Below, piece after piece: positions 1 through 64,000 of a stretch of 64,000 bases of DNA. Position 1 is the stretch's first letter; every line of letters starts with the position of its first letter. The notes under the pieces were generated by a model. The model searched no databases. It saw only the letters and a list, made by a program, of their open reading frames with translations, and was not told the DNA's origin. The stretch is taken from assembly GCF_900199405.1 (NCBI RefSeq), contig NZ_LT963430.1, positions 992,001 to 1,056,000 of the forward strand, read 5' to 3'. Origin of the DNA: Beduinella massiliensis. GTDB taxonomy: Bacteria; Bacillota; Clostridia; Christensenellales; Aristaeellaceae. The position numbers and the translations under genes were made by a program.

Positions 1-99
1 TTGCGCAAAGCGGCGCGCGGCCTCATCCGGCGAAAGACCGTCCTGGCCGGTGGAAAGCTCCGCGAGCACGTCCTTTGCTTCCTGGATTTCATAACGCAT
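1..99 (-). CDS. P-type cation-transporting ATPase, N-terminus only (runs off window)
   Basis: Thirty-three codons are visible, starting MRYEIQEAKD and ending at the window edge. The segment LSPDEAARRFAQ matches the cation-ATPase N-terminal domain that opens Ca2+/Mn2+ P-type pumps (typically ELSTGLSxEEAxxRL). A ribosome site (AAAGGGG) lies about 10 bases before the ATG. The gene sits directly behind a Mn2+ riboswitch, and P-type ATPases are known members of the yybP-ykoY regulon, so a manganese or calcium efflux pump is the best reading. Catalytic domains are outside the window; the assignment rests on a short N-terminus plus context. Confidence 0.6.
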   Translation of the reverse strand, partial: MRYEIQEAKDVLAELSTGQDGLSPDEAARRFAQ

Positions 100-134
100 G
101 ATGTAATACCCCTTTCTCAAAGGTGAGCTGGTGC

Positions 135-176
135 AAAAACAAAAGACCCCTGCACGGCTGAGAGCCGGCATGAGTC
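135..176 (-). terminator. Riboswitch expression-platform terminator
   Basis: On the minus strand an outer stem GACUC/GGGGUC and an inner stem CGGCU/AGCCG (loop CUC) are followed by UUUUGUUUUU. The 5' part overlaps the 3' strand of the aptamer's P1 helix, so aptamer folding and terminator folding exclude each other. This fits an ON switch in which Mn2+ binding prevents termination. Confidence 0.6.
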
Positions 177-267
177 TCATTCTTTCGACAAGCCAGCCCA
201 CGGGGATGCCCGCAAGCGCGATGTTGACCTGCCGCACGCCAGTTCGGCGCGGAACTACTCCCTCATG
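169..267 (-). promoter_or_regulatory. yybP-ykoY Mn2+-sensing riboswitch aptamer
   Basis: Minus-strand reading shows a P1 helix CAUGAG (262-267) with CUCAUG (169-174), followed at once by the conserved GGGAGUAG loop (255-262). The second conserved loop GUCAACAU lies at 221-228, and GAGAC follows on the 3' side. This is the yybP-ykoY consensus, which binds Mn2+ in the pocket between its two loops. It precedes a P-type ATPase start, as in several known manganese-export regulons. Covariance-model scoring was not possible here. Confidence 0.82.
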
Positions 268-285
268 GGATATTTTGTTTAGATG

Positions 286-314
286 ATTATAGCAATATGC
301 ACGCGGGGTGTCAA
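286..314 (-). promoter_or_regulatory. Sigma-A promoter of riboswitch/ATPase transcript
   Basis: Reading the minus strand, TTGACA (309-314) and TATAAT (286-291) are separated by exactly 17 bases: a perfect consensus promoter about 20 bases upstream of the aptamer. Confidence 0.85.
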
Positions 315-370
315 GGTTGCGGGAAAAAAGAAGCGGAGCGGTCAGTCCGCCTCCGCTGACCCGGCATCCC

Positions 371-400
371 TTGCGCATGCGGCATCAAATGCGGTATACT
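371..400 (+). promoter_or_regulatory. Candidate promoter of malic enzyme
   Basis: TTGCGC (371-376) and TATACT (395-400) with an 18-base spacer lie about 50 bases before the chosen start. Confidence 0.5.
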
Positions 401-448
401 GATACGGAAACAGATTCCGAACGTGATATGCAAAGGAGATGCGCCCTC

Positions 449-1621
449 ATGGACATCAAAGCGCGCGCGCTTGAGAAGCACTACGAATGGGCGGGCAAGC
501 TGGAAATCGTGCCCCGCTGCAAGGTTGAAAACAGCGAAGACCTGTCTCTTGCCTACACCCCCGGCGTGGCGGAGCCCTGCCTGGCGATCCGCGACGACTA
601 CGTCAAGTCCTTCACGCTCACCGGCAGGCACAACCTGGTCGCCGTGGTGACGGACGGCACGGCGGTGCTGGGCCTTGGGGATATCGGCCCCGAGGCGGGC
701 ATGCCCGTCATGGAGGGCAAGTGCGCGCTGTTCAAGGCGTTCGCGGGGGTGGACGCGTTCCCCATCTGCGTGCGCTCCAAGGACGTGGACGAGATCGTGC
801 GCACGGTCTACCTGATCTCCGGCAGTTTCGGCGGCATCAACCTGGAGGACATCGCCGCGCCGCGCTGCTTTGAAATCGAGCGCAGGCTCAAGGAAATCTG
901 CGACATCCCGGTTTTCCACGACGACCAGCACGGCACGGGCATCGTCGTGGCCGCCGCGCTGCTGAACGCGCTCAAGGTCGTGAAGAAGGAAATCGGCCAG
1001 GTGCGCGCCGTCATCAACGGCGCGGGCTCGGCGGGCATCGCCATCGGGCGGCACCTGCTGAAGCTGGGCGTGAAAGACCTCACGATGGTGGATCGCTGCG
1101 GCGTGATCGCGGAGGGCATGGAAGGGCTGAATCCCGCGCAGGAGCAGATGAGCCGCATCACGAACCCCGCGCGCCTGACCGGCACGCTGGCGGACGCGAT
1201 GCGCGGCGCGGACGTGTTCATCGGCGTGAGCGCGCCGGGCGTCGTCAGCGCGGAGATGGTCGCCTCGATGAACGCGGGGGCCATCGTCTTCCCGATGGCC
1301 AACCCCGTGCCGGAAATCTTCCCGGACGAGGCGAAGCGCGCGGGCGCGGCGGTCGTGGGCACGGGCCGCAGCGACTACCCGAACCAGATCAACAACGTGC
1401 TGGCGTTCCCGGGCATCTTCCGCGGCGCGCTGGACGTGCGCGCGCGGGACATCAACGACGAAATGAAGATGGCGGCGTCGCACGCCATCGCCGCGCTGGT
1501 GTCGGACGCGGAGCGCACGGCGGAGTACATTTTGCCCAAGGCTTTCGATCCGCGCGTGGGCAAGGCGGTCGCGGAGGCGGTCGCCCAGGCGGCGCGGGAG
1601 AGCGGCGTGGCCCGGATTTGA
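449..1621 (+). CDS. Malic enzyme (NAD(P)-dependent, oxaloacetate-decarboxylating)
   Basis: A 390-residue short-form bacterial malic enzyme, which converts malate to pyruvate and CO2 in the cytosol. The substrate motif [12 protein letters not shown] is near residues 33-44 (catalytic Tyr36), HDDQHGTG is near 156-163 for metal binding, and the dinucleotide loop INGAGSAG is near 187. I chose ATG 449 because AAAGGAG lies 10 bases upstream and the family begins near here; the frame is open back to 308, but that part overlaps the divergent promoter and lacks family similarity. The cofactor (NAD or NADP) cannot be fixed by eye. It is transcribed divergently from the P-type ATPase and is followed by a convergent small gene. 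Confidence 0.93.
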
Positions 1622-1680
1622 CGCAAGCGGCCCGGGAGGCCGCCGCCTTCCGAGCCGAAGCGTGCGGCCGCACCTTTTTC

Positions 1681-1709
1681 AAAAAGAGAAAGGAGGGCGT
1701 TTGCCCTCC
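1681..1709 (-). terminator. Intrinsic terminator of the 45-aa gene
   Basis: On the minus strand GGAGGGC/GCCCTCC with loop AAAC is followed by TTTCTCTTTTT. It lies 22 bases after the stop of the small minus-strand gene and may also stop convergent transcription from malic enzyme. Confidence 0.7.
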
Positions 1710-1730
1710 CCCGATGGATTCTTTTGTGCG

Positions 1731-1868
1731 TCAAGAGGCACGGCCGTCCATGCGCGCGATCATCAGGTCGATGTCCTCCGGATGATATTCCAGGGCGTCG
1801 TCGATCGCGGAGCCGTTCTCCTTTCCGGATACGGCGATATCGGGGCGCGTGTTTTTTTCATCGTTCAT
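1731..1868 (-). CDS. Small acidic protein, 45 aa, unknown function
   Basis: A 45-codon gene starting MNDEKNTRPD and ending IARMDGRAS. It is convincing despite its size because AGGAGG lies 9 bases before the ATG, a TATAAT lies at 1944-1949 on the same strand, and a clean intrinsic terminator follows. The composition is acidic, with a run EYHPEDIDLMIARMD that could form a helix. The leader between promoter and start carries a GCAGGCC/GGCCTGC hairpin (1889-1911) that could modulate translation. There is no signal peptide, membrane segment or recognised domain, so no function is assigned. It could be a small regulator or adaptor, but that is speculation. Confidence 0.62.
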   Translation of the reverse strand: MNDEKNTRPDIAVSGKENGSAIDDALEYHPEDIDLMIARMDGRAS

Positions 1869-1943
1869 CTGCTAAAACCTCCTCTTTCCGCAGGCCGGGG
1901 GATGGGGCCTGCGATGAGAATAAAACAACTCCCACCGCTTAGC

Positions 1944-1949
1944 ATTATA
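1944..1949 (-). promoter_or_regulatory. -10 element for the 45-aa gene
   Basis: Minus-strand TATAAT (with a preceding GG) about 75 bases before the start codon; no good -35 hexamer is evident 17 bases upstream. Confidence 0.45.
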
Positions 1950-2128
1950 CCGCAAAAGACCATAAAGAAGCTATGCGCAATTCTTACCAATGCGATGTAA
2001 AAAATCTAAATGGCGTTCTAAAAAAGCAGGAGGCGCCGGACCGGCGGAAATAAATCCGTTCGGCATGCGCTGAAAAGGCGGGAAGATGGTATAATGATCG
2101 AAGACCACCCTGGAAAGGAGCAGTTTCT

Positions 2129-2668
2129 TTGAAGATTCTCGTCAGCATGTGCCTGTTGGGCGTCCCCTGCCGCTACGACGGCAAGGCCTGCCCGAACGAG
2201 GCGGTCATCGCGCTTTCTAAGGAGCACACGCTGATTCCCGTGTGCCCTGAGCAGCTGGGCGGCCTTTGCACCCCGCGCATGCCTGCCGAGCGGCGCGGGA
2301 AGGGCGTGGTGACAAAGGATGGGCAGGACGTGACGCAGGCCTACCGCGCGGGCGCAGAGCAGGCGCTCGCGCTTTGCAGGCAGCTGGGCTGCACGCTGGC
2401 GGTGCTCAAGGAGCGAAGCCCCTCCTGCGGACGGGGCCGCGTCTACGACGGCGCGTTTTCCGGCACGCTGACGGAGGGGGACGGCGTGACCGCCGCGCTG
2501 CTGATGAAAAACGGCATTCCCGTGCTGGGCGAATCGGCCGTGGAGCGCGGCCTTAACCTCGCGTGCCCGTGCAGGCGGCTGTCCTGCGCGCGCTTCGGCG
2601 ACTGCGCGGCCTGCCGCGCCTACCACGAGAGCCATAAAAAGGGCGGGACGCCCTGTGATCGGAAGTGA
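2129..2668 (+). CDS. DUF523 family protein (TudS-like, putative Fe-S desulfidase)
   Basis: A 179-residue DUF523 protein. The family includes 2-thiouracil desulfidase TudS, which uses a [4Fe-4S] cluster on conserved cysteines to remove sulfur. Visible hallmarks are the N-terminal VSMCLLGVPCRYDG (Cys8, Cys14), VCPEQLGGL and KERSPSCG. A cysteine-rich tail (CPCRRLSCARFGDCAAC) is present beyond the core and might bind an additional metal. The start is TTG at 2129, supported by AAAGGAG eight bases upstream and by a TATAAT at about 2090. The stop overlaps the following acetyltransferase region, suggesting co-transcription. The physiological substrate is unknown; desulfidase activity is inferred from the family. 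Confidence 0.85.
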   Translation: MKILVSMCLLGVPCRYDGKACPNEAVIALSKEHTLIPVCPEQLGGLCTPRMPAERRGKGVVTKDGQDVTQAYRAGAEQALALCRQLGCTLAVLKERSPSCGRGRVYDGAFSGTLTEGDGVTAALLMKNGIPVLGESAVERGLNLACPCRRLSCARFGDCAACRAYHESHKKGGTPCDRK

Positions 2669-2675
2669 AAAGCGC

Positions 2676-3522
2676 ATGCGCCTTGAAATCGGGTATCTTG
2701 AGGACGGCCGCCTGCGCGCGGGCCTGAACGCGCTGACGCGGGCGATTTACGGGTTCGACTTTGAAGCCTGGTATCGCGGCGGGTTCGCGGACGGAACCTA
2801 CATTCCCTTTACGTTCTTTGAAGGGGATGAAGCGGTGGCGAACGTCTCCGTGAGCGAGCTGACGTTTCGGCTGGACGGCGGGGCGCTGCGCCTCGCGCAG
2901 ATCGGCACGGTGATGACGGCGCGCAGCGCGCGCGGACGCGGGCTGTCGCGCGCGCTGATGGAGGCGGCGCTAAAGCGCTGCGCGGGACGCTTTGACGGCG
3001 TCTACCTCTTTGCAAACGACAGCGTGCTGGACTTTTTATCCCAGGTTCGGCTTTGAACGCGCGCAGGAAACGGCGTACAGCTTCGCGGCCGGGCGGCGCA
3101 CGGGCGGCGCGCGCAAGCTCTCCATGGACGACCCGGCGCAGGTGCAGCGCGTGGCATGGGCGATGCGCACGGGCGGGGAGCAGGCGCGGCTGTCGCTTTC
3201 ACATCCCGCCGCGCTGGGCATGTTCTACGCCGCCGGATTCATGCGCGACTGCGTCTACGAGCTTGAGAGCGGGCAGATCGCGGTCGCGGACTTCGCGGAG
3301 GACGCCCTCGAGCTCAGCGCCCTTTACGGCGAGGGGCTTTCGGTGCGGGAGGCGGCGGCCTGTCTCGCGCGGGCGGACGGCGAGCGGGTGCGGCTCGGCT
3401 TTACGCCCAATGCGGCGGAGGGGATGGCCCAAAGGCCGCTGCGGGAGGAGGACACGACGCTTTTCGTGCGCGGATTCCGGCTGCCTGAGGGCGTGCGTTT
3501 TCCGGCGCTGTCGCACGCATGA
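2676..3522 (+). pseudogene. GNAT-type acetyltransferase split by a single-base frameshift
   Basis: Two consecutive frames together make one ~280-residue protein. The first (from ATG 2676, or GTG 2655 inside the DUF523 end) carries VMTARSARGRGLSRALMEAA, the acetyl-CoA loop of GNAT enzymes. The second continues with YPRFGFERAQETAY, the usual C-terminal GNAT motif. The join falls in a run of five T at 3033-3037; removing one T restores DFYPRFGF, so the sequence has one extra T. It may be a sequencing error, a pseudogene or a homopolymer-based switch. As written, the first frame stops at 3056. The substrate is unknown. Confidence 0.8.
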
Positions 3523-3533
3523 CGGGCGAGATA

Positions 3534-3571
3534 AAAAGGGGCTCCGGCGGTTTCCTGCCGGAACTCCTTTT
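3534..3571. terminator. Bidirectional intrinsic terminator
   Basis: The stem GGGGCTCCGGC/GCCGGAACTCC is flanked by AAAA and TTTT, so both strands end in a U-run. It separates the convergent acetyltransferase and solute-binding genes. Confidence 0.8.
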
Positions 3572-3574
3572 GAG

Positions 3575-5755
3575 TTACCCGATCTGTTCCAACTGCGCCA
3601 TGCGCAGCTTCTGCTGCAGCTGGCGGATAAAGCCGTCCGCGTCGATCTGGCCGGTCAGGTAGCGCTTGAGCAAATCCTGCGCGTAATCGCTCCCGATCGC
3701 GCTGACGGGGGAGAGCGTCAGCTTATCCGCGATGCTGCGGTACGCTTCGATGTCTTCAGGGGAGATGGCGTAGCGATATTTCCGGGTGTAGGCGAGCTGT
3801 TCGCGCAGCACCGCCGCGCTTTCCTCGTCGCCGCGCTCCTCCGCCTCCTTGAGGGACGCCTCGCCCTCCCGGATGTTTTCCAGCATGTTCGGGTTTTCAA
3901 CCGGGTCGTTCACGTCCGGCAGCAGCGTGCGCTCGAGGCCGTCGCCCAGGTTGCCTGCGACCGTCTCCAGGTAGGAGAGGGCGAGGTCCGCGTTTTTGCT
4001 GGAGGCGTTCACGACGTACACCTCCATGTACGCTTCCAGCAGCGCGGGCGCGTCCTCTGCGAGGGGCAGCAGCAGCGGCTTGTAGCCCTGGTCGAGGTTG
4101 TAATCCATGAGGTAGGCCGAGTAGTAGAAGTCGAACAGGGCGGTGGGCTTGGCGGAATCGTCGAAGATCGTGTAAGAGCGGGACACGCCCGAGGTTACGT
4201 CGAAGATGGATTCGGCCAGCTCCGGCAGGTTCGCGCTTTCCAGCGCGGCCAGCAGCTCGCGGAAGAGGGGGGTATCGAATGTGATTTCCTCGCCGCGGAG
4301 CCTGAGCATCGCCTCGTACTGCGAGAGCATCCGGTCGAAGAAGAGCAGCTTGGCCTCAGACATGTCGAGCGTGTCCGTGAACAGGGAAAGCGAGGGGTGC
4401 TCCTCCGCAAATTCGTCGTCCCAGCGGCCCACGAATTCGAGGAACTCCGGCAGCGTCTTCGGCAGGTCGTCCTCTGTGAGGCCGAGCTGTTCGAGCACAT
4501 AAGGGCTGTAGCCCAGGGTCTGCGCGTATATCGTGGAGGGCATGGCGTAGATCTTGCCGTCCTGCATCAGGCCCTCGGCGAGGGCGGGATACATCCGCTC
4601 CACCAGCGAACGGACGGTCTCGTTCTGCGTCAGGTCGGCCAGATAGCCCTTCTCAATCAGCGGAGCGTACAGCGAGCTGCTGACCGGCAGCACGTACAGG
4701 TCCGCACCGTCGCCGCCGACCATCGCGCGCATCACATCGTCCGCGGAGCTGAGAACCGGCGTGAAGAGCACAGGAACCTCCGGATGCTCCCGGACGAACG
4801 CGCGGTAGGCGCTGTCCGAGCTGCCGCCGCTGATGCGCAGCGTGCGGCTGGGCTTGTACTGCGGGTCCGCGTTGCGCACCGTCAGCACGCCGTAGTCCAG
4901 AGAGGCGAAGAGGCCGCCCTCCAAAATCGCGGTCTGCGGCTGGCGGTCTGCGGAGGTCAGGCTGACGTAGGGGGCGTTGGAGGGAATGTAGGCCACGCAC
5001 TCCGTCATCTCCCCGACGCGGCCGCGATGCAGCTCGCTCGCGCTCAGACAATAGAAATAGCCGTTCGCCGCGTCGTAGATGAGGCCTGCGGCGTTGTCCG
5101 GCAGCGGGCCCACGTCCTCGGCCCTTCCGGCCGCGGGGTCGATCACCATCAGGCGGCTTCTGCTGCCCTCGGCCGCGTACGGGTCGTAGGTGGAGCCGAG
5201 CAGCTTTCCGTCCTGATAGGGCGTCACGCTGACCAGGCGCTTCACGCCGGTCGCGGTGCGCGCGCCGGTTGCGAGGTCGAAGCGCAGGAGCGAGGCGGTC
5301 AGGTAATCGTCGCCCGTCAGCAGCAGCGTGGCGCTGCCGTCCGCGACGAGCAGCGAGGAAACCTCTGCCGCGAAGGTGTAGCCGTCCATCGTCATGCCCA
5401 GGCCGTCCCAGTCGAGCTGGCACAGGAGGGTCAGACCGCCGGTCGTCAGATCCCAGGTGTAGAGCGCGCCGGTCGTCTTATCGAGCGCGTAAAGCGTCGT
5501 GCCGTCGCCGTAGATCAGCGCGTCGTAGCCGCCGCCCAGTTCCTTCGGCGCGGGGAAGAGCAGGGCCGAGCTGCCGTCGGCGCCGATCCGTTCAAGCCCC
5601 TTGGACGTGAGCACGAGGGCCCCGCCCTGCCAGCCGGTCAGCGCCTCGCCATCGGAGGAATCGGAGTAGAACTGCGCGTCGCCTGGCGCGGCCAGCGCGG
5701 CGGTGGAAAACAGCGTGAGCACGCACAGAAGGAGGCAAAGGCATTTGGTTTTCAT
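3575..5755 (-). CDS. Exported two-part protein: propeller-like region plus solute-binding-like region
   Basis: A 726-residue protein with an N-terminal signal peptide (hydrophobic run ending ALAAPGDA; no lipobox cysteine). Residues ~30-305 hold repeated aromatic/Gly-Asp strands (e.g. YALDKTTGALYTWDLTTGG) that look like a beta-propeller. From ~residue 310 onward the sequence resembles an extracellular family-1 solute-binding protein (SDSAYRAFVREHPEV, DGKIYAMPSTIYAQTLGYS, later LSYLETVAGNL). No transporter permeases adjoin it, so its partner is unknown; it could sense or bind a ligand at the cell surface. A coiled, charged stretch near residues 620-650 may be a linker. GAGAGGTG precedes the ATG. 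Domain boundaries are visual estimates. Confidence 0.7.
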   Translation of the reverse strand: MKTKCLCLLLCVLTLFSTAALAAPGDAQFYSDSSDGEALTGWQGGALVLTSKGLERIGADGSSALLFPAPKELGGGYDALIYGDGTTLYALDKTTGALYTWDLTTGGLTLLCQLDWDGLGMTMDGYTFAAEVSSLLVADGSATLLLTGDDYLTASLLRFDLATGARTATGVKRLVSVTPYQDGKLLGSTYDPYAAEGSRSRLMVIDPAAGRAEDVGPLPDNAAGLIYDAANGYFYCLSASELHRGRVGEMTECVAYIPSNAPYVSLTSADRQPQTAILEGGLFASLDYGVLTVRNADPQYKPSRTLRISGGSSDSAYRAFVREHPEVPVLFTPVLSSADDVMRAMVGGDGADLYVLPVSSSLYAPLIEKGYLADLTQNETVRSLVERMYPALAEGLMQDGKIYAMPSTIYAQTLGYSPYVLEQLGLTEDDLPKTLPEFLEFVGRWDDEFAEEHPSLSLFTDTLDMSEAKLLFFDRMLSQYEAMLRLRGEEITFDTPLFRELLAALESANLPELAESIFDVTSGVSRSYTIFDDSAKPTALFDFYYSAYLMDYNLDQGYKPLLLPLAEDAPALLEAYMEVYVVNASSKNADLALSYLETVAGNLGDGLERTLLPDVNDPVENPNMLENIREGEASLKEAEERGDEESAAVLREQLAYTRKYRYAISPEDIEAYRSIADKLTLSPVSAIGSDYAQDLLKRYLTGQIDADGFIRQLQQKLRMAQLEQIG

Positions 5756-5770
5756 AGAGCACCTCTCAGA

Positions 5771-5791
5771 CTATTGGAATAGTAAGCTTAC
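5771..5791 (-). promoter_or_regulatory. Possible operator dyads just after the transcription start
   Basis: CTATTGGAATAG (5771-5782) and the perfect palindrome GTAAGCTTAC (5782-5791) abut, immediately downstream of the promoter's -10 hexamer. The position suits a repressor site; the protein is unknown. Confidence 0.4.
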
Positions 5792-5798
5792 GAGGGAT

Positions 5799-5827
5799 AT
5801 ACTATCACGGTAGTCATCTGGTGTCAA
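5799..5827 (-). promoter_or_regulatory. Promoter of the propeller/solute-binding gene
   Basis: Minus strand TTGACA (5822-5827), 17-base spacer, TAGTAT (5799-5804). Confidence 0.78.
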
Positions 5828-5928
5828 GGCATTCACAGAAAGTTCATATTTGACCGGGAGCGGCGTACGCGGCAGGAAATCGCGCTTTTAGGCCGAATCC
5901 TCAGGCGATATAGAAAGGGAGCGAGACG

Positions 5929-6399
5929 GTGGAAATTGAAATCGTGCCGGTGACGGCGCAAAATCGGGCGCAGGCGCTCGCGATGGGCGTCGGCCCCGGA
6001 CAGGAGGGCACGGTGGAGCCTGTGGCGGAGTGCCTGCGCGAGGCGGAACAGGTCGCGTGCTGGCGGCCCGTGCTGCTGCGCTGCGAGGACGAGGCTGTGG
6101 GCTTTGCGATGTACGGCCATTGGGCGCGCGAAGACCGCGTGTGGCTCGACCGGTTCCTCATCGACGCGCCCCGGCAGGGGCAGGGGCTGGCGAAGGCGTG
6201 CTTGGGGCCGCTGCTCTCGCGCATCGAGGCGGAGTACGGCTGCCAGCGCATCTACCTGAGCGTGGTGGAGGGAAACCGGATCGCAGAGCGGCTGTACGAA
6301 CGCTTCGGCTTTGCGCGAAACGGCGAGCGCGATATACACGGCGAGCACGTGATGGTGCGGGAAAGCGCAGGCCTGGACGCGCTTGCAAAAGGGCGGTAA
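5929..6399 (+). CDS. GNAT family N-acetyltransferase
   Basis: A 156-residue single-domain GNAT enzyme transferring an acetyl group from acetyl-CoA to an unknown amine. The acetyl-CoA loop is DAPRQGQGLAKACLGPLL (QGQGLA being the Q/RxxGxG/A signature), and the C-terminal strand is NRIAERLYERFGFARNGE, a standard GNAT ending. The start is GTG 5929, 9 bases after a GGGAG ribosome site. The last 17 bases contain the promoter of the downstream MarR gene, so the two are at least partly independently transcribed. No substrate can be inferred. Confidence 0.88.
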   Translation: MEIEIVPVTAQNRAQALAMGVGPGQEGTVEPVAECLREAEQVACWRPVLLRCEDEAVGFAMYGHWAREDRVWLDRFLIDAPRQGQGLAKACLGPLLSRIEAEYGCQRIYLSVVEGNRIAERLYERFGFARNGERDIHGEHVMVRESAGLDALAKGR

Positions 6400-6411
6400 A
6401 GAGGATATACT
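6383..6411 (+). promoter_or_regulatory. Promoter of MarR gene inside the GNAT 3' end
   Basis: TTGCAA (6383-6388), 17-base spacer, TATACT (6406-6411). Confidence 0.65.
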
Positions 6412-6531
6412 GAGAGAAGGATGTCCCGGCGCGGCCGGGCAAGGTGAAGGGGGCCCACGGGAAGCGCCGCGTGCGGCGTATTCCTTGCCGGAGGACGCTC
6501 TCCGCGATCGCGTACAAAGGAGGTACCGTCG

Positions 6532-6948
6532 ATGCCGAAGGTTCATTCGCCGCAGCGCTTTGTCGCCTTTGCGGACGAGATCCGTCAGTTTTACCGGGTG
6601 GAGAGCGAACAGCTTTTAAAGCTGGGCGTGCGCGCCACGCACTGCACGATGCTGCATTACCTTATCGACCACCCCGGCATGATCCAGCAGGAGCTGGCCG
6701 AAATTTACGGCGCGTCCCGCTCGACCATGAGCGGAATGCTCAGCGACATGGAAGCGTGCGGCCTCATCGAGCGGCGCGCCGATCCGGAAAACCGGCGCTG
6801 TGTACGCGTGTTCCTGACGGATCACGGCCTCGCGCTGGCGCAGGAGATTCGCGCGGCGTTCTGGAGCTACTGCGAGCGGCTGCTTTCCGATTTCACACAG
6901 GAAGAAGTGGATCAGCTCGAGGGTTTTCTCGAAAAGCTCCGGCGGTAG
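6532..6948 (+). CDS. MarR family transcriptional regulator
   Basis: A 138-residue winged-helix regulator. The DNA-binding core runs from about residue 40 to 105, with MIQQELAEIYGASRSTMSGM as recognition helix region and RRADPENRRCVRVFLTDHG as the wing. AAAGGAGG precedes the ATG by 8 bases. There is a 120-base leader from its promoter with GC-rich dyads. It is followed by a strong terminator and no co-directional gene, so its targets are not evident; self-regulation is typical of the family. Ligand unknown. Confidence 0.9.
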   Translation: MPKVHSPQRFVAFADEIRQFYRVESEQLLKLGVRATHCTMLHYLIDHPGMIQQELAEIYGASRSTMSGMLSDMEACGLIERRADPENRRCVRVFLTDHGLALAQEIRAAFWSYCERLLSDFTQEEVDQLEGFLEKLRR

Positions 6949-6995
6949 GCGGCGAAGCGGGGGCCGATGCGTTTAGAAGGAAAAACGGAATGCTG

Positions 6996-7038
6996 AAAAG
7001 GGACGGTACCGGGGTGAAGCCCGGTTTCCGTCCCTTTT
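6996..7038. terminator. Bidirectional intrinsic terminator
   Basis: A long stem AAAAGGGACGG...CCGTCCCTTTT, extended inside by CCGGG/CCCGG, followed by TTTT on either strand; it lies between the convergent MarR and wall-protein genes. Confidence 0.85.
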
Positions 7039-7130
7039 GGGGTCCGCTAAAGAGGCGCGATGCCGTGTGAGGGAGGAGAGCGGGCGGGCTTTGCGCCCGC
7101 CCGCTCCAGGCCCCCGCGTGCCAGGCTGCG

Positions 7131-8543
7131 TCAGGGGTGCAGCCTGGACCAGGCGTCGCGGATCGCCTTTTGATGGGTAACGCCGTAATTCGGGTCGTTT
7201 TGCTGGCACTCCTCCATGTCGCGGTAGAAGTGCACGCACAGGTGCCCGTCGAAGTCGTTATCCTGGATGGAGCCGGTCAGATGCGCGACGTTGTGCGTCG
7301 TGGCGAGAATCCAGCGGCCGTCGGGCATGTTCACGTAGACCGGCTTGGGCGTCCAGGTGTTCTGGTTGCCGAAGGCCTTGTACATGATCGCCGTGTCCTC
7401 GGCGGTCAGGGGCTCGCAGTCCGCGTGGCGGCCCATCGCGTAAATTTTGAGCTTCCAGCCAAGGCCGGTAGACGGGTCGTAGACCGTCAGCCTCTGGCCG
7501 TTTTTGTAGTTCTGCTTCACGTCGTCAAACCAGTGGGCGAGCTCCACGGAGGAGGAGGCGGGCCCCTGCATCTCCCCGACGCCGGGGGCCACGGTGGGCA
7601 CGGGCTTGGGCGCTTCGTCCGCGCGCACGGGGTCGCGCTCGTAGAGGATGCGCAGCGTCGCCGCGCCCGCCACGCCGTCCACGCCGGTGTTGTTGTTCTT
7701 CTGGAACGCCTTTACCGCGGTGACCGTCGCGCTGTCGTAGGTGCCGTTTACCACGCCCGTGTAGTAGCCCAGCTCCTTGAGTTTGCTTTGCAGCATCAGC
7801 ACGTCGTCGCCGGTCGCGCCCTTGCGCAGCGTCGGATAGGGCGTGGCGTTCGCGGACGGCTTCTGCGTCGGCTTGGGCGTGGGGCCCGGCGTCGGGGTGG
7901 GCGCGGGCGCGCCGCCTGAACCGGTATCATCGCCTGAGCCGCCGAGGATCGTGCCGTCCGCGCGCACGAGCGAATCGAGCTTTGTCTGCGTGTTGCGCCC
8001 GGCCACGCCGTCCGCGGAGAGGCCGTAGTCGCGCTGAAAGGCGCGCACGGCGTCGCGCGTGACGCTGTAATACCCGCCCGTGACCGAGGCGCTGAAGTAG
8101 CCCAGGGCCTTGAGCTGGCGCTGCACGCGCGACACGTCCTCGCCCTTGCTGCCGTACTTCAGGTTGCGGTACGCCCCGCTGGAGGAGGGACCGCCGCCGG
8201 ATGGCGCCTGGGTGGGCGCCGGGGTGACGGCGGGCGCGTCCCCTTCGCCGCCGCCTGAACCGCCCGCGGCCTTCTCCAGCTTGTCAAATGTCTTGGGGCC
8301 GACCACGCCGTCGGCCTTGAGCCCGGCCTTTTGCTGAAAGGCGGAAACGGCTTGCTTGGTGCGGCTGCCGAAGATGCCGTCCGCCGTCCCCGGGGCGTAG
8401 CCCAGGTCGATGAGCTGGAGCTGCACCGCGCGCACGTCTTCGCCCCTTGTGCCGGTATAGAGCAGGCGGGCCGCCGAGGCCGGCGATGCCAGCAGCATCG
8501 TGAGCGTGAGCAGCGCCGCGCCCGTCTGTTGTTTCAGGTTCAA
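7131..8543 (-). CDS. Secreted protein with three peptidoglycan-binding repeats and a YkuD-like C-terminal domain
   Basis: A 470-residue exported protein. I chose TTG 8543 because GGAGGG lies 8 bases upstream and it opens directly into a signal peptide (NLKQQTGAALLTLTMLLASP). Three PG_binding_1 repeats begin near residues 37 (RGEDVRAVQLQL), 134 (KGEDVSRVQRQL) and 244 (TGDDVLMLQSKL), separated by Gly/Ser/Pro/Thr-rich linkers. From ~residue 329 a domain follows with HADCEPLTAEDTAIM and, near 436, DGHLCVHF; this arrangement recurs in Firmicute wall proteins and resembles an L,D-transpeptidase-type His/Cys site, but catalysis is not established. Its likely place is the cell wall, in envelope remodelling. 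Confidence 0.85.
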   Translation of the reverse strand: MNLKQQTGAALLTLTMLLASPASAARLLYTGTRGEDVRAVQLQLIDLGYAPGTADGIFGSRTKQAVSAFQQKAGLKADGVVGPKTFDKLEKAAGGSGGGEGDAPAVTPAPTQAPSGGGPSSSGAYRNLKYGSKGEDVSRVQRQLKALGYFSASVTGGYYSVTRDAVRAFQRDYGLSADGVAGRNTQTKLDSLVRADGTILGGSGDDTGSGGAPAPTPTPGPTPKPTQKPSANATPYPTLRKGATGDDVLMLQSKLKELGYYTGVVNGTYDSATVTAVKAFQKNNNTGVDGVAGAATLRILYERDPVRADEAPKPVPTVAPGVGEMQGPASSSVELAHWFDDVKQNYKNGQRLTVYDPSTGLGWKLKIYAMGRHADCEPLTAEDTAIMYKAFGNQNTWTPKPVYVNMPDGRWILATTHNVAHLTGSIQDNDFDGHLCVHFYRDMEECQQNDPNYGVTHQKAIRDAWSRLHP

Positions 8544-8592
8544 TTCGCTATCCCTCCTGCACGCGCCCCCGCGGGGCGCGCTTTTGAGAGGC

Positions 8593-8621
8593 ATTATAGC
8601 GAATGAATACGAAAAAGTAAA
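8593..8621 (-). promoter_or_regulatory. Promoter of the wall-binding protein gene
   Basis: Minus strand TTTACT (8616-8621), 17-base spacer, TATAAT (8593-8598). The leader contains a GC hairpin (8562-8582). Confidence 0.7.
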
Positions 8622-8630
8622 GCTTTCGTC

Positions 8631-8647
8631 ATATATTGGTAATATAT
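8631..8647. repeat. AT palindrome between TraX-like and wall-protein genes
   Basis: Perfect inverted repeat ATATATT-GGT-AATATAT, 10 bases upstream of the wall protein's -35 hexamer. It may be a regulator site; nothing else supports that. Confidence 0.4.
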
Positions 8648-8667
8648 ACGGAAAGATGACAGGCGTG

Positions 8668-9369
8668 TCACAAGTACCAATACGGCGGAATCAACCGAAA
8701 GTGGCGGATGAGGTAGAGCGCGAGCAGGCCGAGCGGGTAGGCGGCGTAAAAAGCGAAGCGAAGCCGCTTTACGCCGGGACGGCCGTTGTACAACGAGATC
8801 GGCAGCAGGGCGAGTAGCGCGCAGGGCGAGAGCAGCAAAAAGGACGCCGGGGCGCCAGCGGCGTAGAGCTGCAGCAGGTAAGCCGAAAGCAGCGCCGCAA
8901 AGCCCGCCGCCCTGCGCACGGGGCTGTCCGCGAAGACGTGGAAGCAAAGCGTCAGCAGCACGCCGTAGGCCGCGTAATCCGAGCGCAGCAGCATGGCCGC
9001 CATGCAGCAGAGCAGCACGCTGGCGGCGCAGAGCAGGGGCTTTTTCACGATCAGCGCGTCGTAGCAGCATAGGGCAAGCAGGGAAAGGCATAATGTAAAG
9101 ACCACGTTTTGCCCCGCGGGCGAAAAGAGCGCGTCGAAGTGCACGAGGTCAAACGGCACCTCGCTGAGGAGCGCAAGCAGGAAAAGGCGCAGGCCGTAGC
9201 GGCGCAGGCTGCGGGTATGGCGGTATCCCTCACAGAGCAGAAAGCAGTAGAGCGGCAGGGCCAGGCGGCCCACGGCGCGCAAGAGGGAGACGCCCGGAAG
9301 CAGCACGAGGCCCAGCTGGTCCAGCGCCATGCAAAGAAGCGCGACGAGGCGCAGCGCGAATGCGGACAA
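8668..9369 (-). CDS. TraX family membrane protein
   Basis: A 233-residue polytopic membrane protein of the TraX family, first known from F-plasmid pilin acetylation but widespread in Firmicute chromosomes as putative acyltransferases. Family marks are MALDQLGLVLLPG, AVGRLALPLYCFLLCEGY, LLSEVPFDLVHF and GQNVVFTL. About seven hydrophobic segments follow. The start is TTG 9369, 6 bases after GGGAGGG. No conjugation genes are near, so a chromosomal acyltransferase role, perhaps on a wall or surface polymer, is inferred. It shares a divergent promoter region with the lipase-like gene. Confidence 0.85.
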   Translation of the reverse strand: MSAFALRLVALLCMALDQLGLVLLPGVSLLRAVGRLALPLYCFLLCEGYRHTRSLRRYGLRLFLLALLSEVPFDLVHFDALFSPAGQNVVFTLCLSLLALCCYDALIVKKPLLCAASVLLCCMAAMLLRSDYAAYGVLLTLCFHVFADSPVRRAAGFAALLSAYLLQLYAAGAPASFLLLSPCALLALLPISLYNGRPGVKRLRFAFYAAYPLGLLALYLIRHFRLIPPYWYL

Positions 9370-9402
9370 AGGGTTCCCTCCCCCGGAAAAAGTATCTTAC
9401 AC

Positions 9403-9431
9403 ATACTACAAAATCGGGCCGGGTTTGTCAA
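9403..9431 (-). promoter_or_regulatory. Promoter of TraX-like gene
   Basis: Minus strand TTGACA (9426-9431), 17-base spacer, TAGTAT (9403-9408). Confidence 0.8.
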
Positions 9432-9442
9432 TGCGCTGTGCT

Positions 9443-9471
9443 TTGTAAAGCGGCGCGCGATATGCTATAAT
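9443..9471 (+). promoter_or_regulatory. Promoter of lipase/SH3b operon
   Basis: TTGTAA (9443-9448), 17-base spacer, TATAAT (9466-9471); arranged back to back with the TraX-like promoter. Confidence 0.7.
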
Positions 9472-9540
9472 AAGCGAAGATGCGACAAGCGGCTTCGGCA
9501 ACAGCCGCGGCAGAGGATAAAGCGTGAAGAGGATGATGCA

Positions 9541-11115
9541 ATGACGCGGCGCAGGCATATCGTGCGCGGGAAATTGACGCGCGTTAATCTGGCGGCGGTG
9601 GAAGGGGTCTTCTCGCCGCCCCAAAAGAACGCCTGGGGGCGCGCGATGCCGCCCTTCGATCCCGTGCTTTTGCGCCTCAGCGCGGAGATGGCGGCCGCGA
9701 CGTACGACCTGGAGGTCGAACGCTTTTTTGACGCGGGCTGGATGGATTGCACGTTTCAGGCGGAAAACCGCCTGTTCGACGCGATCGACGGGCGCTATGG
9801 AGAATGGCGTCCCGCGCAGGCCATCCGCCGGGGCATCCGCATGAAGAAGGCGCGCGGGGCGATGCGCTTTTCGCTGGGCGACGTGCTGCGCGGCGTGCGT
9901 CAGCTCGTCGCGACGGATACGGGCAAGGTCGTCACCATGGCGCACGAGGCGTCGGACGGGCGCTTCGTGATCGCCATCAGCTTCATGGGCACCAGCAGAA
10001 AGTTTTACGACTGGGTCACCAACCTGAAGATGACGTGCAAAAACGGCCTGCACGAGGGCTTCTCGCAGGTCGCCCGGCAGCTCATGGAGAACGCGGAGCG
10101 CATCTCCTACCCCCAGGTGGCCCACGCGCTGGGACGGGAGAAGCTGACGCTGCTGGACGCGGTGAACCTTTGCGCGACGGAGGACAGCCCGGTGCGCCTG
10201 CTCGTGTGCGGGCACTCGCAGGGCGGTGCCTCCGCGCAGGCTTACGTACACCTGCTGATGGAGGAGCAGGGGGCGATGGCGGAGAACCTGCTGGGCTACA
10301 CGTTCGCAGCGCCGACGGTGGCGGGCCTTGGCTTCGCGGGCGCGCCGGATGCCTATCCCATCTACAACGTCGTGAACGCGGAGGACTTCGTGCCGCGCAT
10401 GGGGGCGTACATGCGCCTGGGCGTAGACATGGTCTTCGTGCCCGACGAGGCGTTCAGAAGCGCCTACTACGGCTGCTCGCCCGATGAGGACGCGGCTTAC
10501 GCGCGCGAGCGCGCCCGGCGGCTGATGGGCGCCATGGTCGATACGCCCACGATCATGGAGGGCGTGACGGCGCTTTGCCGCGCCATGCAGAACATGCCCG
10601 ACCAGCGCATGGCCGAGCGGACGCTCGGCGCGCTGAACGCGGGGCTCAAGTACCTGACCCCCGCGATGGCCAGCCTCGGCCTCACCGCGACGGACATCAT
10701 GCGCCTGTTCGAGCGCCAGCTCACGCTTTCCTACCGGGGGGTCACGGATCAAAACCTCGACGAGGAGCGGGTTCAAACGCTGGAGCGGGAGATCATGGAC
10801 CTCGTGGGCGAGATCGGGCCGGAGGCCTTTACGAAGGCCTTCGGAGAGGTGACGCTCAGCCCCCACGGCATCACGCAGGGCGAGGGGCGGCCGGTGCCGC
10901 CCTACATCGCGATGGTGCAGCGCCATGTCGACAGCCTGCGCGCATGCGTCTGGCGCGAGGCGGAGGGACGGGCGGTGCAGGAACCGGCCCCCGGCGCCTG
11001 GTTCAGCCTGACGACGGGGCGCTTCGCGCTGCGTCCGGCGCTCGCGGCGGCGGACGGGCAGGACGAAAAAAACGAGACGCTGCAAGGGAACAAAGAAGCG
11101 CCCTCGCACGTTTAA
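9541..11115 (+). CDS. Lipase class 3-like alpha/beta hydrolase
   Basis: A 524-residue protein whose centre (about residues 85-310) resembles fungal-type class 3 lipases: AISFMGTS near the strand before the lid, and VCGHSQGGASAQAYVHLL with nucleophile Ser near residue 225, then TFAAPTVAG and NVVNAEDFVPRMG, where the catalytic Asp would lie. No signal peptide is visible at ATG 9541, so it appears cytosolic or exported unconventionally. The ~200-residue C-terminal region is helical and unassigned. The frame is open further upstream, but that overlaps the divergent promoters; GAGGATG precedes ATG 9541. It is followed after 59 bases by an SH3b wall protein, probably in the same operon. Confidence 0.8.
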   Translation: MTRRRHIVRGKLTRVNLAAVEGVFSPPQKNAWGRAMPPFDPVLLRLSAEMAAATYDLEVERFFDAGWMDCTFQAENRLFDAIDGRYGEWRPAQAIRRGIRMKKARGAMRFSLGDVLRGVRQLVATDTGKVVTMAHEASDGRFVIAISFMGTSRKFYDWVTNLKMTCKNGLHEGFSQVARQLMENAERISYPQVAHALGREKLTLLDAVNLCATEDSPVRLLVCGHSQGGASAQAYVHLLMEEQGAMAENLLGYTFAAPTVAGLGFAGAPDAYPIYNVVNAEDFVPRMGAYMRLGVDMVFVPDEAFRSAYYGCSPDEDAAYARERARRLMGAMVDTPTIMEGVTALCRAMQNMPDQRMAERTLGALNAGLKYLTPAMASLGLTATDIMRLFERQLTLSYRGVTDQNLDEERVQTLEREIMDLVGEIGPEAFTKAFGEVTLSPHGITQGEGRPVPPYIAMVQRHVDSLRACVWREAEGRAVQEPAPGAWFSLTTGRFALRPALAAADGQDEKNETLQGNKEAPSHV

Positions 11116-11174
11116 TGAATGCAAAGGAAACGCCGCCCGGGCGGGCATGGCGATCGAATGATGGGGGAAAGAAC

Positions 11175-12299
11175 ATGCGGACATGGAAATACACGCTTGC
11201 GGCGGCACTGACGGCGGCCTGCTGCCTGCTGCCGCTGGCGGGCCTCGCCGAATCGTACGGCGTCATCCGCGGCGGCCGGCTCAACCTGCGCGCGGAGCCG
11301 CACGCGGGTTCGGACCGGCTGGGGCAATATCCGCCCGGCACCTGGGTGGAGCTGATCTCCAAGACCGGTTCCTGGTATTTCGTGGAGGTCGAGGACGGCG
11401 CGACGGGCTACATGAGCGGCAGCTATATCAGCGAGGACACGACGCCGGGCGGGAGCTACGGCACGGTCGACAATCCGGACGGCTACGTCAACCTGCGCAA
11501 GACCCCCTCGCTGAGCGCGGACGTGCTCGCCCGCTACAACAGCGGTACGCGCGTGGACATCCTGTCGCAGAACACGGGCTGGTATCAGGTGCGCGTGGAC
11601 GGGCTTACGGGCTTCATGGTGTCGGATCTGGTGCGCCTGGGGGACGTTTCCCCGGTCGCCTACGCCACCATCGCCACGCCGAACGGCAACAGCGTCAACC
11701 TGCGCGGCGGTCCGAGCAAGGACGCGCCCTGGCTCTCCTCCTGGCAGCCGGGCACGACGGTGGAAATCCTCGTCAAGGGGAAAAACTGGCACAAGGTGCG
11801 CATCGGCGGGACGATCGGCTTCATGTCCGCGCAGTACCTGACCAGCTCCTCCAGCTACGACAGCACGCAGAACATGACCGTCTATTACGGCGTGGTCAAC
11901 AATCCCAAGTCCACCCAGGTGCTGAACCTGCGCCAGCAGCCCTCGCTGGACGCGAAGGTGCTGGGCTATTACGGGAACGGCACGCTGGTGAAGGTGCTCT
12001 CCAAGGGCACGACCTGGCACGAGGTGCTGGTGGGCTCGCAGCGGGGGTACATGATGGCCAAGTACATCCGCCTCACGGGCAATTCCGGGGTGGAGGCCAT
12101 CCGCCGCACCGCGACGCTGGTGAACCCCAACGGCGGGTCGATCGTCAACTTCCGCTCCGCGCCGAGCCTGTACGCGAAGGTGTTGGGGGTCTATACCGTG
12201 GGCACGCAGGTGACGGTGGTGGAATCCGGCGTGGACTGGACGCGCGTGAACATCGGGGGATCCACGGGCTACGTGAGCTCGTACTTCCTGCAATATTGA
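11175..12299 (+). CDS. Secreted protein with five bacterial SH3 domains
   Basis: A 374-residue exported protein: a signal peptide (TLAAALTAACCLLPLAGLAES) then five SH3b repeats marked by LNLRAEP (~35), VNLRKTP (~105), VNLRGGP (~173), LNLRQQP (~249) and VNFRSAP (~323), each ending in a GYM/GFM-type strand. There is no catalytic domain. SH3b repeats commonly bind peptidoglycan, so it is probably a wall-associated binding or scaffold protein. The chosen ATG follows GGGGGAAAG; the frame extends upstream only within the preceding gene. It lies in the lipase operon and ends before a cluster of inverted repeats. Confidence 0.88.
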   Translation: MRTWKYTLAAALTAACCLLPLAGLAESYGVIRGGRLNLRAEPHAGSDRLGQYPPGTWVELISKTGSWYFVEVEDGATGYMSGSYISEDTTPGGSYGTVDNPDGYVNLRKTPSLSADVLARYNSGTRVDILSQNTGWYQVRVDGLTGFMVSDLVRLGDVSPVAYATIATPNGNSVNLRGGPSKDAPWLSSWQPGTTVEILVKGKNWHKVRIGGTIGFMSAQYLTSSSSYDSTQNMTVYYGVVNNPKSTQVLNLRQQPSLDAKVLGYYGNGTLVKVLSKGTTWHEVLVGSQRGYMMAKYIRLTGNSGVEAIRRTATLVNPNGGSIVNFRSAPSLYAKVLGVYTVGTQVTVVESGVDWTRVNIGGSTGYVSSYFLQY

Positions 12300-12329
12300 C
12301 GGAGCGGTTCAGGCCTCTGGAACGTACGA

Positions 12330-12470
12330 AGAAGGACTGCCGCACGGCAGTCCTTCTGGCTATCGGCAAAGTCGATGGCCTCAGCCTGCCGAAGAACCCT
12401 GCTTTCAGGAAGCGAGAAAGCAGGGTTCTTCGACAAGCTAGGGCGCGCGCCGCATTTGCGGCGCGCGCCC
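12330..12470. repeat. Cluster of three long inverted repeats with a partial copy of the modular repeat family
   Basis: Three perfect hairpins lie between convergent genes: 12330-12357 (AGAAGGACTGCCG stem), 12391-12431 (16-bp stem, 9-base loop) and 12441-12470 (GGGCGCGCGCCGC stem). Between the first two is GGCTATCGGCAAAGTCGA followed by TGGCC, nearly the palindromic end module found at 26.3 and 56.4 kb. The first and third hairpins could terminate transcription, although neither has a strong T-run. Confidence 0.7.
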
Positions 12471-12492
12471 GTATCTATATCAGGACGTCCGT

Positions 12493-13797
12493 TCAGGGGG
12501 AGGCTTCACCGTCCTTTGGCTCCAGCGCCCAGATGTGCCGGTCGCGCCGGAAAAGCAGGCAGGGCAGCATCCCGAAAATCGCCAGGGCGAGGAAGACCAG
12601 CGACGCGCCCGCGCCCTTGCCCGCGCCCAGCAGCGCGTAAAGCGGATGACCCGGGGCAAGCGACGCCATCAGCGGCTCGGCCACGCGGTCGACCAGCCAG
12701 CCGCCGAGCAGATAGCCCAGCGGAATGGTGAAGAACTGCAGCGTGTTGCGGGCGGCGTATACGCGCCCCTGCATGTTCAGCGGGATGATCGTGCGCAGCA
12801 GCGCGTTCATGTTCGCGTTCATCGCGGGGATGACGACCCACCCCAGCGCCGCGCCCAGGCACCACAGCGCGGGCGAGCGGCCCAGCGCGAGCAGCAGGTT
12901 TTCCGTGCTCATGGAAAACAGCAGCGCATTGAAGATGACGCGCACGCGGCTCTTCGGCGCGGGCAGCAGCGTCATGAGCGCGCTTCCCGCCAGCATGGCG
13001 AGGCCGGAGACGGTGTTGACGGCGCCCAGGGCCGCCTCGCCCGCGCGGGGCAGGATCAGGGCGGGCAGGGCCGCGTTGTACATCGAGGCCGCCAAGTTGA
13101 TGCAGGATAGCAGCAGGATGAGGTCGAGGATGCCGCGATTCCTTCGCAGGTACGACAGGCCGCTTCTGGCGGATGCGAGCAGCGATTCTCCCGCTCCCTC
13201 TCCCCGCGGGGCGCGGGGGATGCGGATGAACAGCGCAAGGGTCAGCACCGCGACGGCACAGGTGCAAAGGTCGAAGACGATGACCGCGTTCAGCCCCAGC
13301 AGGGTGTAGAGCGCCGTGGCCGCCATGGGCGTCACGACCGTGACCAGGGAGTTGGAAAGCGCCTGCAGGGAGCTGACGCGCTGCACGTGCCGCCTGGGCG
13401 TCAGCAGGCTGACCGTCACCTCGGAGGCAGGCTGCTGCACCGTGTTCATGAGGCCGCCGAGCGCGCTCAGCGCGTACAGGTGGCCGACGCGCAGCCTGCC
13501 GGTCAAAAGGAGCGCCAGCACGCAGAGCGTGGAGAGCGCCGCGAGCAGGTCGCAGACGATCAGGGTCTTCTTCTTGTCCAGCCGGTCGCTGAGCGTCCCG
13601 GCGAAGATGCTGACCAGCACATAGGGGGCGTAGGTGCAGACGGACAGCAGGGCGGTTCCGAGAGCCGAGCCCTGCTGCTGGTAGGACCAGAGCACCAGCG
13701 CGAAGCCGGTCATCGAGCTGCCGAGCGTTGAGAGCGACTGCGTCAGCCAGAGCGTCAGGAACGGACGCATTTCAGACGGGGTTGAATTTGATTTCAT
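12493..13797 (-). CDS. MFS transporter, macrolide-efflux (MefA/MFS_3)-like
   Basis: A 434-residue 12-TM major facilitator. Typical features are FLTLWLTQSLSTLGSSMTGF at the N-terminus, the motif-A-like loop FAGTLSDRLDKKKTLIVCD between TM2 and TM3, and NMQGRVYAARNTLQFFTIPLGYLLGG late in the protein, as in the Mef/MFS_3 drug-efflux group. ATG 13797 is preferred since GGGAGGAG precedes it by 9 bases; an upstream ATG in frame (13821) overlaps that site. A 12-codon leader ORF and hairpin precede it, an arrangement used by ribosome-targeting-antibiotic resistance genes for attenuation. Substrate is inferred only. Confidence 0.82.
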   Translation of the reverse strand: MKSNSTPSEMRPFLTLWLTQSLSTLGSSMTGFALVLWSYQQQGSALGTALLSVCTYAPYVLVSIFAGTLSDRLDKKKTLIVCDLLAALSTLCVLALLLTGRLRVGHLYALSALGGLMNTVQQPASEVTVSLLTPRRHVQRVSSLQALSNSLVTVVTPMAATALYTLLGLNAVIVFDLCTCAVAVLTLALFIRIPRAPRGEGAGESLLASARSGLSYLRRNRGILDLILLLSCINLAASMYNAALPALILPRAGEAALGAVNTVSGLAMLAGSALMTLLPAPKSRVRVIFNALLFSMSTENLLLALGRSPALWCLGAALGWVVIPAMNANMNALLRTIIPLNMQGRVYAARNTLQFFTIPLGYLLGGWLVDRVAEPLMASLAPGHPLYALLGAGKGAGASLVFLALAIFGMLPCLLFRRDRHIWALEPKDGEASP

Positions 13798-13874
13798 GAG
13801 ACTTTGCTCCTCCCTTTTCATTGGATAAACGGCGGGGGATGCAAAGCCTGTCGGACGAAGGGCTGCGTTTCAGG

Positions 13875-13916
13875 GCTCCATGCATGATTCGTCCGGAATC
13901 AGGCTCTGCATGGAGC
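13875..13916 (-). promoter_or_regulatory. Hairpin overlapping the leader-peptide end (candidate attenuator)
   Basis: A 10-bp perfect stem GCTCCATGCA/TGCATGGAGC encloses a second stem TGATTC/GAATCA. The 5' arm lies within the last codons and stop of the leader ORF, so a stalled ribosome would disrupt it. Confidence 0.55.
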
Positions 13917-13937
13917 AAAAACGATGCACAGGATCAT
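13899..13937 (-). CDS. Leader peptide MILCIVFAPCRA (12 aa) upstream of MFS gene
   Basis: A 12-codon reading frame with a strong AGGAGG ribosome site 7 bases before its ATG, located between the MFS promoter and the MFS start. Its last codons enter a 42-base hairpin region. Short leader ORFs with this geometry precede erm, mef, msr and similar genes and act through drug-induced ribosome stalling. The peptide matches no stalling sequence I recall, so the function is inferred from layout alone. Confidence 0.5.
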   Translation of the reverse strand: MILCIVFAPCRA

Positions 13938-13967
13938 GGAACGTCCTCCTTTCCGCGTGATACGCAC

Positions 13968-13996
13968 AGGATAACACGCGGGCAGGCATTTGTAAA
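13968..13996 (-). promoter_or_regulatory. Promoter of leader peptide and MFS gene
   Basis: Minus strand TTTACA (13991-13996), 17-base spacer, TATCCT (13968-13973). Confidence 0.65.
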
Positions 13997-14006
13997 GCGC
14001 GGGCGG

Positions 14007-14663
14007 TTACAGGTCCTGCGCCTCGAAGTTTCGCGCGTCCACGCGGTAACGCCAAAGGCCGCACAGCGAAAAGACCGCGATGCCCGCAAGGAGGATGGGG
14101 ATTTGGCGCAGCTGGTCGACCGCGCGCATGGAATCCCAGAAGCAGCCGCCGGTCAGGGCGCGCGCCGCGTGCACGCTGCCCTCCCCCAGCAGGAGGACGG
14201 CGAAGACGGCGACGGCGGATTTGACGAAGGCGACACCGACCTTTTGCACGTCGCTGAAGTAGGCAGAGAGGAACACGGCGTTGAACGCGGCAAAGATGAA
14301 AAACGCGAGGCCGAAAAAGGCGACGTCCGGCTCGATGCCCACCGGATTTTCATAGGGAAACGCGGTCCCGCGCAGGATTGCCATGGGTACGCATAGCAGA
14401 ATCTGCAAAAGCTCGATGGAGATCACCAGCAGATAGCGCGCCCGAACGATATCCCGCTTTCGGACCGGCAGGGCGATGGTATAAAGCACGTCGCGGTTTT
14501 CACGCGCCGTCTGCACGGACATAAAGATCGCAAGGCAGGTGTAAAAAAAGCAGACCGTGTACGGATAACCGGGAATGAACAGCATCAGGCAAAACGAAAA
14601 GAACACGTAGACGACGGGCAGCGCCACCAGCTTCCATTCCTTGTACAGCAGATTGCTAAGCAT
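14007..14663 (-). CDS. ABC-2 type transporter permease
   Basis: A 218-residue membrane protein with six hydrophobic segments and an N-terminus MLSNLLYKEWKL typical of ABC-2 permeases. The loop VQTARENRDVLYTIALPVRKRDIVRARYLLV is the cytoplasmic coupling region seen in this family. The start overlaps the upstream ATPase stop by 8 bases and GGAGGG precedes it. It is the last gene of a LytTR-DUF3021-ATPase-permease operon and should pair with the ATPase. The export substrate (peptide, lipid or drug) is not evident. Confidence 0.85.
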   Translation of the reverse strand: MLSNLLYKEWKLVALPVVYVFFSFCLMLFIPGYPYTVCFFYTCLAIFMSVQTARENRDVLYTIALPVRKRDIVRARYLLVISIELLQILLCVPMAILRGTAFPYENPVGIEPDVAFFGLAFFIFAAFNAVFLSAYFSDVQKVGVAFVKSAVAVFAVLLLGEGSVHAARALTGGCFWDSMRAVDQLRQIPILLAGIAVFSLCGLWRYRVDARNFEAQDL

Positions 14664-15516
14664 CGCGCTCCCTCCTTTCCAGGCAGACCATGATGTCTTC
14701 CAGCGTCGCGGGCGCGGTCTGCACGGCTTCGGGCAGCGGCGCCGTCCCGCCCTGCCGGGGCAGCAGCGCCTGAAAGCGCCCGGCGTGCGCGCGGCAGCCG
14801 ATCAGCAAATCGGAGAAGGGGGACGCGAGGACGTGCTGCGGCCCCTGAACCCGCAGGTAGCGCGAAGTGAACGACGCTGTCGGCTCGCAGGCGATGGCCT
14901 CGCCCTCCCGCATGTAGAGGATGTCATCCGCGCACTTGTCCAGGTCGGACGTGATGTGCGTGGAAAAGAGGATCGTCACGCCCTCCTCCCCGGCGAGGCG
15001 CAGAAAGATGTCCAGCAGCTCGTCGCGGGAGACGGGATCCAGGCCGCTGGTGGGTTCGTCCAGCAGCAGCAGCCTCGCGCGGTGCGAAAGCGCGAGGGCG
15101 AGCAGGTACTTGACCTTCATGCCCTCCGAGAGCTCGTCGGCCCGCTTGCACTCGTCCAGGCGGAAGCGCTCCATCAACCGCGCGTAAGCGTCGACGTCCC
15201 ACGCGGGGTAAAACCGGCGCGTCACCTGCGTCAGCGTGCGAAGCGTCCTGCGGGGGTAAAAGCGGATACCGCCCGAGACGAAGGCGATGCGCTGCTTGAT
15301 GAAAAGCTCGTGCTCGGGGTACGCCTTCCCGAAGAAACGCACCGCGCCGGCATCCGGGCGCGCCTGCCCCAGCAGACACTTCAGCGTCGTGGTCTTGCCC
15401 GCGCCGTTGCGCCCGATGAATCCCATGATGTGCCCCTCCGGCACGCGAAAGGAGACGTCCCTCAGCGCAAAGCGCTCGTAGCGCTTGCAAAGCCCCTCTA
15501 CCTGCAATACGTCCAT
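14656..15516 (-). CDS. ABC transporter ATP-binding protein
   Basis: A 286-residue ATPase. Walker A is GRNGAGKTTTLKCLL near residue 36, the signature helix is ELSEGMKVKYLLALAL, and Walker B is LLLLDEPTSGLDPVSR; FSTHITSDLDKCAD holds the switch histidine. ATG 15516 is favoured over the open frame to 15549 because AAGGGG precedes it and it begins MDVLQVEGLCKRY, the family norm. It stands 4 bases after the DUF3021 gene and overlaps the permease. The C-terminal ~60 residues resemble the regulatory tail of bacitracin/lantibiotic-type exporters. Confidence 0.92.
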   Translation of the reverse strand: MDVLQVEGLCKRYERFALRDVSFRVPEGHIMGFIGRNGAGKTTTLKCLLGQARPDAGAVRFFGKAYPEHELFIKQRIAFVSGGIRFYPRRTLRTLTQVTRRFYPAWDVDAYARLMERFRLDECKRADELSEGMKVKYLLALALSHRARLLLLDEPTSGLDPVSRDELLDIFLRLAGEEGVTILFSTHITSDLDKCADDILYMREGEAIACEPTASFTSRYLRVQGPQHVLASPFSDLLIGCRAHAGRFQALLPRQGGTAPLPEAVQTAPATLEDIMVCLERRERDA

Positions 15517-15520
15517 CTTC

Positions 15521-16009
15521 CTACACCCCTTCGTCTCTTTCGGCCCCATCCTGCGCGCGCAGCGCCGCGAGCCGTTCGTTGATGCGCCGCACGGATTCCC
15601 GGCAGCGCCGGTAGTTCATAAACCACGTTACCCCGTAGGTCGCGGTGAAGCTGAGCAGCATGGAAAGAAGCGCGCCCGGCGCGCGTCCCAAGCCCCAGAG
15701 CGCCGCGCTGATGGGCAGCCATACCGCCGTCGTCAGCAGGAAGTGCAGCGCGCCCTGCCGCAAAAAACTCCAGCGCTCCACCTCGAAAAGCACGGAAAAG
15801 CCGCCGAAGGCCGCGCCGATGAGCCCCACGAGCAGGTGATAGACCCCCAGCGCGAGCGAGAGCGAGGAAAAATGAGCGAGAAAATCGGGCAGAAGCGGCA
15901 CAAACCCTTCTCGTTGCACGCAAAGCTCGATGACGACGAGCGTCACGACGCTGCAGAGGCTCGTCACCGCCATGGAGCAGCCCGCGCGCGCAAGCGCTTT
16001 TTTCAGCAT
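15521..16009 (-). CDS. DUF3021 family membrane protein
   Basis: A 162-residue protein with four membrane helices; the pairing with an adjacent LytTR regulator is characteristic of DUF3021. The C-terminal cytoplasmic tail (MNYRRCRESVRRINERLAAL) is charged. In related operons the membrane protein restrains its LytTR partner, which activates the operon when relieved; here that is inference from synteny. GAAGGAGGG precedes the ATG. It lies 16 bases after the LytTR gene. Confidence 0.85.
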   Translation of the reverse strand: MLKKALARAGCSMAVTSLCSVVTLVVIELCVQREGFVPLLPDFLAHFSSLSLALGVYHLLVGLIGAAFGGFSVLFEVERWSFLRQGALHFLLTTAVWLPISAALWGLGRAPGALLSMLLSFTATYGVTWFMNYRRCRESVRRINERLAALRAQDGAERDEGV

Positions 16010-16025
16010 GAGAAACCCTCCTTCT

Positions 16026-16466
16026 TCAAATGCCCAGCGTCCGCTTGATGCGGGCGACGTTGCGGCGCGACACGTAGGTCTGAATGCCGCCCTCCATCTG
16101 CACGCGGATCGTGCCGGTCAGGCTCGTATCCAGCTTGACGATCCGCCGCAGGTTGACGATTTCAAACCGGGAGATGCGCACGAAGCGCGCCGGGTCGAGC
16201 CGCTCCTCCAGTTCGTAGAGCTTTTCGCGCAGCGCGTAGGCTCTTGCCCCACGCTGGGCGTACACCCGGTCGCGCTCCGCGTAAAAGCGCGCGACCTCGT
16301 CGCAGCGCATCACGGTCGTTTCGCCCTCCGCGTAGCCCGTGACCGTGGCCGACAGCGTGTTTTCGATCGATTCCTTCAGGCAAAGGACGTCGGGCGACCT
16401 TTCGCCCGCGCAGATGACGACCTCCGGCTCGTCATACTTTGGGTCGATGTGCAGCCTTATTTTCAT
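16026..16466 (-). CDS. LytTR-domain DNA-binding regulator
   Basis: A 146-residue protein with no receiver domain. The C-terminal ~95 residues form the LytTR DNA-binding fold: VMRCDEVARFYAERDRVYA, then LYELEERLDPARFVRISR and VQMEGGIQTYVSRRNVARIK, the motif EEeL-FvrIsRs...NL. It heads the operon with DUF3021, ABC ATPase and permease, and probably controls that operon. The promoter has TATACT at 16498-16503 with TTGCGT upstream. GGAGAGG lies before the ATG. Confidence 0.9.
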   Translation of the reverse strand: MKIRLHIDPKYDEPEVVICAGERSPDVLCLKESIENTLSATVTGYAEGETTVMRCDEVARFYAERDRVYAQRGARAYALREKLYELEERLDPARFVRISRFEIVNLRRIVKLDTSLTGTIRVQMEGGIQTYVSRRNVARIKRTLGI

Positions 16467-16503
16467 GAGCGCCCCGCCTCTCCTCGTCTTCCCCTACAGT
16501 ATA

Positions 16504-16784
16504 CCGGAACGGCAGGCAAACGCAAGCGTTCGCGGGCGAGCGGTCGATTCCGGCCCGTGAGCGGCTCGCGGCGTATAGAATGCAATTATGGAATATCGAT
16601 AAATATATATCGGCAAAGGGGGAAAGTGGACGTCGAAGCATCCGGGCGTCAGACCGCTGGCGTGGCAGGATGCGCGGCGCGGGAGCCTTGGCGGCATATA
16701 GAAGACGCCCGCATGCCGGTGAATCGGCAAACGGGCGTCTTCTACTATGAAGGGACTTCGTGAGGGGACTTCGCGCCATCCGTC
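16504..16784. other. Intergenic region with one terminator
   Basis: Beyond the terminator at 16700-16743, there is no supported gene. An AT-rich stretch around 16585-16615 (gaatatcgataaatatatatc) has no promoter pair that I can defend. Confidence 0.5.
16700..16743 (-). terminator. Terminator of the hybrid kinase gene
   Basis: A 12-bp perfect stem AGAAGACGCCCG/CGGGCGTCTTCT with an internal GCCG/CGGC pairing, 42 bases after the kinase stop; the T-run is weak. Confidence 0.65.
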
Positions 16785-19700
16785 TCAGGAAAGGCACGTG
16801 CGCAGCATGGCGAGCAGCGCGTCCAGATCCAGGGGCTTGGTGAGGTGGCCGTTCATGCCGGATTCAAGGGACTTGCGGCTGTCGTCGTCAAAGGCGTTGG
16901 CCGTCATGGCGATGATGGGCACCTGCTGGGCGTCCGGGCGGTTCAGGGTGCGGATGCGCCGGGTGGCCTCCAGGCCGTCCATGACGGGCATGCGGATGTC
17001 CATCAGCACCGCGTCAAAGTAGCCCGGGGCGCTCGCCTCAAAGGCGCGCACCGCCTGCGCGCCGTCCACCGCTTCCTCGGTCAGAAAGCCGTTCATGCCC
17101 AGCAGGGTCACCGCGATCTCGCGGTTGAGCGCGTTGTCCTCGACCACGAGCAGGCGCTTGCCCTGGAGCGATACCGGCTCCTTCTTCGCCTTTTCGGGAT
17201 GGGAAGCGGGCGCGGCGTCTCCCTGGCAGAGGTCGAAGCCGAGCGTAAAGAAGAATTCAGAGCCCTTGCCCAGTTCGCTGACGACCCGCAGCTCCCCGCC
17301 CATCATCTTGACGAGCTGGCTGGAAATAGCGAGTCCGAGCCCCGTGCCGCCGTAGCGGGCGGCCGTGTTTTTGCCGCCCTGTTCAAAGGTGTTGAAGATT
17401 CGCTCCTGCGCGTCGGGGCTGATGCCGATGCCCGTGTCGCGCACGGAAAAGCGCAGGAACACGCGCGTCCCCGTCTGCGGCCCCTCGCGACAGACGTGCA
17501 CGGTGACGCGGCCGCCGGCGTCCGTAAACTTGATCGCGTTGCCGATGATGTTGATGAGCACCTGGTTCAGGCGCAGCGCGTCCAGCGAGAGGGGGGAGAG
17601 GGGCGAGAAGCCGTCCACGAACTCGAGCGCGACGCCCTTGACCTGCGCCTGCGCGCCCAGGAGCGATCGCAGGCTCGAAAGCTGCGCGGCCAGGTCGGTC
17701 TGCTCGAGGTTCAGCTGCAATTTGCCGCTCTCGATGCGGGACATGTCCAGCACGTCGCCGATGAGCGTCAGCAGATAGGCGTTGGCCGATTCGATCTTTT
17801 CCAGGCATTTGAGCGTCTGCGCGGGGTCGTTTACGACCGCCTTGGCGATGGTCGTCATGCCGGAAATCGCGTTCATCGGCGTGCGGATCTCGTGCGACAT
17901 GCGCGAGAGGAAGTCCGTCTTCGCCTGGCTGACGGCGTCCGCGCGCGCCTTCATCACGAAGGAAGCGATGATGCGCGACAGCTCGCGCACGAGCCGGATC
18001 TGTTCCTGCGTCCAGGGGTAGTCCTCCTGGCTGCTTTCAAAGCACAGCGCGCCCGCATAGGAGCCGCGGTCCCAGATCGCAGCGCTCAGGCACGAGGCGA
18101 GCGGGCGGCGGCCGCGGATGGATTCCGTGCACACGCCGTCCTTGACGTAGAGCGAGGCGACCTCCGCGTAGGTTTCCGACGACAGGTAGAAGGTCTGGCC
18201 GCTTTGCAGGTCCTCGCTGCGCCGCGCCCACTGATAGGCCACGAGCACGCGCAGGTATTCGGGGTCGACCTCCGTGACGGAGACGCGGTCCAGCCCGTAA
18301 CGGGTGCCCAGGCGCGTGAGCAGCAGGTAGACCGCGTCGTCCAGACGGCGGGCCTTGCCCAGCAGCTCCAGCGCGAAGTCCAGCATGCTGCCGTCGTCCG
18401 GCGCGGGGCGCTCGTCGATTTCGTTGAATAGGTGCTCGCTGGGATAGATGTGGGTGAGCGCGGTGCCCATCTCGCTGGAGGAGTCGAGGTAGCAGACGGC
18501 GCGCCCGCGGCAGTGGTCCTTCACGTACAGCAGCGCGCTTTCGGCGCAGCGGTACAGGCCGCCGTATTCGCCGGTCACCTCGGCAGAGCACATGCCGATG
18601 CTGGCCGAGATGATGGGCGCCTCGCCCTCCGCCGCGGGGTAGAGCATCTGGATGCGCGAGGCGATGCGCGGGCCGACGACCTTGGCACGGGTGCGTCCGA
18701 TGCCGGGCACCAGCATCATGAATTCGTCGCCGCCCATGCGGGCGATGAGCGCGCGCTCCCCGCCTTCGTCGCGCAGGATGGAGGCGACGTCCTGCAGGAT
18801 CGCGTCTGCGAATACGCGCCCCTCGCGGGCGTTGAGCGCGTCGAAGTCGTCCATGTCCACGAGCATCAGGGCCATGGGCTCCTCCGGGTCGCGCGCGAGC
18901 AGCGCCTCCTGAATCGCCTTGACCCCGGGCTCCCGCAGGAAAGCGCCGGTCAGCGGGTCGTGCGAGCGCGTGGCGTCCAGCAGCAGCTCCATTTCGCGCT
19001 CGCGGGTGATGTCCTCGAAGATGCCCACCGCGGAGGCGCTGCCGTCCGAGCGCACGGCGGAAACCGTCGCGCGGCACCAGAGCCCGCCCGGCGCGTACTG
19101 ATAGACGCAGCCCGCCGTCCGTTCGCCGGAACGGATGCGCTCCAGCATGTGCAAAAAACCGGCGCGGCAGCCGGGCGATACATAGGCGTCGGCAAAGGCC
19201 TGCGCGGGGCCCGTGAAGCTTTCGCCGCAGCCGAAATGGGAGCAGGCGCGCGCGGGAATGCGCAGCTCCGAACGCATGGGGTCGTAGTAAAACTCGAAGG
19301 TGGAGGTGTGCTCCAGCGCAAGGCGCAGCAGCTCGCGCCCCTCGCGCACCTGCCCCGCCAGGCGGCGGGTCTGTACCTGCGCGCGGCGGCCCTCGTTGAT
19401 GTCGATGTATACGCTTTGCACCATCGTGCCGCCGCTGGGGTCCGCGACGAGCTCCGCCTGGCCGATGATCCACAGCGCGGTGTGATCCCTGCGCTGCAGC
19501 TGATAGTCAAACGGGAAGGTGTCGCCGATTTCCTTCAGCGCTTCCACCTCACGCAGGATGCGCTCGCGGTCAGACGGCGAGATAAGATCCGGCATGTACC
19601 AGTCTTTCTTGGCCCAGAAGGATTCCGGGGTGTAGCCGAAAATACGGATGGCCTCCTGGTTGGCGTCGCGAAAGAGCATCCGGCCGCCAGGCAGGAGCTT

Positions 19701-20609
19701 GTATTGCACGATGCCGCAGAGGACCGAATCAAACAGATGGTTGTAGCGGCGGGCCTGTTCTTCCTTTTCGCGCACCTCGCGCTGCAGGAGCTCCTCGTAC
19801 AGCATCTCGTCGGATACGTCGCGGATGACGCTGAGCGACAGCCGGCGTCCATCCTCGTCTACGCCCATCTTGCTAATGCCGCTGACCCACATGGCGGAGC
19901 CGTCCTTCTTCAGCATGCGGTAACGCACGTCGCGGTCGTCCGCGCCCGAAACGCACTGGCTGAAGAGCGCGCGGTCGTCCGGGTGCACGCTGGCAAGCAC
20001 CTGGCCGTCCGTCGCCGCCACGAATTCCTCGTAATTGTAGCCCAGATAGCCGAGCATCCGGTTGTTGATGGTGTAAAGCGGATAGCCCTCGGAGACGTAC
20101 ACGCCGATGAGCCCGCCGGGTATGCCGCGTCCCAGCAGGTCCACGGCGCGGCGGCTTACGCGCGCCTCAAAGTCCGAATAGGCCTCGCCCTTGCCGCGGA
20201 CGGGGAAGTATTCGCCGTCCGCCTGGTCGTCGCAGGGCATGGAGGCGTGGATCGAGGCGATGCGGCAGTCGGCGTCCTGCATGACGCAGGTGGCGTTTAC
20301 GCGCACGGATACGAGCATGGCGCCCTGCCACACGTCCAGCGTGCACAGGCACACGGCGCACTGCGCGGCGAGCACGTGATCCTCCGCGCGCGTGAAGACA
20401 AAGCGGCAGGCATCCGGCGCCTGCGCCACCTCCTCGCGCAGCGCGCGGATCGCATCGTCGCGGTTCCAGGCGATTTCGTGGCCGCCGGTGCCCAGCCACT
20501 GGACGTCCTGCGTGAGATAACCGGCGGTCAGGTCGGGATCGCGCCGGTTCAAATAGGCGTCGAAAAACGCCCGAACCGTTTGCAGGGCATCGCCGCTGCG
20601 AATATTCAT
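16785..20609 (-). CDS. Hybrid sensor kinase with NTF2-like, PAS, GGDEF, GAF, HisKA/HATPase and receiver domains
   Basis: A 1274-residue cytosolic signalling protein with no membrane segment. Order by eye: SnoaL/NTF2-like domain (~1-130, FFDAYLNRRDPDLTAGY), three PAS modules (~150-535), GGDEF domain (~540-700, intact MGGDEF near 625), GAF-like module (~740-880), HisKA with SHEIRTPMN (His near 905), HATPase_c (NAIKFTDAG, DTGIGIS, GGTGLGLAIS), and a receiver with VLMDIRMPVMDG (Asp near 1202). It could thus both make c-di-GMP and phosphorelay to an unknown Hpt partner. GGAGG precedes the ATG. It appears monocistronic, terminated at 16743. Confidence 0.9.
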   Translation of the reverse strand: MNIRSGDALQTVRAFFDAYLNRRDPDLTAGYLTQDVQWLGTGGHEIAWNRDDAIRALREEVAQAPDACRFVFTRAEDHVLAAQCAVCLCTLDVWQGAMLVSVRVNATCVMQDADCRIASIHASMPCDDQADGEYFPVRGKGEAYSDFEARVSRRAVDLLGRGIPGGLIGVYVSEGYPLYTINNRMLGYLGYNYEEFVAATDGQVLASVHPDDRALFSQCVSGADDRDVRYRMLKKDGSAMWVSGISKMGVDEDGRRLSLSVIRDVSDEMLYEELLQREVREKEEQARRYNHLFDSVLCGIVQYKLLPGGRMLFRDANQEAIRIFGYTPESFWAKKDWYMPDLISPSDRERILREVEALKEIGDTFPFDYQLQRRDHTALWIIGQAELVADPSGGTMVQSVYIDINEGRRAQVQTRRLAGQVREGRELLRLALEHTSTFEFYYDPMRSELRIPARACSHFGCGESFTGPAQAFADAYVSPGCRAGFLHMLERIRSGERTAGCVYQYAPGGLWCRATVSAVRSDGSASAVGIFEDITREREMELLLDATRSHDPLTGAFLREPGVKAIQEALLARDPEEPMALMLVDMDDFDALNAREGRVFADAILQDVASILRDEGGERALIARMGGDEFMMLVPGIGRTRAKVVGPRIASRIQMLYPAAEGEAPIISASIGMCSAEVTGEYGGLYRCAESALLYVKDHCRGRAVCYLDSSSEMGTALTHIYPSEHLFNEIDERPAPDDGSMLDFALELLGKARRLDDAVYLLLTRLGTRYGLDRVSVTEVDPEYLRVLVAYQWARRSEDLQSGQTFYLSSETYAEVASLYVKDGVCTESIRGRRPLASCLSAAIWDRGSYAGALCFESSQEDYPWTQEQIRLVRELSRIIASFVMKARADAVSQAKTDFLSRMSHEIRTPMNAISGMTTIAKAVVNDPAQTLKCLEKIESANAYLLTLIGDVLDMSRIESGKLQLNLEQTDLAAQLSSLRSLLGAQAQVKGVALEFVDGFSPLSPLSLDALRLNQVLINIIGNAIKFTDAGGRVTVHVCREGPQTGTRVFLRFSVRDTGIGISPDAQERIFNTFEQGGKNTAARYGGTGLGLAISSQLVKMMGGELRVVSELGKGSEFFFTLGFDLCQGDAAPASHPEKAKKEPVSLQGKRLLVVEDNALNREIAVTLLGMNGFLTEEAVDGAQAVRAFEASAPGYFDAVLMDIRMPVMDGLEATRRIRTLNRPDAQQVPIIAMTANAFDDDSRKSLESGMNGHLTKPLDLDALLAMLRTCLS

Positions 20610-20659
20610 GACGCTGGCCTCCTTCTGCCGCCCATGCGGGGCATCCCGCGGGGAGCCGT

Positions 20660-21691
20660 TTACTTTTGTATGTATGCCTCGATGAGGCGCAGCGTGTTTT
20701 GAACGCCCAGGACGTGGCTGCGCTCGTAGCCGTGCGAGGCGTACACGCCCGCGCCGATGAGGGCGAAGCGCATGTCGTGCCCGGCGGAAAGCGAGGTCGC
20801 CGCGTCGGAGGAGTAGAAGGGATAGACGTCCACCGCGTAGTCCAGGCCGTTTGCACGGGCCAGCGCGACGAGCTCGCCGGTCATCTCGTAGTCGTAGGGC
20901 CCCGCGCTGTCCTTGGCGCAGATCGAGACCTGCGTCTCCCGGCAGGAAAGGCCGTCGCCCACGCAGCCCATGTCGACCACGAGCAGGTCCTCGGTGTCCT
21001 GCGGGATGCCGCTGGAGGCGCCGTGTCCGACCTCCTCGTAGACGGAGAAGAAGATGCTGGTCTTGCGCGCCGGACGCACCGCGCCCGCCGAGACGGCGTG
21101 CGCGAGGGCGAGCAGCATGCCCGCGCTGAGCTTGTCGTCCAGAAAGCGGCTGCGGATAAAGCCGGAGGGGGTTACCCGAACGCGCGGGTCGAGCAGCGCG
21201 TAATCGCCCACCTCGATGCCGAGCGCGCGCACGTCCTGCGCCGTGGAGACCAGCTCGTCGAGCAGGATTTCCATCTTCTTGTCGTCGCGCTTCTGATCGG
21301 GCAGCTCGTGGTTGACGTGGGTGGAGGCGTTGTCCGCCTGCACGACGCCGGTGTAGCGGCGCCCGTCCCGCGTGACGACGGTGACATTTTCCGTCTCCAC
21401 GGCGTTGAGCGAGGGGCCGCCGATGCGCGTGAAGCGCAGGCGTCCGTCGGCCTTGATCTCGCGCACCATGAGGCCCAAGGTATCCACGTGCGCGGCGAGC
21501 GTCAGGGGCGAGCCCTCGCCGCCGAGGCAGCAGACGACGCAGCCCTTGCGCGTGCGCACGGGCGAAAAACCGAGCGCTGTAAGCGATTCAAGCAGGTGGT
21601 CGGTGACGTTTCGGGTGTAACCCGTGGGGCTTCCGATTTCAAGCAGGCGCACGGTTTCGTCTACCGCCGCCTGCACAAACTGCTGATCCAT
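20660..21691 (-). CDS. M42 family metallo-aminopeptidase
   Basis: A 343-residue M42 peptidase, a cytosolic dinuclear metal aminopeptidase that forms large tetrahedral assemblies. Motifs: LTLAAHVDTLG (first metal ligands), SRFLDDKLSAG, FFSVYEEVGHGAS with the catalytic Glu pair, VVDMGCVGDG, and ASHGYERSHVLG at the C-terminus. Length and motifs fit the family throughout. AAGGAG lies before the ATG. It follows the aminotransferase gene by 16 bases, implying an operon for peptide and amino acid turnover; which peptides is not known. Confidence 0.92.
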   Translation of the reverse strand: MDQQFVQAAVDETVRLLEIGSPTGYTRNVTDHLLESLTALGFSPVRTRKGCVVCCLGGEGSPLTLAAHVDTLGLMVREIKADGRLRFTRIGGPSLNAVETENVTVVTRDGRRYTGVVQADNASTHVNHELPDQKRDDKKMEILLDELVSTAQDVRALGIEVGDYALLDPRVRVTPSGFIRSRFLDDKLSAGMLLALAHAVSAGAVRPARKTSIFFSVYEEVGHGASSGIPQDTEDLLVVDMGCVGDGLSCRETQVSICAKDSAGPYDYEMTGELVALARANGLDYAVDVYPFYSSDAATSLSAGHDMRFALIGAGVYASHGYERSHVLGVQNTLRLIEAYIQK

Positions 21692-21707
21692 AAGGAGACT
21701 CCTTCAC

Positions 21708-22589
21708 TCATAAAATGTACTCGTCAAAATAGGTGGGCCCGCAGGCCGCGACGAGGCGCTCGTGGTACGCCCGCTGCAGGGCGCGCGTCACGGGGCCGGG
21801 GCGTCCGTCCGCGATAGGGCGTCCATCCACGCTGACGACGGGCGCGGGGCGGTGGGTGACGTCGGAGCAGAAGGCCTCGTCGGCCGTAAAGAGCTCCTCC
21901 GTCGTAAACGCGCGTTCTTCCACCGGGATGGAGAGCGCCCGCGCGAGCTCCAGAATGTGCTTTCTCGTCGTGCCGGGCAGGATTTCGCAGGTCAGCGGGT
22001 GGGTGAGGATCGTTCCCCCGCGCACGGCGTACATCGTCGAGGCGGCGCATTCGGTGACGAGGCCGTCGCGCGCGAAGATCGCGTCGTCGCAGCCCGCCTC
22101 CGCGGCCTTCTGCATGCAGTAGGTGTTGGGAATCAGGTTGAGCGTCTTGATGTCGCACCGGCCCCAGCGGAAATCCTCGAAGAGCGCGGAGCGCAGCCCT
22201 TCCTGATAGTCCCGCGCGCTAAAGCTGTGCGGGCGCACGGTCATCACGAACGTCGCGGGCGTTCCCTTGGGCGGGAAGACGTGGCGGCGGGGAGCCGCGC
22301 CGCGCGTGAGCTGGAAGTAGACGATCAGCTCGTCCCCCTCCACCTGCGAGATGCCCTCTTCGATGAGCCGGGCGAGCACGTCGCGGTCATAGGGGCACTC
22401 GATTTCAAGCTGGCGCGCGGAATTTTCAAAGCGATCCAGATGGTCGCCCAGCGCGAAGGGCACGTGGTTGAAGGCCATGACGACGTCGTACACGCCGTCG
22501 CCAAAGTAAAAGCCCCGATCCAGAATGGGGACCTTGGCTTCCTCGATGGGCAAAAACGTTCCGTTTAAAAAGGCGATGCTTTCCTTCAT
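21708..22589 (-). CDS. Class IV aminotransferase (D-amino-acid transaminase/BCAT-like)
   Basis: A 293-residue PLP fold-type IV enzyme. Marks are FLNGTFLPIEEAKVPILDRG at the N-terminus, FYFGDGVYDV, the PLP lysine in CDIKTLNLIPN (near 148), and GTTRKHILELAR with phosphate-loop character. D-amino acid transaminase is the best match, but branched-chain transaminases and aminodeoxychorismate lyases share the fold. ATG 22589 is chosen because AGGAGG lies 7 bases upstream; the frame is open to 22775 only by chance. A TATAAT on the same strand lies at 22639-22644. D-Ala or D-Glu supply for the wall is a possible role. Confidence 0.85.
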   Translation of the reverse strand: MKESIAFLNGTFLPIEEAKVPILDRGFYFGDGVYDVVMAFNHVPFALGDHLDRFENSARQLEIECPYDRDVLARLIEEGISQVEGDELIVYFQLTRGAAPRRHVFPPKGTPATFVMTVRPHSFSARDYQEGLRSALFEDFRWGRCDIKTLNLIPNTYCMQKAAEAGCDDAIFARDGLVTECAASTMYAVRGGTILTHPLTCEILPGTTRKHILELARALSIPVEERAFTTEELFTADEAFCSDVTHRPAPVVSVDGRPIADGRPGPVTRALQRAYHERLVAACGPTYFDEYIL

Positions 22590-22651
22590 GTGCATTCCTC
22601 CTGTGAGGTGACGCGCGGCCCTCCGCGCGATTGCTTTCATTATAACACGCC

Positions 22652-23034
22652 TGCGAGGAAGACGTCTCCATTTTGCGATATTTTTTATCGGCGGGCCTCC
22701 ATGGACGCCTTTCTGAATGAAGTTGAAAACGGGCCGAGGATCCTGTACAATCCTTTTTAGAGGGAATTTGCACAAAGCCCCCGGATTTTTACGGGCCGGG
22801 CGGGACGGCGGGCAAAGATGCTTTGGGGCCGGGCGCTCGTGACAAAAAAATCATTGCTTGAAGGGAACTGCGCTATAGCGAGAAAGCGCTGAATGCGATC
22901 GGCAACCCGCTCCCCGCATTCTGGAAAAAATGCTGTGAAAAACGGTCTTCCCCCGCTTGAAGGGCATGCGTTTATCACGCCTTCCCTGTCGGTTTTCCGA
23001 CGGCAGGCGGCCCGCGTCCGCCGAAGGGCGCGCG
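22652..23034. other. Intergenic region with a lone plus-strand promoter
   Basis: TTGAAA (22723-22728), a 17-base spacer and TACAAT (22746-22751) point rightwards, but no well-supported gene follows before the convergent gene ends at 23035. Short frames near 22780-22890 lack family features. A GTCGG/CCGAC hairpin (about 22990-23005) lies just past the end of the minus-strand gene. Confidence 0.5.
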
Positions 23035-23610
23035 TCAGCGCGCGAAGGTCTCCTCGCCCAGCGCGTACAGGGCGGTCTGCTCGTCCGGGCCGAAGAGCGC
23101 GTAGACGACGTCGCCCGTGCGTACGACGAGCGCGCCCTCGTCGTTTTGGCCGGAAAGGTGCACGGCGTCCAGCCCGCGAAGCCGCATGCCTGCGGCTGCG
23201 TCGGGCGCATAGCCCGCCTGGGGGAGCGTGGTGAGGTAGGCCGCGGGCCATGCGCTCACGCAGCGCACCGGCACGCCGCCGCGCGCCTCGTAGGTGAGCG
23301 TAACCACGCGGCAGGTGTCGGTTCCCGCCTTTACGTCCTCGGCGTTTGCGCCGAGCGGCTCCTCGAGCGGGAGCGAAAGCAGCTCGGCGGGGAAGTACGC
23401 GGCCGCGTTCTGCGGGCTTACGGCGCCGTCCAGCGGGCGGGGGTCGAAGCGAGGCGCCGCCGTCGCCTGCGCGTTCTCCTGCGCCGCGCGGCTCAGCTCC
23501 GGCGCCTCGCCCATGACGACGACGAGGTAGAACGTGCAGACGCACGCCGCGGCGAGCAGCGTCCAGGCGAGAACCGACGGGATGCGCCGGAGAATGGACG
23601 AGAGCTTCAT
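23035..23610 (-). CDS. Membrane-anchored protein of unknown function
   Basis: A 191-residue protein beginning MKLSSILRRIPSVLAW with a single N-terminal membrane segment, followed by an extracytoplasmic domain of ~160 residues containing AAYFPAELLSLPLEEP and repeated short strands. ATG 23610 is favoured by an AAAGGA ribosome site and by a 4-base overlap with the upstream gene's stop. I recognise no domain. It forms a two-gene unit with the membrane protein upstream; the two may function together. Confidence 0.72.
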   Translation of the reverse strand: MKLSSILRRIPSVLAWTLLAAACVCTFYLVVVMGEAPELSRAAQENAQATAAPRFDPRPLDGAVSPQNAAAYFPAELLSLPLEEPLGANAEDVKAGTDTCRVVTLTYEARGGVPVRCVSAWPAAYLTTLPQAGYAPDAAAGMRLRGLDAVHLSGQNDEGALVVRTGDVVYALFGPDEQTALYALGEETFAR

Positions 23611-23975
23611 CGTTTTTTTCCTTTCTTTTTGTCGCGAAGGCTGCGCACCTCGTCGCCGCACACGCCGGAGACGAGCGCGATCAGCGCGCAGGCGAAGAGC
23701 ATCGGGAAGGAAGGCCGCAGGCCGTAAAGGGGCAGGAGCAGATAGCCGAGCAGCGGCCAGGGCCAGACGGCGATGGGCGCTATGGCACACCGCGCGATGC
23801 GGTAGGGAACGACGGCGCTCAAAACGGGGCATAATAGATAGCAGAGCGCGAACGTCGAGGCGGCAAGCAGCGGCTGCGGCAGCAGGGCGCACAGCGGCGG
23901 CAGCAGCGCGAACGGCAGCACGCAGGCGGCGATGCCGGTGAAAAAGCAGCGCAGCGTGTGAGATTGTTTTTGCAT
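23607..23975 (-). CDS. Small integral membrane protein, unknown
   Basis: A 122-residue protein with four hydrophobic segments and a short basic tail (RSLRDKKKGKKR). AGGAGG precedes the ATG by 7 bases. Its stop overlaps the start of the next gene by 4 bases, a translational-coupling arrangement. No conserved family recognised. Confidence 0.72.
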   Translation of the reverse strand: MQKQSHTLRCFFTGIAACVLPFALLPPLCALLPQPLLAASTFALCYLLCPVLSAVVPYRIARCAIAPIAVWPWPLLGYLLLPLYGLRPSFPMLFACALIALVSGVCGDEVRSLRDKKKGKKR

Positions 23976-24080
23976 GATGCCTCCTGTGAATCTTTGTAAG
24001 CGATTATAGCATACCCCGGCGCGCCGTGCAAATATCGGGCGTTCGGGATGAAGCGGCGCTTCGCGCGCGTTAATTCATAC

Positions 24081-24107
24081 GGAACAGAACAGAGGGGCAA
24101 TCGACCT
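24081..24107 (+). promoter_or_regulatory. Possible ECF-type autoregulated promoter
   Basis: GGAAC (24081-24085), 16-base spacer, CGACCT (24102-24107), resembling ECF sigma -35/-10 elements just upstream of an ECF sigma gene. Low certainty. Confidence 0.3.
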
Positions 24108-24150
24108 GGCCGATGGCCGGATATAGAAGCAGATGAGCGGGAGGAACGGC

Positions 24151-24765
24151 ATGCAGGAAGAAAGCAAGCTGCTGAGCCGGGCGCAGCGGGGAGACCCGGA
24201 CGCATTTGAACGGCTAATTACGCCCTACGAAAAGCGGGTTTACGCGCTGGCGCTGCGAATGATGGGAAACGCGGAGGACGCGCGCGACGCGGCGCAGGAC
24301 GCGATGGTGCGCCTCTGGCGCGCGCTGCCGGATTATCGCGAGCGCGCGAGCCTCTCCACGTGGATTTATAAAATTACCACCAGCGCCTGCCTGGACGCGC
24401 TGCGCAAGCGCCGCGTGCGCGCGCAGGAATCGCTGGAGGCGATGATGGAGGACGGCTTTGCGCCTACGAGCGGCGTGGACGAGCCGTCGGAGGCGCTGCT
24501 GCGGCGCGCGCGGGCGGAACAGGTGCGCGAGGGGATGCAGCGCCTGCCGGACGATTTACGCGCCGCGCTGATATTGCGCGACGTGCAGGGCGAGCGCTAC
24601 GAGGACGTGGCGCAGGCGCTGGGCGTGAACGTGGGCACGGTCAAGTCGCGCATTCACAGGGCGCGCGAAAAGCTTTGTGAATTTTTGACCCAAAGCCCGG
24701 AACTTTTCGGCGCGGGGCGCGTTCAAAGAAGTGAAGGAAAGGGGGAAAAGAAGCGTGGACTGTGA
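24151..24765 (+). CDS. RNA polymerase ECF-type sigma factor
   Basis: A 204-residue sigma-70 family ECF factor. Region 2 spans EERLITPYEKRVYALALRMM-like residues through AQDAMVRLWRALPDYR, STWIYKITTSACLD; region 4 is LPDDLRAALILRDVQGERYE with GTVKSRIHRAREKL. ATG 24151 is supported by GGGAGG 6 bases upstream; ATG 24133 is possible but lacks a site. Its end overlaps the zinc-finger anti-sigma gene, the usual ECF pair. The operon then continues with a SIMPL-domain protein. Confidence 0.93.
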   Translation: MQEESKLLSRAQRGDPDAFERLITPYEKRVYALALRMMGNAEDARDAAQDAMVRLWRALPDYRERASLSTWIYKITTSACLDALRKRRVRAQESLEAMMEDGFAPTSGVDEPSEALLRRARAEQVREGMQRLPDDLRAALILRDVQGERYEDVAQALGVNVGTVKSRIHRAREKLCEFLTQSPELFGAGRVQRSEGKGEKKRGL

Positions 24766-25435
24766 AGCCTTTACTTCCCTGCTTTCCCGATGGCCGGACG
24801 GCGAGCTCAGCCCCGGCGAGGAGCAGGCGATGCGCGAGCACGCCGCCAAGTGCCCCGCGTGCGCCAAAATGCTTCTCGCGATGGAGGAGATGCACCGGGA
24901 ATTTCAGGGGATGAACGACGAGATCGAGGTGCCCGCGGACTTTGCGGAGGGCTGGCGGCGGCAGGTGCGCGCCGATGCCTTCAGGCGAAAGCGGGGCCGC
25001 GCGCGCTCCCTCGTTCAGGGCGCGGCGGCAGCGGCGGCGGCGGTCATGGTGCTCCTTGGCGGAACGGCTCTGTGGCGCGCGGGGCGCCTGCCCATCGCCT
25101 ACCCCGCCGCCCCGGAGGGCGTGGAGCGGGTGCAGAGCCTGCCGGACGCGGGCGATCAGCCGAACGAGGCCGCCGCGCTGAAAGACGCGCCGGACGAGGA
25201 CGCCGTGCCCCAAATGCCGATGCTCTCGCGCATGGCGCCGGGCGACGCGGCGCAGGGCGCGCCCCTCCCCGAACCGGAGGAGGCACAGGCGGAGGGGGCG
25301 AGGCCGCGCGCGTTTGTGCAGGACCTCGCGGCCTTTGCGGGAATCGTCCTTCCCTGGGCGCTGGGCGCGCTTGCCTTTGCAGGACTTGCCGGGATGATCC
25401 TTCGCCTGATCAGGCGGAACAAGAGAAAGGAATGA
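24755..25435 (+). CDS. Anti-sigma factor with N-terminal zinc finger and membrane segments
   Basis: A 226-residue protein. GTG 24755 overlaps the sigma gene and follows GGGGGAAAAG. Near residue 30 is REHAAKCPAC, the HxxxCxxC zinc motif of anti-sigma factors that clamp ECF sigma. One membrane helix lies near residue 90 (AAAAAAVMVLLGGTAL) and another near 200 (IVLPWALGALAFAGLAGMIL), with an acidic linker between. A second TM in an anti-sigma factor suggests sensing at the membrane. The signal is unknown. Confidence 0.87.
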   Translation: MDCEAFTSLLSRWPDGELSPGEEQAMREHAAKCPACAKMLLAMEEMHREFQGMNDEIEVPADFAEGWRRQVRADAFRRKRGRARSLVQGAAAAAAAVMVLLGGTALWRAGRLPIAYPAAPEGVERVQSLPDAGDQPNEAAALKDAPDEDAVPQMPMLSRMAPGDAAQGAPLPEPEEAQAEGARPRAFVQDLAAFAGIVLPWALGALAFAGLAGMILRLIRRNKRKE

Positions 25436-25440
25436 CTTCA

Positions 25441-26265
25441 ATGAAAAAGCTGCTTTCGATGGTACTGGCCCTGTCCCTCATGCTCTTCGTCGCGCTGACG
25501 GCCTGCGCGGAGGACGCGACGCCCCCCGTTTCGCTGCCCGACCCGACGCCCGAGGCCACAAACCCCTGGGACGCCCTGCTGGCCGGTGCCAAGCAGAGCG
25601 TGGATGAGCTGACCGCGGCGACGGGCACGCTCAGCGTCACGGGCAGCGCGGCGGTCACGGCCGTACCCGACCGCGCGAGCATCTCCGTGGGCGTGAGCGA
25701 AACCGCGCAGGACGTCGCGGAGGCACAGCGCAGCGCGAACGCGAAGGTGAACGCGATCCTCGACGCCGTGAAGGCGCTGGGCGTCCAGGACAACAAGATC
25801 GTCACCAGCAACTACTCGATCTACCCCCAGTCGGAGTATTCCTCCCTCAGCGGCAAGTCCACGCTCGTGGGCTATCAGGTGTCCAACACCGTCACCATCG
25901 CGCTGGAAGACTTCTCCCTGCTGGAGAGCGTGATCGACGCGGCGGTGAAGGCCGGCGCGAACGAGATGTATGGCATCAACTTCGACGTGAGCAATCGCAG
26001 CGAGCTGTACCGCGAGGCGCTGAAGAAGGCCGTCGAGGCCGCGAAGGAAAAGGCGGCGCTGCTCGCGGACGCCTCCGGCCTGCGGCTGGACGTCATCCGC
26101 GAGGTGAACGAGGTCGGCGGCATCGGCATGAGCTCGGGACGCGGCTACATGAACGCCATGGACATGGTGACCGAGGCGGCGGCGGACGCGGGCACGAGCA
26201 TTCAGGGCGGCGAGCTGACCGTCAGCGCCCAGGTGGAGATCGTCTATCAGGTGAAGAATCCGTAA
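25441..26265 (+). CDS. SIMPL-domain (DUF541) exported protein
   Basis: A 274-residue protein with a signal peptide ending in LTAC, a plausible lipobox (Cys21). A SIMPL/DUF541 domain follows from about residue 62 (LSVTGSAAVTAVPDRASISV), with VKALGVQDNKIVTSNYSIYP and EKAALLADASGLRL as usual conserved blocks. Family members are periplasmic or surface oligomers linked to envelope stress. AAAGGA precedes the ATG, 5 bases after the anti-sigma stop, so it is probably an output or accessory gene of the sigma operon. Confidence 0.88.
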   Translation: MKKLLSMVLALSLMLFVALTACAEDATPPVSLPDPTPEATNPWDALLAGAKQSVDELTAATGTLSVTGSAAVTAVPDRASISVGVSETAQDVAEAQRSANAKVNAILDAVKALGVQDNKIVTSNYSIYPQSEYSSLSGKSTLVGYQVSNTVTIALEDFSLLESVIDAAVKAGANEMYGINFDVSNRSELYREALKKAVEAAKEKAALLADASGLRLDVIREVNEVGGIGMSSGRGYMNAMDMVTEAAADAGTSIQGGELTVSAQVEIVYQVKNP

Positions 26266-26284
26266 GGCTTAACCCTACCTCCAC

Positions 26285-26631
26285 AGCCTCCCCTGCCATT
26301 GGCAGGGGAGGCTGGCCATCGACAAAGTCTATGGCCTCGTGCAAAATGAATGCTCATTTTGCACGAATGTCACGGGTGATGTTTTCCTCCGCAAATGCTG
26401 GGCATTGACGTGCAGCGAGCGAAGCGAGTAGGGCCGAGGACAGCGCGGAGCGCTCCGCAGGACCGTACCCTGCGCCCTTTGGGCGCAGGGCGTCAACGGA
26501 AAACGCCCCGCCCGACCGGCAAAGCCGGTCGATACGATTTCATATGAAGGGGAAGTTTCCCCTTCATGCATCCTCTCTGACATTCCGCTACTTTGTTGAT
26601 GCGCTGCCTCCCCTGCCATTGGCAGGGGAGG
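26285..26631. repeat. Modular palindromic repeat element flanked by duplicated terminator stems
   Basis: A 26-base hairpin sequence CCTCCCCTGCC-ATT-GGCAGGGGAGG (with a leading G) occurs at 26286-26311 and again at 26606-26631; the right copy carries a TCTTTT tail. Between them lie, in order: palindrome GGCCATCGAC...ATGGCC (26314-26336), GTGCAAAATGAA...TTCATTTTGCAC-type hairpin (26339-26364), a unique ~35-base block, a ~95-base insert absent from the other copy, GACCGGCAAAGCCGGTC (26514-26530), GAAGGGGAAGTTTCCCCTTC (26547-26566), and ACTTTGTTGAT as a terminal inverted repeat. The same module order recurs, inverted, at 56.2 kb. Confidence 0.85.
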
Positions 26632-26651
26632 TCTTTTGACGTTCCCGCCCT

Positions 26652-27407
26652 TTACGCCGCCTGAATCCGCGAGAGCATCTCCTCGCAGAAGGCGGCGCTT
26701 TCCTTTTCCTCGGGCGCATTCAGGGGCGCGCCCGCGTACCACGAGAGCGCGGGGCGCACGACGCCCTGCCAGCGCGGCAGGGCGTCAAGCGCCCATCGCC
26801 CGCCCGCCTGCTTGGACAGGACGTCCCCCGTCTGAAGGTATGCCAGCGCGCGGCAGAGGTTGAGCACGACGTAGGCGTAATTCTCCCGCACGTCCTCGCG
26901 GGCGCTTCCGACGTCCAGCAGGACGCTGTCCAGATAGTCCGCGCGGGGCACGGGCGAAAAGACCTCCGCGATGGGCGCGCCGCAAAGCACGAGGCCCGCC
27001 GCGCGGAGCACGGTGAAGTGCGCCGCGAGATCCCTGTCCGTCCGGCCCTCCGTGTCGCAGAGCGCGAGCGGGTCCGCCCGCCAGCGGCCGATCCAGTCGT
27101 TTGAAAAGTGCAGCTCGTAGGGCGTGGGGTAGACGAAGGGGCGGCAGGCGCATTCGAGCACGACGCTCATCTCCAGCCCCTTCGGCGGGGAATCCGGCAG
27201 CAGCGCAACGAGCGCGTCCAGCAGGCGCAGCTTGGTTTCGGCCGCCAGCGGCCGCCGGACGACGGCGATGAAGTCCACGTCGCTGCGCGCCCATTCAAAG
27301 CAGCCGAAGGCGAGCGAGCCGTGCACGTAGAGCCCGACGAGGTTTTCGCCGAGCGCGTCGGTGTACAGGCTTTTCAAGGAATCGAGCAGATACGTGATGC
27401 GCTGCAT
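26652..27407 (-). CDS. Nucleotidyltransferase, aminoglycoside adenylyltransferase-like (DUF4111)
   Basis: A 251-residue protein of the ANT(9)/AadA-like group. The nucleotidyltransferase signature is GLYVHGSLAFGCFEWARSDVDF (GS...SDVDF carries the metal aspartates) near residues 25-45, and the C-terminal ~120 residues match the DUF4111 helical domain (REDVRENYAYVVLNLCRALAYL, KQAGGRWALDALP). AGGAGG precedes the ATG by 7 bases. Aminoglycoside modification is possible but unproved; many homologues have no known substrate. It sits downstream of the modular repeat, convergent with the sigma operon. Confidence 0.85.
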   Translation of the reverse strand: MQRITYLLDSLKSLYTDALGENLVGLYVHGSLAFGCFEWARSDVDFIAVVRRPLAAETKLRLLDALVALLPDSPPKGLEMSVVLECACRPFVYPTPYELHFSNDWIGRWRADPLALCDTEGRTDRDLAAHFTVLRAAGLVLCGAPIAEVFSPVPRADYLDSVLLDVGSAREDVRENYAYVVLNLCRALAYLQTGDVLSKQAGGRWALDALPRWQGVVRPALSWYAGAPLNAPEEKESAAFCEEMLSRIQAA

Positions 27408-27610
27408 GGGGCCTCCTGTTATACACGGGGATTTTTGGTTTAAAGGATGGAGTAAAATTCTTTTAACGGCCCCTGTTCTCCTTTATGCGTTTCAAGATAA
27501 ATTTTTATGTTTATAAGGTTTAAGGTTAGAAACAGGGTTTCAGGTGATTGGCTTACCTGTCCTTAGCGTTTACTATAACAATGACATAAACGCGAAAGAG
27601 GGATACAGGA

Positions 27611-27910
27611 ATGGGAAAGATATTAGAGGCGCTCGCAAACGATCAGCTTGTGTTCGCGACAAAATACTTTGAGGATGGAACGAATTGCGATCAGGCTGTT
27701 AAACGTTGGATAGAAGCGGACCGCTCGCTCCGCGCAATGCTGAATGCGGAGGGGAGCAAACACCTCGACGATCTCAATGGTGCGCGAAATCAGCTTAGCA
27801 GCCTGTCCAGTACGGACTCTTTTTGTATCGGCTTTCGGTTGGGCGCGCTGATGCTCGTCGAGGTCTTTACAGAACGGGACGGGTTGATCGGAAAAGCGGA
27901 AAGTGAATGA
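27611..27910 (+). CDS. DUF6809-like small protein
   Basis: A 99-residue cytosolic protein. It resembles Firmicute DUF6809 proteins, with MGKILEALANDQL at the start and SFCIGFRLGALMLVEVFTER near the end, where the family has a conserved GFRLGxxMxxE block. Function unknown for the family. GAGGG lies before the ATG. It stands alone in an AT-richer patch followed by a series of palindromes. Confidence 0.62.
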   Translation: MGKILEALANDQLVFATKYFEDGTNCDQAVKRWIEADRSLRAMLNAEGSKHLDDLNGARNQLSSLSSTDSFCIGFRLGALMLVEVFTERDGLIGKAESE

Positions 27911-28063
27911 GCGGAAGAAGTGGAAAGCAGCCGAGACGTGCTTTAAGGAAAGCATGTCCTGACTGCTTGTGAAAATTAGGAAGGGGGTACGGGGGGTTCG
28001 TTTCCGCGTTGCGGACTTTTATTATTAACCGTTGCCGTGTGGGTATGAGGAACAGGGTACGGA

Positions 28064-28089
28064 GGTTCTTTTCTCTGCTGAAAAGAACC
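28064..28089. repeat. Hairpin GGTTCTTTTC/GAAAAGAACC
   Basis: A perfect 10-bp stem with 6-base loop, 9 bases before the large hairpin at 28.1 kb; it looks like part of the same composite element. Confidence 0.7.
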
Positions 28090-28097
28090 AAAAGAGG

Positions 28098-28279
28098 CCG
28101 CGCGGCGCGCGAAATCGGGCCCTTGCCGCTAAAGCGGGGACGTCGGGCGGTGCGCTAAAACTACGGGATGCCCTGAATGACCGCTACGCGGTCGGCATCC
28201 CTCCGTGAACGCGCACTGATCGTCCGCCGTCCCTCGCGGCGTATCATCGGCAAGGGTCCGATTTCGCTAAATGCCGCGG
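28098..28279. repeat. ~180-base imperfect giant hairpin (MITE-like or structured RNA)
   Basis: The outer arms GAAATCGGGCCCTTGCCG (28111-28128) and CGGCAAGGGTCCGATTTC (28248-28265) pair over 18 bp with one G-T. Inward the arms continue with GCGGGGAC/GTCCCTCGC, GGCGG/CCGCC, TGCGC/GCGCA, GGGATGCC/GGCATCCC and apex GACCGC-TAC-GCGGTC, separated by defined internal loops. CCGCG at each outer edge extends pairing. No protein is encoded. As RNA the plus strand is favoured because its one wobble is G-U. Confidence 0.8.
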
Positions 28280-28313
28280 TATAGAGGGCCCCTTCGCCCC
28301 TCATAGGACACTT

Positions 28314-28450
28314 CCCCCGTGCGCGGGGGCCCATGGGGGCGGCTCCACGCCAGGGGGCCGTGAGGCCCCCGAGAGTGGCCGTTTCAAGGAGGTTAGGGGA
28401 GTCCAGAGGGGTCTAAGGGGGGAAATCGGAATCCCCCCTGACCCCTCTGG
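28314..28450. repeat. Three further inverted repeats downstream of the ABC exporter
   Basis: CCCCCG/CGGGGG (28314-28329), GGGGGCC-GTGA-GGCCCCC (28353-28370) and a composite CCAGAGGGGTC...GGGGGG/CCCCCC...GACCCCTCTGG (28403-28450). The last could act as the exporter operon's terminator. 28451-28547 shows nothing else that I can support. Confidence 0.65.
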
Positions 28451-28547
28451 GCCCAGCGCAGCGCGTAACCTGTTTCTTATACGCACAAAGAATGATAATA
28501 TCTGGATCGAAAGAGAATCTATGGTAACCCATTCCCTAACCGCCCGC

Positions 28548-30452
28548 TCAGTCGAGCTCGAACTTGCCGGTGTAGAGCTGGTAGTAGCGGCCTTTTTTGG
28601 CGATCAGCTCGTCATGCGTGCCGCGCTCGATGATGCGGCCCTGGTCGAGCACCATGATCGCGTCGGAATTGCGCACGGTGGAAAGCCGGTGCGCGATGAC
28701 GAAGACCGTGCGGCCCTTCATCAGACGGTCCATGCCCTCCTGCACGATGCGCTCGGTGCGCGTGTCGATGGAGCTGGTCGCCTCGTCCAGAATGAGCACG
28801 GGCGGGTCGGCGACCGCGGCCCGGGCGATGGCGAGGAGCTGGCGCTGGCCCTGCGAGAGGTTTGCGCCGTCGCCGGTGAGCAGGGTGTTGTACCCCTCCG
28901 GCAGGTGCTCGATGAAGAAGGAGGCGCCCGCCAGCTCCGCCGCCGCGCGGACCTCCTCGTCCGTGGCGTCCAGCTTGCCGTAGCGGATGTTGTCCGCGAC
29001 CGTGCCGGTGAAAAGGTGCGTGTCCTGAAGGACGATGCCCAGCGAGCGGCGCAGGTCCGGCTTTTTGATCTTTTCGATGTTGATGCCGTCGTAGCGGATC
29101 TTGCCGTCCTGAATGTCGTAAAAGCGGTTCAGCAGGTTGGTGATCGTGGTCTTGCCCGCGCCCGTCGCGCCGACGAAGGCGATCTTCTGGCCGGGCCGCG
29201 CGTAGAGCCGGATGTCGTGCAGCACGATCTTGTCCGGCGTGTAACCGAAATCCACGCCGTCCAGCACCACGTCGCCGCGCTGCTCCACGTAGGTCACCGT
29301 GCCGTCCGCCTTGTGGTAGTGCTTCCAGGCCCATAGGCCCGTGCGCCGGTCTGCTTCGTGCAGCGAGCCGTCCGCGTCCTTGGTGGCGTTGATGAGCTCG
29401 ACGTAGCCCTCGTCCGTCTCGGAGGGTTCGTCCATCACGCGGAAGATGCGGTCCGCGCCCGCCAGCGCCATCACCACGGAGTTGATCTGCTGGGAAATCT
29501 GCGAGATTGGCTGCACAAAGCTGCGGTTGAATTGCAGGAACGCGGCCAGACCGCCCAGCGTAAAGCCGCCTACGCCGAAAATGGCGAGCACCGAGCCGAG
29601 CATGGCGGTGACGACGTAGCTGATGTGGCCGAGGTTGTTGTTGATCGGGCCGAGGATGTTCGCGTAGCGGTTGGCGTTGTCCGCGCTTTCAAAGAGGGCG
29701 TCGTTGAGCTGATTGAACTGCTCGATGCTCGCGTCCTCGTGGCAGAAGACCTTGACGACCTTCTGACCTTCCATCATCTCCTCGATGTAGCCGTTGACCG
29801 CGCCGAGGTTCTTCTGCTGATCGACGAAGTAGCGGCCGGATTTGCCCGTGACGAAGCCCGTCACGCGGATCATGATCGCCACCATCACCAGCATCACGAT
29901 CGTCAGCGGGATGTTCAGCGCGATCATCGAAATGAAAACGCTCACCACCGTGATGACGGAGGAGACGAGCTGCGGCAGGCTCTGGCTGATCATCTGGCGC
30001 AGGGTGTCGATGTCGTTGGTGTAGATGGACATGATGTCGCCGTGGGAATGCGTGTCGAAGTAGCGGATGGGCAGGCTCTCCATGTGGCGGAACAGGTCCT
30101 CGCGGATGTTGCGCATGGTGCCCTGCGTGACGCTGACCATGATGCGGTTATAGCCGTAGGTCGAAAGCGCGCCCAGGTAGTAGATGCAGGCCATGAGGAG
30201 CAGCGCGCGCAGCAGCGGCGCAAAGTTTGGCGTGGCCTGCGACAGGAACGGGGTGATATAGCTGTCGATCAGCGTCTTGAGGAAGAGGTTGCCCGCCACG
30301 TTCGCCAGCGAGCCCGCGGCGATCAGCAGCAGCACCAGGAAGCATTGCAGCTTGTAATGCGCAAAGAGGATGGAGAACAGGCGCTTCAGGATGCGGCCCG
30401 GGTTTTCTACCTTCGGACGCGGCCCGCGCGGGCCCTTGCGAGGTCCCATCAT
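28548..30452 (-). CDS. ABC exporter half-transporter, canonical nucleotide-binding site
   Basis: A 634-residue membrane-ATPase fusion: six TM helices in residues ~30-330 (ABC_membrane), then the ATPase with GATGAGKTTITNLLNRFYD (Walker A near 427), LSQGQRQLLAIARA, and VLILDEATSSIDTRTE with the catalytic Glu. An insertion of ~40 residues (ATKDADGSLHEADRRTG and following) precedes the ATPase, unusual in length. It starts MMGPRKGPRG at an ATGATG that overlaps the upstream gene's stop (ATGA). With that gene it forms a heterodimeric multidrug-type exporter under the adjoining MarR regulator. Confidence 0.92.
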   Translation of the reverse strand: MMGPRKGPRGPRPKVENPGRILKRLFSILFAHYKLQCFLVLLLIAAGSLANVAGNLFLKTLIDSYITPFLSQATPNFAPLLRALLLMACIYYLGALSTYGYNRIMVSVTQGTMRNIREDLFRHMESLPIRYFDTHSHGDIMSIYTNDIDTLRQMISQSLPQLVSSVITVVSVFISMIALNIPLTIVMLVMVAIMIRVTGFVTGKSGRYFVDQQKNLGAVNGYIEEMMEGQKVVKVFCHEDASIEQFNQLNDALFESADNANRYANILGPINNNLGHISYVVTAMLGSVLAIFGVGGFTLGGLAAFLQFNRSFVQPISQISQQINSVVMALAGADRIFRVMDEPSETDEGYVELINATKDADGSLHEADRRTGLWAWKHYHKADGTVTYVEQRGDVVLDGVDFGYTPDKIVLHDIRLYARPGQKIAFVGATGAGKTTITNLLNRFYDIQDGKIRYDGINIEKIKKPDLRRSLGIVLQDTHLFTGTVADNIRYGKLDATDEEVRAAAELAGASFFIEHLPEGYNTLLTGDGANLSQGQRQLLAIARAAVADPPVLILDEATSSIDTRTERIVQEGMDRLMKGRTVFVIAHRLSTVRNSDAIMVLDQGRIIERGTHDELIAKKGRYYQLYTGKFELD

Positions 30453-32215
30453 TGCAGATCGCCCCCTTCCTTCGCTTCGCTGCCGGCTGCGCCCGCCTCG
30501 ATGCCCTTCATCTGCGATTCGTAGACGTCGCGGTAAATCTCGCTCGTGCGCATGAGCTCCTCGTGCGAGCCCATGTCCTCGATGCGTCCGTCGTTCAGCA
30601 CGAGAATCTGATCGGCGTCCATCACGGAGGCGATGCGCTGGGCGATGATGATCTTCGTCGTGCCCGGCAGCTCCGTGCGCAGCGCCTCGCGGATGAGGCT
30701 GTCGGTGCGCGTGTCCACGGCGCTGGTGGAGTCGTCCAGTATGAGAATTTTGGGCTTCATCAGCAGCGCGCGGGCGATGCACAGGCGCTGCTTCTGTCCG
30801 CCGGAGACGTTCGTGCCGCCCTGCTCGATGTGGGTGTCGTACTTGTCCGGGAAGGTCTGGATGAACTCGTCCGCCTGCGCGAGGCGGCAGACCCGCTCGA
30901 TCTCCTCGTCGGAGGCATCCTTGTCGCCCCAGCGCAGGTTATCCCGGATTGTGCCGGAAAAGAGCACGTTCTTTTGCAGCACCATCGCCACCTCTGCGCG
31001 CAGCGTTTCGATGTCGTACCTTCGCACGTCCAGCCCGCCGACGCGGACGCTGCCTGCGCTTACGTCGTAGAGCCGGGGGATGAGCTGCACCAGCGTGGAC
31101 TTCGCGCTGCCCGTGCCGCCCAGGATGCCCACCGTCTGGCCGGAGCGTATGGAAAACGAGAGGTCGTCAAAGATCGGCTTGCCCTCCTGCTTGTAGGAAA
31201 AGCGGACGTGGTCGAAGTCGATGGAACCGTCCTTTACCTCAAGGACCGGTTCCTGCGGGTTCGTGAGGTTGGAACGTTCTGTCAGCACCTCCGCCACGCG
31301 GTCGCCGGAGGCGCGGGACATCGCCAGCATGACGAAGATCATCGAGACCATCATCAGGCTCATCAGGATGTTCATCGTGTAGGTGAAAAGGCTCATCAGC
31401 TCGCCCGTGGTGAGCGTGCCGCCGACGATCATGTGCGCGCCCAGCCAGGAGATGAGCAGGATGCAGGTATAGACCGTGAACTGCATCAGCGGGCTGTTGA
31501 GCACCAGCAGCTTCTCCGCGCCGACCGACAGGTCGTACACGTCGCCGCAGGCGCGGTCGAATTTCCTGTTTTCGTGATCCTCGCGCACGTAGGCCTTCAC
31601 CACGCGGATGGCGCTGACGTTCTCCTGCACGCTGGCGTTGAGCGCGTCGTACTTCTTGAACATCTGACGGAAGAGCGAGTGCGAGCGCCCGATGATGAAG
31701 TACAGGCAGACCGCCAGAAAGGCGATGGCCACCACGAAGATCATCGAAAGGCGCGGGCTGATGCGAACGCACATCACGAAGGCGAGGATCATCGTGATCG
31801 GCGCGCGAAAGCACATGCGCAGGATCATCTGGTAGGAATTTTGCAGGTTCGTCACGTCCGTCGTCATGCGGGTGACGAGGCCCGCGGTCGAATACTTGTC
31901 GATGTTCTGAAAGGAAAAGGACTGGATGTTTTCAAACATGCCCTTGCGCAGGTTTCGCGCAAAGCCCGAGCTCGCCTTGGCGGCGTAGCGCCCCGCGAGC
32001 ACGCCGAACACGAGCGACAGCACGGCCATCACGACCATGATGCCGCCCACGATGCACACGTAGCGCACGTTCCCCGTGCTTACGCCGTTGTCGATCAGCA
32101 GCGCCATCAGCGTTGGGATCAGAATTTCCATGAGCACCTCGAGCACCATGAAAACCGGCGTCACAAGGGAGGCTTTCTTGTATTCCTTGACTTGTGCCAT
32201 CAGCGTCTTGACCAT
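30449..32215 (-). CDS. ABC exporter half-transporter with degenerate ATP site
   Basis: A 588-residue six-TM plus ATPase protein. Walker A is GGTGSAKSTL, signature VSGGQKQRLCIARAL, but Walker B ends ILDDSTSAVD, with Asp where the catalytic Glu normally sits. This pattern is the degenerate half of heterodimers such as YheI/YheH and LmrCD. AGGAGGG lies before the ATG. A TAGCATGCTA palindrome (32238-32247) lies 23 bases upstream, probably a second MarR site. It is co-transcribed with the MarR gene and the partner half. Confidence 0.92.
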   Translation of the reverse strand: MVKTLMAQVKEYKKASLVTPVFMVLEVLMEILIPTLMALLIDNGVSTGNVRYVCIVGGIMVVMAVLSLVFGVLAGRYAAKASSGFARNLRKGMFENIQSFSFQNIDKYSTAGLVTRMTTDVTNLQNSYQMILRMCFRAPITMILAFVMCVRISPRLSMIFVVAIAFLAVCLYFIIGRSHSLFRQMFKKYDALNASVQENVSAIRVVKAYVREDHENRKFDRACGDVYDLSVGAEKLLVLNSPLMQFTVYTCILLISWLGAHMIVGGTLTTGELMSLFTYTMNILMSLMMVSMIFVMLAMSRASGDRVAEVLTERSNLTNPQEPVLEVKDGSIDFDHVRFSYKQEGKPIFDDLSFSIRSGQTVGILGGTGSAKSTLVQLIPRLYDVSAGSVRVGGLDVRRYDIETLRAEVAMVLQKNVLFSGTIRDNLRWGDKDASDEEIERVCRLAQADEFIQTFPDKYDTHIEQGGTNVSGGQKQRLCIARALLMKPKILILDDSTSAVDTRTDSLIREALRTELPGTTKIIIAQRIASVMDADQILVLNDGRIEDMGSHEELMRTSEIYRDVYESQMKGIEAGAAGSEAKEGGDLQ

Positions 32216-32237
32216 AGAACCCTCCTAAAAAAATACG

Positions 32238-32247
32238 TAGCATGCTA
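32238..32247 (-). promoter_or_regulatory. MarR-type operator palindrome before the ABC genes
   Basis: Perfect palindrome TAGCATGCTA, with TTAGC..GCTAA half-sites like those in the regulator's own promoter. Confidence 0.55.
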
Positions 32248-32264
32248 ATCATTTGAAGAAAAAA

Positions 32265-32696
32265 TTACTCCGCCTGCATGTTATGCAGCAGGATGGTGAG
32301 CAGGTGACGAAGCGTCTCCCGGTCGGCCCCGTCCAGCCCGCGCAGCAGGATTTCTTCCTGCTCCTCGATGAAGCGCAGCACCTGCTCGTGGTGTGCATGG
32401 CTCTTTTCCGTGAGGTGCAGCTCCTTGTAGCGCTTGTCGGTGGGGCTGGGCACGCAGCGCACGAAGTCCTTTTCCTCCAGGCGTTTGACGAGCCCCGTCA
32501 CCGTCGGGCGTTTGAGGTGCAGCTCGCGCTCCAGATGGATGGGATAGACGGGTTCGTCCGCATGCCGATGCAGATAGCCCAGCACGTCGCACTGGGCCTT
32601 CGTCAGGCCGACTTCCTCCATGTTGTGGTTCAGCCTGCGCGCGAACGCGTGGTGCAGAATTTTAATCATCAGGCTGATGTGGGGGTATTGTTCCAT
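32265..32696 (-). CDS. MarR family repressor of the ABC exporter
   Basis: A 143-residue MarR protein; ATG 32696 has GGAGAGG 7 bases upstream, whereas the frame upstream is chance. The winged helix covers KAQCDVLGYLHRHADEPVYP and LKRPTVTGLVKRLEEKDFVR, wing SPTDKRYKELHLTE. It heads the exporter operon, and its promoter carries a palindromic half-site pair, so autorepression and induction by exporter substrates are likely (inference from the family). Confidence 0.92.
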   Translation of the reverse strand: MEQYPHISLMIKILHHAFARRLNHNMEEVGLTKAQCDVLGYLHRHADEPVYPIHLERELHLKRPTVTGLVKRLEEKDFVRCVPSPTDKRYKELHLTEKSHAHHEQVLRFIEEQEEILLRGLDGADRETLRHLLTILLHNMQAE

Positions 32697-32722
32697 CGGG
32701 ACCTCTCCTTGTCGTGCAATTT

Positions 32723-32751
32723 TAATTAGCACGCTAACTAATTTAGCACAA
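32723..32751 (-). promoter_or_regulatory. Promoter with embedded operator, MarR-ABC operon
   Basis: Minus strand TTGTGC (32746-32751), 17-base spacer, TAATTA (32723-32728). TTAGC-AC-GCTAA dyad (32726-32737) overlaps the spacer and -10. Confidence 0.65.
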
Positions 32752-32827
32752 TCCATTCGGCGCGTCAAGGGGCGGGCAAAAAGTACACAAAGAGTTCACA
32801 ATCCGAAGGATAAACCGAAACGTCCAT

Positions 32828-32865
32828 GAAAAAGGCTGCAAGGCACGAGCGGCCTTGCAGCTTTT
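32828..32865. terminator. Bidirectional terminator
   Basis: Stem GCTGCAAGGC/GCCTTGCAGC (32835-32861) with AAAAA on the left and TTTT on the right; serves the DUF3892 gene on the minus strand. Confidence 0.85.
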
Positions 32866-32870
32866 ACGGG

Positions 32871-33149
32871 TTAAACGCGCGGCAATCTTAAAAGGTTGTC
32901 ATAGGGGGAATCGTTAGATTCCGAACGGACGTATTTTTCGCCCCGCGAGCTGGTCGCTGGAAGCAGCTCGGGGTAGGGGTAAATGTCGACGCAGATTGTC
33001 CCGGGGGCTCGCTTGAGATAGTCGTGCAGCTGACCCTTGGGATAAAAGTCGTTCCAGCCGTTCCCCGCGACGTAGATTTGGTCGATCTCCTGCGCGTTGT
33101 TTGAGTTCCCACAACCGGGCATCATTTTGATTTTCGTCGAATAATACAT
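32871..33149 (-). CDS. DUF3892 family protein
   Basis: A 92-residue protein. The C-terminus GEKYVRSESNDSPYDNLLRLP is the diagnostic DUF3892 block, and IDQIYVAGNGWNDFYPKGQLHDYLKR resembles the N-terminal part. No function is known for the family; it is common in Firmicutes, sometimes near mobile DNA. AAGGAG lies 9 bases before the ATG. Confidence 0.78.
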   Translation of the reverse strand: MYYSTKIKMMPGCGNSNNAQEIDQIYVAGNGWNDFYPKGQLHDYLKRAPGTICVDIYPYPELLPATSSRGEKYVRSESNDSPYDNLLRLPRV

Positions 33150-33242
33150 GTTTTTGTCTCCTTCTTATTCATTAATATAAGGAGAAGCAGAACTGTACTG
33201 TCGTAAATAATCCCACCTTTCCGTACAGCTGTTGCAGAAGGC

Positions 33243-33271
33243 TTGACAAAACGTGCTATTTTTATTATAAT
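33243..33271 (+). promoter_or_regulatory. Strong orphan promoter (small RNA 1)
   Basis: TTGACA (33243-33248), 17-base spacer, TATAAT (33266-33271): perfect consensus. Confidence 0.85.
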
Positions 33272-33277
33272 TAATAT

Positions 33278-33347
33278 GTCTTTAGGCTCGAATTTGTCGG
33301 GCAATCTGCGAGCCAAATTGGAACTGACATTCCAATTTGGCTTTTTT
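33278..33347 (+). ncRNA. Putative ~70-nt orphan small RNA
   Basis: The unit runs from a consensus promoter to an intrinsic terminator in about 70 bases. A first stem GGCTCG/CGAGCC is followed directly by the terminator GCCAAATTGGAA/TTCCAATTTGGC (33312-33341) and TTTTTT. No ribosome site precedes any start codon. It matches no RNA family I know. A trans-acting or antisense RNA is inferred. Confidence 0.65.
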
Positions 33348-33471
33348 CGTATCTCTGCTTCCCCTAGTGGAAATAATATCATATTTTTATTCTGAATGCA
33401 AGCGGTATAATAAATATATTTCTTTATAACTTAAACATTCTTGAAGCTTCTCACGTAACACGAAAAAATGA

Positions 33472-33524
33472 TTGAAATATTTGCAACTATATTGTATAAT
33501 AGATTTGCGCCTATATTGTATAAT
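33472..33524 (+). promoter_or_regulatory. Promoter with tandem duplicated -10 region (small RNA 2)
   Basis: TTGAAA (33472-33477), 17-base spacer, TATAAT (33495-33500). The 17-base sequence CTATATTGTATAATAGA repeats at 33487-33503 and 33511-33527, giving a second TATAAT 24 bases on. Confidence 0.7.
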
Positions 33525-33675
33525 AGAATAGTCAAGTCGAGTTAGTCTTGAGAAACTAATTCGTGGGTTGAAATGTGTTTCGTGATGGCTTAAAGAGGTG
33601 TAGAAGGTACTCTGAGAACGGGCCGGTGTGTTTTGGAACAAAGTTCCTATAAACACATCGGCTCATTCTTTTTTT
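33507..33675 (+). ncRNA. Putative ~150-170-nt structured orphan RNA
   Basis: From the duplicated promoter the transcript would carry a hairpin GAGTTAGT/ACTAATTC (about 33539-33562), a central ~50-base region, then terminator GCCGGTGTGTTT (33622-33633) with AAACACATCGGC (33651-33662), inner GGAA/TTCC and TTTTTTT at 33669-33675. No reading frame with a ribosome site lies inside and the next gene has its own promoter at 33845. The family is unknown to me. The 33676-33844 stretch holds nothing that I can support. Confidence 0.55.
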
Positions 33676-33844
33676 GTTTCATGCGACGTGAAATAGGTGT
33701 TGCCGGCGAAGATTATACACTAAACGAATATAGAATACGTGTAAAACCTATCGTTGTTGAGAGCTGAGAAGGACAAAAATTGGGCGTATGACGGGCAAAA
33801 TTTTATCGGGGTTCTTTTGTTAGAGACTTTTTTGCAAAGTTTGC

Positions 33845-33896
33845 TTGACATAATGTGCAAAGCGAGCTATACTAAAAATGCAAAGCATGCATTGCA
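33845..33896 (+). promoter_or_regulatory. Promoter and palindromic operator of XRE operon
   Basis: TTGACA (33845-33850), 17-base spacer, TATACT (33868-33873), followed by near-palindrome TGCAAAGCATGCATTGCA (33879-33896), a plausible autoregulatory site. Confidence 0.75.
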
Positions 33897-33913
33897 AAAA
33901 AGGAGGGGAACGG

Positions 33914-34135
33914 ATGAAGACGCGCATCCCCGAGCTGCGGAAGAAGAAAAAGCTTTCGCAGGAGGAGCTGGCCCAGATCGTGGGCGTCACGAGGCAGACC
34001 ATCACCTCGCTGGAGTGCGGGAAGTACACCGCCTCGCTGGTGCTGGCCTATAAGATCGCGCGCTACTTTGGGCTGACGATCGAAGAGGTATTCGACTTTT
34101 CGGAAGTGGAGGATATGAAAGATGGAAGCATTTAA
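33914..34135 (+). CDS. XRE/YozG-type HTH regulator, 73 aa
   Basis: A minimal Cro/C1 HTH protein: KTRIPELRKKKKLSQEELAQ, VTRQTITSLECGKYTASLVL and IARYFGLTIEEVFDF. ATG 33914 follows AGGAGGGG; an ATG further upstream would lie in the operator. It overlaps the next membrane gene by 14 bases, and in this family short XRE regulators usually control a partner membrane protein gene. Autoregulation through the palindrome is likely. Confidence 0.9.
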   Translation: MKTRIPELRKKKKLSQEELAQIVGVTRQTITSLECGKYTASLVLAYKIARYFGLTIEEVFDFSEVEDMKDGSI

Positions 34136-34574
34136 GGGCATTCTCAGGCGCCGCGTGGCGCTTTACGCCGCGCTGCTCGTACTCTTCGTTGCGGCCTCCG
34201 TCGTCGCGCCGCTGTTTCGCGCCGACATGCCGGGCGTGGACGACCACACCCTGGGCATGGTGCGCGGGTTCCAATCCGGCATCTTCGCGGGGCTCAGCAT
34301 CCTGCTTTTGCGGCAGCTGATCCTCGCCTTGCGCGCACTGAGGAACGAGGAAGCGCGCCGCAAGCTGTACGTGCAGGAAAAGGACGAGCGCCGCCGCTTC
34401 ATCCTCGATAAGATGGGGGGCTTCGCTTACAACCTTGCCATGGGCGCCGTCGGCGCGGCGGGCTGCATCGCGGGCTATTTCAACCTGACCGTCTCTGCGA
34501 CGCTTCTCTTAACGCTCGCCGGCATGGCGCTGCTCAAGGCGGGTTTCAAGGTCTACTACAGGAACCGGTTTTAG
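34122..34574 (+). CDS. Membrane protein partner of XRE regulator
   Basis: A 150-residue protein with four predicted membrane helices (YAALLVLFVAASVVAPLF, GIFAGLSILLLRQLILAL, AVGAAGCIAGYFNLTV, LLLTLAGMALL). A cytoplasmic loop, RNEEARRKLYVQEKDERRRF, is strongly charged; this layout recurs behind small YozG-like regulators in Firmicutes. Function unknown. GGAGG precedes ATG 34122, inside the preceding gene. Confidence 0.8.
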   Translation: MEAFKGILRRRVALYAALLVLFVAASVVAPLFRADMPGVDDHTLGMVRGFQSGIFAGLSILLLRQLILALRALRNEEARRKLYVQEKDERRRFILDKMGGFAYNLAMGAVGAAGCIAGYFNLTVSATLLLTLAGMALLKAGFKVYYRNRF

Positions 34575-34585
34575 GAGGGGTGAAC

Positions 34586-34816
34586 ATGTGCAATCGCACG
34601 GAGACGAACGGTTTTCTGCGCGCGGGCGCGCTGCTGAGCATCGTGTACTTCCTGACGCGGGAGATCAAGGGCGACGCGGCCTGCTTCATCAACGGCATGG
34701 CGGCGGGGCTTTACATCGTGCTGATGGTCGCGGGCCTCTATCGGCGCGGGCACGGCGGAGGGGACTTCCCGGCGTGCAGGTGGAAGCGCCGCCTGGCCGC
34801 GCGGCTGCGGGGATAG
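34586..34816 (+). CDS. Small membrane protein, 76 aa
   Basis: ATG 34586 follows AGGAGGGG by 5 bases. Two hydrophobic segments (GALLSIVYFLTREI, GMAAGLYIVLMVAGLY) and a basic C-terminus. No family recognised. It is the third gene of the XRE operon and ends before a strong terminator. Confidence 0.72.
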   Translation: MCNRTETNGFLRAGALLSIVYFLTREIKGDAACFINGMAAGLYIVLMVAGLYRRGHGGGDFPACRWKRRLAARLRG

Positions 34817-34817
34817 G

Positions 34818-34860
34818 GAAGAGGGCATGACGGAGCTTTTGAAGCCGTCATGCCCTCTTC
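34818..34860. terminator. Bidirectional terminator
   Basis: Perfect 16-bp stem GAAGAGGGCATGACGG/CCGTCATGCCCTCTTC, loop of 11; separates convergent operons. T-run is short (TTGTCTT). Confidence 0.8.
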
Positions 34861-34865
34861 TTGTC

Positions 34866-35522
34866 TTACCGGTTCTTCGCGCCGCTGATGCACAGCCCAA
34901 AGAATTCCTCCTTCACGGCGGCGCCCGCGAGCGCCGAACGACGCAGGATGCCCTCAATTTCCGCCTTCGTGTAGGCGGCGTGCAGCGAGGTCATCAGTCC
35001 GGGGCGCATCTCTTTGGGCCGCGTGCTCAGGTAGACCATCGCCACCTTCCACAGCGCCGCGTCCCGGCGCAGGTCGGTGATGCAAAAGCGTCCGCTGGGC
35101 CGCAGCACGCGGTGGATTTCGTCGAGGACGCGCTCCGGTTCTTCCCATTCATGCAGGGAGCCGTTGGAGATGACGCAGTCGAAGGAGGCGTCCGCGAAGG
35201 GCATCTGCATGGCGTTGGCCTGAACGTAGGAGGCGGGGAAGCCGCAATCCGCCGCGTTCTTTTCCGCCAGGCGCAGCATGGCCGGGCTGATTTCACAGCC
35301 GGTGAGGGAGCGGGCATCCACCTTCCTGCACAGCTCCAGCCCGACGTAGCCGGGGCCGGGCCCGATTTCGAGGATGTCGCCGCCCGCGATGCCCGAGGCG
35401 ACCATGCTGTCCACCCCGTTCCAGCCCTTGTCCCGCATGAAGCGCGCGAATACGTCGAATGTGGCCGCCGTGATCTCGCTTTGAATGCCCTCGTTCGTCT
35501 CAATGACCCTGGGTCTCGTCAT
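34866..35522 (-). CDS. Class I SAM-dependent methyltransferase
   Basis: A 218-residue methyltransferase. The SAM-binding motif I is ILEIGPGPGYVGLELC near residue 50, with motif II GCEISPAMLRLAEKN and post-motif FDCVISNGSLHEWEEPE; VLRPSGRFCITDLRRD follows. Substrate unknown; the sequence looks like a UbiE/Methyltransf_11 enzyme. ATG 35522 overlaps the PadR gene by 23 bases, so the two are co-translated and share the PadR-controlled promoter. Confidence 0.88.
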   Translation of the reverse strand: MTRPRVIETNEGIQSEITAATFDVFARFMRDKGWNGVDSMVASGIAGGDILEIGPGPGYVGLELCRKVDARSLTGCEISPAMLRLAEKNAADCGFPASYVQANAMQMPFADASFDCVISNGSLHEWEEPERVLDEIHRVLRPSGRFCITDLRRDAALWKVAMVYLSTRPKEMRPGLMTSLHAAYTKAEIEGILRRSALAGAAVKEEFFGLCISGAKNR

Positions 35523-36057
35523 GCTCCGTCTCCTCCAATCTTTGAATGGATTCCTGCGCCCACCGCAGCTCCGCCTGATAGTGCAGCGCGTGGTGCTCGA
35601 AGATGAGGTCCGCTGCCGTGCGCATGTCCGGCGGCAGCGGCGATACGACCTCGGCCCGGTGGGCAGCGATGCGCGCGAGCGACGCCTCAAGCCGCTGTGC
35701 GTGCGCGCGCAGCGCGCGCACGAGCGCGGCGCCATCGAGGCTGTCCGAGAAGAAAAAGGCCGAATCCGCCTCGAACGTCGGGCGGTAGCGCATGTCCAGC
35801 GTCTGCGCGAGCAGCCGCGCAAAGGCGTCCTGTCCCGCGCCGCTCACGGCGTACACCCGTTTTTCCGGACGCACGCCCTCCTTCACCTGCTCGGCGGTGA
35901 TGAGGCCGGAGGCCTCCATCTTTTCCAGATGATAGTAAATTGTCGGCAGCTTGATGTCCGTAAAGTCCGCCAACTGTTCCGCGAGCAGCTTTTTGATCTG
36001 ATAGCCGTGCTGCGGGCCGTAGCGCAGCAGCATGCCCAGGATGTACAGGGGAATCAT
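35500..36057 (-). CDS. PadR family transcriptional regulator
   Basis: A 185-residue PadR regulator. The N-terminal winged helix shows MIPLYILGMLLRYGPQHGYQ, LPTIYYHLEKMEASGLI and PEKRVYAVSGAGQ; the C-terminal ~95 residues form the Vir_act_alpha_C helical dimerisation part. GAGGGAGGG precedes the ATG. The promoter contains a long inverted repeat overlapping the -10. Likely autoregulator of itself and the overlapping methyltransferase; inducer unknown. Confidence 0.92.
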   Translation of the reverse strand: MIPLYILGMLLRYGPQHGYQIKKLLAEQLADFTDIKLPTIYYHLEKMEASGLITAEQVKEGVRPEKRVYAVSGAGQDAFARLLAQTLDMRYRPTFEADSAFFFSDSLDGAALVRALRAHAQRLEASLARIAAHRAEVVSPLPPDMRTAADLIFEHHALHYQAELRWAQESIQRLEETEHDETQGH

Positions 36058-36074
36058 ACCTCGCCCTCCCTCGT

Positions 36075-36118
36075 AGTCAGTGCTGACTATATTATACTCA
36101 GCACTGACTATTTGTCAA
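36075..36118 (-). promoter_or_regulatory. PadR promoter with 12-bp inverted-repeat operator
   Basis: Minus strand TTGACA (36113-36118), 16-base spacer, TATAAT (36091-36096). AGTCAGTGCTGA/TCAGCACTGACT arms (36075-36086, 36098-36109) bracket the -10, a classic repressor layout. Confidence 0.8.
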
Positions 36119-36274
36119 GCCCCCAAATGAAACGCGCCTCGGAGAGGGAAGCCCTTATACGGCCAGGGCGCGCTTGCCTTTGCCGGAAGCACATGGTAAA
36201 ATAAAAATAACAATTATATAAGGCTGACGTTCGCGATAAGCGCGGCGCCGGACCGGCATGGGGAGGGAAAACTC

Positions 36275-37804
36275 ATGAAGAAAAGCACGGGTTACAATCG
36301 AAAACTGCGGACGCTTGCAGCCGCCCTTGCGGCGCTCACGCTGTGCGCCGCGCCCGGCTTCGCCGCGCACGCGGAGCGCGGAGCCGGGGACTTTCTGGAG
36401 CAGGTCGGCGATCTGGGAATGCGCCTTGAGAGGGCGCTTGAGGCGTACGAGCAGGAGCATGCGGCGGGGGATGCCACGCCCGGGGAGCAGACGGCCGAAG
36501 CGGAATCGGCGCAGAAGCTGTACGAACAGGGATACAGCTATGAATACGGCGTCGGCGTGACGGTGAACCACGTCAAGGCGAAGGAATGCTTTGAAATTGC
36601 GGCGGCGCAGGGACATGCGGGCGCGATGTACGAGCTTGGACGAATCTATGAAAAAGGCTATGGGGTAGAGACGGATGTGGCCCAGGCACTTCGCTGGTAC
36701 GAAGAGGGGGCGAAGTTGGGCGATATCGACGCGATGGAGGCATTGGGGTGGGCGTATGTGTACGACTCCCGCGTCGAGCAGAACGTCGAGGCGGGAACGT
36801 ACTGGTATGAATGCGCCGCAGCACAGGGAAGCACCCACGCGATGTACAATCTGGGCTGGATGTACGAAGCGGGCAAATACGTCGAACAAAACTACGAGAC
36901 GGCGCGCACATGGTATGAAAAGGCCGCGGCGCTGGGCCACGACGACGCAATGAATAACCTGGGAGTTGTTTATGAGGATGGCCACGGCGTGGAGACGGAC
37001 TTTGCCGCGGCGCGTACATGGTATGAAAAGGCCGCGGCGCTGGGGAACACATACGGAATGTTCAATTTGGCCCGGCTTTATGAAGACGGGCTGGGCGTAA
37101 CGCAGGATTACGCGACCGCGGCCGAGTTGTATGAACGCGCGGCGGAGCTGGGGAATGTGGGCGCGATGGAGAATATCGGATGGTTTTACGAAGCCGGGCA
37201 GGGCGTGGAGCAGAGCTACGAGACGGCGCGAAGCTGGTATGAGCAGGCGGCTCAGCAGGGGAGCGGCTATGCGATGATCTGTATGGGCCTGTTTTATGAA
37301 GAGGGGCAGGGCGTAGCGCAGAGCTACGAGATGGCGCGAAGCTGGTATGAGCAGGCGGCCGGGCAGGGGTACGGCCTGGCCATGTACTACCTTGGGGGGT
37401 TCTATGAAGACGGACGGGGCGCAGAACAGAACTATGAAACAGCACGGAGCTGGTACGAGCAGGCGGCAGAGCAGGGGATTGATAGCGCAATGTTCCGTCT
37501 GGGATGGTTTTATGAAGAGGGACTGGGCGTAGAGCAGAGCTATGAGACGGCGAAAAGCTGGTATGAACAGGCGGCAGAGCTGGGTCATGCGTCTGCGATC
37601 AACAATTTAGGTTATTTTTATCACCAGGGCAAAGGCGTGGCGCAGGATTACGCCAAAGCCGCGGAATTATACGAGCAGGCGGCGGAGCTGGGCAATACGA
37701 ACGCGATGGAAAATCTCGCCATCCTCTACGAAAGCGGATTGGGCGTTCCAAAGAACCGTGAGATGGCGCTGATGTGGCGGGAACGCGCAAACGCCGGGCA
37801 ATGA
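36275..37804 (+). CDS. Secreted Sel1-repeat (SLR/TPR-like) protein
   Basis: A 509-residue exported protein: signal peptide (TLAAALAALTLCAAPGFAAHA), a short helical linker, then twelve 36-residue Sel1 repeats from about residue 74 to the end, each of type AMYNLGWMYEAGxxVEQNYETARTWYEKAAALG. The DNA shows the corresponding 108-base near-repeats. Sel1 solenoids bind partner proteins; the export suggests a surface or envelope adaptor. GGAGGG precedes the ATG. There are no membrane or catalytic domains. Because the 108-base repeats are close, recombination could alter repeat number. Confidence 0.9.
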   Translation: MKKSTGYNRKLRTLAAALAALTLCAAPGFAAHAERGAGDFLEQVGDLGMRLERALEAYEQEHAAGDATPGEQTAEAESAQKLYEQGYSYEYGVGVTVNHVKAKECFEIAAAQGHAGAMYELGRIYEKGYGVETDVAQALRWYEEGAKLGDIDAMEALGWAYVYDSRVEQNVEAGTYWYECAAAQGSTHAMYNLGWMYEAGKYVEQNYETARTWYEKAAALGHDDAMNNLGVVYEDGHGVETDFAAARTWYEKAAALGNTYGMFNLARLYEDGLGVTQDYATAAELYERAAELGNVGAMENIGWFYEAGQGVEQSYETARSWYEQAAQQGSGYAMICMGLFYEEGQGVAQSYEMARSWYEQAAGQGYGLAMYYLGGFYEDGRGAEQNYETARSWYEQAAEQGIDSAMFRLGWFYEEGLGVEQSYETAKSWYEQAAELGHASAINNLGYFYHQGKGVAQDYAKAAELYEQAAELGNTNAMENLAILYESGLGVPKNREMALMWRERANAGQ

Positions 37805-37928
37805 CGGAAACAATACGCACAGCACGATCTTACATTGCGCAGAAAGCAGCGGCCCCGGACATCGCCTGTCCGGGGCCGCGCTCGGCCTATGGGATGCGCC
37901 GGTTCGGGAGGTCTCTTCGGTCTGCGCG

Positions 37929-39962
37929 TCAGCGAATCAGGGACGAGGCGGCGAAGAGTGCCGCGGCCAACGAGGAAACCAGCGAGACGACCGTGATCTG
38001 CGTGTTGAGCGAGGGGCCGGCGGTGTCCTTGAAGGGATCGCCCACCGTGTCTCCGATGACGGCGGCCTTGTGCGCGTCGCTGCCCTTGCCGCCGCAGTGC
38101 CCGGCTTCGATGTACTTCTTCGCGTTGTCCCAAAGCCCGCCCGCGTTGCTCATCAGCATCGCCAGCAGCAAGCCGGTCACGATGTTGCCGGTGAGGTAGC
38201 CGCCGACGGCCTCCACGCCGCCGATGAAACCGACCGCCAGCGTCGCGAAGATCGCCATCATGCCCGCAGGAATCAGCTCCCCGATCGCTCCGACGGTCGC
38301 GATGTCGATGCACCGGCCGTAATCCGGCTGCGCCCGCCCCTCGCGCAGGCCGGGGATGGTGCGAAACTGGCGATGGATTTCCGCGACCATCTTCTGCGAA
38401 TTGCGGTTGACCCCCAGAATCAGCATTGCGGAAAACAGCGCCGGAATCGCCGCGCCCACCAGCGCGCCGAAGAAGACCAGCGGGTTCATCAGATTGAACG
38501 TCACCTGCGCGCCCGCCGCCTCGACCGTCTCCTTGAAAGCGCCCAGCAGCGCGATGACCGTGAGACCCGCCGCGCCGATGGCAAAGCCCTTGGTGATGGC
38601 CTTGGAGGTATTCCCGGCGGCGTCCAGCTTGTCGGTGATCGCGAGCACGTCGTCGCCCAGGCCGCCCATCTCCGCGACGCCGCGCGCATTGTCCACGATC
38701 GGGCCGTAGGCGTCGCTGGAGATGATCATGCCGACGATGGCCAGCATGCCGATGGCCGCCATGGCGATGCCGAGCATGGGGTAATTGCCGCCGAGCGGCT
38801 CGCACAGCTTATAGGCCGCGAGTGCCGCCAGCCCGATGCCTGCCATGGAGGGGAGCGTGCTGATCAGGCCGTAGGAAAAGCCGGAGAGGATGGTAAACGC
38901 CGGGCCGCTCTTGCACGACTCCGCCACGCGGGCCACGGGCTTCTTGTCGTCCCCCGTGAAGAACTCGCTGGTGAGACCGATCAGCACGCCCGCCGCCATG
39001 CCCACGATCGCCGCGCCCCAGATGCGCAGGCTGTAGCCGCACAGCAGCGAGGCGAAGCCGGTCAGCAGCGCGAACGTGCCGCAGGTGACGTAGGTGCCGC
39101 CATTCAGCGCGCGGCTGGGGTTCCCGCCCTCCCTGACGCGGCAGAGCAGCACGCCGAAGATGGAGGCGAGCAGGCCCAGCGCGCCGTAGCAGAAGATCAG
39201 GTCGATGCGTCCCAGCGGCAGCGCGATGATCATCGCCGCGGCCATGGAGGCGACGTTGCTGTCGAAGAGGTCCGCGCCCATGCCCGCGACGTCGCCCACG
39301 TTGTCTCCGACGTTGTCCGCAATGACGGCGGGGTTGCGCGGGTCATCCTCCGGAATGCCCAGCTCCACCTTGCCGGTGAGGTCGGCCGCGATGTCGGCGG
39401 TCTTGGTGAAGATGCCGCCGCCCGCCTTGGCGAACAGCGCCAGGGAGCTTGCGCCGAAGCTGAAGGCCATCACCGCGTCGGTGCTGCGCGTGACGAGGTA
39501 GAGCGCCGCCGCGCCCAGCAGAGAAGTGGCCACGACCGCGAGGCCCATCACCGCGCCGCCGCGAAAGCCCGCCATGAACGCGGGGGCGAGCCCCTTGCGG
39601 GCGGCGGTGGCCGCGCGCACGTTGGCCAGCGAGGCGATGCTGATGCCCACGGCCCCCGCGCAGGCGGAGAGGGCAGACCCCAGCAGGTACGCAAGGGCCA
39701 TCGAAAGGTTCGGCATCGGGCTGCCGCCCTGCCAGAGCGGTACAGGGAAGACGAGGAAGATCAGCAGTGCCACACCCAGGCAAAAGCCTGCGAGGATGCG
39801 GTATTCCCGGCGCAGGAACGTAAACGCGCCGTCCTGAATGAGCCTGCCGGCCTGGTGAAGGCGGCCGCCTTCGACCGGCAGCGCCTTGACCCAGCGATAG
39901 AAAAAGGCGGCGACGAGGAGCGCGGCGAGGGAGACGGCGATGGAGAGAATGGGCCAGAGCAT
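37929..39962 (-). CDS. hppA: Membrane-bound proton-pumping pyrophosphatase
   Basis: A 677-residue, ~16-TM M-PPase coupling PPi hydrolysis to ion export. Substrate motifs: DDPRNPAVIADNVGDNVGDV and, near the C-terminus, DTVGDPFKDTAGPSLN. At the K+-dependence position the sequence reads GNTSKAITKG; K+-independent H+-PPases have Lys where K+-dependent ones have Ala (GNTTAAIGKG), so a K+-independent H+ pump is inferred. GGAGGTG lies before the ATG. Fermentative bacteria use such pumps to conserve energy from biosynthetic PPi. Confidence 0.94.
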   Translation of the reverse strand: MLWPILSIAVSLAALLVAAFFYRWVKALPVEGGRLHQAGRLIQDGAFTFLRREYRILAGFCLGVALLIFLVFPVPLWQGGSPMPNLSMALAYLLGSALSACAGAVGISIASLANVRAATAARKGLAPAFMAGFRGGAVMGLAVVATSLLGAAALYLVTRSTDAVMAFSFGASSLALFAKAGGGIFTKTADIAADLTGKVELGIPEDDPRNPAVIADNVGDNVGDVAGMGADLFDSNVASMAAAMIIALPLGRIDLIFCYGALGLLASIFGVLLCRVREGGNPSRALNGGTYVTCGTFALLTGFASLLCGYSLRIWGAAIVGMAAGVLIGLTSEFFTGDDKKPVARVAESCKSGPAFTILSGFSYGLISTLPSMAGIGLAALAAYKLCEPLGGNYPMLGIAMAAIGMLAIVGMIISSDAYGPIVDNARGVAEMGGLGDDVLAITDKLDAAGNTSKAITKGFAIGAAGLTVIALLGAFKETVEAAGAQVTFNLMNPLVFFGALVGAAIPALFSAMLILGVNRNSQKMVAEIHRQFRTIPGLREGRAQPDYGRCIDIATVGAIGELIPAGMMAIFATLAVGFIGGVEAVGGYLTGNIVTGLLLAMLMSNAGGLWDNAKKYIEAGHCGGKGSDAHKAAVIGDTVGDPFKDTAGPSLNTQITVVSLVSSLAAALFAASSLIR

Positions 39963-40017
39963 GGGGAGTACACCTCCGTTTCAGTGTTTGGGAGAACGTT
40001 CACGCGATCATAGAGAA

Positions 40018-40054
40018 GGGGGAGACACGCAGGCATACGCCGCATGTCTCCCCC
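40018..40054 (-). terminator. Terminator between glycosylase and pyrophosphatase genes
   Basis: Stem GGGGGAGACA/TGTCTCCCCC with a further internal dyad (GCATACGCCGC); minus-strand side continues TTCTCT. Confidence 0.6.
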
Positions 40055-40125
40055 GACATCGCCCGCGAGCATCTGCCTCCCATCATAAAGCAAACCCACG
40101 CGGGAAAGAACCGTTTGAACACAGT

Positions 40126-40980
40126 TTATAGCTTTTCTTTTCGCGCTGCGCCCTCTCCGGCGGCGCGCGCATACTTTTCGCCCCGCGCGTAATAAAACAT
40201 GTACTGCTGCACGATCCCCGCGCAGCCTTCATAGCGGCCCAGCGGGAAGGCGCCGCCGTATTCGCGCTCCAGCACGCGCGCGATCCACACGTCCACCGGG
40301 AAGGCATCCACGTCGTGCAGCGCGAAGAGCAGGATGCAGTTTGCGACCTTTACGCCGACCCCGTTGATGGAAAGGAGCGCCTCCCGCGCCTTTTCAAACC
40401 CCATGGCGGCGAGGCGGCGGTGCGAGAGGCCGCCGTCTGTGAACGCCCGCGCGGCGGAAAGCACGTACTTGTCGCGATAGCCCAGCGAGCAGTCCGCAAG
40501 GTCCGCCTCCGTGAGGCACGCGAGCCGCTCCGGCGCGGGGAAGGCGCGCAGACCGCCGTGCGGAGCGGGCAGCGGCTCCCCGAAGCGTTCGCACAGCGCG
40601 TCCACCGACTTTTCGATGGCCTTGATGTTCTTGCGCTGGGAGATGATGAAGCAGACGGTCGTCTCAAAGGCGTCCTGACGCAGAATGCGGATGCCGCGCC
40701 CGTAGCGCGCCGCCGCGCAGAGAAAGGCGTCGTCCGGGTCGATGCGGCGAAGCACCCCGGCGTAATCCGTGTCCATGTCGAAGTAGGCGCGCCAGAAAGC
40801 CTCCCACTCGCGGGGCGTGCAGGAGAGGTCGAACGCCTCCCCGCCGAGGGGCCGCACCTCCAGATAGCGCCCGCCCGCGACGATGCTGTAGGCGCTATCC
40901 TGCCCAAGCGGGCGGATGCGGAAGCACTGGCCGCTTTCGGCGGTCTTTCGAATGTCGAAGTCCGGGATGTCGATTCGCAT
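40126..40980 (-). CDS. 8-oxoguanine DNA glycosylase (OGG1-type)
   Basis: A 284-residue base-excision repair enzyme. It has an OGG_N-type half (FRIRPLGQDSAYSIVAGGRY) and a HhH-GPD half with INGVGVKVANCILLFAL, whose Lys (near 209) matches the Schiff-base Lys of OGG1, then FPVDVWIARVL with the catalytic Asp (near 229). It excises oxidised guanine and nicks the strand by its lyase activity. ATG 40980 has GGAGG 8 bases upstream and is preferred over the ATG at 41004. It ends before a terminator. Confidence 0.9.
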   Translation of the reverse strand: MRIDIPDFDIRKTAESGQCFRIRPLGQDSAYSIVAGGRYLEVRPLGGEAFDLSCTPREWEAFWRAYFDMDTDYAGVLRRIDPDDAFLCAAARYGRGIRILRQDAFETTVCFIISQRKNIKAIEKSVDALCERFGEPLPAPHGGLRAFPAPERLACLTEADLADCSLGYRDKYVLSAARAFTDGGLSHRRLAAMGFEKAREALLSINGVGVKVANCILLFALHDVDAFPVDVWIARVLEREYGGAFPLGRYEGCAGIVQQYMFYYARGEKYARAAGEGAARKEKL

Positions 40981-41055
40981 GCTTTCAACCTCCATGGGGT
41001 TCATGATACCATATCTCGGGACGGCGCGGGGCTGGAAATGGGTGGGCGGCCGCGC

Positions 41056-41352
41056 CTATTTCGTTTGGCCGCGCAGCGGAATCGCCTTGAGGTGAAAGGT
41101 GATACAGTGATCCGCGCAGGGAAAATCGATTTCGCCGCGCGTCCCGCTGCCGCGCAGCCGGTAATCGCCCCCGCACCGCGCGATCTCGCAATAGGTGTGC
41201 AGCAGGGCCATCGTCTTGGGGCAAAAACCGGCGGGACATTCGTATCCGCACGCAAAATGGTCGCCCTTTTCAAGGCCCATGCGGCAATCCTCCGCCCGGC
41301 CGGCGACCACGGTGATTTCAAACCGCCAGTCTTCCTGGAGCCATTTTTTCAT
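41056..41352 (-). CDS. TIGR04076 family protein
   Basis: A 98-residue protein with a cysteine-rich pattern CRMGLEKGDHFACGYECPAGFC, like the TIGR04076 family of small Firmicute/Archaea proteins. Function unknown; the Cys/His residues could bind metal. GGAGGACG precedes the ATG. It is transcribed on the same strand as, but 75 bases away from, the OGG gene. Confidence 0.72.
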   Translation of the reverse strand: MKKWLQEDWRFEITVVAGRAEDCRMGLEKGDHFACGYECPAGFCPKTMALLHTYCEIARCGGDYRLRGSGTRGEIDFPCADHCITFHLKAIPLRGQTK

Positions 41353-41462
41353 CGGTTCGTCCTCCGACTGAATCTGAGTTGAATTTTAAATTTACAACGC
41401 GCCCAAAATGCGTTATAACGGAATCATACGGAAACTGACGACCTGACAGGGAGGGAATCTAC

Positions 41463-42026
41463 ATGAAAAGGATCGCCGTTTTGCTGGCGGAGGGGTTTGA
41501 AGAGGGCGAGGCGCTGCTCACGGTGGACGTGCTTCGGCGCGCGGGGTTTGAATGCGACGCGGTGGGCGTCACGGGCGCGCAGGTGACCGGTTCGCACGGA
41601 ATTGCCGTGCTGGCGGATCGCACGCTGGAAGGCGCCATGGACGATTACGACATGGTGGTGCTGCCCGGCGGACTGCCGGGCGCGACGAACCTGCGCGACG
41701 ACGCGCGCGTGATCGAGCTGGTGCGCCGCTTTGATGGCGCGGGCAAGTTCGTCGCCGCCATCTGCGCCGCGCCGATGGTGCTGCAAAGGGCGGGCGTTTC
41801 AAAGGGCCGCAGGCTCACCTCGTATCCGGGCTACGAAGCGCTCTTCGCAGACGCCGACTATCGGCAGGAGCTGGTGGTGCGCGACGGGAACCTGATTACC
41901 AGCCGGGGCCCGGCGACGGCGCTTGCCTTTGCGTATGCGCTGGTGGACGCGCTGGGCGGCGACGCAGCCCCGCTGCGAAAGGGCATGCTCTACGACATGC
42001 TTCTTCAGGCGTCCGAAGCGAATTAA
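41463..42026 (+). CDS. DJ-1/PfpI family protein
   Basis: A 187-residue DJ-1/ThiJ/PfpI protein. The nucleophile elbow is AAICAAPMVL with Cys near residue 100, and the Glu of AEGFEEGEAL (near 15) fits the DJ-1 acidic partner. Family members are glyoxalase/deglycase or chaperone-type stress proteins; activity here is untested. GGGAGGG lies before the ATG. It is monocistronic, ending at a terminator. Confidence 0.9.
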   Translation: MKRIAVLLAEGFEEGEALLTVDVLRRAGFECDAVGVTGAQVTGSHGIAVLADRTLEGAMDDYDMVVLPGGLPGATNLRDDARVIELVRRFDGAGKFVAAICAAPMVLQRAGVSKGRRLTSYPGYEALFADADYRQELVVRDGNLITSRGPATALAFAYALVDALGGDAAPLRKGMLYDMLLQASEAN

Positions 42027-42059
42027 ACGGCGAATTCTTAGAAAGCGAAATTCCTTGAG

Positions 42060-42098
42060 CGAGGTTCGGGGGCGGCGCTCCCCGGCCTCGTTTTGTTT
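42060..42098 (+). terminator. Intrinsic terminator of the DJ-1 gene
   Basis: Stem CGAGGTTCGGGG/CCCCGGCCTCG then TTTTGTTT. Confidence 0.7.
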
Positions 42099-42106
42099 GC
42101 GGTGTT

Positions 42107-42484
42107 CTAAGCGTCCGTGAACAGGCAAAAGGGGTGTCCAGCGGGATCGAAGAAGACGCGCACACCCTTGAGATACTGGTTCGGTGAGAGGCGCGCCCCG
42201 CAGGCGAGCGCGTGCGCGCAGGCCGCGTCAAGATCCTGAACACGAAAGTCGATATGCTCCATCTTCTGCGGCTTGCCGGAAACCTCCGGCCAGACGGGCG
42301 GCGCATAGTCCGGCTCCGCTTGAAAGGCGAGGCCCGCGCCGCCGGGCACGGGGCTGCGCAGGAGCACCCAGTCCGCTTCCTCACAGGCGACCGGCCAGCC
42401 GAGCAGACGGCTGTAAAACGCGCCCAGCTCGTGCGCGTCCCGGCAGTCCAGCACGACGGTGCGCAGTTCAATCGACGGCAGCAT
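42107..42484 (-). CDS. VOC (glyoxalase/bleomycin-resistance fold) protein
   Basis: A 125-residue VOC protein with paired betaalphabetabetabeta modules: IELRTVVLDCRDAHELGAFY and MEHIDFRVQDLDAACAHAL, ending GHPFCLF. Enzymatic or binding partner unknown. GAGGAGGGG precedes the ATG, which lies inside the 3' end of the isomerase gene (17-base overlap), so the pair is co-translated. Confidence 0.85.
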   Translation of the reverse strand: MLPSIELRTVVLDCRDAHELGAFYSRLLGWPVACEEADWVLLRSPVPGGAGLAFQAEPDYAPPVWPEVSGKPQKMEHIDFRVQDLDAACAHALACGARLSPNQYLKGVRVFFDPAGHPFCLFTDA

Positions 42485-43280
42485 GGCGCGTCCCCTCCTC
42501 GTTCAGCAGCGCGCGGAGCGCCGGGACGGAATGCCGCAGCGCGGCGACGGTCTTCGTCTCCAGCACGACGCGGCAGCCACAGTCCTGCGCCAGCGCGACG
42601 CGCGCGGGCAGGTCGATTTCGCCGTCTCCGAGCGCCAGATGGTTGCGGCGGCCCAGGGCGTCGTGCAGGTGCATGTGCATCAGGCGTCCGCGGTGCGCGG
42701 CGAAAAAGGCTTCGTCCCCGCCGCCGGCGGCGTGCAGGTGCCCCGTGTCCATCGTCAGCGCAAAGCACGGGCTTTCCAGCAGCAGCGCTACGGCCTCCTG
42801 CTCGTGGGGCTGCCAGCCCTCCGTGTTTTCGATGCAGACCCGTACCGGGCCGCCCGCGAGCTCGTCCTCGCAAAGCGCCCGCGTCTCCAGCAGCGCACGG
42901 CGGTATTCGGCTCCGTAGCGCGCGTAGAGGAAGACGCGCCGGTCGGGCAGGGTGATGAAGTCACCCCGGGGCAGATGAAGGTTGACGACCGGCGCGCCGA
43001 TCGCCTTTGCCAGGCGCAGCGAGTGGCAAAGGGAGCGGCGGTAGGCGGCGGCGATCTCCGCGTCGAAGTCCAGCGGGTTCAAAAAACCGTCCGCGTGCAG
43101 GGTAAAGTAGGGGCCGCCCGCCTCCGTCACGGCCAGGAGCGCGGCCGCGTCCAGCCGCGCGGGCAGGTAGGACGGAAAGTTGCCGTTCAGTTCTATGAAT
43201 TGCAGGTCGAGCGCCCGGCACAGGGCGACGCAGTCCGCAAGGTTTTCCGTCTCCAAAAGGGTCGGCATGCCGATGTTCAT
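42468..43280 (-). CDS. Sugar phosphate isomerase/epimerase-like TIM barrel protein
   Basis: A 270-residue AP-endonuclease-2/xylose-isomerase-like barrel. Landmarks: NIGMPTLLETENLADCVALC, FIELNGNFPSY, VNLHLPRGD, VCIENTEG, ALTMDTGHLHAAGG and HMHLHDALG, the metal-binding strands of the family. Substrate unknown. ATG 43280 follows GGAGGG. It overlaps the VOC gene and follows proA by 34 bases, so the three may share a transcript. Confidence 0.85.
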   Translation of the reverse strand: MNIGMPTLLETENLADCVALCRALDLQFIELNGNFPSYLPARLDAAALLAVTEAGGPYFTLHADGFLNPLDFDAEIAAAYRRSLCHSLRLAKAIGAPVVNLHLPRGDFITLPDRRVFLYARYGAEYRRALLETRALCEDELAGGPVRVCIENTEGWQPHEQEAVALLLESPCFALTMDTGHLHAAGGGDEAFFAAHRGRLMHMHLHDALGRRNHLALGDGEIDLPARVALAQDCGCRVVLETKTVAALRHSVPALRALLNEEGTRHAAVD

Positions 43281-43314
43281 GGCTGTTTCCCTCCACTTCG
43301 CGCGCAGCGGCTTA

Positions 43315-44613
43315 TCAGTACGGGCAGTCCTTGAGAAGCGGGCGGTGCGTAAAGGCGGCCTCGCCCCCGGCAAAGGGGCGGACGGTCTGCCCGCTGCCGA
43401 TCAGCTTGTACTTGTAGATGCAGAGCCCCTCGAGCCCCATGGGGCCGCGCGCGTGCACCTTGCCGGTGGCGATGCCCACCTCCGCGCCGAAGCCGTAGCG
43501 GAAGCCGTCGGCAAAGCGCGTGGAGCAGTTCTGATAGACGCCCGCCGAATCGACCAGCGCCATGAATCGCCGTGCGGCGGCTTCGTCGCCGGTCACGATG
43601 CAGTCCGTGTGGCCGGAGCCGTAGGTGTTGACGTGCGCGATGGCCTCGTCCAGCGAATCCACCACGCGCACGGAGAGCTCGTAATCGAGGTACTCCGTCC
43701 GCCAGTCCTCCTCCGTCGCCGCCTCGCAGGCGATGAGCGCCTGCGTGCGCGCGCAGCCGCGCAGCCGCACGCCCGCTGCCGCCATCGCCGGGGCCAGCCT
43801 GGGCAGGAAAGCCCCCGCGACGTCCCGGTGCACCAGCAGCGTCTCGCAGGCGTTGCAGACCGCCACGCTCTGCGCCTTGGAATCGACCGCGATGTCCACC
43901 GCCATCTGCACGTCTGCCGCGGCGTCCACGTATACGTGGCACAGGCCGTCCGCGTGGCCCATCACGGGGATGCGGCTGTGATCCTTGATGTAGCGCACGA
44001 AGGCGTTCGAGCCGCGCGGAATGATGAGATCGATGGATTCGTCCAGCGAGAGCAGCGCGCCCACGTCCTCGCGCGTCTCCAGCAGCGCCAGCGCCCCCTC
44101 CGGCACGCCCGCGCGGACCGCCGCCCCGTACAGCGCCCCGAAGAGCGCGCGGTTGGTGCGCAGGGCTTCGCGCCCGCCCTTGAGCAGCGCCGCGTTTCCG
44201 CTCTTGAGGCAGAGCGCGGAGATCTGCACCAGCGCGTCGGGGCGCGACTCAAAGATCACCCCGATCACGCCGATGGGGCAGGAGACGCGGTAGAGCTCCA
44301 GCCCGGGGGAGAGCTCCGTCGCCATCTGCGTCGCGCCCAGCGGGTCGGGCAGCGACGCCAGCGAACGCAGGCCCTCGACCACGCCCGAAAGCTTCTTTTC
44401 GTCGAAGCGCAGCCGGGCGAGCAGCGGCGCGGCGAGCCCCTCTTCTTTCGCGCGGGCCATGTCCTCGCGGTTGGCCGCGAAGATCTCCTCGCGCTGGCAG
44501 GTGAGCGCCTCGGCCATCGCGAGCAGCGCGCCGTCTCGCGTCTTCGCGTCCAGCGCCGCCAGCGGGATGGACGCCGCGCGCGCCTCGCGGGCCAGTATTT
44601 CAGGGGTTTTCAA
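43315..44613 (-). CDS. proA: Gamma-glutamyl phosphate reductase
   Basis: A 432-residue ProA, reducing gamma-glutamyl phosphate to glutamate semialdehyde with NADPH in proline synthesis. The catalytic Cys is in SVAVCNACETLLVH; PIGVIGVIFESRPDALVQI, KSGNAALLKGGREA and YGSGHTDCIVT are standard blocks. TTG 44613 is the preferred start (GAGGAGGG 8 bases upstream) over the ATG at 44658, which overlaps the -10 region. ProB is not in the window, although proBA operons are usual. A TATAAT lies at 44647-44652. Confidence 0.95.
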   Translation of the reverse strand: MKTPEILAREARAASIPLAALDAKTRDGALLAMAEALTCQREEIFAANREDMARAKEEGLAAPLLARLRFDEKKLSGVVEGLRSLASLPDPLGATQMATELSPGLELYRVSCPIGVIGVIFESRPDALVQISALCLKSGNAALLKGGREALRTNRALFGALYGAAVRAGVPEGALALLETREDVGALLSLDESIDLIIPRGSNAFVRYIKDHSRIPVMGHADGLCHVYVDAAADVQMAVDIAVDSKAQSVAVCNACETLLVHRDVAGAFLPRLAPAMAAAGVRLRGCARTQALIACEAATEEDWRTEYLDYELSVRVVDSLDEAIAHVNTYGSGHTDCIVTGDEAAARRFMALVDSAGVYQNCSTRFADGFRYGFGAEVGIATGKVHARGPMGLEGLCIYKYKLIGSGQTVRPFAGGEAAFTHRPLLKDCPY

Positions 44614-44690
44614 GTGAAATCCCTCCTCGTATTCGATGATTTTTTCATTATAAACCATCGCGCCCTAAAAATCGACCCTCAATTCAGACC

Positions 44691-44746
44691 TTGACATCCG
44701 GAAGAATACGTAATATAATGCGCAATAACGCAATGTATTACGTATT
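44691..44746 (+). promoter_or_regulatory. MarR/flavodoxin promoter with inverted-repeat operator
   Basis: TTGACA (44691-44696), 17-base spacer, TATAAT (44714-44719). AATACGTAAT/ATTACGTATT arms (44705-44714, 44737-44746) bracket the start region. Confidence 0.8.
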
Positions 44747-44758
44747 GGAGGGCTGCGC

Positions 44759-45247
44759 ATGAACATGGAAGAACACCTTTGCGGCGTGGAGCCGGCCTAT
44801 CAGGTGTTTGGGCTGCTATTTCTGGTGGGGACGCGGCTGGAGGCCATCGGGGACAGCGGACAGTGCCTGGGGGAGCTCACGACGAGGCAGTGGTTCATGC
44901 TGCTGAACCTGAGGATGTTCTTTGAAGAGCCGCCGACGCTGACCCAGCTCGCAGAGGCGATGGGCACGTCGCGCCAGAACGCGAAGGCGATCGCGGAAAA
45001 GCTGGCGAAGAAGGGTTTCATCGCGCTCAAGCGCGACGCGCGCGACGCACGGGCGCTTCGCATCGAGGTGCTGAAGAAGGCGGACGACTACGAGCGGCAG
45101 AACGGGCAAAAGAACGACGCGTTCCTGCGCGCCTTCATGGGCGTGCTGACGGAGGCGGAGATCGAGACGATGCGCAGCGGCCTGCTGCGGCTGGGGGAGC
45201 AGGCCCTGCGGCTGCGTCAGGCGTACAGGCAGGCGGAGGAGGAATGA
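44759..45247 (+). CDS. MarR family regulator
   Basis: A 162-residue winged-helix regulator: LTTRQWFMLLNLRMFF, PTLTQLAEAMGTSRQNAKAI (recognition helix), and a wing at KRDARDARALRIEV; a long C-terminal helix gives the dimer. GGAGGG precedes the ATG. It ends at an ATGA/AATGA overlap with the flavodoxin gene, so it probably represses both genes through the palindrome in the promoter. Confidence 0.9.
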   Translation: MNMEEHLCGVEPAYQVFGLLFLVGTRLEAIGDSGQCLGELTTRQWFMLLNLRMFFEEPPTLTQLAEAMGTSRQNAKAIAEKLAKKGFIALKRDARDARALRIEVLKKADDYERQNGQKNDAFLRAFMGVLTEAEIETMRSGLLRLGEQALRLRQAYRQAEEE

Positions 45248-45249
45248 AC

Positions 45250-45774
45250 ATGGGCAGGACGGTGGTTTTGTACGCAAGCCGCTATGGCACGACGGAGCGC
45301 TACGCGAGGGAGATCGCGCAGAGGCTCGGCTGCGAGGCGGTGAACGTAAAGCAGTGGAAGCAGCAGCGTTTTTCTGACTACGACACGGTGATCTTCGGCG
45401 GCTCCCTGTATGCGAGCGCCATTCGCGGCGTGAAGGCGCTCACGAAGCACGAGACGCTGCTGGACGGGAAACGGCTGATCGTGTTCACGGTGGGCATGGC
45501 CGCGCCGGAGTCGCCCACGCTCGAACAGGTACGGGCGCAGAATTTCAGCCCGGACATGCAAAGGCGCATCGCCTTTTTTCACCTGCGCGGCGCGATGGAC
45601 TACGCGCGCCTGAGCCCGCTGCACCGCCTCATGATGGCAGGGATGCACGCGGCAATCGGCAGGATGAAGGAGCCGACGGAGGAGCTCCGCCTCATACAGG
45701 AGACGTACGGCAAGCGCATGGACTGGACGGACAGGGCGGCGGTGGAGCCCATCGTCGCGGCGGCCAAGGCATAA
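45250..45774 (+). CDS. Flavodoxin-domain protein (HemG-like)
   Basis: A 174-residue flavodoxin-fold protein with FMN loop VLYASRYGTTERYAREIA and second loop FGGSLYASAIRG, as in the menaquinone-dependent protoporphyrinogen oxidase-type Flavodoxin_5 family. Redox partner unknown. AGGAGG lies 7 bases before ATG 45250; an ATG at 45244 is too near the site. It lies in an operon with the upstream MarR regulator and ends with a terminator. Confidence 0.85.
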   Translation: MGRTVVLYASRYGTTERYAREIAQRLGCEAVNVKQWKQQRFSDYDTVIFGGSLYASAIRGVKALTKHETLLDGKRLIVFTVGMAAPESPTLEQVRAQNFSPDMQRRIAFFHLRGAMDYARLSPLHRLMMAGMHAAIGRMKEPTEELRLIQETYGKRMDWTDRAAVEPIVAAAKA

Positions 45775-45778
45775 ATGA

Positions 45779-45808
45779 CCCCCGGCGGTTCCTGCGTACC
45801 GCCGGGGG
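45779..45808. terminator. Terminator between flavodoxin and ktrA genes
   Basis: Perfect stem CCCCCGGCGGT/ACCGCCGGGGG, loop of 8; weak T-run. Confidence 0.65.
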
Positions 45809-45816
45809 CGCTTTCG

Positions 45817-46467
45817 TTATATCCTCTTCAATACCCGCTGAATGTCCTCGTGCTTGCCGATCACCATCAGATGCTCGCTGGGGGTGAACAGGTGATCCGC
45901 GGGGGGAAGCAGGGTCGTCTCGCCGTTTTGCTTGACGGCGAGGATGGAGATGTGGTACTTCGTGCGCACGTTGCACTGCACGATGGTCTTGCCCAGCCAC
46001 GCGTCCATCGGCGGGATCTCGTAGATGGAAAATTCGGGCGTCAGCTCGATGTAGTCGAACACGTTGTTCGCGCTCACCCGAACCGCCAGGCGTTCGGCCA
46101 TGTCGCGCTCCGGGTAGACGACCTCGTCCGCGCCGTTTCGCAGTAGGAACTTCGCGTGGATGTCCCGGCTCGCCTTGGCGAGCACGCGGCGCGCGCCCAG
46201 CTCCTTGAGCAGCGCGGTGACCTCCAGGCTCGCCTGAAAGTCCGACCCGATGCAGACGAAGCAGAGGTCGAAGTTCGTCACGCCCAGCGAGCGGAGCACC
46301 TCTTCCTTGGTGCAGTCGCCGATCTGCGCGCTGGTGACGTCGTGCATGAGCTCGGAGATGATCTCTTCGTCCTCGTCCACGACCATGACTTCATTGCCAA
46401 GCTCCATCAGCTTACGGCTCAGGTGGCGCCCAAAGCGCCCCATGCCGATGACCAATATCGATTTCAT
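45817..46467 (-). CDS. ktrA: K+ uptake regulatory RCK protein
   Basis: A 216-residue RCK_N/RCK_C protein. IGMGRFGRHLSRKL is the NAD/ATP-binding Rossmann loop, VDEDEEIISEL and QIGDCTKEEVL follow, and SEHLMVIGKHEDIQR closes the RCK_C part. It gates the adjoining K+ channel-transporter in response to nucleotides and possibly c-di-AMP, as known for KtrA/KtrC. It follows ktrB by 21 bases. TrkA-like naming is an alternative. Confidence 0.92.
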   Translation of the reverse strand: MKSILVIGMGRFGRHLSRKLMELGNEVMVVDEDEEIISELMHDVTSAQIGDCTKEEVLRSLGVTNFDLCFVCIGSDFQASLEVTALLKELGARRVLAKASRDIHAKFLLRNGADEVVYPERDMAERLAVRVSANNVFDYIELTPEFSIYEIPPMDAWLGKTIVQCNVRTKYHISILAVKQNGETTLLPPADHLFTPSEHLMVIGKHEDIQRVLKRI

Positions 46468-46488
46468 CTTTTCCTCATCCTTTCGGGG

Positions 46489-47838
46489 TTAACCCACGAG
46501 TATCTTTTCCACCGGCTGCTGCACCGCCGGGGGGCGCCTGCGCTCGGTAAAGATGAGCGCGAACGTCAGGCTGCCGACGCGCCCGCAGTACATCAGCACC
46601 ATGACGACCAGGCGGGAGACGGGGGAGAGCGCGCGGGTGATGCCGGTCGACATGCCGACCGTATCCACCGCGGAGAAGACCTCAAAGAGCACGTCCGGCA
46701 GCAGCAGCTCCGGCTGGAGCATGCAGATCAGCAGCGTCGCCGCGACGACCATGCCCAGGTAAACCGTCGCGACCGAGGACGCCCTGTGCACCACGTCCTG
46801 ATCGAGCCTGCGGCCCAGCACGCTGGTGTCGTGCGTATGGCGCAGCGTCGCGGCGGCGGAAAGCAGCAGCACGGCCATCGTCGTCGTCTTGATGCCGCCC
46901 GCCGTGGACCCGGGACTGCCGCCGATGAACATGAGCACCATCGTCAGCAGCTTGGACCCGTCGCCCAGCAGCGCGGTATCCACCGTGTTAAAGCCCGCGG
47001 TGCGCGGCGTGATGGCGGAGAACAGGCTGGCCAGCAGGCTTTCCCCCACGCCCATGCCCTGCATGGTGTCCGTGCGCTCCATGATGAGGAAGAGCACGGT
47101 CGGCAAAAGAACCAGCGCGGCGGTGGAGATCAGCACGATCTTCGTGTGCAGGAAGTAGCGCCGCCAGTGCAGCCGATGCTTGGCCAGGTCGTCCCAGACG
47201 ATGAAGCCGAGGCCGCCGATGAGGATGAGCGCGCTGATCGTAAGGGTGACGAGCGGGTCGGAGACGTACTCCGTCAGGGAGATGTAGAGCGCGTCCGGGC
47301 GGCCCAGCAGGTCGAAGCCCGCGTTGCAAAAGGCGGAAATCGCGTGGAAGATGCTCATGTACACGCCGGACAGCAGCCCGTAGCGCGGCACGAAGCGCAG
47401 GGAGAGCAGCAGCGCGCCCGCGCCCTCGAAGATCAGCGTGCCCAGCAGGATGCGCCGGGTAAGGCGTACCACGCCGCCGATGGAAAGGCTCGCGACGCTC
47501 TCCTGAAGGAGGCTGCGCTCCGCCAGTCCGATCTTGCGCCGCAGGGCGAAGGAGAAGAGCGTCGCCACGGTCATGAGTCCGAGGCCGCCGATCTGGATGA
47601 GCACCAACAGCACGAGCTGGCCGAAGACGGACCAGTGCGTCGCCGTGTCCAGAACCACGAGGCCCGTGACGCACACGGCGCTCGTCGCCGTGAACAGCGC
47701 GCTGAGGGGATCGGTCCAGGAGAAGGAGCGGGAGGAGAACGGCAGCATGAGCAGCACGGCGCCCAGCAGGATCAACCCCAGAAAGCCCAGCGCGATCATC
47801 TGCTGATAGCTCAGTTGGAGTCGCTTGAAACGAAACAT
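46489..47838 (-). CDS. ktrB: K+ transporter channel subunit
   Basis: A 449-residue Trk/Ktr membrane protein with four pore repeats whose filters read ATSAVCVTGLVV, HAISAFCNAGFD, AITPRTAGFNTV and AVDTVGMSTGIT; a Gly-rich intramembrane loop (GGSPGSTAGGIKTTT) is the KtrB gate. It forms a dimer with an octameric KtrA ring and imports K+ (with Na+ in Ktr). A promoter TTGCGT-17-TACAAT (47880-47908) leaves a short leader; no riboswitch is evident there. Confidence 0.93.
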   Translation of the reverse strand: MFRFKRLQLSYQQMIALGFLGLILLGAVLLMLPFSSRSFSWTDPLSALFTATSAVCVTGLVVLDTATHWSVFGQLVLLVLIQIGGLGLMTVATLFSFALRRKIGLAERSLLQESVASLSIGGVVRLTRRILLGTLIFEGAGALLLSLRFVPRYGLLSGVYMSIFHAISAFCNAGFDLLGRPDALYISLTEYVSDPLVTLTISALILIGGLGFIVWDDLAKHRLHWRRYFLHTKIVLISTAALVLLPTVLFLIMERTDTMQGMGVGESLLASLFSAITPRTAGFNTVDTALLGDGSKLLTMVLMFIGGSPGSTAGGIKTTTMAVLLLSAAATLRHTHDTSVLGRRLDQDVVHRASSVATVYLGMVVAATLLICMLQPELLLPDVLFEVFSAVDTVGMSTGITRALSPVSRLVVMVLMYCGRVGSLTFALIFTERRRPPAVQQPVEKILVG

Positions 47839-47879
47839 CGCGAAAAATTCCTTTCAGGTCTTAAAAATAGACATGTAGC

Positions 47880-47908
47880 ATTGTATTCGCGTCCGTCCCA
47901 AAACGCAA
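47880..47908 (-). promoter_or_regulatory. Promoter of ktrBA
   Basis: Minus strand TTGCGT (47903-47908), 17-base spacer, TACAAT (47880-47885). Confidence 0.7.
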
Positions 47909-48058
47909 GACCTTTGAAGAAAAATGCCCGAAAACCTTTAGGAAAATGCAGCGCCCGGGGGATTCGACGCCGGATATGCCGCCTGGATGCAAAAAAGGGG
48001 TGCATTTTTCCGCCGGGGTATGTTATAATGGATACCGGATTTGAAGGGAGGTGCCCGG

Positions 48059-48532
48059 ATGGCACGTCAGAAGGGCATCAAGCCCGTCGCGCAGAACCGC
48101 AAGGCGCGCCACGAGTACTTCGTGGAGGAGGCCTTCGAGTGCGGCATCGCGCTGCACGGCACGGAGGTCAAGTCCATGCGTCAGGGGCGCGTCAATCTCA
48201 AGGAGAGCTTCGCCGCCGTGAAGGACGGGGAAATGATCGTCAGCGGCATGCACATCAGCCCCTACGAGCAGGGGAACATCTTCAACACCGACCCGCTCAG
48301 GCCCAAGAAGCTGCTGATGCACAGGGCGGAGATTCGCCGCCTGGCAGGGCTGGTGCAGCGCCAGGGCTACACGCTGGTGCCGCTTTCCGTCTATCTCAAG
48401 GACGGGCGCATGAAGATGGAGCTGGGGCTCTGCCGCGGCAAGAAGCTGCATGACAAGCGTGACGACATGGCGCAGCGCGACGCGAAGCGCGACATCGACC
48501 GCGCGCTCAAAAACAACGGGCGCGGCGAGTGA
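48059..48532 (+). CDS. smpB: SsrA-binding protein SmpB
   Basis: A 157-residue SmpB, which carries tmRNA into stalled ribosomes. Conserved blocks are [36 protein letters not shown], and the C-terminal [24 protein letters not shown] tail that enters the decoding path. ATG 48059 follows GGGAGG by 6 bases; a TATAAT lies at about 48023. It stands 20 bases upstream of ssrA itself, the standard gene order. Confidence 0.96.
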
Positions 48533-48552
48533 AATTCAAAATCCTTTTTCAT

Positions 48553-48896
48553 GGGGGTGTACTGGTTTCGACGGGGATCTGGAGATGAGGTAAGCGAGCC
48601 GTGGACCCTGGCCACGTTAAAACGGGGAATTAAACATTAACTGACAATAGCGAATACGCTTTCGCGGCTTAATGCCGCGCGTCGGCCCAGGGGCCCCGTC
48701 CCCTTGGAATCCGGCGTCAATTGACGGGCAATGAATCCGCCTAAGCTTTGCCGCGAGATTCACATGATGAAGCTACCGAGGCCGCAAGCCTGCCTATGGG
48801 CGTGCGGCGGGGGGAATCCTAAATTATAGGCTGCGCTCGGAGAAAATCTCTTTGAAGGGTTTTCGGACAGGAGTTCGATTCTCCTCACCTCCACCA
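48553..48896 (+). ncRNA. ssrA: tmRNA (SsrA)
   Basis: The 5' end GGGGGTG (before TACTGGTTTCGACGGGG, the tmRNA hallmark) pairs with CACCTCC before the CCA, and GGAGTTCGATTCTCC forms the tRNA-like T arm. The resume frame at 48643-48672 encodes a tag DNSEYAFAA with stop TAA; tags ending AA mark products for ClpXP. The mature length is about 344 bases. An intact 3' end is directly followed by AT-richer mobile DNA, consistent with its use as an integration site. Confidence 0.95.
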
Positions 48897-48970
48897 AATG
48901 GACATTACACGAACACCTACTTTTTCAAAGGCGGCTTTGCCGTAACGGTGTGGCTGTAAGACCAACAGAA

Positions 48971-49008
48971 AAGAGCGGTCAAGGTTTTGTGCCTTAATCG
49001 CTCTTTTT
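48971..49008. terminator. Terminator after ssrA
   Basis: Stem AAGAGCG/CGCTCTT with an inner AAGG/CCTT and a TTTTT tail. Confidence 0.7.
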
Positions 49009-49009
49009 G

Positions 49010-49480
49010 TCATTCTGCCTTATGTTCGTTTTGTTGTTCCTGCCGCTCGGCAAATTCCTTTTGCCCCTGTTCGCTCTCGTAAAACTTGCGTATTTCCGGT
49101 ACGAGGAACCGGGCAAAGAATTCTAATTTGTCCGACTGTGTCCGTTTACGGCGATCACTTTCGTTCTTTTGCCACCTATGTACCTTGCGGGCGCAGCTTT
49201 TGCAGTATTTCGCCCGGTTGGAGTTGGGAACAACCGCCGCCCCGCAGACGGCGCAGCGGTTCACTACTTCGCCCATAATTTCGGCGTGCAACGCTTTGTC
49301 CGCAGGAAGTACAGTGTTTACAAACCACTTGCAGATAAGGGAATAGGAAATGCTCTGGACGCAGACACATTCCTCCCCATCGTCAAGGGCAATGCAGTTG
49401 CCATTATCGTAGTTGAATCAGGTTTTCCGTATCAGGGCGTTGGCTTTGCGCCGCTGCCCCGGTGCCATTTGTTTTGCCAT
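49010..49480 (-). pseudogene. Cysteine-rich VLP-type mobile-element protein, interrupted by TGA
   Basis: Reading from ATG 49480 (GGAGGACAGGCA before it), the frame gives MAKQMAPGQRRKANALIRKT, a TGA at codon 21 (49418-49420), then FNYDNGNCIALDDGEECVCV and SISYSLICKWFVNTVLP, and ends with a zinc-ribbon-like CAVCG...CKSC segment. The uninterrupted product is the cysteine-rich VLP protein common in Tn1549/ICE-type elements, where the residues after RKT are usually CysCys. The last 93 codons could still be translated from an internal start. Function is unknown. Confidence 0.75.
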
Positions 49481-49648
49481 TGCCTGTCCTCCATGTTGGT
49501 GTTTCCCATCGGCCGATAAATTAAGTGTATACTTTTTTGCTCGCCTATCCCGTATATCCATAAGGTTGGAAATCGGGCTGAAAAATAAAAATTTCCACGT
49601 TTATGGAAAAGATTGTGGTATAATGAAGGACGGAAAGAGGTGGTGCGA

Positions 49649-50478
49649 ATGAATGTGGCTTTGGCCATACAGGAGAAACTAAAGGACTTGCGGACAAGCC
49701 GGGGGCTGAACCTTGAACAGCTTGCGGAGCAGACAGGCATATCCCGCTCCGCTTTAGGCCAGTACGAAACAGATGAATACAAAGATGTTAGCCACACCAG
49801 CATTGTGACGCTGGCAAAATTCTATGGTGTGTCTACTGATTACCGGCTGGGAATGACGGAAATTAAAAGTCACTCAAACGCCGATCTTGCAGACCTGCAT
49901 TTGAGTGACGATATGATTGAACTTTAAAAAACGGGCATATCAATACCCGCTTGCTCTGTGAGATGGCAGCACACAAGGATTTTGTAAAGCTGCTGACAGA
50001 TATTGAAATTTATGTGGACGGTATTGCCGCTATGCAGCTAAAAAACCTAAACGCATATGTTAATCTGGCGAAAGGTATGCTTGAGAAGAAATACAATCCC
50101 GGCGATAACGACCGTCACTTGCGTATTTTTAACGATTCGCACATCAACAAGGACGAGTATTTTACTAATATCGTCCATAGCGATATAGACGACATTATTG
50201 CAGATATAAAGGAAGCCCACAGAGGTGACAGCACCAACGCCCCGGAAGATGATTTTGTTGAGGAATGGAAAAGAGACATAGAGTTCGTTTCCAGTATTGA
50301 GGGTACTTCTCAAAAGCGGCAAGCGATTTTATATTGCAGGCGGTTGAGCATCGACTACACCAAGTTGACCGAAGTTGAATTTGAGGTGTTGATACGGGTG
50401 CTGCAAAAATCTAAGAAGCTAAAAGTTCCGGAAAAAATCGGGAGAAAAAGCGATAGAAAAATAGGAGGGACAGCGTAA
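49649..50478 (+). pseudogene. XRE regulator of ICE type, broken by a one-base deletion
   Basis: The first frame (49649-49927, 92 residues) is a HTH domain (NVALAIQEKLKDLRTSRGLN, HTSIVTLAKFYGVSTDY). The second (from 49951 to 50478) encodes its usual C-terminal half, including LLCEMAAHKDFVKLLTDIEI. Adding one T in CTT-TAAAAAACGGG (about 49925) restores DDMIELLKNGHINTRLLCE, so a single-base deletion split a ~276-residue protein. The N-terminal HTH alone could still bind DNA. The gene family belongs to Tn1549-like conjugative elements. The stop overlaps the next gene's ATG (TAATG). Confidence 0.8.
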
Positions 50479-51752
50479 TGTTAAAAAAAATTAAAAAGCG
50501 TTTAAGAACTAATGATGTCTTTGTTGCTGGAGGGTTTCCGCGCATAACTTATAATCCTCGTAAAAATCATAAGCTAGAAGAGCGGGTTCGAGAAGTGGAC
50601 GATAATTTATCGAAACTACTTGTGATTACTGGCCCGACTAAAACAGGGAAAACGGTTCTTGTAGATAAAATCTTTCCAAGAGATAATTCTGTTTGGATTG
50701 ATTGTGGGACAGTAAATGACGAAAATTCATTTTGGGAACTGATAGTTGAGCAATTAAAAGAATTTACCGAATTAGAAGATCAAGAAAGCGAAAGTTCAGC
50801 TATTGAAAACGGAGCGGATGGCGGTATAGAGGGAAGCATTGCTGTTGTTAAAGGGAAGTCCAATATTCACACTAACCATACATCTGTAAATGAGACAGTA
50901 CATATAAAACGTAGAACATCTAGCAATAAAATTGTTGCTTTACGTGATTTACAGCAGGAAAGAATACCTCTCATTGTGGATGATTTTCACTATCTTGATA
51001 AGCGGCTACAAAAAAATATAGTAAGAGCTGTCAAGTCTCCTATTATGCATGGGCTTCCAGTAATATTTATTGCAATACCAAATAGGAAATACGATACTGT
51101 TGAAGTCGAACGCGAAATGACAGGTCGTATAAGTACAATAAGTATGCCAACTTGGGAAAAACGCGAACTTATGGATATTGCCACAGTAGGATTCGAGAAG
51201 CTTAATATTATTGTGCCAGATGAAATTATTTCAGGGATGGCAGATGCCGCCTATGGTAGCCCTTTTTTAATGCAAGAATTTTGTAATACGCTATGCAAAC
51301 ACTTTGAAATATTAGAAGCCTGCATCCCCGAAATGTCAATTCCTGTAGACTTTGATATGGTTAATATTTATCATAACTTGGCGGATAATTCTGGAAGACC
51401 AATGTTTGATAAGTTAAAACGTGGTCCCAGAGCAAGATCAGATAGAAAGCAGAGATTATTGAAAACAGGGACTAAAACAGATATATATGGAGTGGTAATG
51501 GAAAGTTTGAAAAATATTAAACCTGGCGTTGAGAGCATTAGGTATGAGGAACTACGAAATAACATAAAAAATATACTTGATGAAGCGCCACCTCAGAAAA
51601 ATGAAGTCACTAGGGTTTTAGATAAGATTGCGAGGATTTCCTATTCTGATAGTTCATCAACCCCAGTCATTGACTGGCAAAAGGAAGATAACTTACTCAC
51701 TATTACAGACCCATTTTTTGCTTTTTACCTAAAATGGGCAAATCCTAATTAA
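50478..51752 (+). CDS. P-loop ATPase of archaeal-ATPase (ATPase_2) type
   Basis: A 424-residue AT-rich gene. Walker A is ITGPTKTGKTVL near residue 51; Walker B is IPLIVDDFHYLDK near 160; a sensor-like FIAIPNRKYDTVEVEREMTG follows, and the end NLLTITDPFFAFYLKWANPN resembles the winged-helix tail of AAA ATPase domain-2 proteins. No signal or TM. It is the only intact non-transposase gene of the island. Translationally coupled to the broken XRE gene. Such ATPases occur in mobile elements and sometimes in defence loci; no function is assigned. Confidence 0.72.
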   Translation: MLKKIKKRLRTNDVFVAGGFPRITYNPRKNHKLEERVREVDDNLSKLLVITGPTKTGKTVLVDKIFPRDNSVWIDCGTVNDENSFWELIVEQLKEFTELEDQESESSAIENGADGGIEGSIAVVKGKSNIHTNHTSVNETVHIKRRTSSNKIVALRDLQQERIPLIVDDFHYLDKRLQKNIVRAVKSPIMHGLPVIFIAIPNRKYDTVEVEREMTGRISTISMPTWEKRELMDIATVGFEKLNIIVPDEIISGMADAAYGSPFLMQEFCNTLCKHFEILEACIPEMSIPVDFDMVNIYHNLADNSGRPMFDKLKRGPRARSDRKQRLLKTGTKTDIYGVVMESLKNIKPGVESIRYEELRNNIKNILDEAPPQKNEVTRVLDKIARISYSDSSSTPVIDWQKEDNLLTITDPFFAFYLKWANPN

Positions 51753-51799
51753 GGATGTAGGACGAGGGGTTCATATACCCTCCCGCCCCTTGTGAAAGC

Positions 51800-51837
51800 A
51801 AACGGGGATTTGTGGTTTTTGTCCACAAGTCTCCGTT
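51800..51837 (+). terminator. Hairpin after the ATPase gene
   Basis: Stem AACGGGGATTTGTGG/CCACAAGTCTCCGTT with TTTTTGT in the loop; the IS element begins at its edge, so any T-tail is interrupted. Confidence 0.5.
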
Positions 51838-51873
51838 GGACTGTATCCCGATAAACGGACAATGAAATAAGAG

Positions 51874-51916
51874 ACCTCCTGTTGTAGAATGTAAGAAGCA
51901 AACTACGACAGGAGGT
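51874..51916 (+). promoter_or_regulatory. Hairpin sequestering the orfA ribosome site
   Basis: ACCTCCTGTTGTAG (51874-51887) pairs with CTACGACAGGAGGT (51903-51916), which contains the orfA AGGAGG. A -10-like TAGAAT (51885-51890) lies within the left arm. Confidence 0.65.
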
Positions 51917-51923
51917 TTATTGT

Positions 51924-52226
51924 ATGAGGCAAAAATACACGAAGGTACAAGGCCTTATTGAAACAATACGCGAGCGGAAAATCACGGGCGAAACGAATCG
52001 TGAAATCGGAGCCAGCCTTGGGCTAACAAAGAAACAGGTTGAGCAACTAGTCAATCGAGAAAACCGTAGAGAACGATTAATCGCACAGGGCGATGTACCT
52101 CGCCTTAAAGGCCGTCCGCGTAAAATGCCGGAGAACGGGGAAATCCAGCAGAATAATGAATTGGTAAAACTGCGTATGCAGGTGGAACTGCTGCGAAATT
52201 TTCTGTTAGAAGTTGGAAGGAGGTGA
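51924..52226 (+). CDS. IS3-family transposase OrfA
   Basis: A 100-residue DNA-binding subunit of the transposase. HTH region: ITGETNREIGASLGLTKKQVEQL; the C-terminal part VKLRMQVELLRNFL is a leucine-rich helix for dimerisation. AGGAGG lies 8 bases before ATG 51924 inside a hairpin. It ends in a 4-base GTGA overlap with orfB, with its own GGAAGGAGG site, so orfB is probably made by coupled re-initiation rather than by the common -1 frameshift. Confidence 0.9.
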   Translation: MRQKYTKVQGLIETIRERKITGETNREIGASLGLTKKQVEQLVNRENRRERLIAQGDVPRLKGRPRKMPENGEIQQNNELVKLRMQVELLRNFLLEVGRR

Positions 52227-53158
52227 AATTGAAATATCGAGTTATAGAACGTTTTCGCAACATTTATCCTATCGTCACAATGTGTGAAGTATTTGAAGTT
52301 TCCCGAAGTGGGTATTATGCCTGGCGTAAAAAGCAAGAAAAGACGCCGAAAGATCAGTGGTTGGTCGATCTGATTGTGGAATGTCAACAGCAGTGCAACC
52401 AGACCTACGGCATCCGCCGTGTTCGTCTCTGGATCCAGCGGAAGAAAAGAAAAAATGTAAATCTGAAAGCACTTCTGCGCGTCATGCGCAAGACCAATCT
52501 GCTTGCACAGATTCGGCGGCAAAGAAGATATACTCAACATCAGCAAAACGTGTACAAATACCCAAACCTATTGCAGCGTGCCTTTGAACAGCAACAACCC
52601 AATCGTTTCTGGTCAACAGATATCACCTATATCCCCACACCACAGGGAATGCTGTATATGTGTGCGGTGATTGACCTTTGTGGTCGAATGGTGTTGGCCT
52701 ATCGCATGGGTGGCGACATGGCCGCATCGCTGGTTACTCAGACGATCCGAGACGCTATGATAACAGAGAAGGTCACCGATGGACTCGCACTCCCCAGTGA
52801 CCAAGGGTCTCAATACACCTCCGATGCATACTTCGACCTAAGCAAAGAATATCACTTTCAACCCTCTATGTCCAGTCCCGGATGTCCATACGACAATGCC
52901 GCTATGGAGAATTTCTTCGGAACGCTTAAATCGGAATGCCTTTATCGTGCCCATTATTCTACTCGCGCAGAGGTAGAGGAGTTGGTTGCACAATATGTCC
53001 ACTTCTACAACTTCGAACGCATTAACCTGAAATACGGCCTTACTCCCTATGAAATCAGGTGCAAGGCCGCGTTAGGTTGCGTAATTCTACAATATCCTTT
53101 TATTTTCCTGTCCGTTCAACCGGATACAGTCCAAAGGCGGTGCCGCAGATTTTTTTAA
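52223..53158 (+). CDS. IS3-family transposase OrfB (DDE integrase)
   Basis: A 311-residue catalytic subunit. An N-terminal HTH_21-like part (YPIVTMCEVFEVSRSGYYAW) precedes the rve core: WSTDITYIPTPQG (first Asp), LPSDQGSQYTS (second Asp), and YDNAAMENFFGTLKSE (Glu). The catalytic triad is intact. GTG 52223 is the start. The stop (53158) is beyond the right inverted repeat, so the last eight codons come from flanking DNA; the native element probably ends without its own stop. Confidence 0.92.
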   Translation: MKLKYRVIERFRNIYPIVTMCEVFEVSRSGYYAWRKKQEKTPKDQWLVDLIVECQQQCNQTYGIRRVRLWIQRKKRKNVNLKALLRVMRKTNLLAQIRRQRRYTQHQQNVYKYPNLLQRAFEQQQPNRFWSTDITYIPTPQGMLYMCAVIDLCGRMVLAYRMGGDMAASLVTQTIRDAMITEKVTDGLALPSDQGSQYTSDAYFDLSKEYHFQPSMSSPGCPYDNAAMENFFGTLKSECLYRAHYSTRAEVEELVAQYVHFYNFERINLKYGLTPYEIRCKAALGCVILQYPFIFLSVQPDTVQRRCRRFF

Positions 53159-53177
53159 TCTGCAACACCGCCTTTTT
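53137..53177. terminator. Terminator just outside the IS
   Basis: GGCGGTG/CACCGCC with an inner GCAGATT/AATCTGC stem and TTTTT tail. Confidence 0.7.
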
Positions 53178-53253
53178 CTTATTGCCGGCTCATGAATAAC
53201 ACGATTTCGCCGGCGAGGAGCAGCAAAGCAAATCCAAAAAGACTTCACTTAAA

Positions 53254-53601
53254 TCACATGATGACCCTCTCGCCCTCCGCAATGTAGTTCGCCAGCGCCT
53301 GCATGACCTCGGCAGGCGTGGGCTTGTCGATGATTTTGTGCCCCAGCACATCCCGCAGCCTTTCGCGGTCGCCGTGTTCCCATATCTCTTCCACGGCGCG
53401 TGCGATTTCTCGGGCAACCAGGTGCGGCTTCGTGCGGTATATGGCCGCCACCGGCTTGTAAACTTTTTCGTTCAGCTCGTTGCGCGGAAAGTATCCCAGG
53501 CCTACGATGATTTCACCGGATGAGGCGAGATAGCTGTAGCCGCATTTCGAGGTGTTGCCGCCGAGCGATACGGCGGTTGCGTAGGAGTTTCTCATATGCA
53601 T
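53254..53601 (-). CDS. Hypothetical protein, 115 aa
   Basis: Not recognised. The N-terminal 40 residues (NSYATAVSLGGNTSKCGYSY then SGEIIVGLGYF) suggest beta structure and the C-terminal 60 residues helices (VAREIARAVEEIWEHGDRE). AGAGGG precedes ATG 53601. It returns to the host's GC content and lies just outside the island's right edge. There is no signal peptide or TM segment. Confidence 0.6.
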   Translation of the reverse strand: MHMRNSYATAVSLGGNTSKCGYSYLASSGEIIVGLGYFPRNELNEKVYKPVAAIYRTKPHLVAREIARAVEEIWEHGDRERLRDVLGHKIIDKPTPAEVMQALANYIAEGERVIM

Positions 53602-54024
53602 GGCACCCTCTTTCGTATTTTATTGCCATTAGCATAGTCGAAAAATTCCTGTATACGCTAATTTATGTCGATATATGTCCTGATAAGTCACCTATCTCTT
53701 CCAAGCGGGGCTCTGCGCGCCCGTATCCAGGGGAAATGATCCGTTTGCGACGACGTGCGCAGCGTCGGCAAGGGATTTTTTCGTGGAGCGTGGCTCCTTC
53801 CCGTGCGGCGGCTGCCGGTCTCCCCGTAAGGCTTCCCGGCATTGACCTTCTTCCGTCCGCGCATGCTCATAAAAGACGTAAAATCATGATAGTTTTATAC
53901 CAAAAGAAGTATTTTTTGCCGAGGAGAAAAAAGATGCTCTGCGGCTGTAAGGAAACATTTGCCCTACCTTTGTGTCCTGCTGTATAATCCCATATATCTT
54001 ATACGAAAGCAGGGGAACGATGAA
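53602..54024. other. Intergenic region with a mini-ORF and sigma-gene promoter
   Basis: Contains a 17-codon ORF MLCGCKETFALPLCPAV (53934-53987) with GAGGAG upstream, and TTGCCC (53959-53964)-18-TATAAT (53983-53988) before the ECF sigma gene. GGAAAC at 53951-53956 may instead be an ECF -35. The rest (53690-53900) has no supported feature. Confidence 0.5.
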
Positions 54025-54597
54025 ATGGAGCCGCATCAGGGCAAGGATACGCTTCGTTGGTTCGACGAGTTTGCCTATCAGAAATACCCGTACGTCAAGG
54101 CACTCGCAGCCAGGCTGCTGCAATCGGCCTCCAGACCGACGCGGGACGCGGAAGACATTGCGCAGGAGTTCTTTCTCGTCGCATATCGCAAGGCGGAGAC
54201 GGTACGAACGCACCCGAATCAGGCGGCATGGGTTTATCGAACCGTGTTCCTGACGTTCTTGAACTACCATCACAAGGAGAGCCGGCAAAAGGCAGGCGTC
54301 CCGCTGGAAAGCTACGAGGACATCGCGGACGACCTGGTGATCGACGAGATCGTCGCCTGCCGGGACATGCTGTGCCGGGCGGTGGACAAGCTCCCCGAAA
54401 AGGACTACGAGCTCTATCAGGACGTATACGCCCGCGGCCTGTCGCCCGCGCAGATCGCGGCGAAAGAGGGCAAGCGCACGGACACCATCGCCAGACGAAT
54501 TTCGCGACTGAATCAAAAGTTGCGGGGAAATATTAATAAGCTGTCCGAAAACGGCGTAATTCGACATAATATAAGTGAAGGGAGCTCTCAATCATGA
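54025..54597 (+). CDS. ECF-type sigma factor
   Basis: A 190-residue sigma-70-like factor. Region 2: RWFDEFAYQKYPYVKALAAR, TRDAEDIAQEFFLVAYRKAE, NQAAWVYRTVFLTFLNYHHK; region 4: LPEKDYELYQDVYARGLSPA and GKRTDTIARRISRLNQKL. ATG 54025 follows AGGGGAA; other frames' ATG nearby are out of phase. Its stop overlaps the next gene's ATG. Longer than most ECFs' region 4 spacing, but the class is clear. Confidence 0.88.
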   Translation: MEPHQGKDTLRWFDEFAYQKYPYVKALAARLLQSASRPTRDAEDIAQEFFLVAYRKAETVRTHPNQAAWVYRTVFLTFLNYHHKESRQKAGVPLESYEDIADDLVIDEIVACRDMLCRAVDKLPEKDYELYQDVYARGLSPAQIAAKEGKRTDTIARRISRLNQKLRGNINKLSENGVIRHNISEGSSQS

Positions 54598-55454
54598 GTA
54601 CGAGTACGAACCCGGATGTGCACAACGAGTTCGAACTGGCGAAGGAGGCTGATCGAAAGCTTTACGAGGAACTGGAAAAGGACGTCGGCGAGATGGACGT
54701 ATCCGTCATCGAGGCGGCCATTCAGGGTTTTTATCCCGAGAACCCCGACAGGGACTGCGCGCGGATGCTTCGGCGGATCAAGCGCAGGGTGCGCGGCAAG
54801 CGCGCCGTGCCTGCCCGACGCTGGATTGCCCGGACGGCGGCGGCGGCGGCCTGCCTGCTGCTCGTGGGCGGGGCCTCGCTCGGCGCGGCGCGTGCCTTTC
54901 AGATCGAATCGGTCTTGCAGTTCTTTTCCGCTTTCAGCGAGCTGTTTTCCTACGAGAGCCGCAACGCCGGGGATTCGCTGTCCATGTCCAAGGGGGCGGA
55001 GATGGCCGCGGTAGCGGAGGGCGTCTGGCTGGAAGAGGAGGAAAACACGGTGGCTTCCTTTGACAGCGCAGAAGCGTTTCTGCAAGCGGTGGACATCTAC
55101 CCGGAAGGCTATGCGCGGCTGTTTCAGCGGTATGCCTTTGAAACGGCGACGATGAACGACGACGGTGTATTTTGCAGCTACACGGTCACATTGGGCGGCG
55201 AAGCTTCCGACACGGTATACGTCCGCGGCATTCGGCAGCGCTCAAAGGATTCGTCCATCGATTATCTGTATGAAAGCGACGAGCTGGAGGTCACCGAAAC
55301 GTGGATCGGCGGCGTCCGGCTGGCAGTCGCTCCGAATTTTGAGGTCAATACCGTCCGTTGGAGCCAAGACGAAGTCCACGTAGACATCTGGGGAAAAGCC
55401 CCGGAGGATCGACTGCTGGAAATTGCGAAAATAATGTTAGGAGAATCATCATGA
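54594..55454 (+). CDS. Membrane protein, putative anti-sigma regulator (DUF4367-like C-terminus)
   Basis: A 286-residue protein: ~80 cytosolic residues rich in charge (LAKEADRKLYEELEKDVGEM), one TM segment (AAAAACLLLVGGASLGAARA), and an extracellular C-terminal part with YEETDELEVTE-like strands (SDELEVTETWIGGVRLAVAP, LLEIAKIMLGESS) as in DUF4367. No zinc-finger motif. Position (ATGA overlap with the sigma gene) supports an anti-sigma role. It also overlaps the secreted protein gene. Confidence 0.8.
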   Translation: MSTSTNPDVHNEFELAKEADRKLYEELEKDVGEMDVSVIEAAIQGFYPENPDRDCARMLRRIKRRVRGKRAVPARRWIARTAAAAACLLLVGGASLGAARAFQIESVLQFFSAFSELFSYESRNAGDSLSMSKGAEMAAVAEGVWLEEEENTVASFDSAEAFLQAVDIYPEGYARLFQRYAFETATMNDDGVFCSYTVTLGGEASDTVYVRGIRQRSKDSSIDYLYESDELEVTETWIGGVRLAVAPNFEVNTVRWSQDEVHVDIWGKAPEDRLLEIAKIMLGESS

Positions 55455-55873
55455 AAAGAATTCTTGCTCTTTTGCTCGCCGTGGTTTTGACCGGCGCATT
55501 CACGTTTGCCGCGGTTGCCGAAGCGGAGATTATGCCGCGCGCCAGCGAATACTTCTCCTCTTATTCCGTGGGCATCACGCCTAAGGCGGGCGGCAAGCTG
55601 TCCGTGCGCTTCAGCACGACGGGCGTGGAAACGTCCAGTACACTTGGTGTAACTACGTATCAGCTTCAGAAGAAGGTGGACGGCGTATTCCAGAATGTCG
55701 GGGACGAACAGTCGGGCAGCGTAGGTCATAGCACTATTGAACACACTTTTACCCGTACCTGCCAGGGTGTTGCGGGCGAAATCTATCGGGTAAAAGCGAC
55801 GTTTGTATGCGAAAACAGTAAAGGGTATAAGACGCAGGTCTACTACTCCAGCAGCGCAAAGGCGATCAACTAA
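55451..55873 (+). CDS. Small secreted protein, DUF6147-like
   Basis: A 140-residue exported protein: signal peptide (LLLAVVLTGAFTFAAVAEAE), then a beta-rich domain (RASEYFSSYSVGITPKAGGK, CQGVAGEIYRVKATFVCENS). Similar small secreted proteins occur behind ECF/DUF4367 pairs in Clostridia. AGGAG precedes the ATG, which overlaps the stop of the regulator. Likely the regulated output of this sigma system. Function unknown. Confidence 0.78.
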   Translation: MKRILALLLAVVLTGAFTFAAVAEAEIMPRASEYFSSYSVGITPKAGGKLSVRFSTTGVETSSTLGVTTYQLQKKVDGVFQNVGDEQSGSVGHSTIEHTFTRTCQGVAGEIYRVKATFVCENSKGYKTQVYYSSSAKAIN

Positions 55874-55874
55874 T

Positions 55875-56189
55875 ATGGAGATAAAAGCAAAAGACGTGGA
55901 GTCGTTCGCGGTCTGGCTGTTTGGCCGGATCTATACGCAGGTTTCCGCCGTGGTCTGGGTGGACGCGCGGGGCGTACCCGCAGGCTTTGAGCAGTTCGAT
56001 TCGTTTGCCGGCCTGCCGGAGGCGCTCTCGGCGCCCGAGGGCACGAGCGCGGTGCTCGTCTCCAACCATCCCGAAGGAAACCTGAGCCCAAGCGAGGACG
56101 ACGCCCGCAACCTGCGGCGCATCGAGGCCCTGCTTGGGGCGAGGCCCCGGCTCTTCATCGTCTGTGAGGACAGCTGCATCTGCGCGTAA
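55875..56189 (+). CDS. RadC-like JAB domain protein (degenerate?)
   Basis: A 104-residue protein. VLVSNHPEGNLSPSEDDARN recalls the HxHPSGxxxPSxxD of RadC-type JAB/MPN metal-binding domains, but one His is changed to Asn (NHPEG) and the protein is short. It directly follows the secreted protein gene by 2 bases without a clear ribosome site. Role unknown; catalytic competence doubtful. Confidence 0.6.
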   Translation: MEIKAKDVESFAVWLFGRIYTQVSAVVWVDARGVPAGFEQFDSFAGLPEALSAPEGTSAVLVSNHPEGNLSPSEDDARNLRRIEALLGARPRLFIVCEDSCICA

Positions 56190-56207
56190 ACGACCGGTAG
56201 AAACGAA

Positions 56208-56486
56208 AGGGCGGGGGAGAGCGCTAAGGCTTCCCCGCCCTCAGACTATCAACAAAGTATCGTCTTGTAAAAGGGGATGCATGAAGGGGAAGCTTCCCCT
56301 TCATATGGAATCGTATCGACCGGCTTTGCCGGTCGGGCGGGGCGTTTTCCGTAGTCAAATGCGTAGCATTTGCGGAGGAAAACATCACCCGTGACATTCG
56401 TGCAAAATGAATCTTCATTTTGCACGAGGCCATCGACTGTGTCGATGGCCAGAGGGCGGGGGAGAGCGCTAAGGCTTCCCCGCCCT
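56208..56486. repeat. Modular palindromic repeat element, inverted copy, with 34-base flanking duplication
   Basis: The same 34 bases (AGGGCGGGG...CCCCGCCCT) lie at 56208-56241 and 56453-56486, the latter followed by TTTTT. The 211-base core reads, in reverse relative to the 26.3-kb copy: ATCAACAAAGT end, GAAGGGGAAG-CTTCCCCTTC (56283-56302), GACCGGC..GCCGGTC (56318-56334), the conserved ~35-base block, GTGCAAAATGAA..TTCATTTTGCAC (56400-56425) and GGCCATCGAC...GTCGATGGCC (56428-56450). The two cores match almost throughout. Confidence 0.9.
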
Positions 56487-56651
56487 TTTTCGCTTCGGCG
56501 GCGGGGCGGTTCATGCCTCCCGCGGAATTAGGAAGTGGTTGCCAAGCGGTTTTGAAGATGTTATACTTAGCACAGTTTGGGGCGCCGTCCCCCGTGCCTG
56601 GGACGTTCAAGGCAACGGGCGGCGCGCCTTCCGGCGTCGGGAGGGCCTTAT

Positions 56652-59192
56652 ATGAAGGATAGATTCGGGGATATCCTCGACCAGATGCAGGCGGGCGTCT
56701 ACATGACGGACGTACAAACCCATGAAATTCTGTTCATGAACCGGAAAATGAAGGAAGACTATGGGCTTGAGAACCCGGAAGGCAAAATCTGCTGGCAGGT
56801 TTTGCAGGAGGGCCAGACCGGGCCGTGCAGCTTTTGCAAAATCCCCAGCCTAGGCGGGGAGCGGGCGCGCATCGTCTGTTGGCGGGATCACAGCGCGGTC
56901 GCCGGAAAGGTCTTCGACCGGTACGACAGCCTGGTGCCCTGGCAGGACGGCTTCGTGCACATGCAGCAGGCGTACGATGTCACGAACCTGCTGCAGCTGA
57001 GCGAGTACGCGACGAAGGACGCCCTCTGCGCCGTCTTCAACCGCAGCCGGGGCAAGGCCATGCTCTCCGAACGCCTGGCGGGGCTCGCGGGGGCGCATAC
57101 CTGCCTGATCGCGCTGCTGGATGTGGATAACCTGAAGGCCGTGAACGACCGCTACGGCCATGCGGAGGGGGATTTCCTGCTGCGGCAGACCTGCGCCGTG
57201 CTCAAGGGCCACCTGCAGGGGCAGGATTATCTCTTCCGCCTCAGCGGGGACGAATTCGTGCTGGTGATGATGGACATGCCCGAAAAGGAGGCCGCCCGCC
57301 TGATGCGCGCGTGGCGCCGGGAGGTGGAGCAGCTTCGCGCCATGCACGGCAAGCCCTACGACTTCTCCTTTTCCTTTGGGGTTTCGAGCTGCGGGGCCAA
57401 GGGCGTCTGCCGCGCGAGCGAGCTGATTGCCCGCGCGGACGAGCGGATGTACGAGGAAAAGCTGCGCAGGCGCAAGACCGTGCTGCTGGACAGGGACGAG
57501 AACGTCTTCCGCACGGACAAGACCGCCGGGCGCACGATGAACTACCCGACCGGCATGCTTTACGAGGCGCTGGAGCGCAGCACGGACGATTACGTCTACC
57601 TGTGCGACATGAAGACGGGGGTGTTCCGCTACTCGCCCGCGCAGGTGCGGCAATTCGACCTGCCGGGAGAATTTGTGGAAAACCCGCTGCCCTGCTGGAA
57701 GCGGATCGTCCACCCGGACGACTGGGATCGCTTTTATAAATCCAACATGGAAATCGGGGAGAACAAGCGGGATTCGCACTCCGTGGAGTTCCGCGCGCGC
57801 AACCGCGGCGGCGAATACGTCTGGCTGCGGTGCCGGGGCCAGCTCATGCGGGACGAATACGGGGAGCCCTGCCTCTTCGCGGGCATCATGACCCAGCTCG
57901 GCCGGCAAAACAAGATCGACCCGCTGACCCAGCTGCTCAACCACAGCGAATTTCTCGCGGCGGTGCAGCGGGGCGTGCAGGAGGAAAGCATCGAGCAGCT
58001 CGGCATCCTCGTGCTGGACGTGGACGGCTTTCGCAACATCAACGAGATGTACGGACGCGCCTTCGGCGACCGCGTGCTGCGCACGCTGGCGCAGAGCGTT
58101 CAGGCGCTGCTGCCGGACAACGCGAGCCTCTACCGGCTGGACAACGACCGCCTGGGCATCCTGATGGACAACGATTCGCGGACGGGCGCGGCGCGGCTGT
58201 TCCGCAGGGTGCAGGAGCGCCTGGTGCTGATGCAGGAGTGGAAGCAGAGCAAGCTGGCCGTGGAGGTCTCCGCCGGATACGCGGAATACCCCGGCGACGG
58301 CGCGGCGGCGGACGAACTGTATCAATACGCGGACTACGCCCTGCAATACGCGAAGAGCCACGGACGCAACCGCCTGGAAATCTTCTCCGACGAGATTCTC
58401 CGGGGCAAGGTGCGCGCGCTGGAGCTCATGCGCAGGCTGCGCGAAGCCATCTCGCAGAGCTACCGGGGCTTCCGCCTGGCCTATCAGCCCCAGGTGGACG
58501 GGAGCACGGGCGAAATCGTCGGCGTGGAGGCGCTGATGCGCTGGCAGGACGTCACCGGCGAGAACGTCTCGCCCGTGGAGTTCATCCCCATTCTGGAGGA
58601 ACAGGGCATGATCTACGGCGCGGGCCTGTGGGCGCTGAGAACCGCCCTGCGCGCGGCCCGGGGGTGGGTCACCCTGAAAAGCGATTTCACGGTGAGCGTG
58701 AACATCTCCGCGCTGCAGATGATGGAGAAGCGCTTCTTGCGCGACCTGACGGAGATCGTCCGGACGGAGGACTTCCCCTGCGAAAACCTGATTCTGGAGC
58801 TGACCGAGAGCTGCACCGTGCAAAACCTCAATATCTTTGAAAGCGCCTTCAAACAGATGCGCGCCATGGGCATCCGCGTGGCGATGGACGACTTCGGCAC
58901 CGGGTATTCCTCGCTCGAAATCCTCAAGCGCACGCCGGTGGACATCGTGAAGATCGACCGGGGCTTCGTGAAGGGCATCCTGAACAGCCGGTTCGACGCG
59001 ACGTTCATTTCCTTCGTGGTGGCGATCTGCCACGAGGCGAACATCCGGGTGTGCCTGGAGGGCGTGGAGGAAGCGGCGGAGGTCGAGTTCCTCAAGGACA
59101 TGCATCTGGATTGCATTCAGGGCTATTACTTTGGCCGCCCGCTCGAGGCGGGCGAGATTACCGCGCGGCTGGAGGGAGTGGGAACACGATGA
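56652..59192 (+). CDS. PAS-GGDEF-PAS-GGDEF-EAL cyclic-di-GMP signalling protein
   Basis: An 846-residue cytosolic protein. A PAS domain (~5-110) carries CWQVLQEGQTGPCSFCK, a cysteine cluster. GGDEF-1 (~120-275) has FRLSGDEFVLV, plausibly active. A second PAS (~300-420) leads to GGDEF-2 (~430-580) with degenerate YRLDNDRLGIL, and EAL (~595-840) with VEALMRW, DDFGTGYSSL and KIDRGFVK, all key residues present. It may make or degrade c-di-GMP, with the degenerate GGDEF as GTP sensor. GGGAGGG precedes the ATG. Its stop overlaps the next gene. Confidence 0.9.
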   Translation: MKDRFGDILDQMQAGVYMTDVQTHEILFMNRKMKEDYGLENPEGKICWQVLQEGQTGPCSFCKIPSLGGERARIVCWRDHSAVAGKVFDRYDSLVPWQDGFVHMQQAYDVTNLLQLSEYATKDALCAVFNRSRGKAMLSERLAGLAGAHTCLIALLDVDNLKAVNDRYGHAEGDFLLRQTCAVLKGHLQGQDYLFRLSGDEFVLVMMDMPEKEAARLMRAWRREVEQLRAMHGKPYDFSFSFGVSSCGAKGVCRASELIARADERMYEEKLRRRKTVLLDRDENVFRTDKTAGRTMNYPTGMLYEALERSTDDYVYLCDMKTGVFRYSPAQVRQFDLPGEFVENPLPCWKRIVHPDDWDRFYKSNMEIGENKRDSHSVEFRARNRGGEYVWLRCRGQLMRDEYGEPCLFAGIMTQLGRQNKIDPLTQLLNHSEFLAAVQRGVQEESIEQLGILVLDVDGFRNINEMYGRAFGDRVLRTLAQSVQALLPDNASLYRLDNDRLGILMDNDSRTGAARLFRRVQERLVLMQEWKQSKLAVEVSAGYAEYPGDGAAADELYQYADYALQYAKSHGRNRLEIFSDEILRGKVRALELMRRLREAISQSYRGFRLAYQPQVDGSTGEIVGVEALMRWQDVTGENVSPVEFIPILEEQGMIYGAGLWALRTALRAARGWVTLKSDFTVSVNISALQMMEKRFLRDLTEIVRTEDFPCENLILELTESCTVQNLNIFESAFKQMRAMGIRVAMDDFGTGYSSLEILKRTPVDIVKIDRGFVKGILNSRFDATFISFVVAICHEANIRVCLEGVEEAAEVEFLKDMHLDCIQGYYFGRPLEAGEITARLEGVGTR

Positions 59193-59938
59193 AAAAGGGC
59201 AAAAGGATCGCGCTGTGCGCGGCGGGGCTGCTCGTCTTGCTGACGGCTGCGCTTGCGGTTTACCTCTTCTGGTTCACGCCGACCGGATATCGCATGTCCG
59301 TCCCGATCCACGGCTTTTCAAAGGTCGGGGAGCGGACGTACGTGGACAGGGGCTGGACGGGGGACACGCAGCAGCTTTTATCTCAGATAGCGGAAGCGCA
59401 GGAGCGCGTTCAGGACTTCTTCGGGGAGGTCAGGAGCGCGCCCGTGCTGATCGTCTGCGACGACCCGGCCAAGATCGGGCGGCTGGGCGGCGACCACGAC
59501 ACGATGACCGTCGTGCTGGGCGGCGTGCGCTCCTACACGGCGGTCTCCTCGGAGTTTTTGAACGTGGACGTGCTGGCGCACGAGATGACCCATGCGGAGA
59601 CGCACTGGCGCCTCTACGCGGGCGGGCGTTCCTCCGAGGCGCGGGTGCCCGTCTGGTTTGACGAGGGGCTCGCCGTGCAAAACGACTATCGGGAGCCGTA
59701 TACCGAGGCGGCGTGGCTCGCGCTCACCGACGGCGGCAGGAACGTGCCGCAGCTTTCTGAATACGGCGGCGCCGAGACCTTCTTTTCAGGAACGACGGAC
59801 GACCGGCGGGCCCGATACTGCCTCGCCGGGCACGAGGTGTCCGCGTTTATCGAACGAAACGGCAGGGAGGGGCTGCTTTCGCTGCTGGACGCGGTCGCGG
59901 CGGGGCAGGACTTTGACGCGCTGTTCTTTGGCGGCTGA
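59189..59938 (+). CDS. Membrane-anchored gluzincin-type metallopeptidase
   Basis: A 249-residue protein with an N-terminal TM segment (IALCAAGLLVLLTAALAVYL) and an extracytoplasmic zinc peptidase core: VLAHEMTHAETHW (HExxH) near residue 132 and, ~25 residues on, WFDEGLA supplying the third ligand. This resembles M1/gluzincin-type putative peptidases. Its ATG overlaps the stop of the GGDEF-EAL gene (ATGA), so both are translated together. It ends with a strong terminator. Confidence 0.85.
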   Translation: MKKGKRIALCAAGLLVLLTAALAVYLFWFTPTGYRMSVPIHGFSKVGERTYVDRGWTGDTQQLLSQIAEAQERVQDFFGEVRSAPVLIVCDDPAKIGRLGGDHDTMTVVLGGVRSYTAVSSEFLNVDVLAHEMTHAETHWRLYAGGRSSEARVPVWFDEGLAVQNDYREPYTEAAWLALTDGGRNVPQLSEYGGAETFFSGTTDDRRARYCLAGHEVSAFIERNGREGLLSLLDAVAAGQDFDALFFGG

Positions 59939-59956
59939 CCCCTGCGCGGCATGAAA

Positions 59957-60009
59957 AAAACGAAAACCCCCGCATCTGGTGTGCAGCAGATGCGGGGCGT
60001 TTTCGTTTT
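59957..60009 (+). terminator. Strong bidirectional terminator
   Basis: AAAACGAAAAC..CCCGCATCT stem pairing with AGATGCGGGGCGTTTTCG and TTTT end. Confidence 0.9.
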
Positions 60010-60011
60010 GG

Positions 60012-60372
60012 GGTTGTGTGATGAGGAGGGGGAGAAGAAAAGGGTATGCACCCTGCCGGCGGTGTGTGCGGGCCGCTGGCGGGTTTGGGGGTATCGAAGC
60101 GGGAGGATATGGGGAAGCTCTCGCTTTCGATGGTGTTATTGTACCGCTGAATTGTGGCTGAATTTTGTCATAGGCGTGGAAAAAACGCGAAAATTGAAAA
60201 AAGAACGGACATTTTTCTTGCGTATGTGTGCGTTTATCCGCCGTCATCACGTTCTGAAAGAAGCAGGCGGGGAGCGATAAAGCGCCGTCGCCGCAAACGG
60301 CGTATTTCGCGCGATTGTTTGCGCATTCGCGTCCGCGCGTGCTATAATTGTAAAAAACTGCGGAGGGGTTCT
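60012..60372. other. Intergenic region
   Basis: No gene supported. A CGCCGT/ACGGCG hairpin lies near 60285-60305; the promoter of the dehydrogenase is at 60319-60348 (TTGCGC, 18-base spacer, TATAAT). A frame open from 60154 through this region has no coding features. Confidence 0.5.
60319..60348 (+). promoter_or_regulatory. Promoter of dehydrogenase/HAD operon
   Basis: TTGCGC (60319-60324), 18-base spacer, TATAAT (60343-60348). Confidence 0.6.
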
Positions 60373-61386
60373 ATGCTGTACATCCCTTTTGACGAGATCC
60401 TGACGACGCTGCGGCTTGCGCTGGAAAAGGCGGGCTTTGACGGCGCGCGCGCGGCGCGCCTGGCGGACGTGTTCGCGCGCAATTCGCTGGAGGGCGTCTA
60501 TTCGCACGGCGTCAACCGCTTCCCGCGCTTTTTGAAAAACGTGCGGGAGGGCACCGTGGACAGGGACGCCGTGCCGGAGTGCGTGGCGAGCCTGGGGGGC
60601 ATGGAGGTATGGGACGGCCACTTCGGCGCGGGGCCGCTCATCGCGGAGGACGCGATGGCGCGGGCCATCGAGCTGAGCCGTACGCACGGCATCGCCTGCG
60701 TGTCGGTGCGCCGCAGCAACCACTGGATGCGGCCCGGCCGCTACGGCTGGCAGGCCGCGCGCGCGGGCGTCGCGGGCATCCTCTTCACCAATACGACGGC
60801 GAATATGCCCGCCTGGGGCGCCGTGGACGCGCACCTGGGCAACAACCCCATCGTGCTCGCCATCCCGCGGGAGAAGGGCCCGGTCGTGGTGGACATGGCG
60901 ATGAGCCAGTTCGCCTACGGCAAGCTGGAGGTCGCGGCCCTTTCCGGCGAGGAGCTGCCCATCGACGGCGGCTTTGACGAGGCGGGCAACCTGACCCGCG
61001 ACCCGCAGGCGATCCTGCGCACGCGCCGCATCCTGCCGACCGGCTATTGGAAGGGCTCCGCGATGTCCATCGCGCTCGACCTGATGGCGGGCGCGCTGTC
61101 GATGGGCCGCACGGTGAGCGCGATCAGCAGGGACCCTTCCGACGAGCGCGGGCTGTCGCAGGTCTTCATCGCCGTAAATTTCCGGGAGCTGCTGGCGAAG
61201 GACGAGGTGGACGCGCTGCTGGACGCGGCCATTGCGGACATCCAGTCCTCCACGCCGGTGCCGGGCGGCGCGCCGGTGCGCTATCCGGGCCAGAACATGC
61301 AAAGCACGATCGAGCGCAACAGCGCCCATGGCGTGCCGGTCCACGAAGAAACCTGGCGCAAGATCGAAGACGAGCTGCGCGCGTAA
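60373..61386 (+). CDS. YiaK/Ldh-family NAD(P)H-dependent dehydrogenase
   Basis: A 337-residue member of the malate/L-sulfolactate/2,3-diketo-L-gulonate reductase family. Blocks: NSLEGVYSHGVNRFPRF, VSVRRSNHWMRPGRYGWQA, GILFTNTTANMPAWG, and DMAMSQFAYGKLE; the fold and cofactor sites are family-typical. The closest appearance is YiaK (2,3-diketo-L-gulonate reductase), but substrate is not certain. GGAGGGG precedes ATG 60373. It is followed after 11 bases by a HAD gene. Confidence 0.88.
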   Translation: MLYIPFDEILTTLRLALEKAGFDGARAARLADVFARNSLEGVYSHGVNRFPRFLKNVREGTVDRDAVPECVASLGGMEVWDGHFGAGPLIAEDAMARAIELSRTHGIACVSVRRSNHWMRPGRYGWQAARAGVAGILFTNTTANMPAWGAVDAHLGNNPIVLAIPREKGPVVVDMAMSQFAYGKLEVAALSGEELPIDGGFDEAGNLTRDPQAILRTRRILPTGYWKGSAMSIALDLMAGALSMGRTVSAISRDPSDERGLSQVFIAVNFRELLAKDEVDALLDAAIADIQSSTPVPGGAPVRYPGQNMQSTIERNSAHGVPVHEETWRKIEDELRA

Positions 61387-61397
61387 GGAGGAAGAAA

Positions 61398-62030
61398 ATG
61401 CGGTTTATAGACGAAAGCTTTCAGACCATGCCGTGGGACGAGATCGACAGCGTGGTGTTCGACATCGGCAACGTGCTGATGTACTTCAGCCCCCATCACG
61501 TGCTGGACGTGCTCTTTGGGGAGGACGAGCCGCTCAAGGCGGAGCTGCTGCGCAGGGTGTTCGAGTCTTCGCACTGGCTGGACCTGGACCGGGGCACCGC
61601 GACCTACGAACAGGCGGTGGAGCGCATGTCGCAGGGCCGGGCGGATTTGCGCCCGAAGATCGAGCTGATCTTTGCGCGATGGATGGAGCTCAAGACCCCG
61701 ATCCCCGAGGGCGTGGCGGCGCTGCGCCGCTGCAGGGAAAAGGGCAAGCGCACCTACGTCCTTTCCAACTACCATCAGCCGGGTTTTGAATGGCTGCTGC
61801 AGAACCACGACTTCTTTTCGCTCTTCGACGGCTACGTGGTATCGTGCTACCTGCACCTGCTCAAGCCGGAGCCGGAAATCTACCGCGAGCTGATCGAACG
61901 GTGCAGCCTCGACCCGGCGCGCTCGCTGTTCCTGGACGACACGCGCGTGAACGTGGAGGCGGCGATGGAGGCGGGCATTCAGGGCTTCTGGGTGGAGAAG
62001 CCGGAAAAGATGACGGAATTTTTTGCCTGA
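61398..62030 (+). CDS. HAD family hydrolase
   Basis: A 210-residue HAD phosphatase. Motif I is VVFDIGNVLMYF (nucleophile Asp, with Gly instead of the second Asp, common in YihX-like enzymes), motif II YVLSNYH, and motif IV SLFLDDTRVNV. Cap helices lie between. It may dephosphorylate a sugar phosphate related to the neighbouring dehydrogenase; unproved. AGGAGGAAG precedes the ATG. Same operon as the dehydrogenase. Confidence 0.88.
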   Translation: MRFIDESFQTMPWDEIDSVVFDIGNVLMYFSPHHVLDVLFGEDEPLKAELLRRVFESSHWLDLDRGTATYEQAVERMSQGRADLRPKIELIFARWMELKTPIPEGVAALRRCREKGKRTYVLSNYHQPGFEWLLQNHDFFSLFDGYVVSCYLHLLKPEPEIYRELIERCSLDPARSLFLDDTRVNVEAAMEAGIQGFWVEKPEKMTEFFA

Positions 62031-62105
62031 GCAGGGGAATGGATGAAAATCGCCTCTTCCTGCGTTACCATTAAAAAGAGAAAACCCGATAGGGGAGGGG
62101 ATACG

Positions 62106-63110
62106 ATGGAACCTGTACGCACATTGGCTGCTTATCTGCTGACGGCGGCGATGGCGGTGACCGGCCTGCCGGCAGCCTCTGCCGAGCCCAACCTTGGGGA
62201 AGGGGACGCGATCCCGACGGCGGCCGCCATGACCGCAACGCCGGAGGCGGCGCCACAGACGGCGGCGACGCCCGTCCCGGGGACGACGCTCGTCCCGGAG
62301 ACGACGTTCGTCCCGGGGGCGACGCGCGCCTCGGAGACGACGCCCGTTCCGGAGGCGACGCTGCTGCCCGGCGGCATGACGCGCTCGCTTCGGCGCGGCG
62401 ACGAGGGCGAGGACGTGCAGCGCCTGCAGGAGCGGCTCAGAGAGCTGGGCTATCTGGAGGACAAGGCGGACGGCAAGTTCGGCATCAACACGCTGCGCGC
62501 GGTAAAGAAGTTTCAGCGCAAGCACGACCTCAAGGACGACGGCATCGCGGGCAAGGACACGCTGACCTGGGTGTTCTCGCAGGCGGCGATTGTCGTGCCG
62601 ACCTCGACGCCGAGCCCGACGCCGAAGCCTACGGCGACGCCCAAACCCACGGCGACGCCGAAGCCTACGGCGACGCCGACACCGAGCCCGACGCCGGAGC
62701 CGACGCCGAGCCCCACGCCGATGCCTACGGCGGTTCCGGAGTTAAAGCTCTTGACGCTGGATATGGACGCGAAGGTGTCGCTCAGCGGCGGCGCGATCGA
62801 GGTGACGCCCGCGCGCGACGCGGACGGCAACTGGTACCTACCGGCGGAGGAGCTCGCCCGTCAGGCCGGGTGGCAGGTTGAGAAGACGCCGGAGGGCATG
62901 TCCTTCACCGTGCCGGGCGACCCGCCCCGCGAAACGGCTATCTCCTACTCGCTGGACGGCGGTTCGCCGGTGATGGTGCTCGTGGAGGGCAAGCTGTACG
63001 TGCCCTCGCAGGAGGCGGAGCCCATCGTGGACGGCGGCACGCTGTTCGTGCCCGCGCTCTTCCTGCAGGAGGCGTTCGGCCTGACGGTCGAAACGCAGGA
63101 CGGAAATTAA
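62106..63110 (+). CDS. Secreted wall protein: PG-binding repeat, TP-rich linker, copper-amine-oxidase-like domain
   Basis: A 334-residue exported protein: signal peptide (LAAYLLTAAMAVTGLPAASA), a Thr/Pro-rich segment, a PG_binding_1 domain (RRGDEGEDVQRLQERLRELG, near residues 98-160), a second TP linker (residues ~165-215), and a C-terminal domain like the copper amine oxidase N-terminal fold (WYLPAEELARQAGWQ, LFVPALFLQEAFGL). The linker DNA has 12-base iterations (about 62602-62731). The C-terminal domain commonly binds wall or self-associates. GGAGGGG precedes the ATG. Confidence 0.87.
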   Translation: MEPVRTLAAYLLTAAMAVTGLPAASAEPNLGEGDAIPTAAAMTATPEAAPQTAATPVPGTTLVPETTFVPGATRASETTPVPEATLLPGGMTRSLRRGDEGEDVQRLQERLRELGYLEDKADGKFGINTLRAVKKFQRKHDLKDDGIAGKDTLTWVFSQAAIVVPTSTPSPTPKPTATPKPTATPKPTATPTPSPTPEPTPSPTPMPTAVPELKLLTLDMDAKVSLSGGAIEVTPARDADGNWYLPAEELARQAGWQVEKTPEGMSFTVPGDPPRETAISYSLDGGSPVMVLVEGKLYVPSQEAEPIVDGGTLFVPALFLQEAFGLTVETQDGN

Positions 63111-63123
63111 ACCGCGACATGTG

Positions 63124-63156
63124 AAAGGGGCCGCGCCTTGCGGCCTCTTTTCCTTT
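63124..63156 (+). terminator. Intrinsic terminator
   Basis: Stem AAAGGGGCCGC/GCGGCCTCTTTT, followed by CCTTT. Confidence 0.8.
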
Positions 63157-63214
63157 GCGCAAAACGCACAGCTTTTCCGGGGAATCTTGGATGTTTTTAG
63201 GCCCGAAATCCCCC

Positions 63215-63243
63215 TTGACAGGAGCGGAGGACAGCGGTATACT
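63215..63243 (+). promoter_or_regulatory. Promoter of amino-acid binding protein
   Basis: TTGACA (63215-63220), 17-base spacer, TATACT (63238-63243). Confidence 0.82.
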
Positions 63244-63287
63244 AATAACACTTTACTACGCTAAATTAATAAAGGGGATTGAACGCA

Positions 63288-64000
63288 ATGAAAAAGTGGA
63301 TTGCCCTGCTGATGAGCCTGACGATGATCGTCGCCTGCACCGCCGCGCTGGCGGAGGACGCCTCGCTGCAAAAGGTGCTGGACAAGGGCGAGTTCGTGCT
63401 GGGGCTGGACGACGCCTTCCCCCCGATGGGCTACCGCGACGAGAACGGCGAGATCGTGGGCTTCGACATCGACGTGGCGGCGGAGGTTTCAAAGCGCCTG
63501 GGCGTTGAGCTCAAGGTGCAGCCGGTCGATTGGAGCACGAAGGAAGTGGAGCTTTCCTCCGGCGCGATCGACTGCATCTGGAACGGGCTTACGATGACGG
63601 AGGAGCGCATCGCGCAGATGGACTTTTCGGAGCCGTACCTGAACAACACGCAGGTGATCGTCGTGAAGGCGGATTCGCCGGTTAAGACGCTTGCGGACCT
63701 CGCGGGCAAGACGCTGGCCGTACAGGCGGGCTCCTCCGGCGTGGACGCGCTGAGCGCGAACCAGAGCTTCGCGGATACGCTGGGCGACGTGCTGGAGTTT
63801 GACGACTTCATGATGGCGATGATGGATTTGGACGGCGGCGGGTGCGACTGCGTGCTCATCGACGTGATCGTGGCGGGCTACTACATGGGCCAGAAGGAAG
63901 GCGCTTATCGCCTGCTCGACGAGACGCTGGCGGCGGAGCAGTTCGCCATCGGCATGCGCAAGGGCGACGCCGCGCTGGTGGCGGCGGTCAACGGCGCGCT
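63288..64000 (+). CDS. Amino-acid ABC transporter substrate-binding lipoprotein, 3' end beyond window
   Basis: The visible ~237 codons begin MKKWIALLMSLTMIVACTAA, a signal peptide with lipobox IVAC, so the mature protein is probably lipid-anchored. The fold is SBP_bac_3: GEFVLGLDDAFPPMGYRDEN, VGFDIDVAAEVSKRLGV, CIWNGLTMTEERIAQMDFSE, and YMGQKEGAYRL. Permease and ATPase genes would be expected beyond the window edge. AAGGGG precedes ATG 63288. Polar amino acid specificity cannot be read by eye. Confidence 0.9.
   Translation, partial: MKKWIALLMSLTMIVACTAALAEDASLQKVLDKGEFVLGLDDAFPPMGYRDENGEIVGFDIDVAAEVSKRLGVELKVQPVDWSTKEVELSSGAIDCIWNGLTMTEERIAQMDFSEPYLNNTQVIVVKADSPVKTLADLAGKTLAVQAGSSGVDALSANQSFADTLGDVLEFDDFMMAMMDLDGGGCDCVLIDVIVAGYYMGQKEGAYRLLDETLAAEQFAIGMRKGDAALVAAVNGA

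Follow-up and report, generated by a model that had tools for sequence, protein, structure and literature searches.

The window analysed here is a stretch of 64,000 nt lying within a 4.18-Mb genome (G000), and positions are given in window coordinates unless G000:C3 is stated. At 26.3 kb two convergent genes face each other across a short intergenic space (Table 1). Between them the palindrome CCTCCCCTGCCATTGGCAGGGGAGG, which forms a perfect stem of 12 bp with a 1-nt loop, is present twice in direct orientation, the two copies being separated by a core of 295 bp. Lying between the upstream SIMPL/DUF541 gene and the convergent AadA_C-domain gene, the hairpin has the position of a terminator. 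The 25-mer is found at these two sites only in the 4.18-Mb genome, even when up to 2 mismatches are allowed. The original prediction was of a 26-base hairpin on both sides of a core of about 290 bases; the duplicated palindrome and the core are clearly there, while the repeat is 25 nt in length. For the leading G that made up the 26th base, the best reading is a chance match at the left copy and, at the right copy, the final base of the element. A T-tail had been noted on the right hairpin only, and indeed the tract TCTTTTG follows the right copy, with none after the left.

The core had also been described as a string of palindromes with imperfect terminal repeats, and it is seen to be a chain of hairpins bounded by imperfect inverted repeats reaching 17 nt (CTGGCCATCGACAAAGT / CAGCGCATCAACAAAGT). 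A terminal hairpin at 26314-26336 and a second hairpin are followed by a long TTTTCC/GGAAAA stem that encloses a nested module of about 90 bp, after which come CGACCGGCAAAGCCGGTCG and then ATGAAGGGG/CCCCTTCAT. Folded as single-stranded DNA the core gives z = -6.45, far better than 200 shuffled sequences. Comparison with the Rfam models gave no match at the element. Elsewhere in the window a tmRNA gene is located at 48553-48896 (Rfam RF00023, 183 bits).

Table 1. Positions of genes, elements and repeats at the two insertions in the window
Feature	Position	Strand	Basis or remark
Upstream gene, SIMPL/DUF541 domain protein; its terminator is the presumed target	24790-26265	+	Pfam PF04402, 186 bits
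Left terminator palindrome, 25 nt (putative target-site duplication)	26287-26311	+	Exact direct repeat of 26607-26631; pair unique in genome
Element (probable non-autonomous IS1182-family MITE), 295 bp including nested module	26312-26606	+	Aligned copies elsewhere in genome; matching terminal repeats in IS1182
Left terminal inverted repeat CTGGCCATCGACAAAGT, forming hairpin 26314-26336 together with the bases that follow	26312-26328	+	14/17 to CAGACCATCAACAAAGT
Internal hairpin TCGTGCAAAATGA/TCATTTTGCACGA	26337-26366	+	Present in most copies
Nested palindromic module, ~90 bp, in place of ~6 nt in the usual 201-212-bp form	26406-26495	+	
Conserved stem B (CGACCGGCAAAGCCGGTCG), flanked by conserved CCCCGCCC and GATACGATT	26513-26531	+	Related modules in 19/50 family genera sampled
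Internal hairpin ATGAAGGGGAA/TTCCCCTTCAT	26544-26567	+	
Right terminal inverted repeat (reverse complement CAGCGCATCAACAAAGT)	26590-26606	+	15/17 to CAGACCATCAACAAAGT
Right terminator palindrome copy, then T-rich tract 26632-26638; presumed stop signal of upstream gene	26607-26631	+	
Convergent downstream gene, AadA_C domain	26652-27407	-	Pfam PF13427, 88 bits
Putative 34-nt target duplication, right end of second copy	56208-56241	-	Exact repeat of 56453-56486
Second copy of element, 211 bp, without nested module	56242-56452	-	
Putative 34-nt target duplication, left end of second copy	56453-56486	-	Exact repeat of 56208-56241

A Dispersed Family of Short Elements

Searched against the whole genome, the element gave 85 matching pieces at about 40 loci, of which 40 were fetched. 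The scored set comprises 40 of 70 candidates from a first look, and the copy number may therefore be higher. The typical element is 201-212 bp long, and the copy at 26.3 kb is larger by virtue of its nested module. The copies are short and dispersed, have terminal inverted repeats of 17 bp and contain no transposase gene, as expected of MITEs.

The nested repeat of about 90 bp (GCGAGCGAAGCGAG...GGGCGCAGGGC) occurs in whole or variant form inside a few other copies (L032, L033, L034 and L051), L032 having two related inserts of this type, and stands alone once (L064, G000:C3:1974557). The window also contains a short palindromic element at 12356-12440 with IS1182-like ends (CAGCCTGCCGAAGAACCC / CTAGCTTGTCGAAGAACCC). 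It adjoins a left-end fragment, CTGGCTATCGGCAAAGTCGATGGCC, sits between two different terminator-like hairpins, and is probably a minimal or remnant element.

Flanking Repeats of the Element Copies

Are the hairpins at 26.3 kb part of the element, or do they belong to the site? For 29 near-full copies we aligned the 90 nt on the left to the 90 nt on the right, using 812 cross-paired flanks as a control. In 21 of the 29 the score exceeded the 99th percentile of the cross-paired flanks, and the 20 copies that passed a stricter score of at least 32 were used for the analyses of the footprint. Their flanking repeats are 16-39 nt in length, locus-specific and often exact, and correspond mostly to terminators at gene ends, with no match between flanks of different copies when cross-paired. 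Nine of the 29 copies lack a convincing pair. Core copies without flanking duplications had been named as a finding that would speak against the prediction; 20 of the 29 are duplicated, and about a third have no recognizable pair.

The duplicated hairpin is thus confirmed as real, and is not the result of chance, given some 40 occurrences of the element and, at 20 of the 29 near-full copies, a flanking repeat peculiar to that copy. These data also bear upon the idea that hairpin, core and hairpin move together as a single unit. The hairpins at 26.3 kb do look like part of one symmetrical structure. However, the hairpins differ from copy to copy and match only their own partner, and the 25-mer is absent elsewhere in the genome. 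A unit carrying its own hairpins is excluded because the flanking sequence is locus-specific, and we regard this explanation as exceedingly improbable.

The ends of the repeats are strongly self-complementary: in 18 of the 20 repeats, five or more of the last six bases at either end can pair with the opposite end, compared with 6.75% of random stretches from the same flanks. The 8 nt following the right copy contain on average 4.85 T, and the 8 nt preceding the left copy 3.45 A, against a background of 2.04. Such outer tails are expected if a single terminator with its tails had been split by the element. The length of the duplication correlates weakly with that of the stem (r = 0.27) when stems are found by a simple palindrome detector that misses bulged stems, and the end-complementarity test, for which no stem detection is needed, was adopted after this weak value had been seen. 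The proposal that duplication and stem are of equal length draws upon that test and a reading of the repeats, rather than upon a correlation. It had been predicted that the element enters a Rho-independent terminator and duplicates its stem, and the data bear this out: the hairpins differ from site to site, the duplication is direct, and the T-rich tract is found once, on the outer side.

Sites lacking the element were sought in related genomes. The orthologous locus of a genome of the same genus (G025) has a single hairpin and lacks the element, although the downstream neighbor differs, and at one site from another genus (g25) the relatives have a single hairpin or none. Core-less relatives with two hairpins, which would have contradicted the prediction, were not seen; at the orthologous loci in the same genus and in g25 there was at most a single hairpin. 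The same-genus genomes, genus g25, Streptococcus satellite phages and the plasmids examined yielded no near-identical empty site.

Insertion Sequences with the Same Ends

The terminal repeats of full-length IS1182-family insertion sequences are of the CAGACCATCAACAAAGT type, in common with the element, and the IS1182-type transposases (PF13751) of these genomes lie in elements that have these ends and leave the footprint described above. L191, an IS of 1478 bp, has ends CAGACCATCTTCAAA / CAGACCATCGGCAAA and a perfect hairpin repeat of 32 nt; its transposase reading frame is broken by one stop. L193, of 1486 bp, lies between two copies of AAACCACCCGTCAAACGGGTGGTTT, and its protein scores 415 bits against NF033551 (cut-off 270), L194 also being above the cut-off.

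Among 66 IS1182 loci, namely those from named Firmicutes genomes with enough flanking sequence, the flank repeat score was at least 36 at 37, where the 99th percentile of cross-pairs is 28; these 37 include one artefact of N's (L272), two loci that are apparently one insertion (L223 and L224) and one on the same contig as L193 (L206). About 30 of the 37 repeats are palindromic at their ends. Clear duplications are found, among others, in Claveliimonas bilis, Oscillibacter, Flavonifractor and Clostridium neonatale, and a Sutcliffiella plasmid has an exact IS1182 repeat of 30 nt. Several IS1182 loci without a repeat adjoin two hairpins that differ from each other, as would be expected after recombination between copies, or decay.

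In G000 itself we found no intact transposase with the ends of the element, the one example being a decayed IS1182 relic (L113, G000:C3:1642438) with ends, CAGACCATTAACA / CAGATGATCAACAAA, that agree with those of the element and adjoin hairpins. Its closest relative among the transposases compared is L190, and ends of the CARACCAT type are common to L191, L190 and the relic. We infer that an ancestor of L113 mobilized the element, and that the mobilizer, of the same kind as this relic, has since been lost or has decayed. IS1182 copies with GGGGCCGTTGCACAAA ends were considered as the likely mobilizer and rejected, as their ends differ and they have no repeat. The group of G000 insertions with these ends (L109-L112; G000:C3:3420795, 3772268, 1635336 and 2075172) has a terminal hairpin of its own and is located at terminators, apparently without duplication, resembling IS1272 replacement.

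IS1272, whose transposase is of this family too, eliminates the stem-loop into which it inserts (PMC5678879, PMC4923244), raising the question of whether the target hairpin has been lost here too, the flanking hairpins being unrelated neighbors. The better-preserved IS1182 copies of G000 lack a repeat, and the loci abutting two different hairpins would also agree with replacement. Yet exact or near-exact duplicated palindromes are found at most of the MITE copies and at the 37 IS1182 loci, making replacement a very unlikely account. An event of the IS1272 type, with loss of the stem-loop and no duplication, was tried as a description of the insertion and rejected, since a palindrome is present on both sides.

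Related Elements in Other Genera

A query of 212 bp detected related modules in 50 of 200 genomes of the family, spread over 19 of 50 genera. Elements of about 300 bp that share the left terminal hairpin occur in genera g7 and g12, where they lie between duplicated terminator hairpins. Genus g25 has a third type of element, of about 210-337 bp with ends CAGACCATCAACAAA / CAGCGTATCGACAAA and the same footprint; its complete copies have mostly perfect or near-perfect repeats, including perfect ones of 26-34 nt. An element of about 54 bp (L161, G173:C50) consists of little but inverted ends, CAGACCATCAACAAACCTCC...GGAGGTCTGTTGATGGTCTG, and is situated between two different hairpins.

Palindromes are prone to slippage. 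A hairpin might therefore have been copied by replication slippage or template switching, after insertion beside it with an ordinary short duplication. Against this, in almost all independent cases the duplication stops at the ends of the element, which holds across several genera and for full-size and miniature elements alike, and we give this possibility very little weight.

A structured module, comprising GGAATG, stem A, CCCCGCCC, stem B, GATACGATTnCAGTC and stem C in that order (window 26381-26567), was observed in 19 of the 50 genera sampled. It corresponds to no Rfam family. In an alignment of 28 modules (A2; from L075-L103, L162 and L169), base changes on both sides of stem B are found at 3 of its 7 pairs. 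Recognizable element ends adjoin only some examples, and the right-end motif, sought beside the conserved module, was present at 2 of 27 loci; the module therefore probably extends beyond the elements studied here.

Discussion

The core at 26.3 kb is very probably an IS1182-family MITE that has a palindrome as its target, the whole hairpin being the target-site duplication; this reading comes from comparison of sequences. The original prediction had held that a duplication of 26 bases is much longer than the 2-14 bases of an ordinary IS or MITE. It is indeed unusually long, and palindromic, and the element nevertheless appears to be a MITE, of the IS1182 family. In the mechanism that we propose, an IS1182 transposase (DDE transposon family) acting in trans would recognize the ends of about 17 bp, and insertion would occur at palindromes, mostly the hairpins of Rho-independent terminators. 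The strands would be transferred at opposite feet of the palindrome, and gap repair would leave one whole hairpin on each side. As the outer flanks, A-rich on the left and T-rich on the right, would each keep one hairpin, termination is predicted to be preserved, and presumably persists at the filled sites.

What the transposase recognizes may be the hairpin in extruded form, as a cruciform or four-way junction. Alternatively, the enzyme might cut ordinary duplex DNA with a long stagger, palindromes being favored through contacts with a dimeric protein and no cruciform being extruded. The footprint by itself is silent on DNA structure, and dimeric recognition should likewise lead to palindromic targets. 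However, the targets have no sequence in common, vary from 16 to 39 nt, and end near the foot of the stem, and we consider such a cut unlikely.

Several aspects of this behavior have precedents. ISCbo5 (IS1182) is described as inserting at gene-end hairpins that are likely to act as transcription stop signals; the text consulted makes no mention of hairpin duplication (PMC3098183). ISCbo5 and ISEfa7 have a transposase of the same family (NF033551, PF13751), many Firmicutes members of which share the end type and hairpin duplication here, whereas the present element has no transposase gene. The copies of ISEfa7 examined in Enterococcus had no detectable matching pair. IS1272 and TnSha1, also of the IS1182 family, target stem-loops, often terminators, with no sequence preference; in contrast to the element described here, they delete or replace the stem-loop and make no target duplication (PMC5678879, PMC4923244). 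Duplication of a whole stem-loop has been drawn as a hypothetical pathway (pathway b, Fig 13), in which both 3′ ends are joined at the 5′ feet of the cruciform (PMC5678879), and our footprint, as read from the sequences, would fit that pathway. Palindromic targets of the IS1182 family are mentioned by Siguier et al., without detail as cited in PMC5678879.

The pneumococcal repeats SPRITE, BOX and RUP (PMC3049150) are likewise small, dispersed and palindromic, and SPRITE is terminator-like and found near gene ends. However, SPRITE itself resembles a terminator, whereas the present element appears to enter and duplicate that of the host. Typical bacterial MITEs (PMC10969869) are similarly short, with terminal inverted repeats, strong secondary structure and flanking direct repeats, and differ in that the direct repeats here are palindromic and 16-39 nt in length and the element is not AT-rich. 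In the papers searched we found neither hairpin-duplicating IS1182 MITEs nor a survey of the footprint. Both appear to be undocumented there, although part may be recorded in ISfinder or in subscription reviews; the targeting of terminators by IS1182 elements is already known.

Target-site duplications are usually short, and fixed by the spacing of the two cuts made by the transposase. A palindromic duplication of variable size points to a transposase that reads structure. On balance we lean toward the view that a large branch of the IS1182 family, together with its MITEs, chooses targets by the shape of the DNA, such that the opposite feet of a cruciform are attacked, the length of the duplication is that of the hairpin, and terminators are spared. 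Any hairpin that can be extruded could then be a target. The insertions described here provide many independent footprints for a stem-loop duplication pathway hitherto only drawn as a possibility, and their occurrence across many Firmicutes makes hairpin-targeted transposition testable. Such insertion would offer a natural route by which elements may spread into the ends of genes at low cost to the host.
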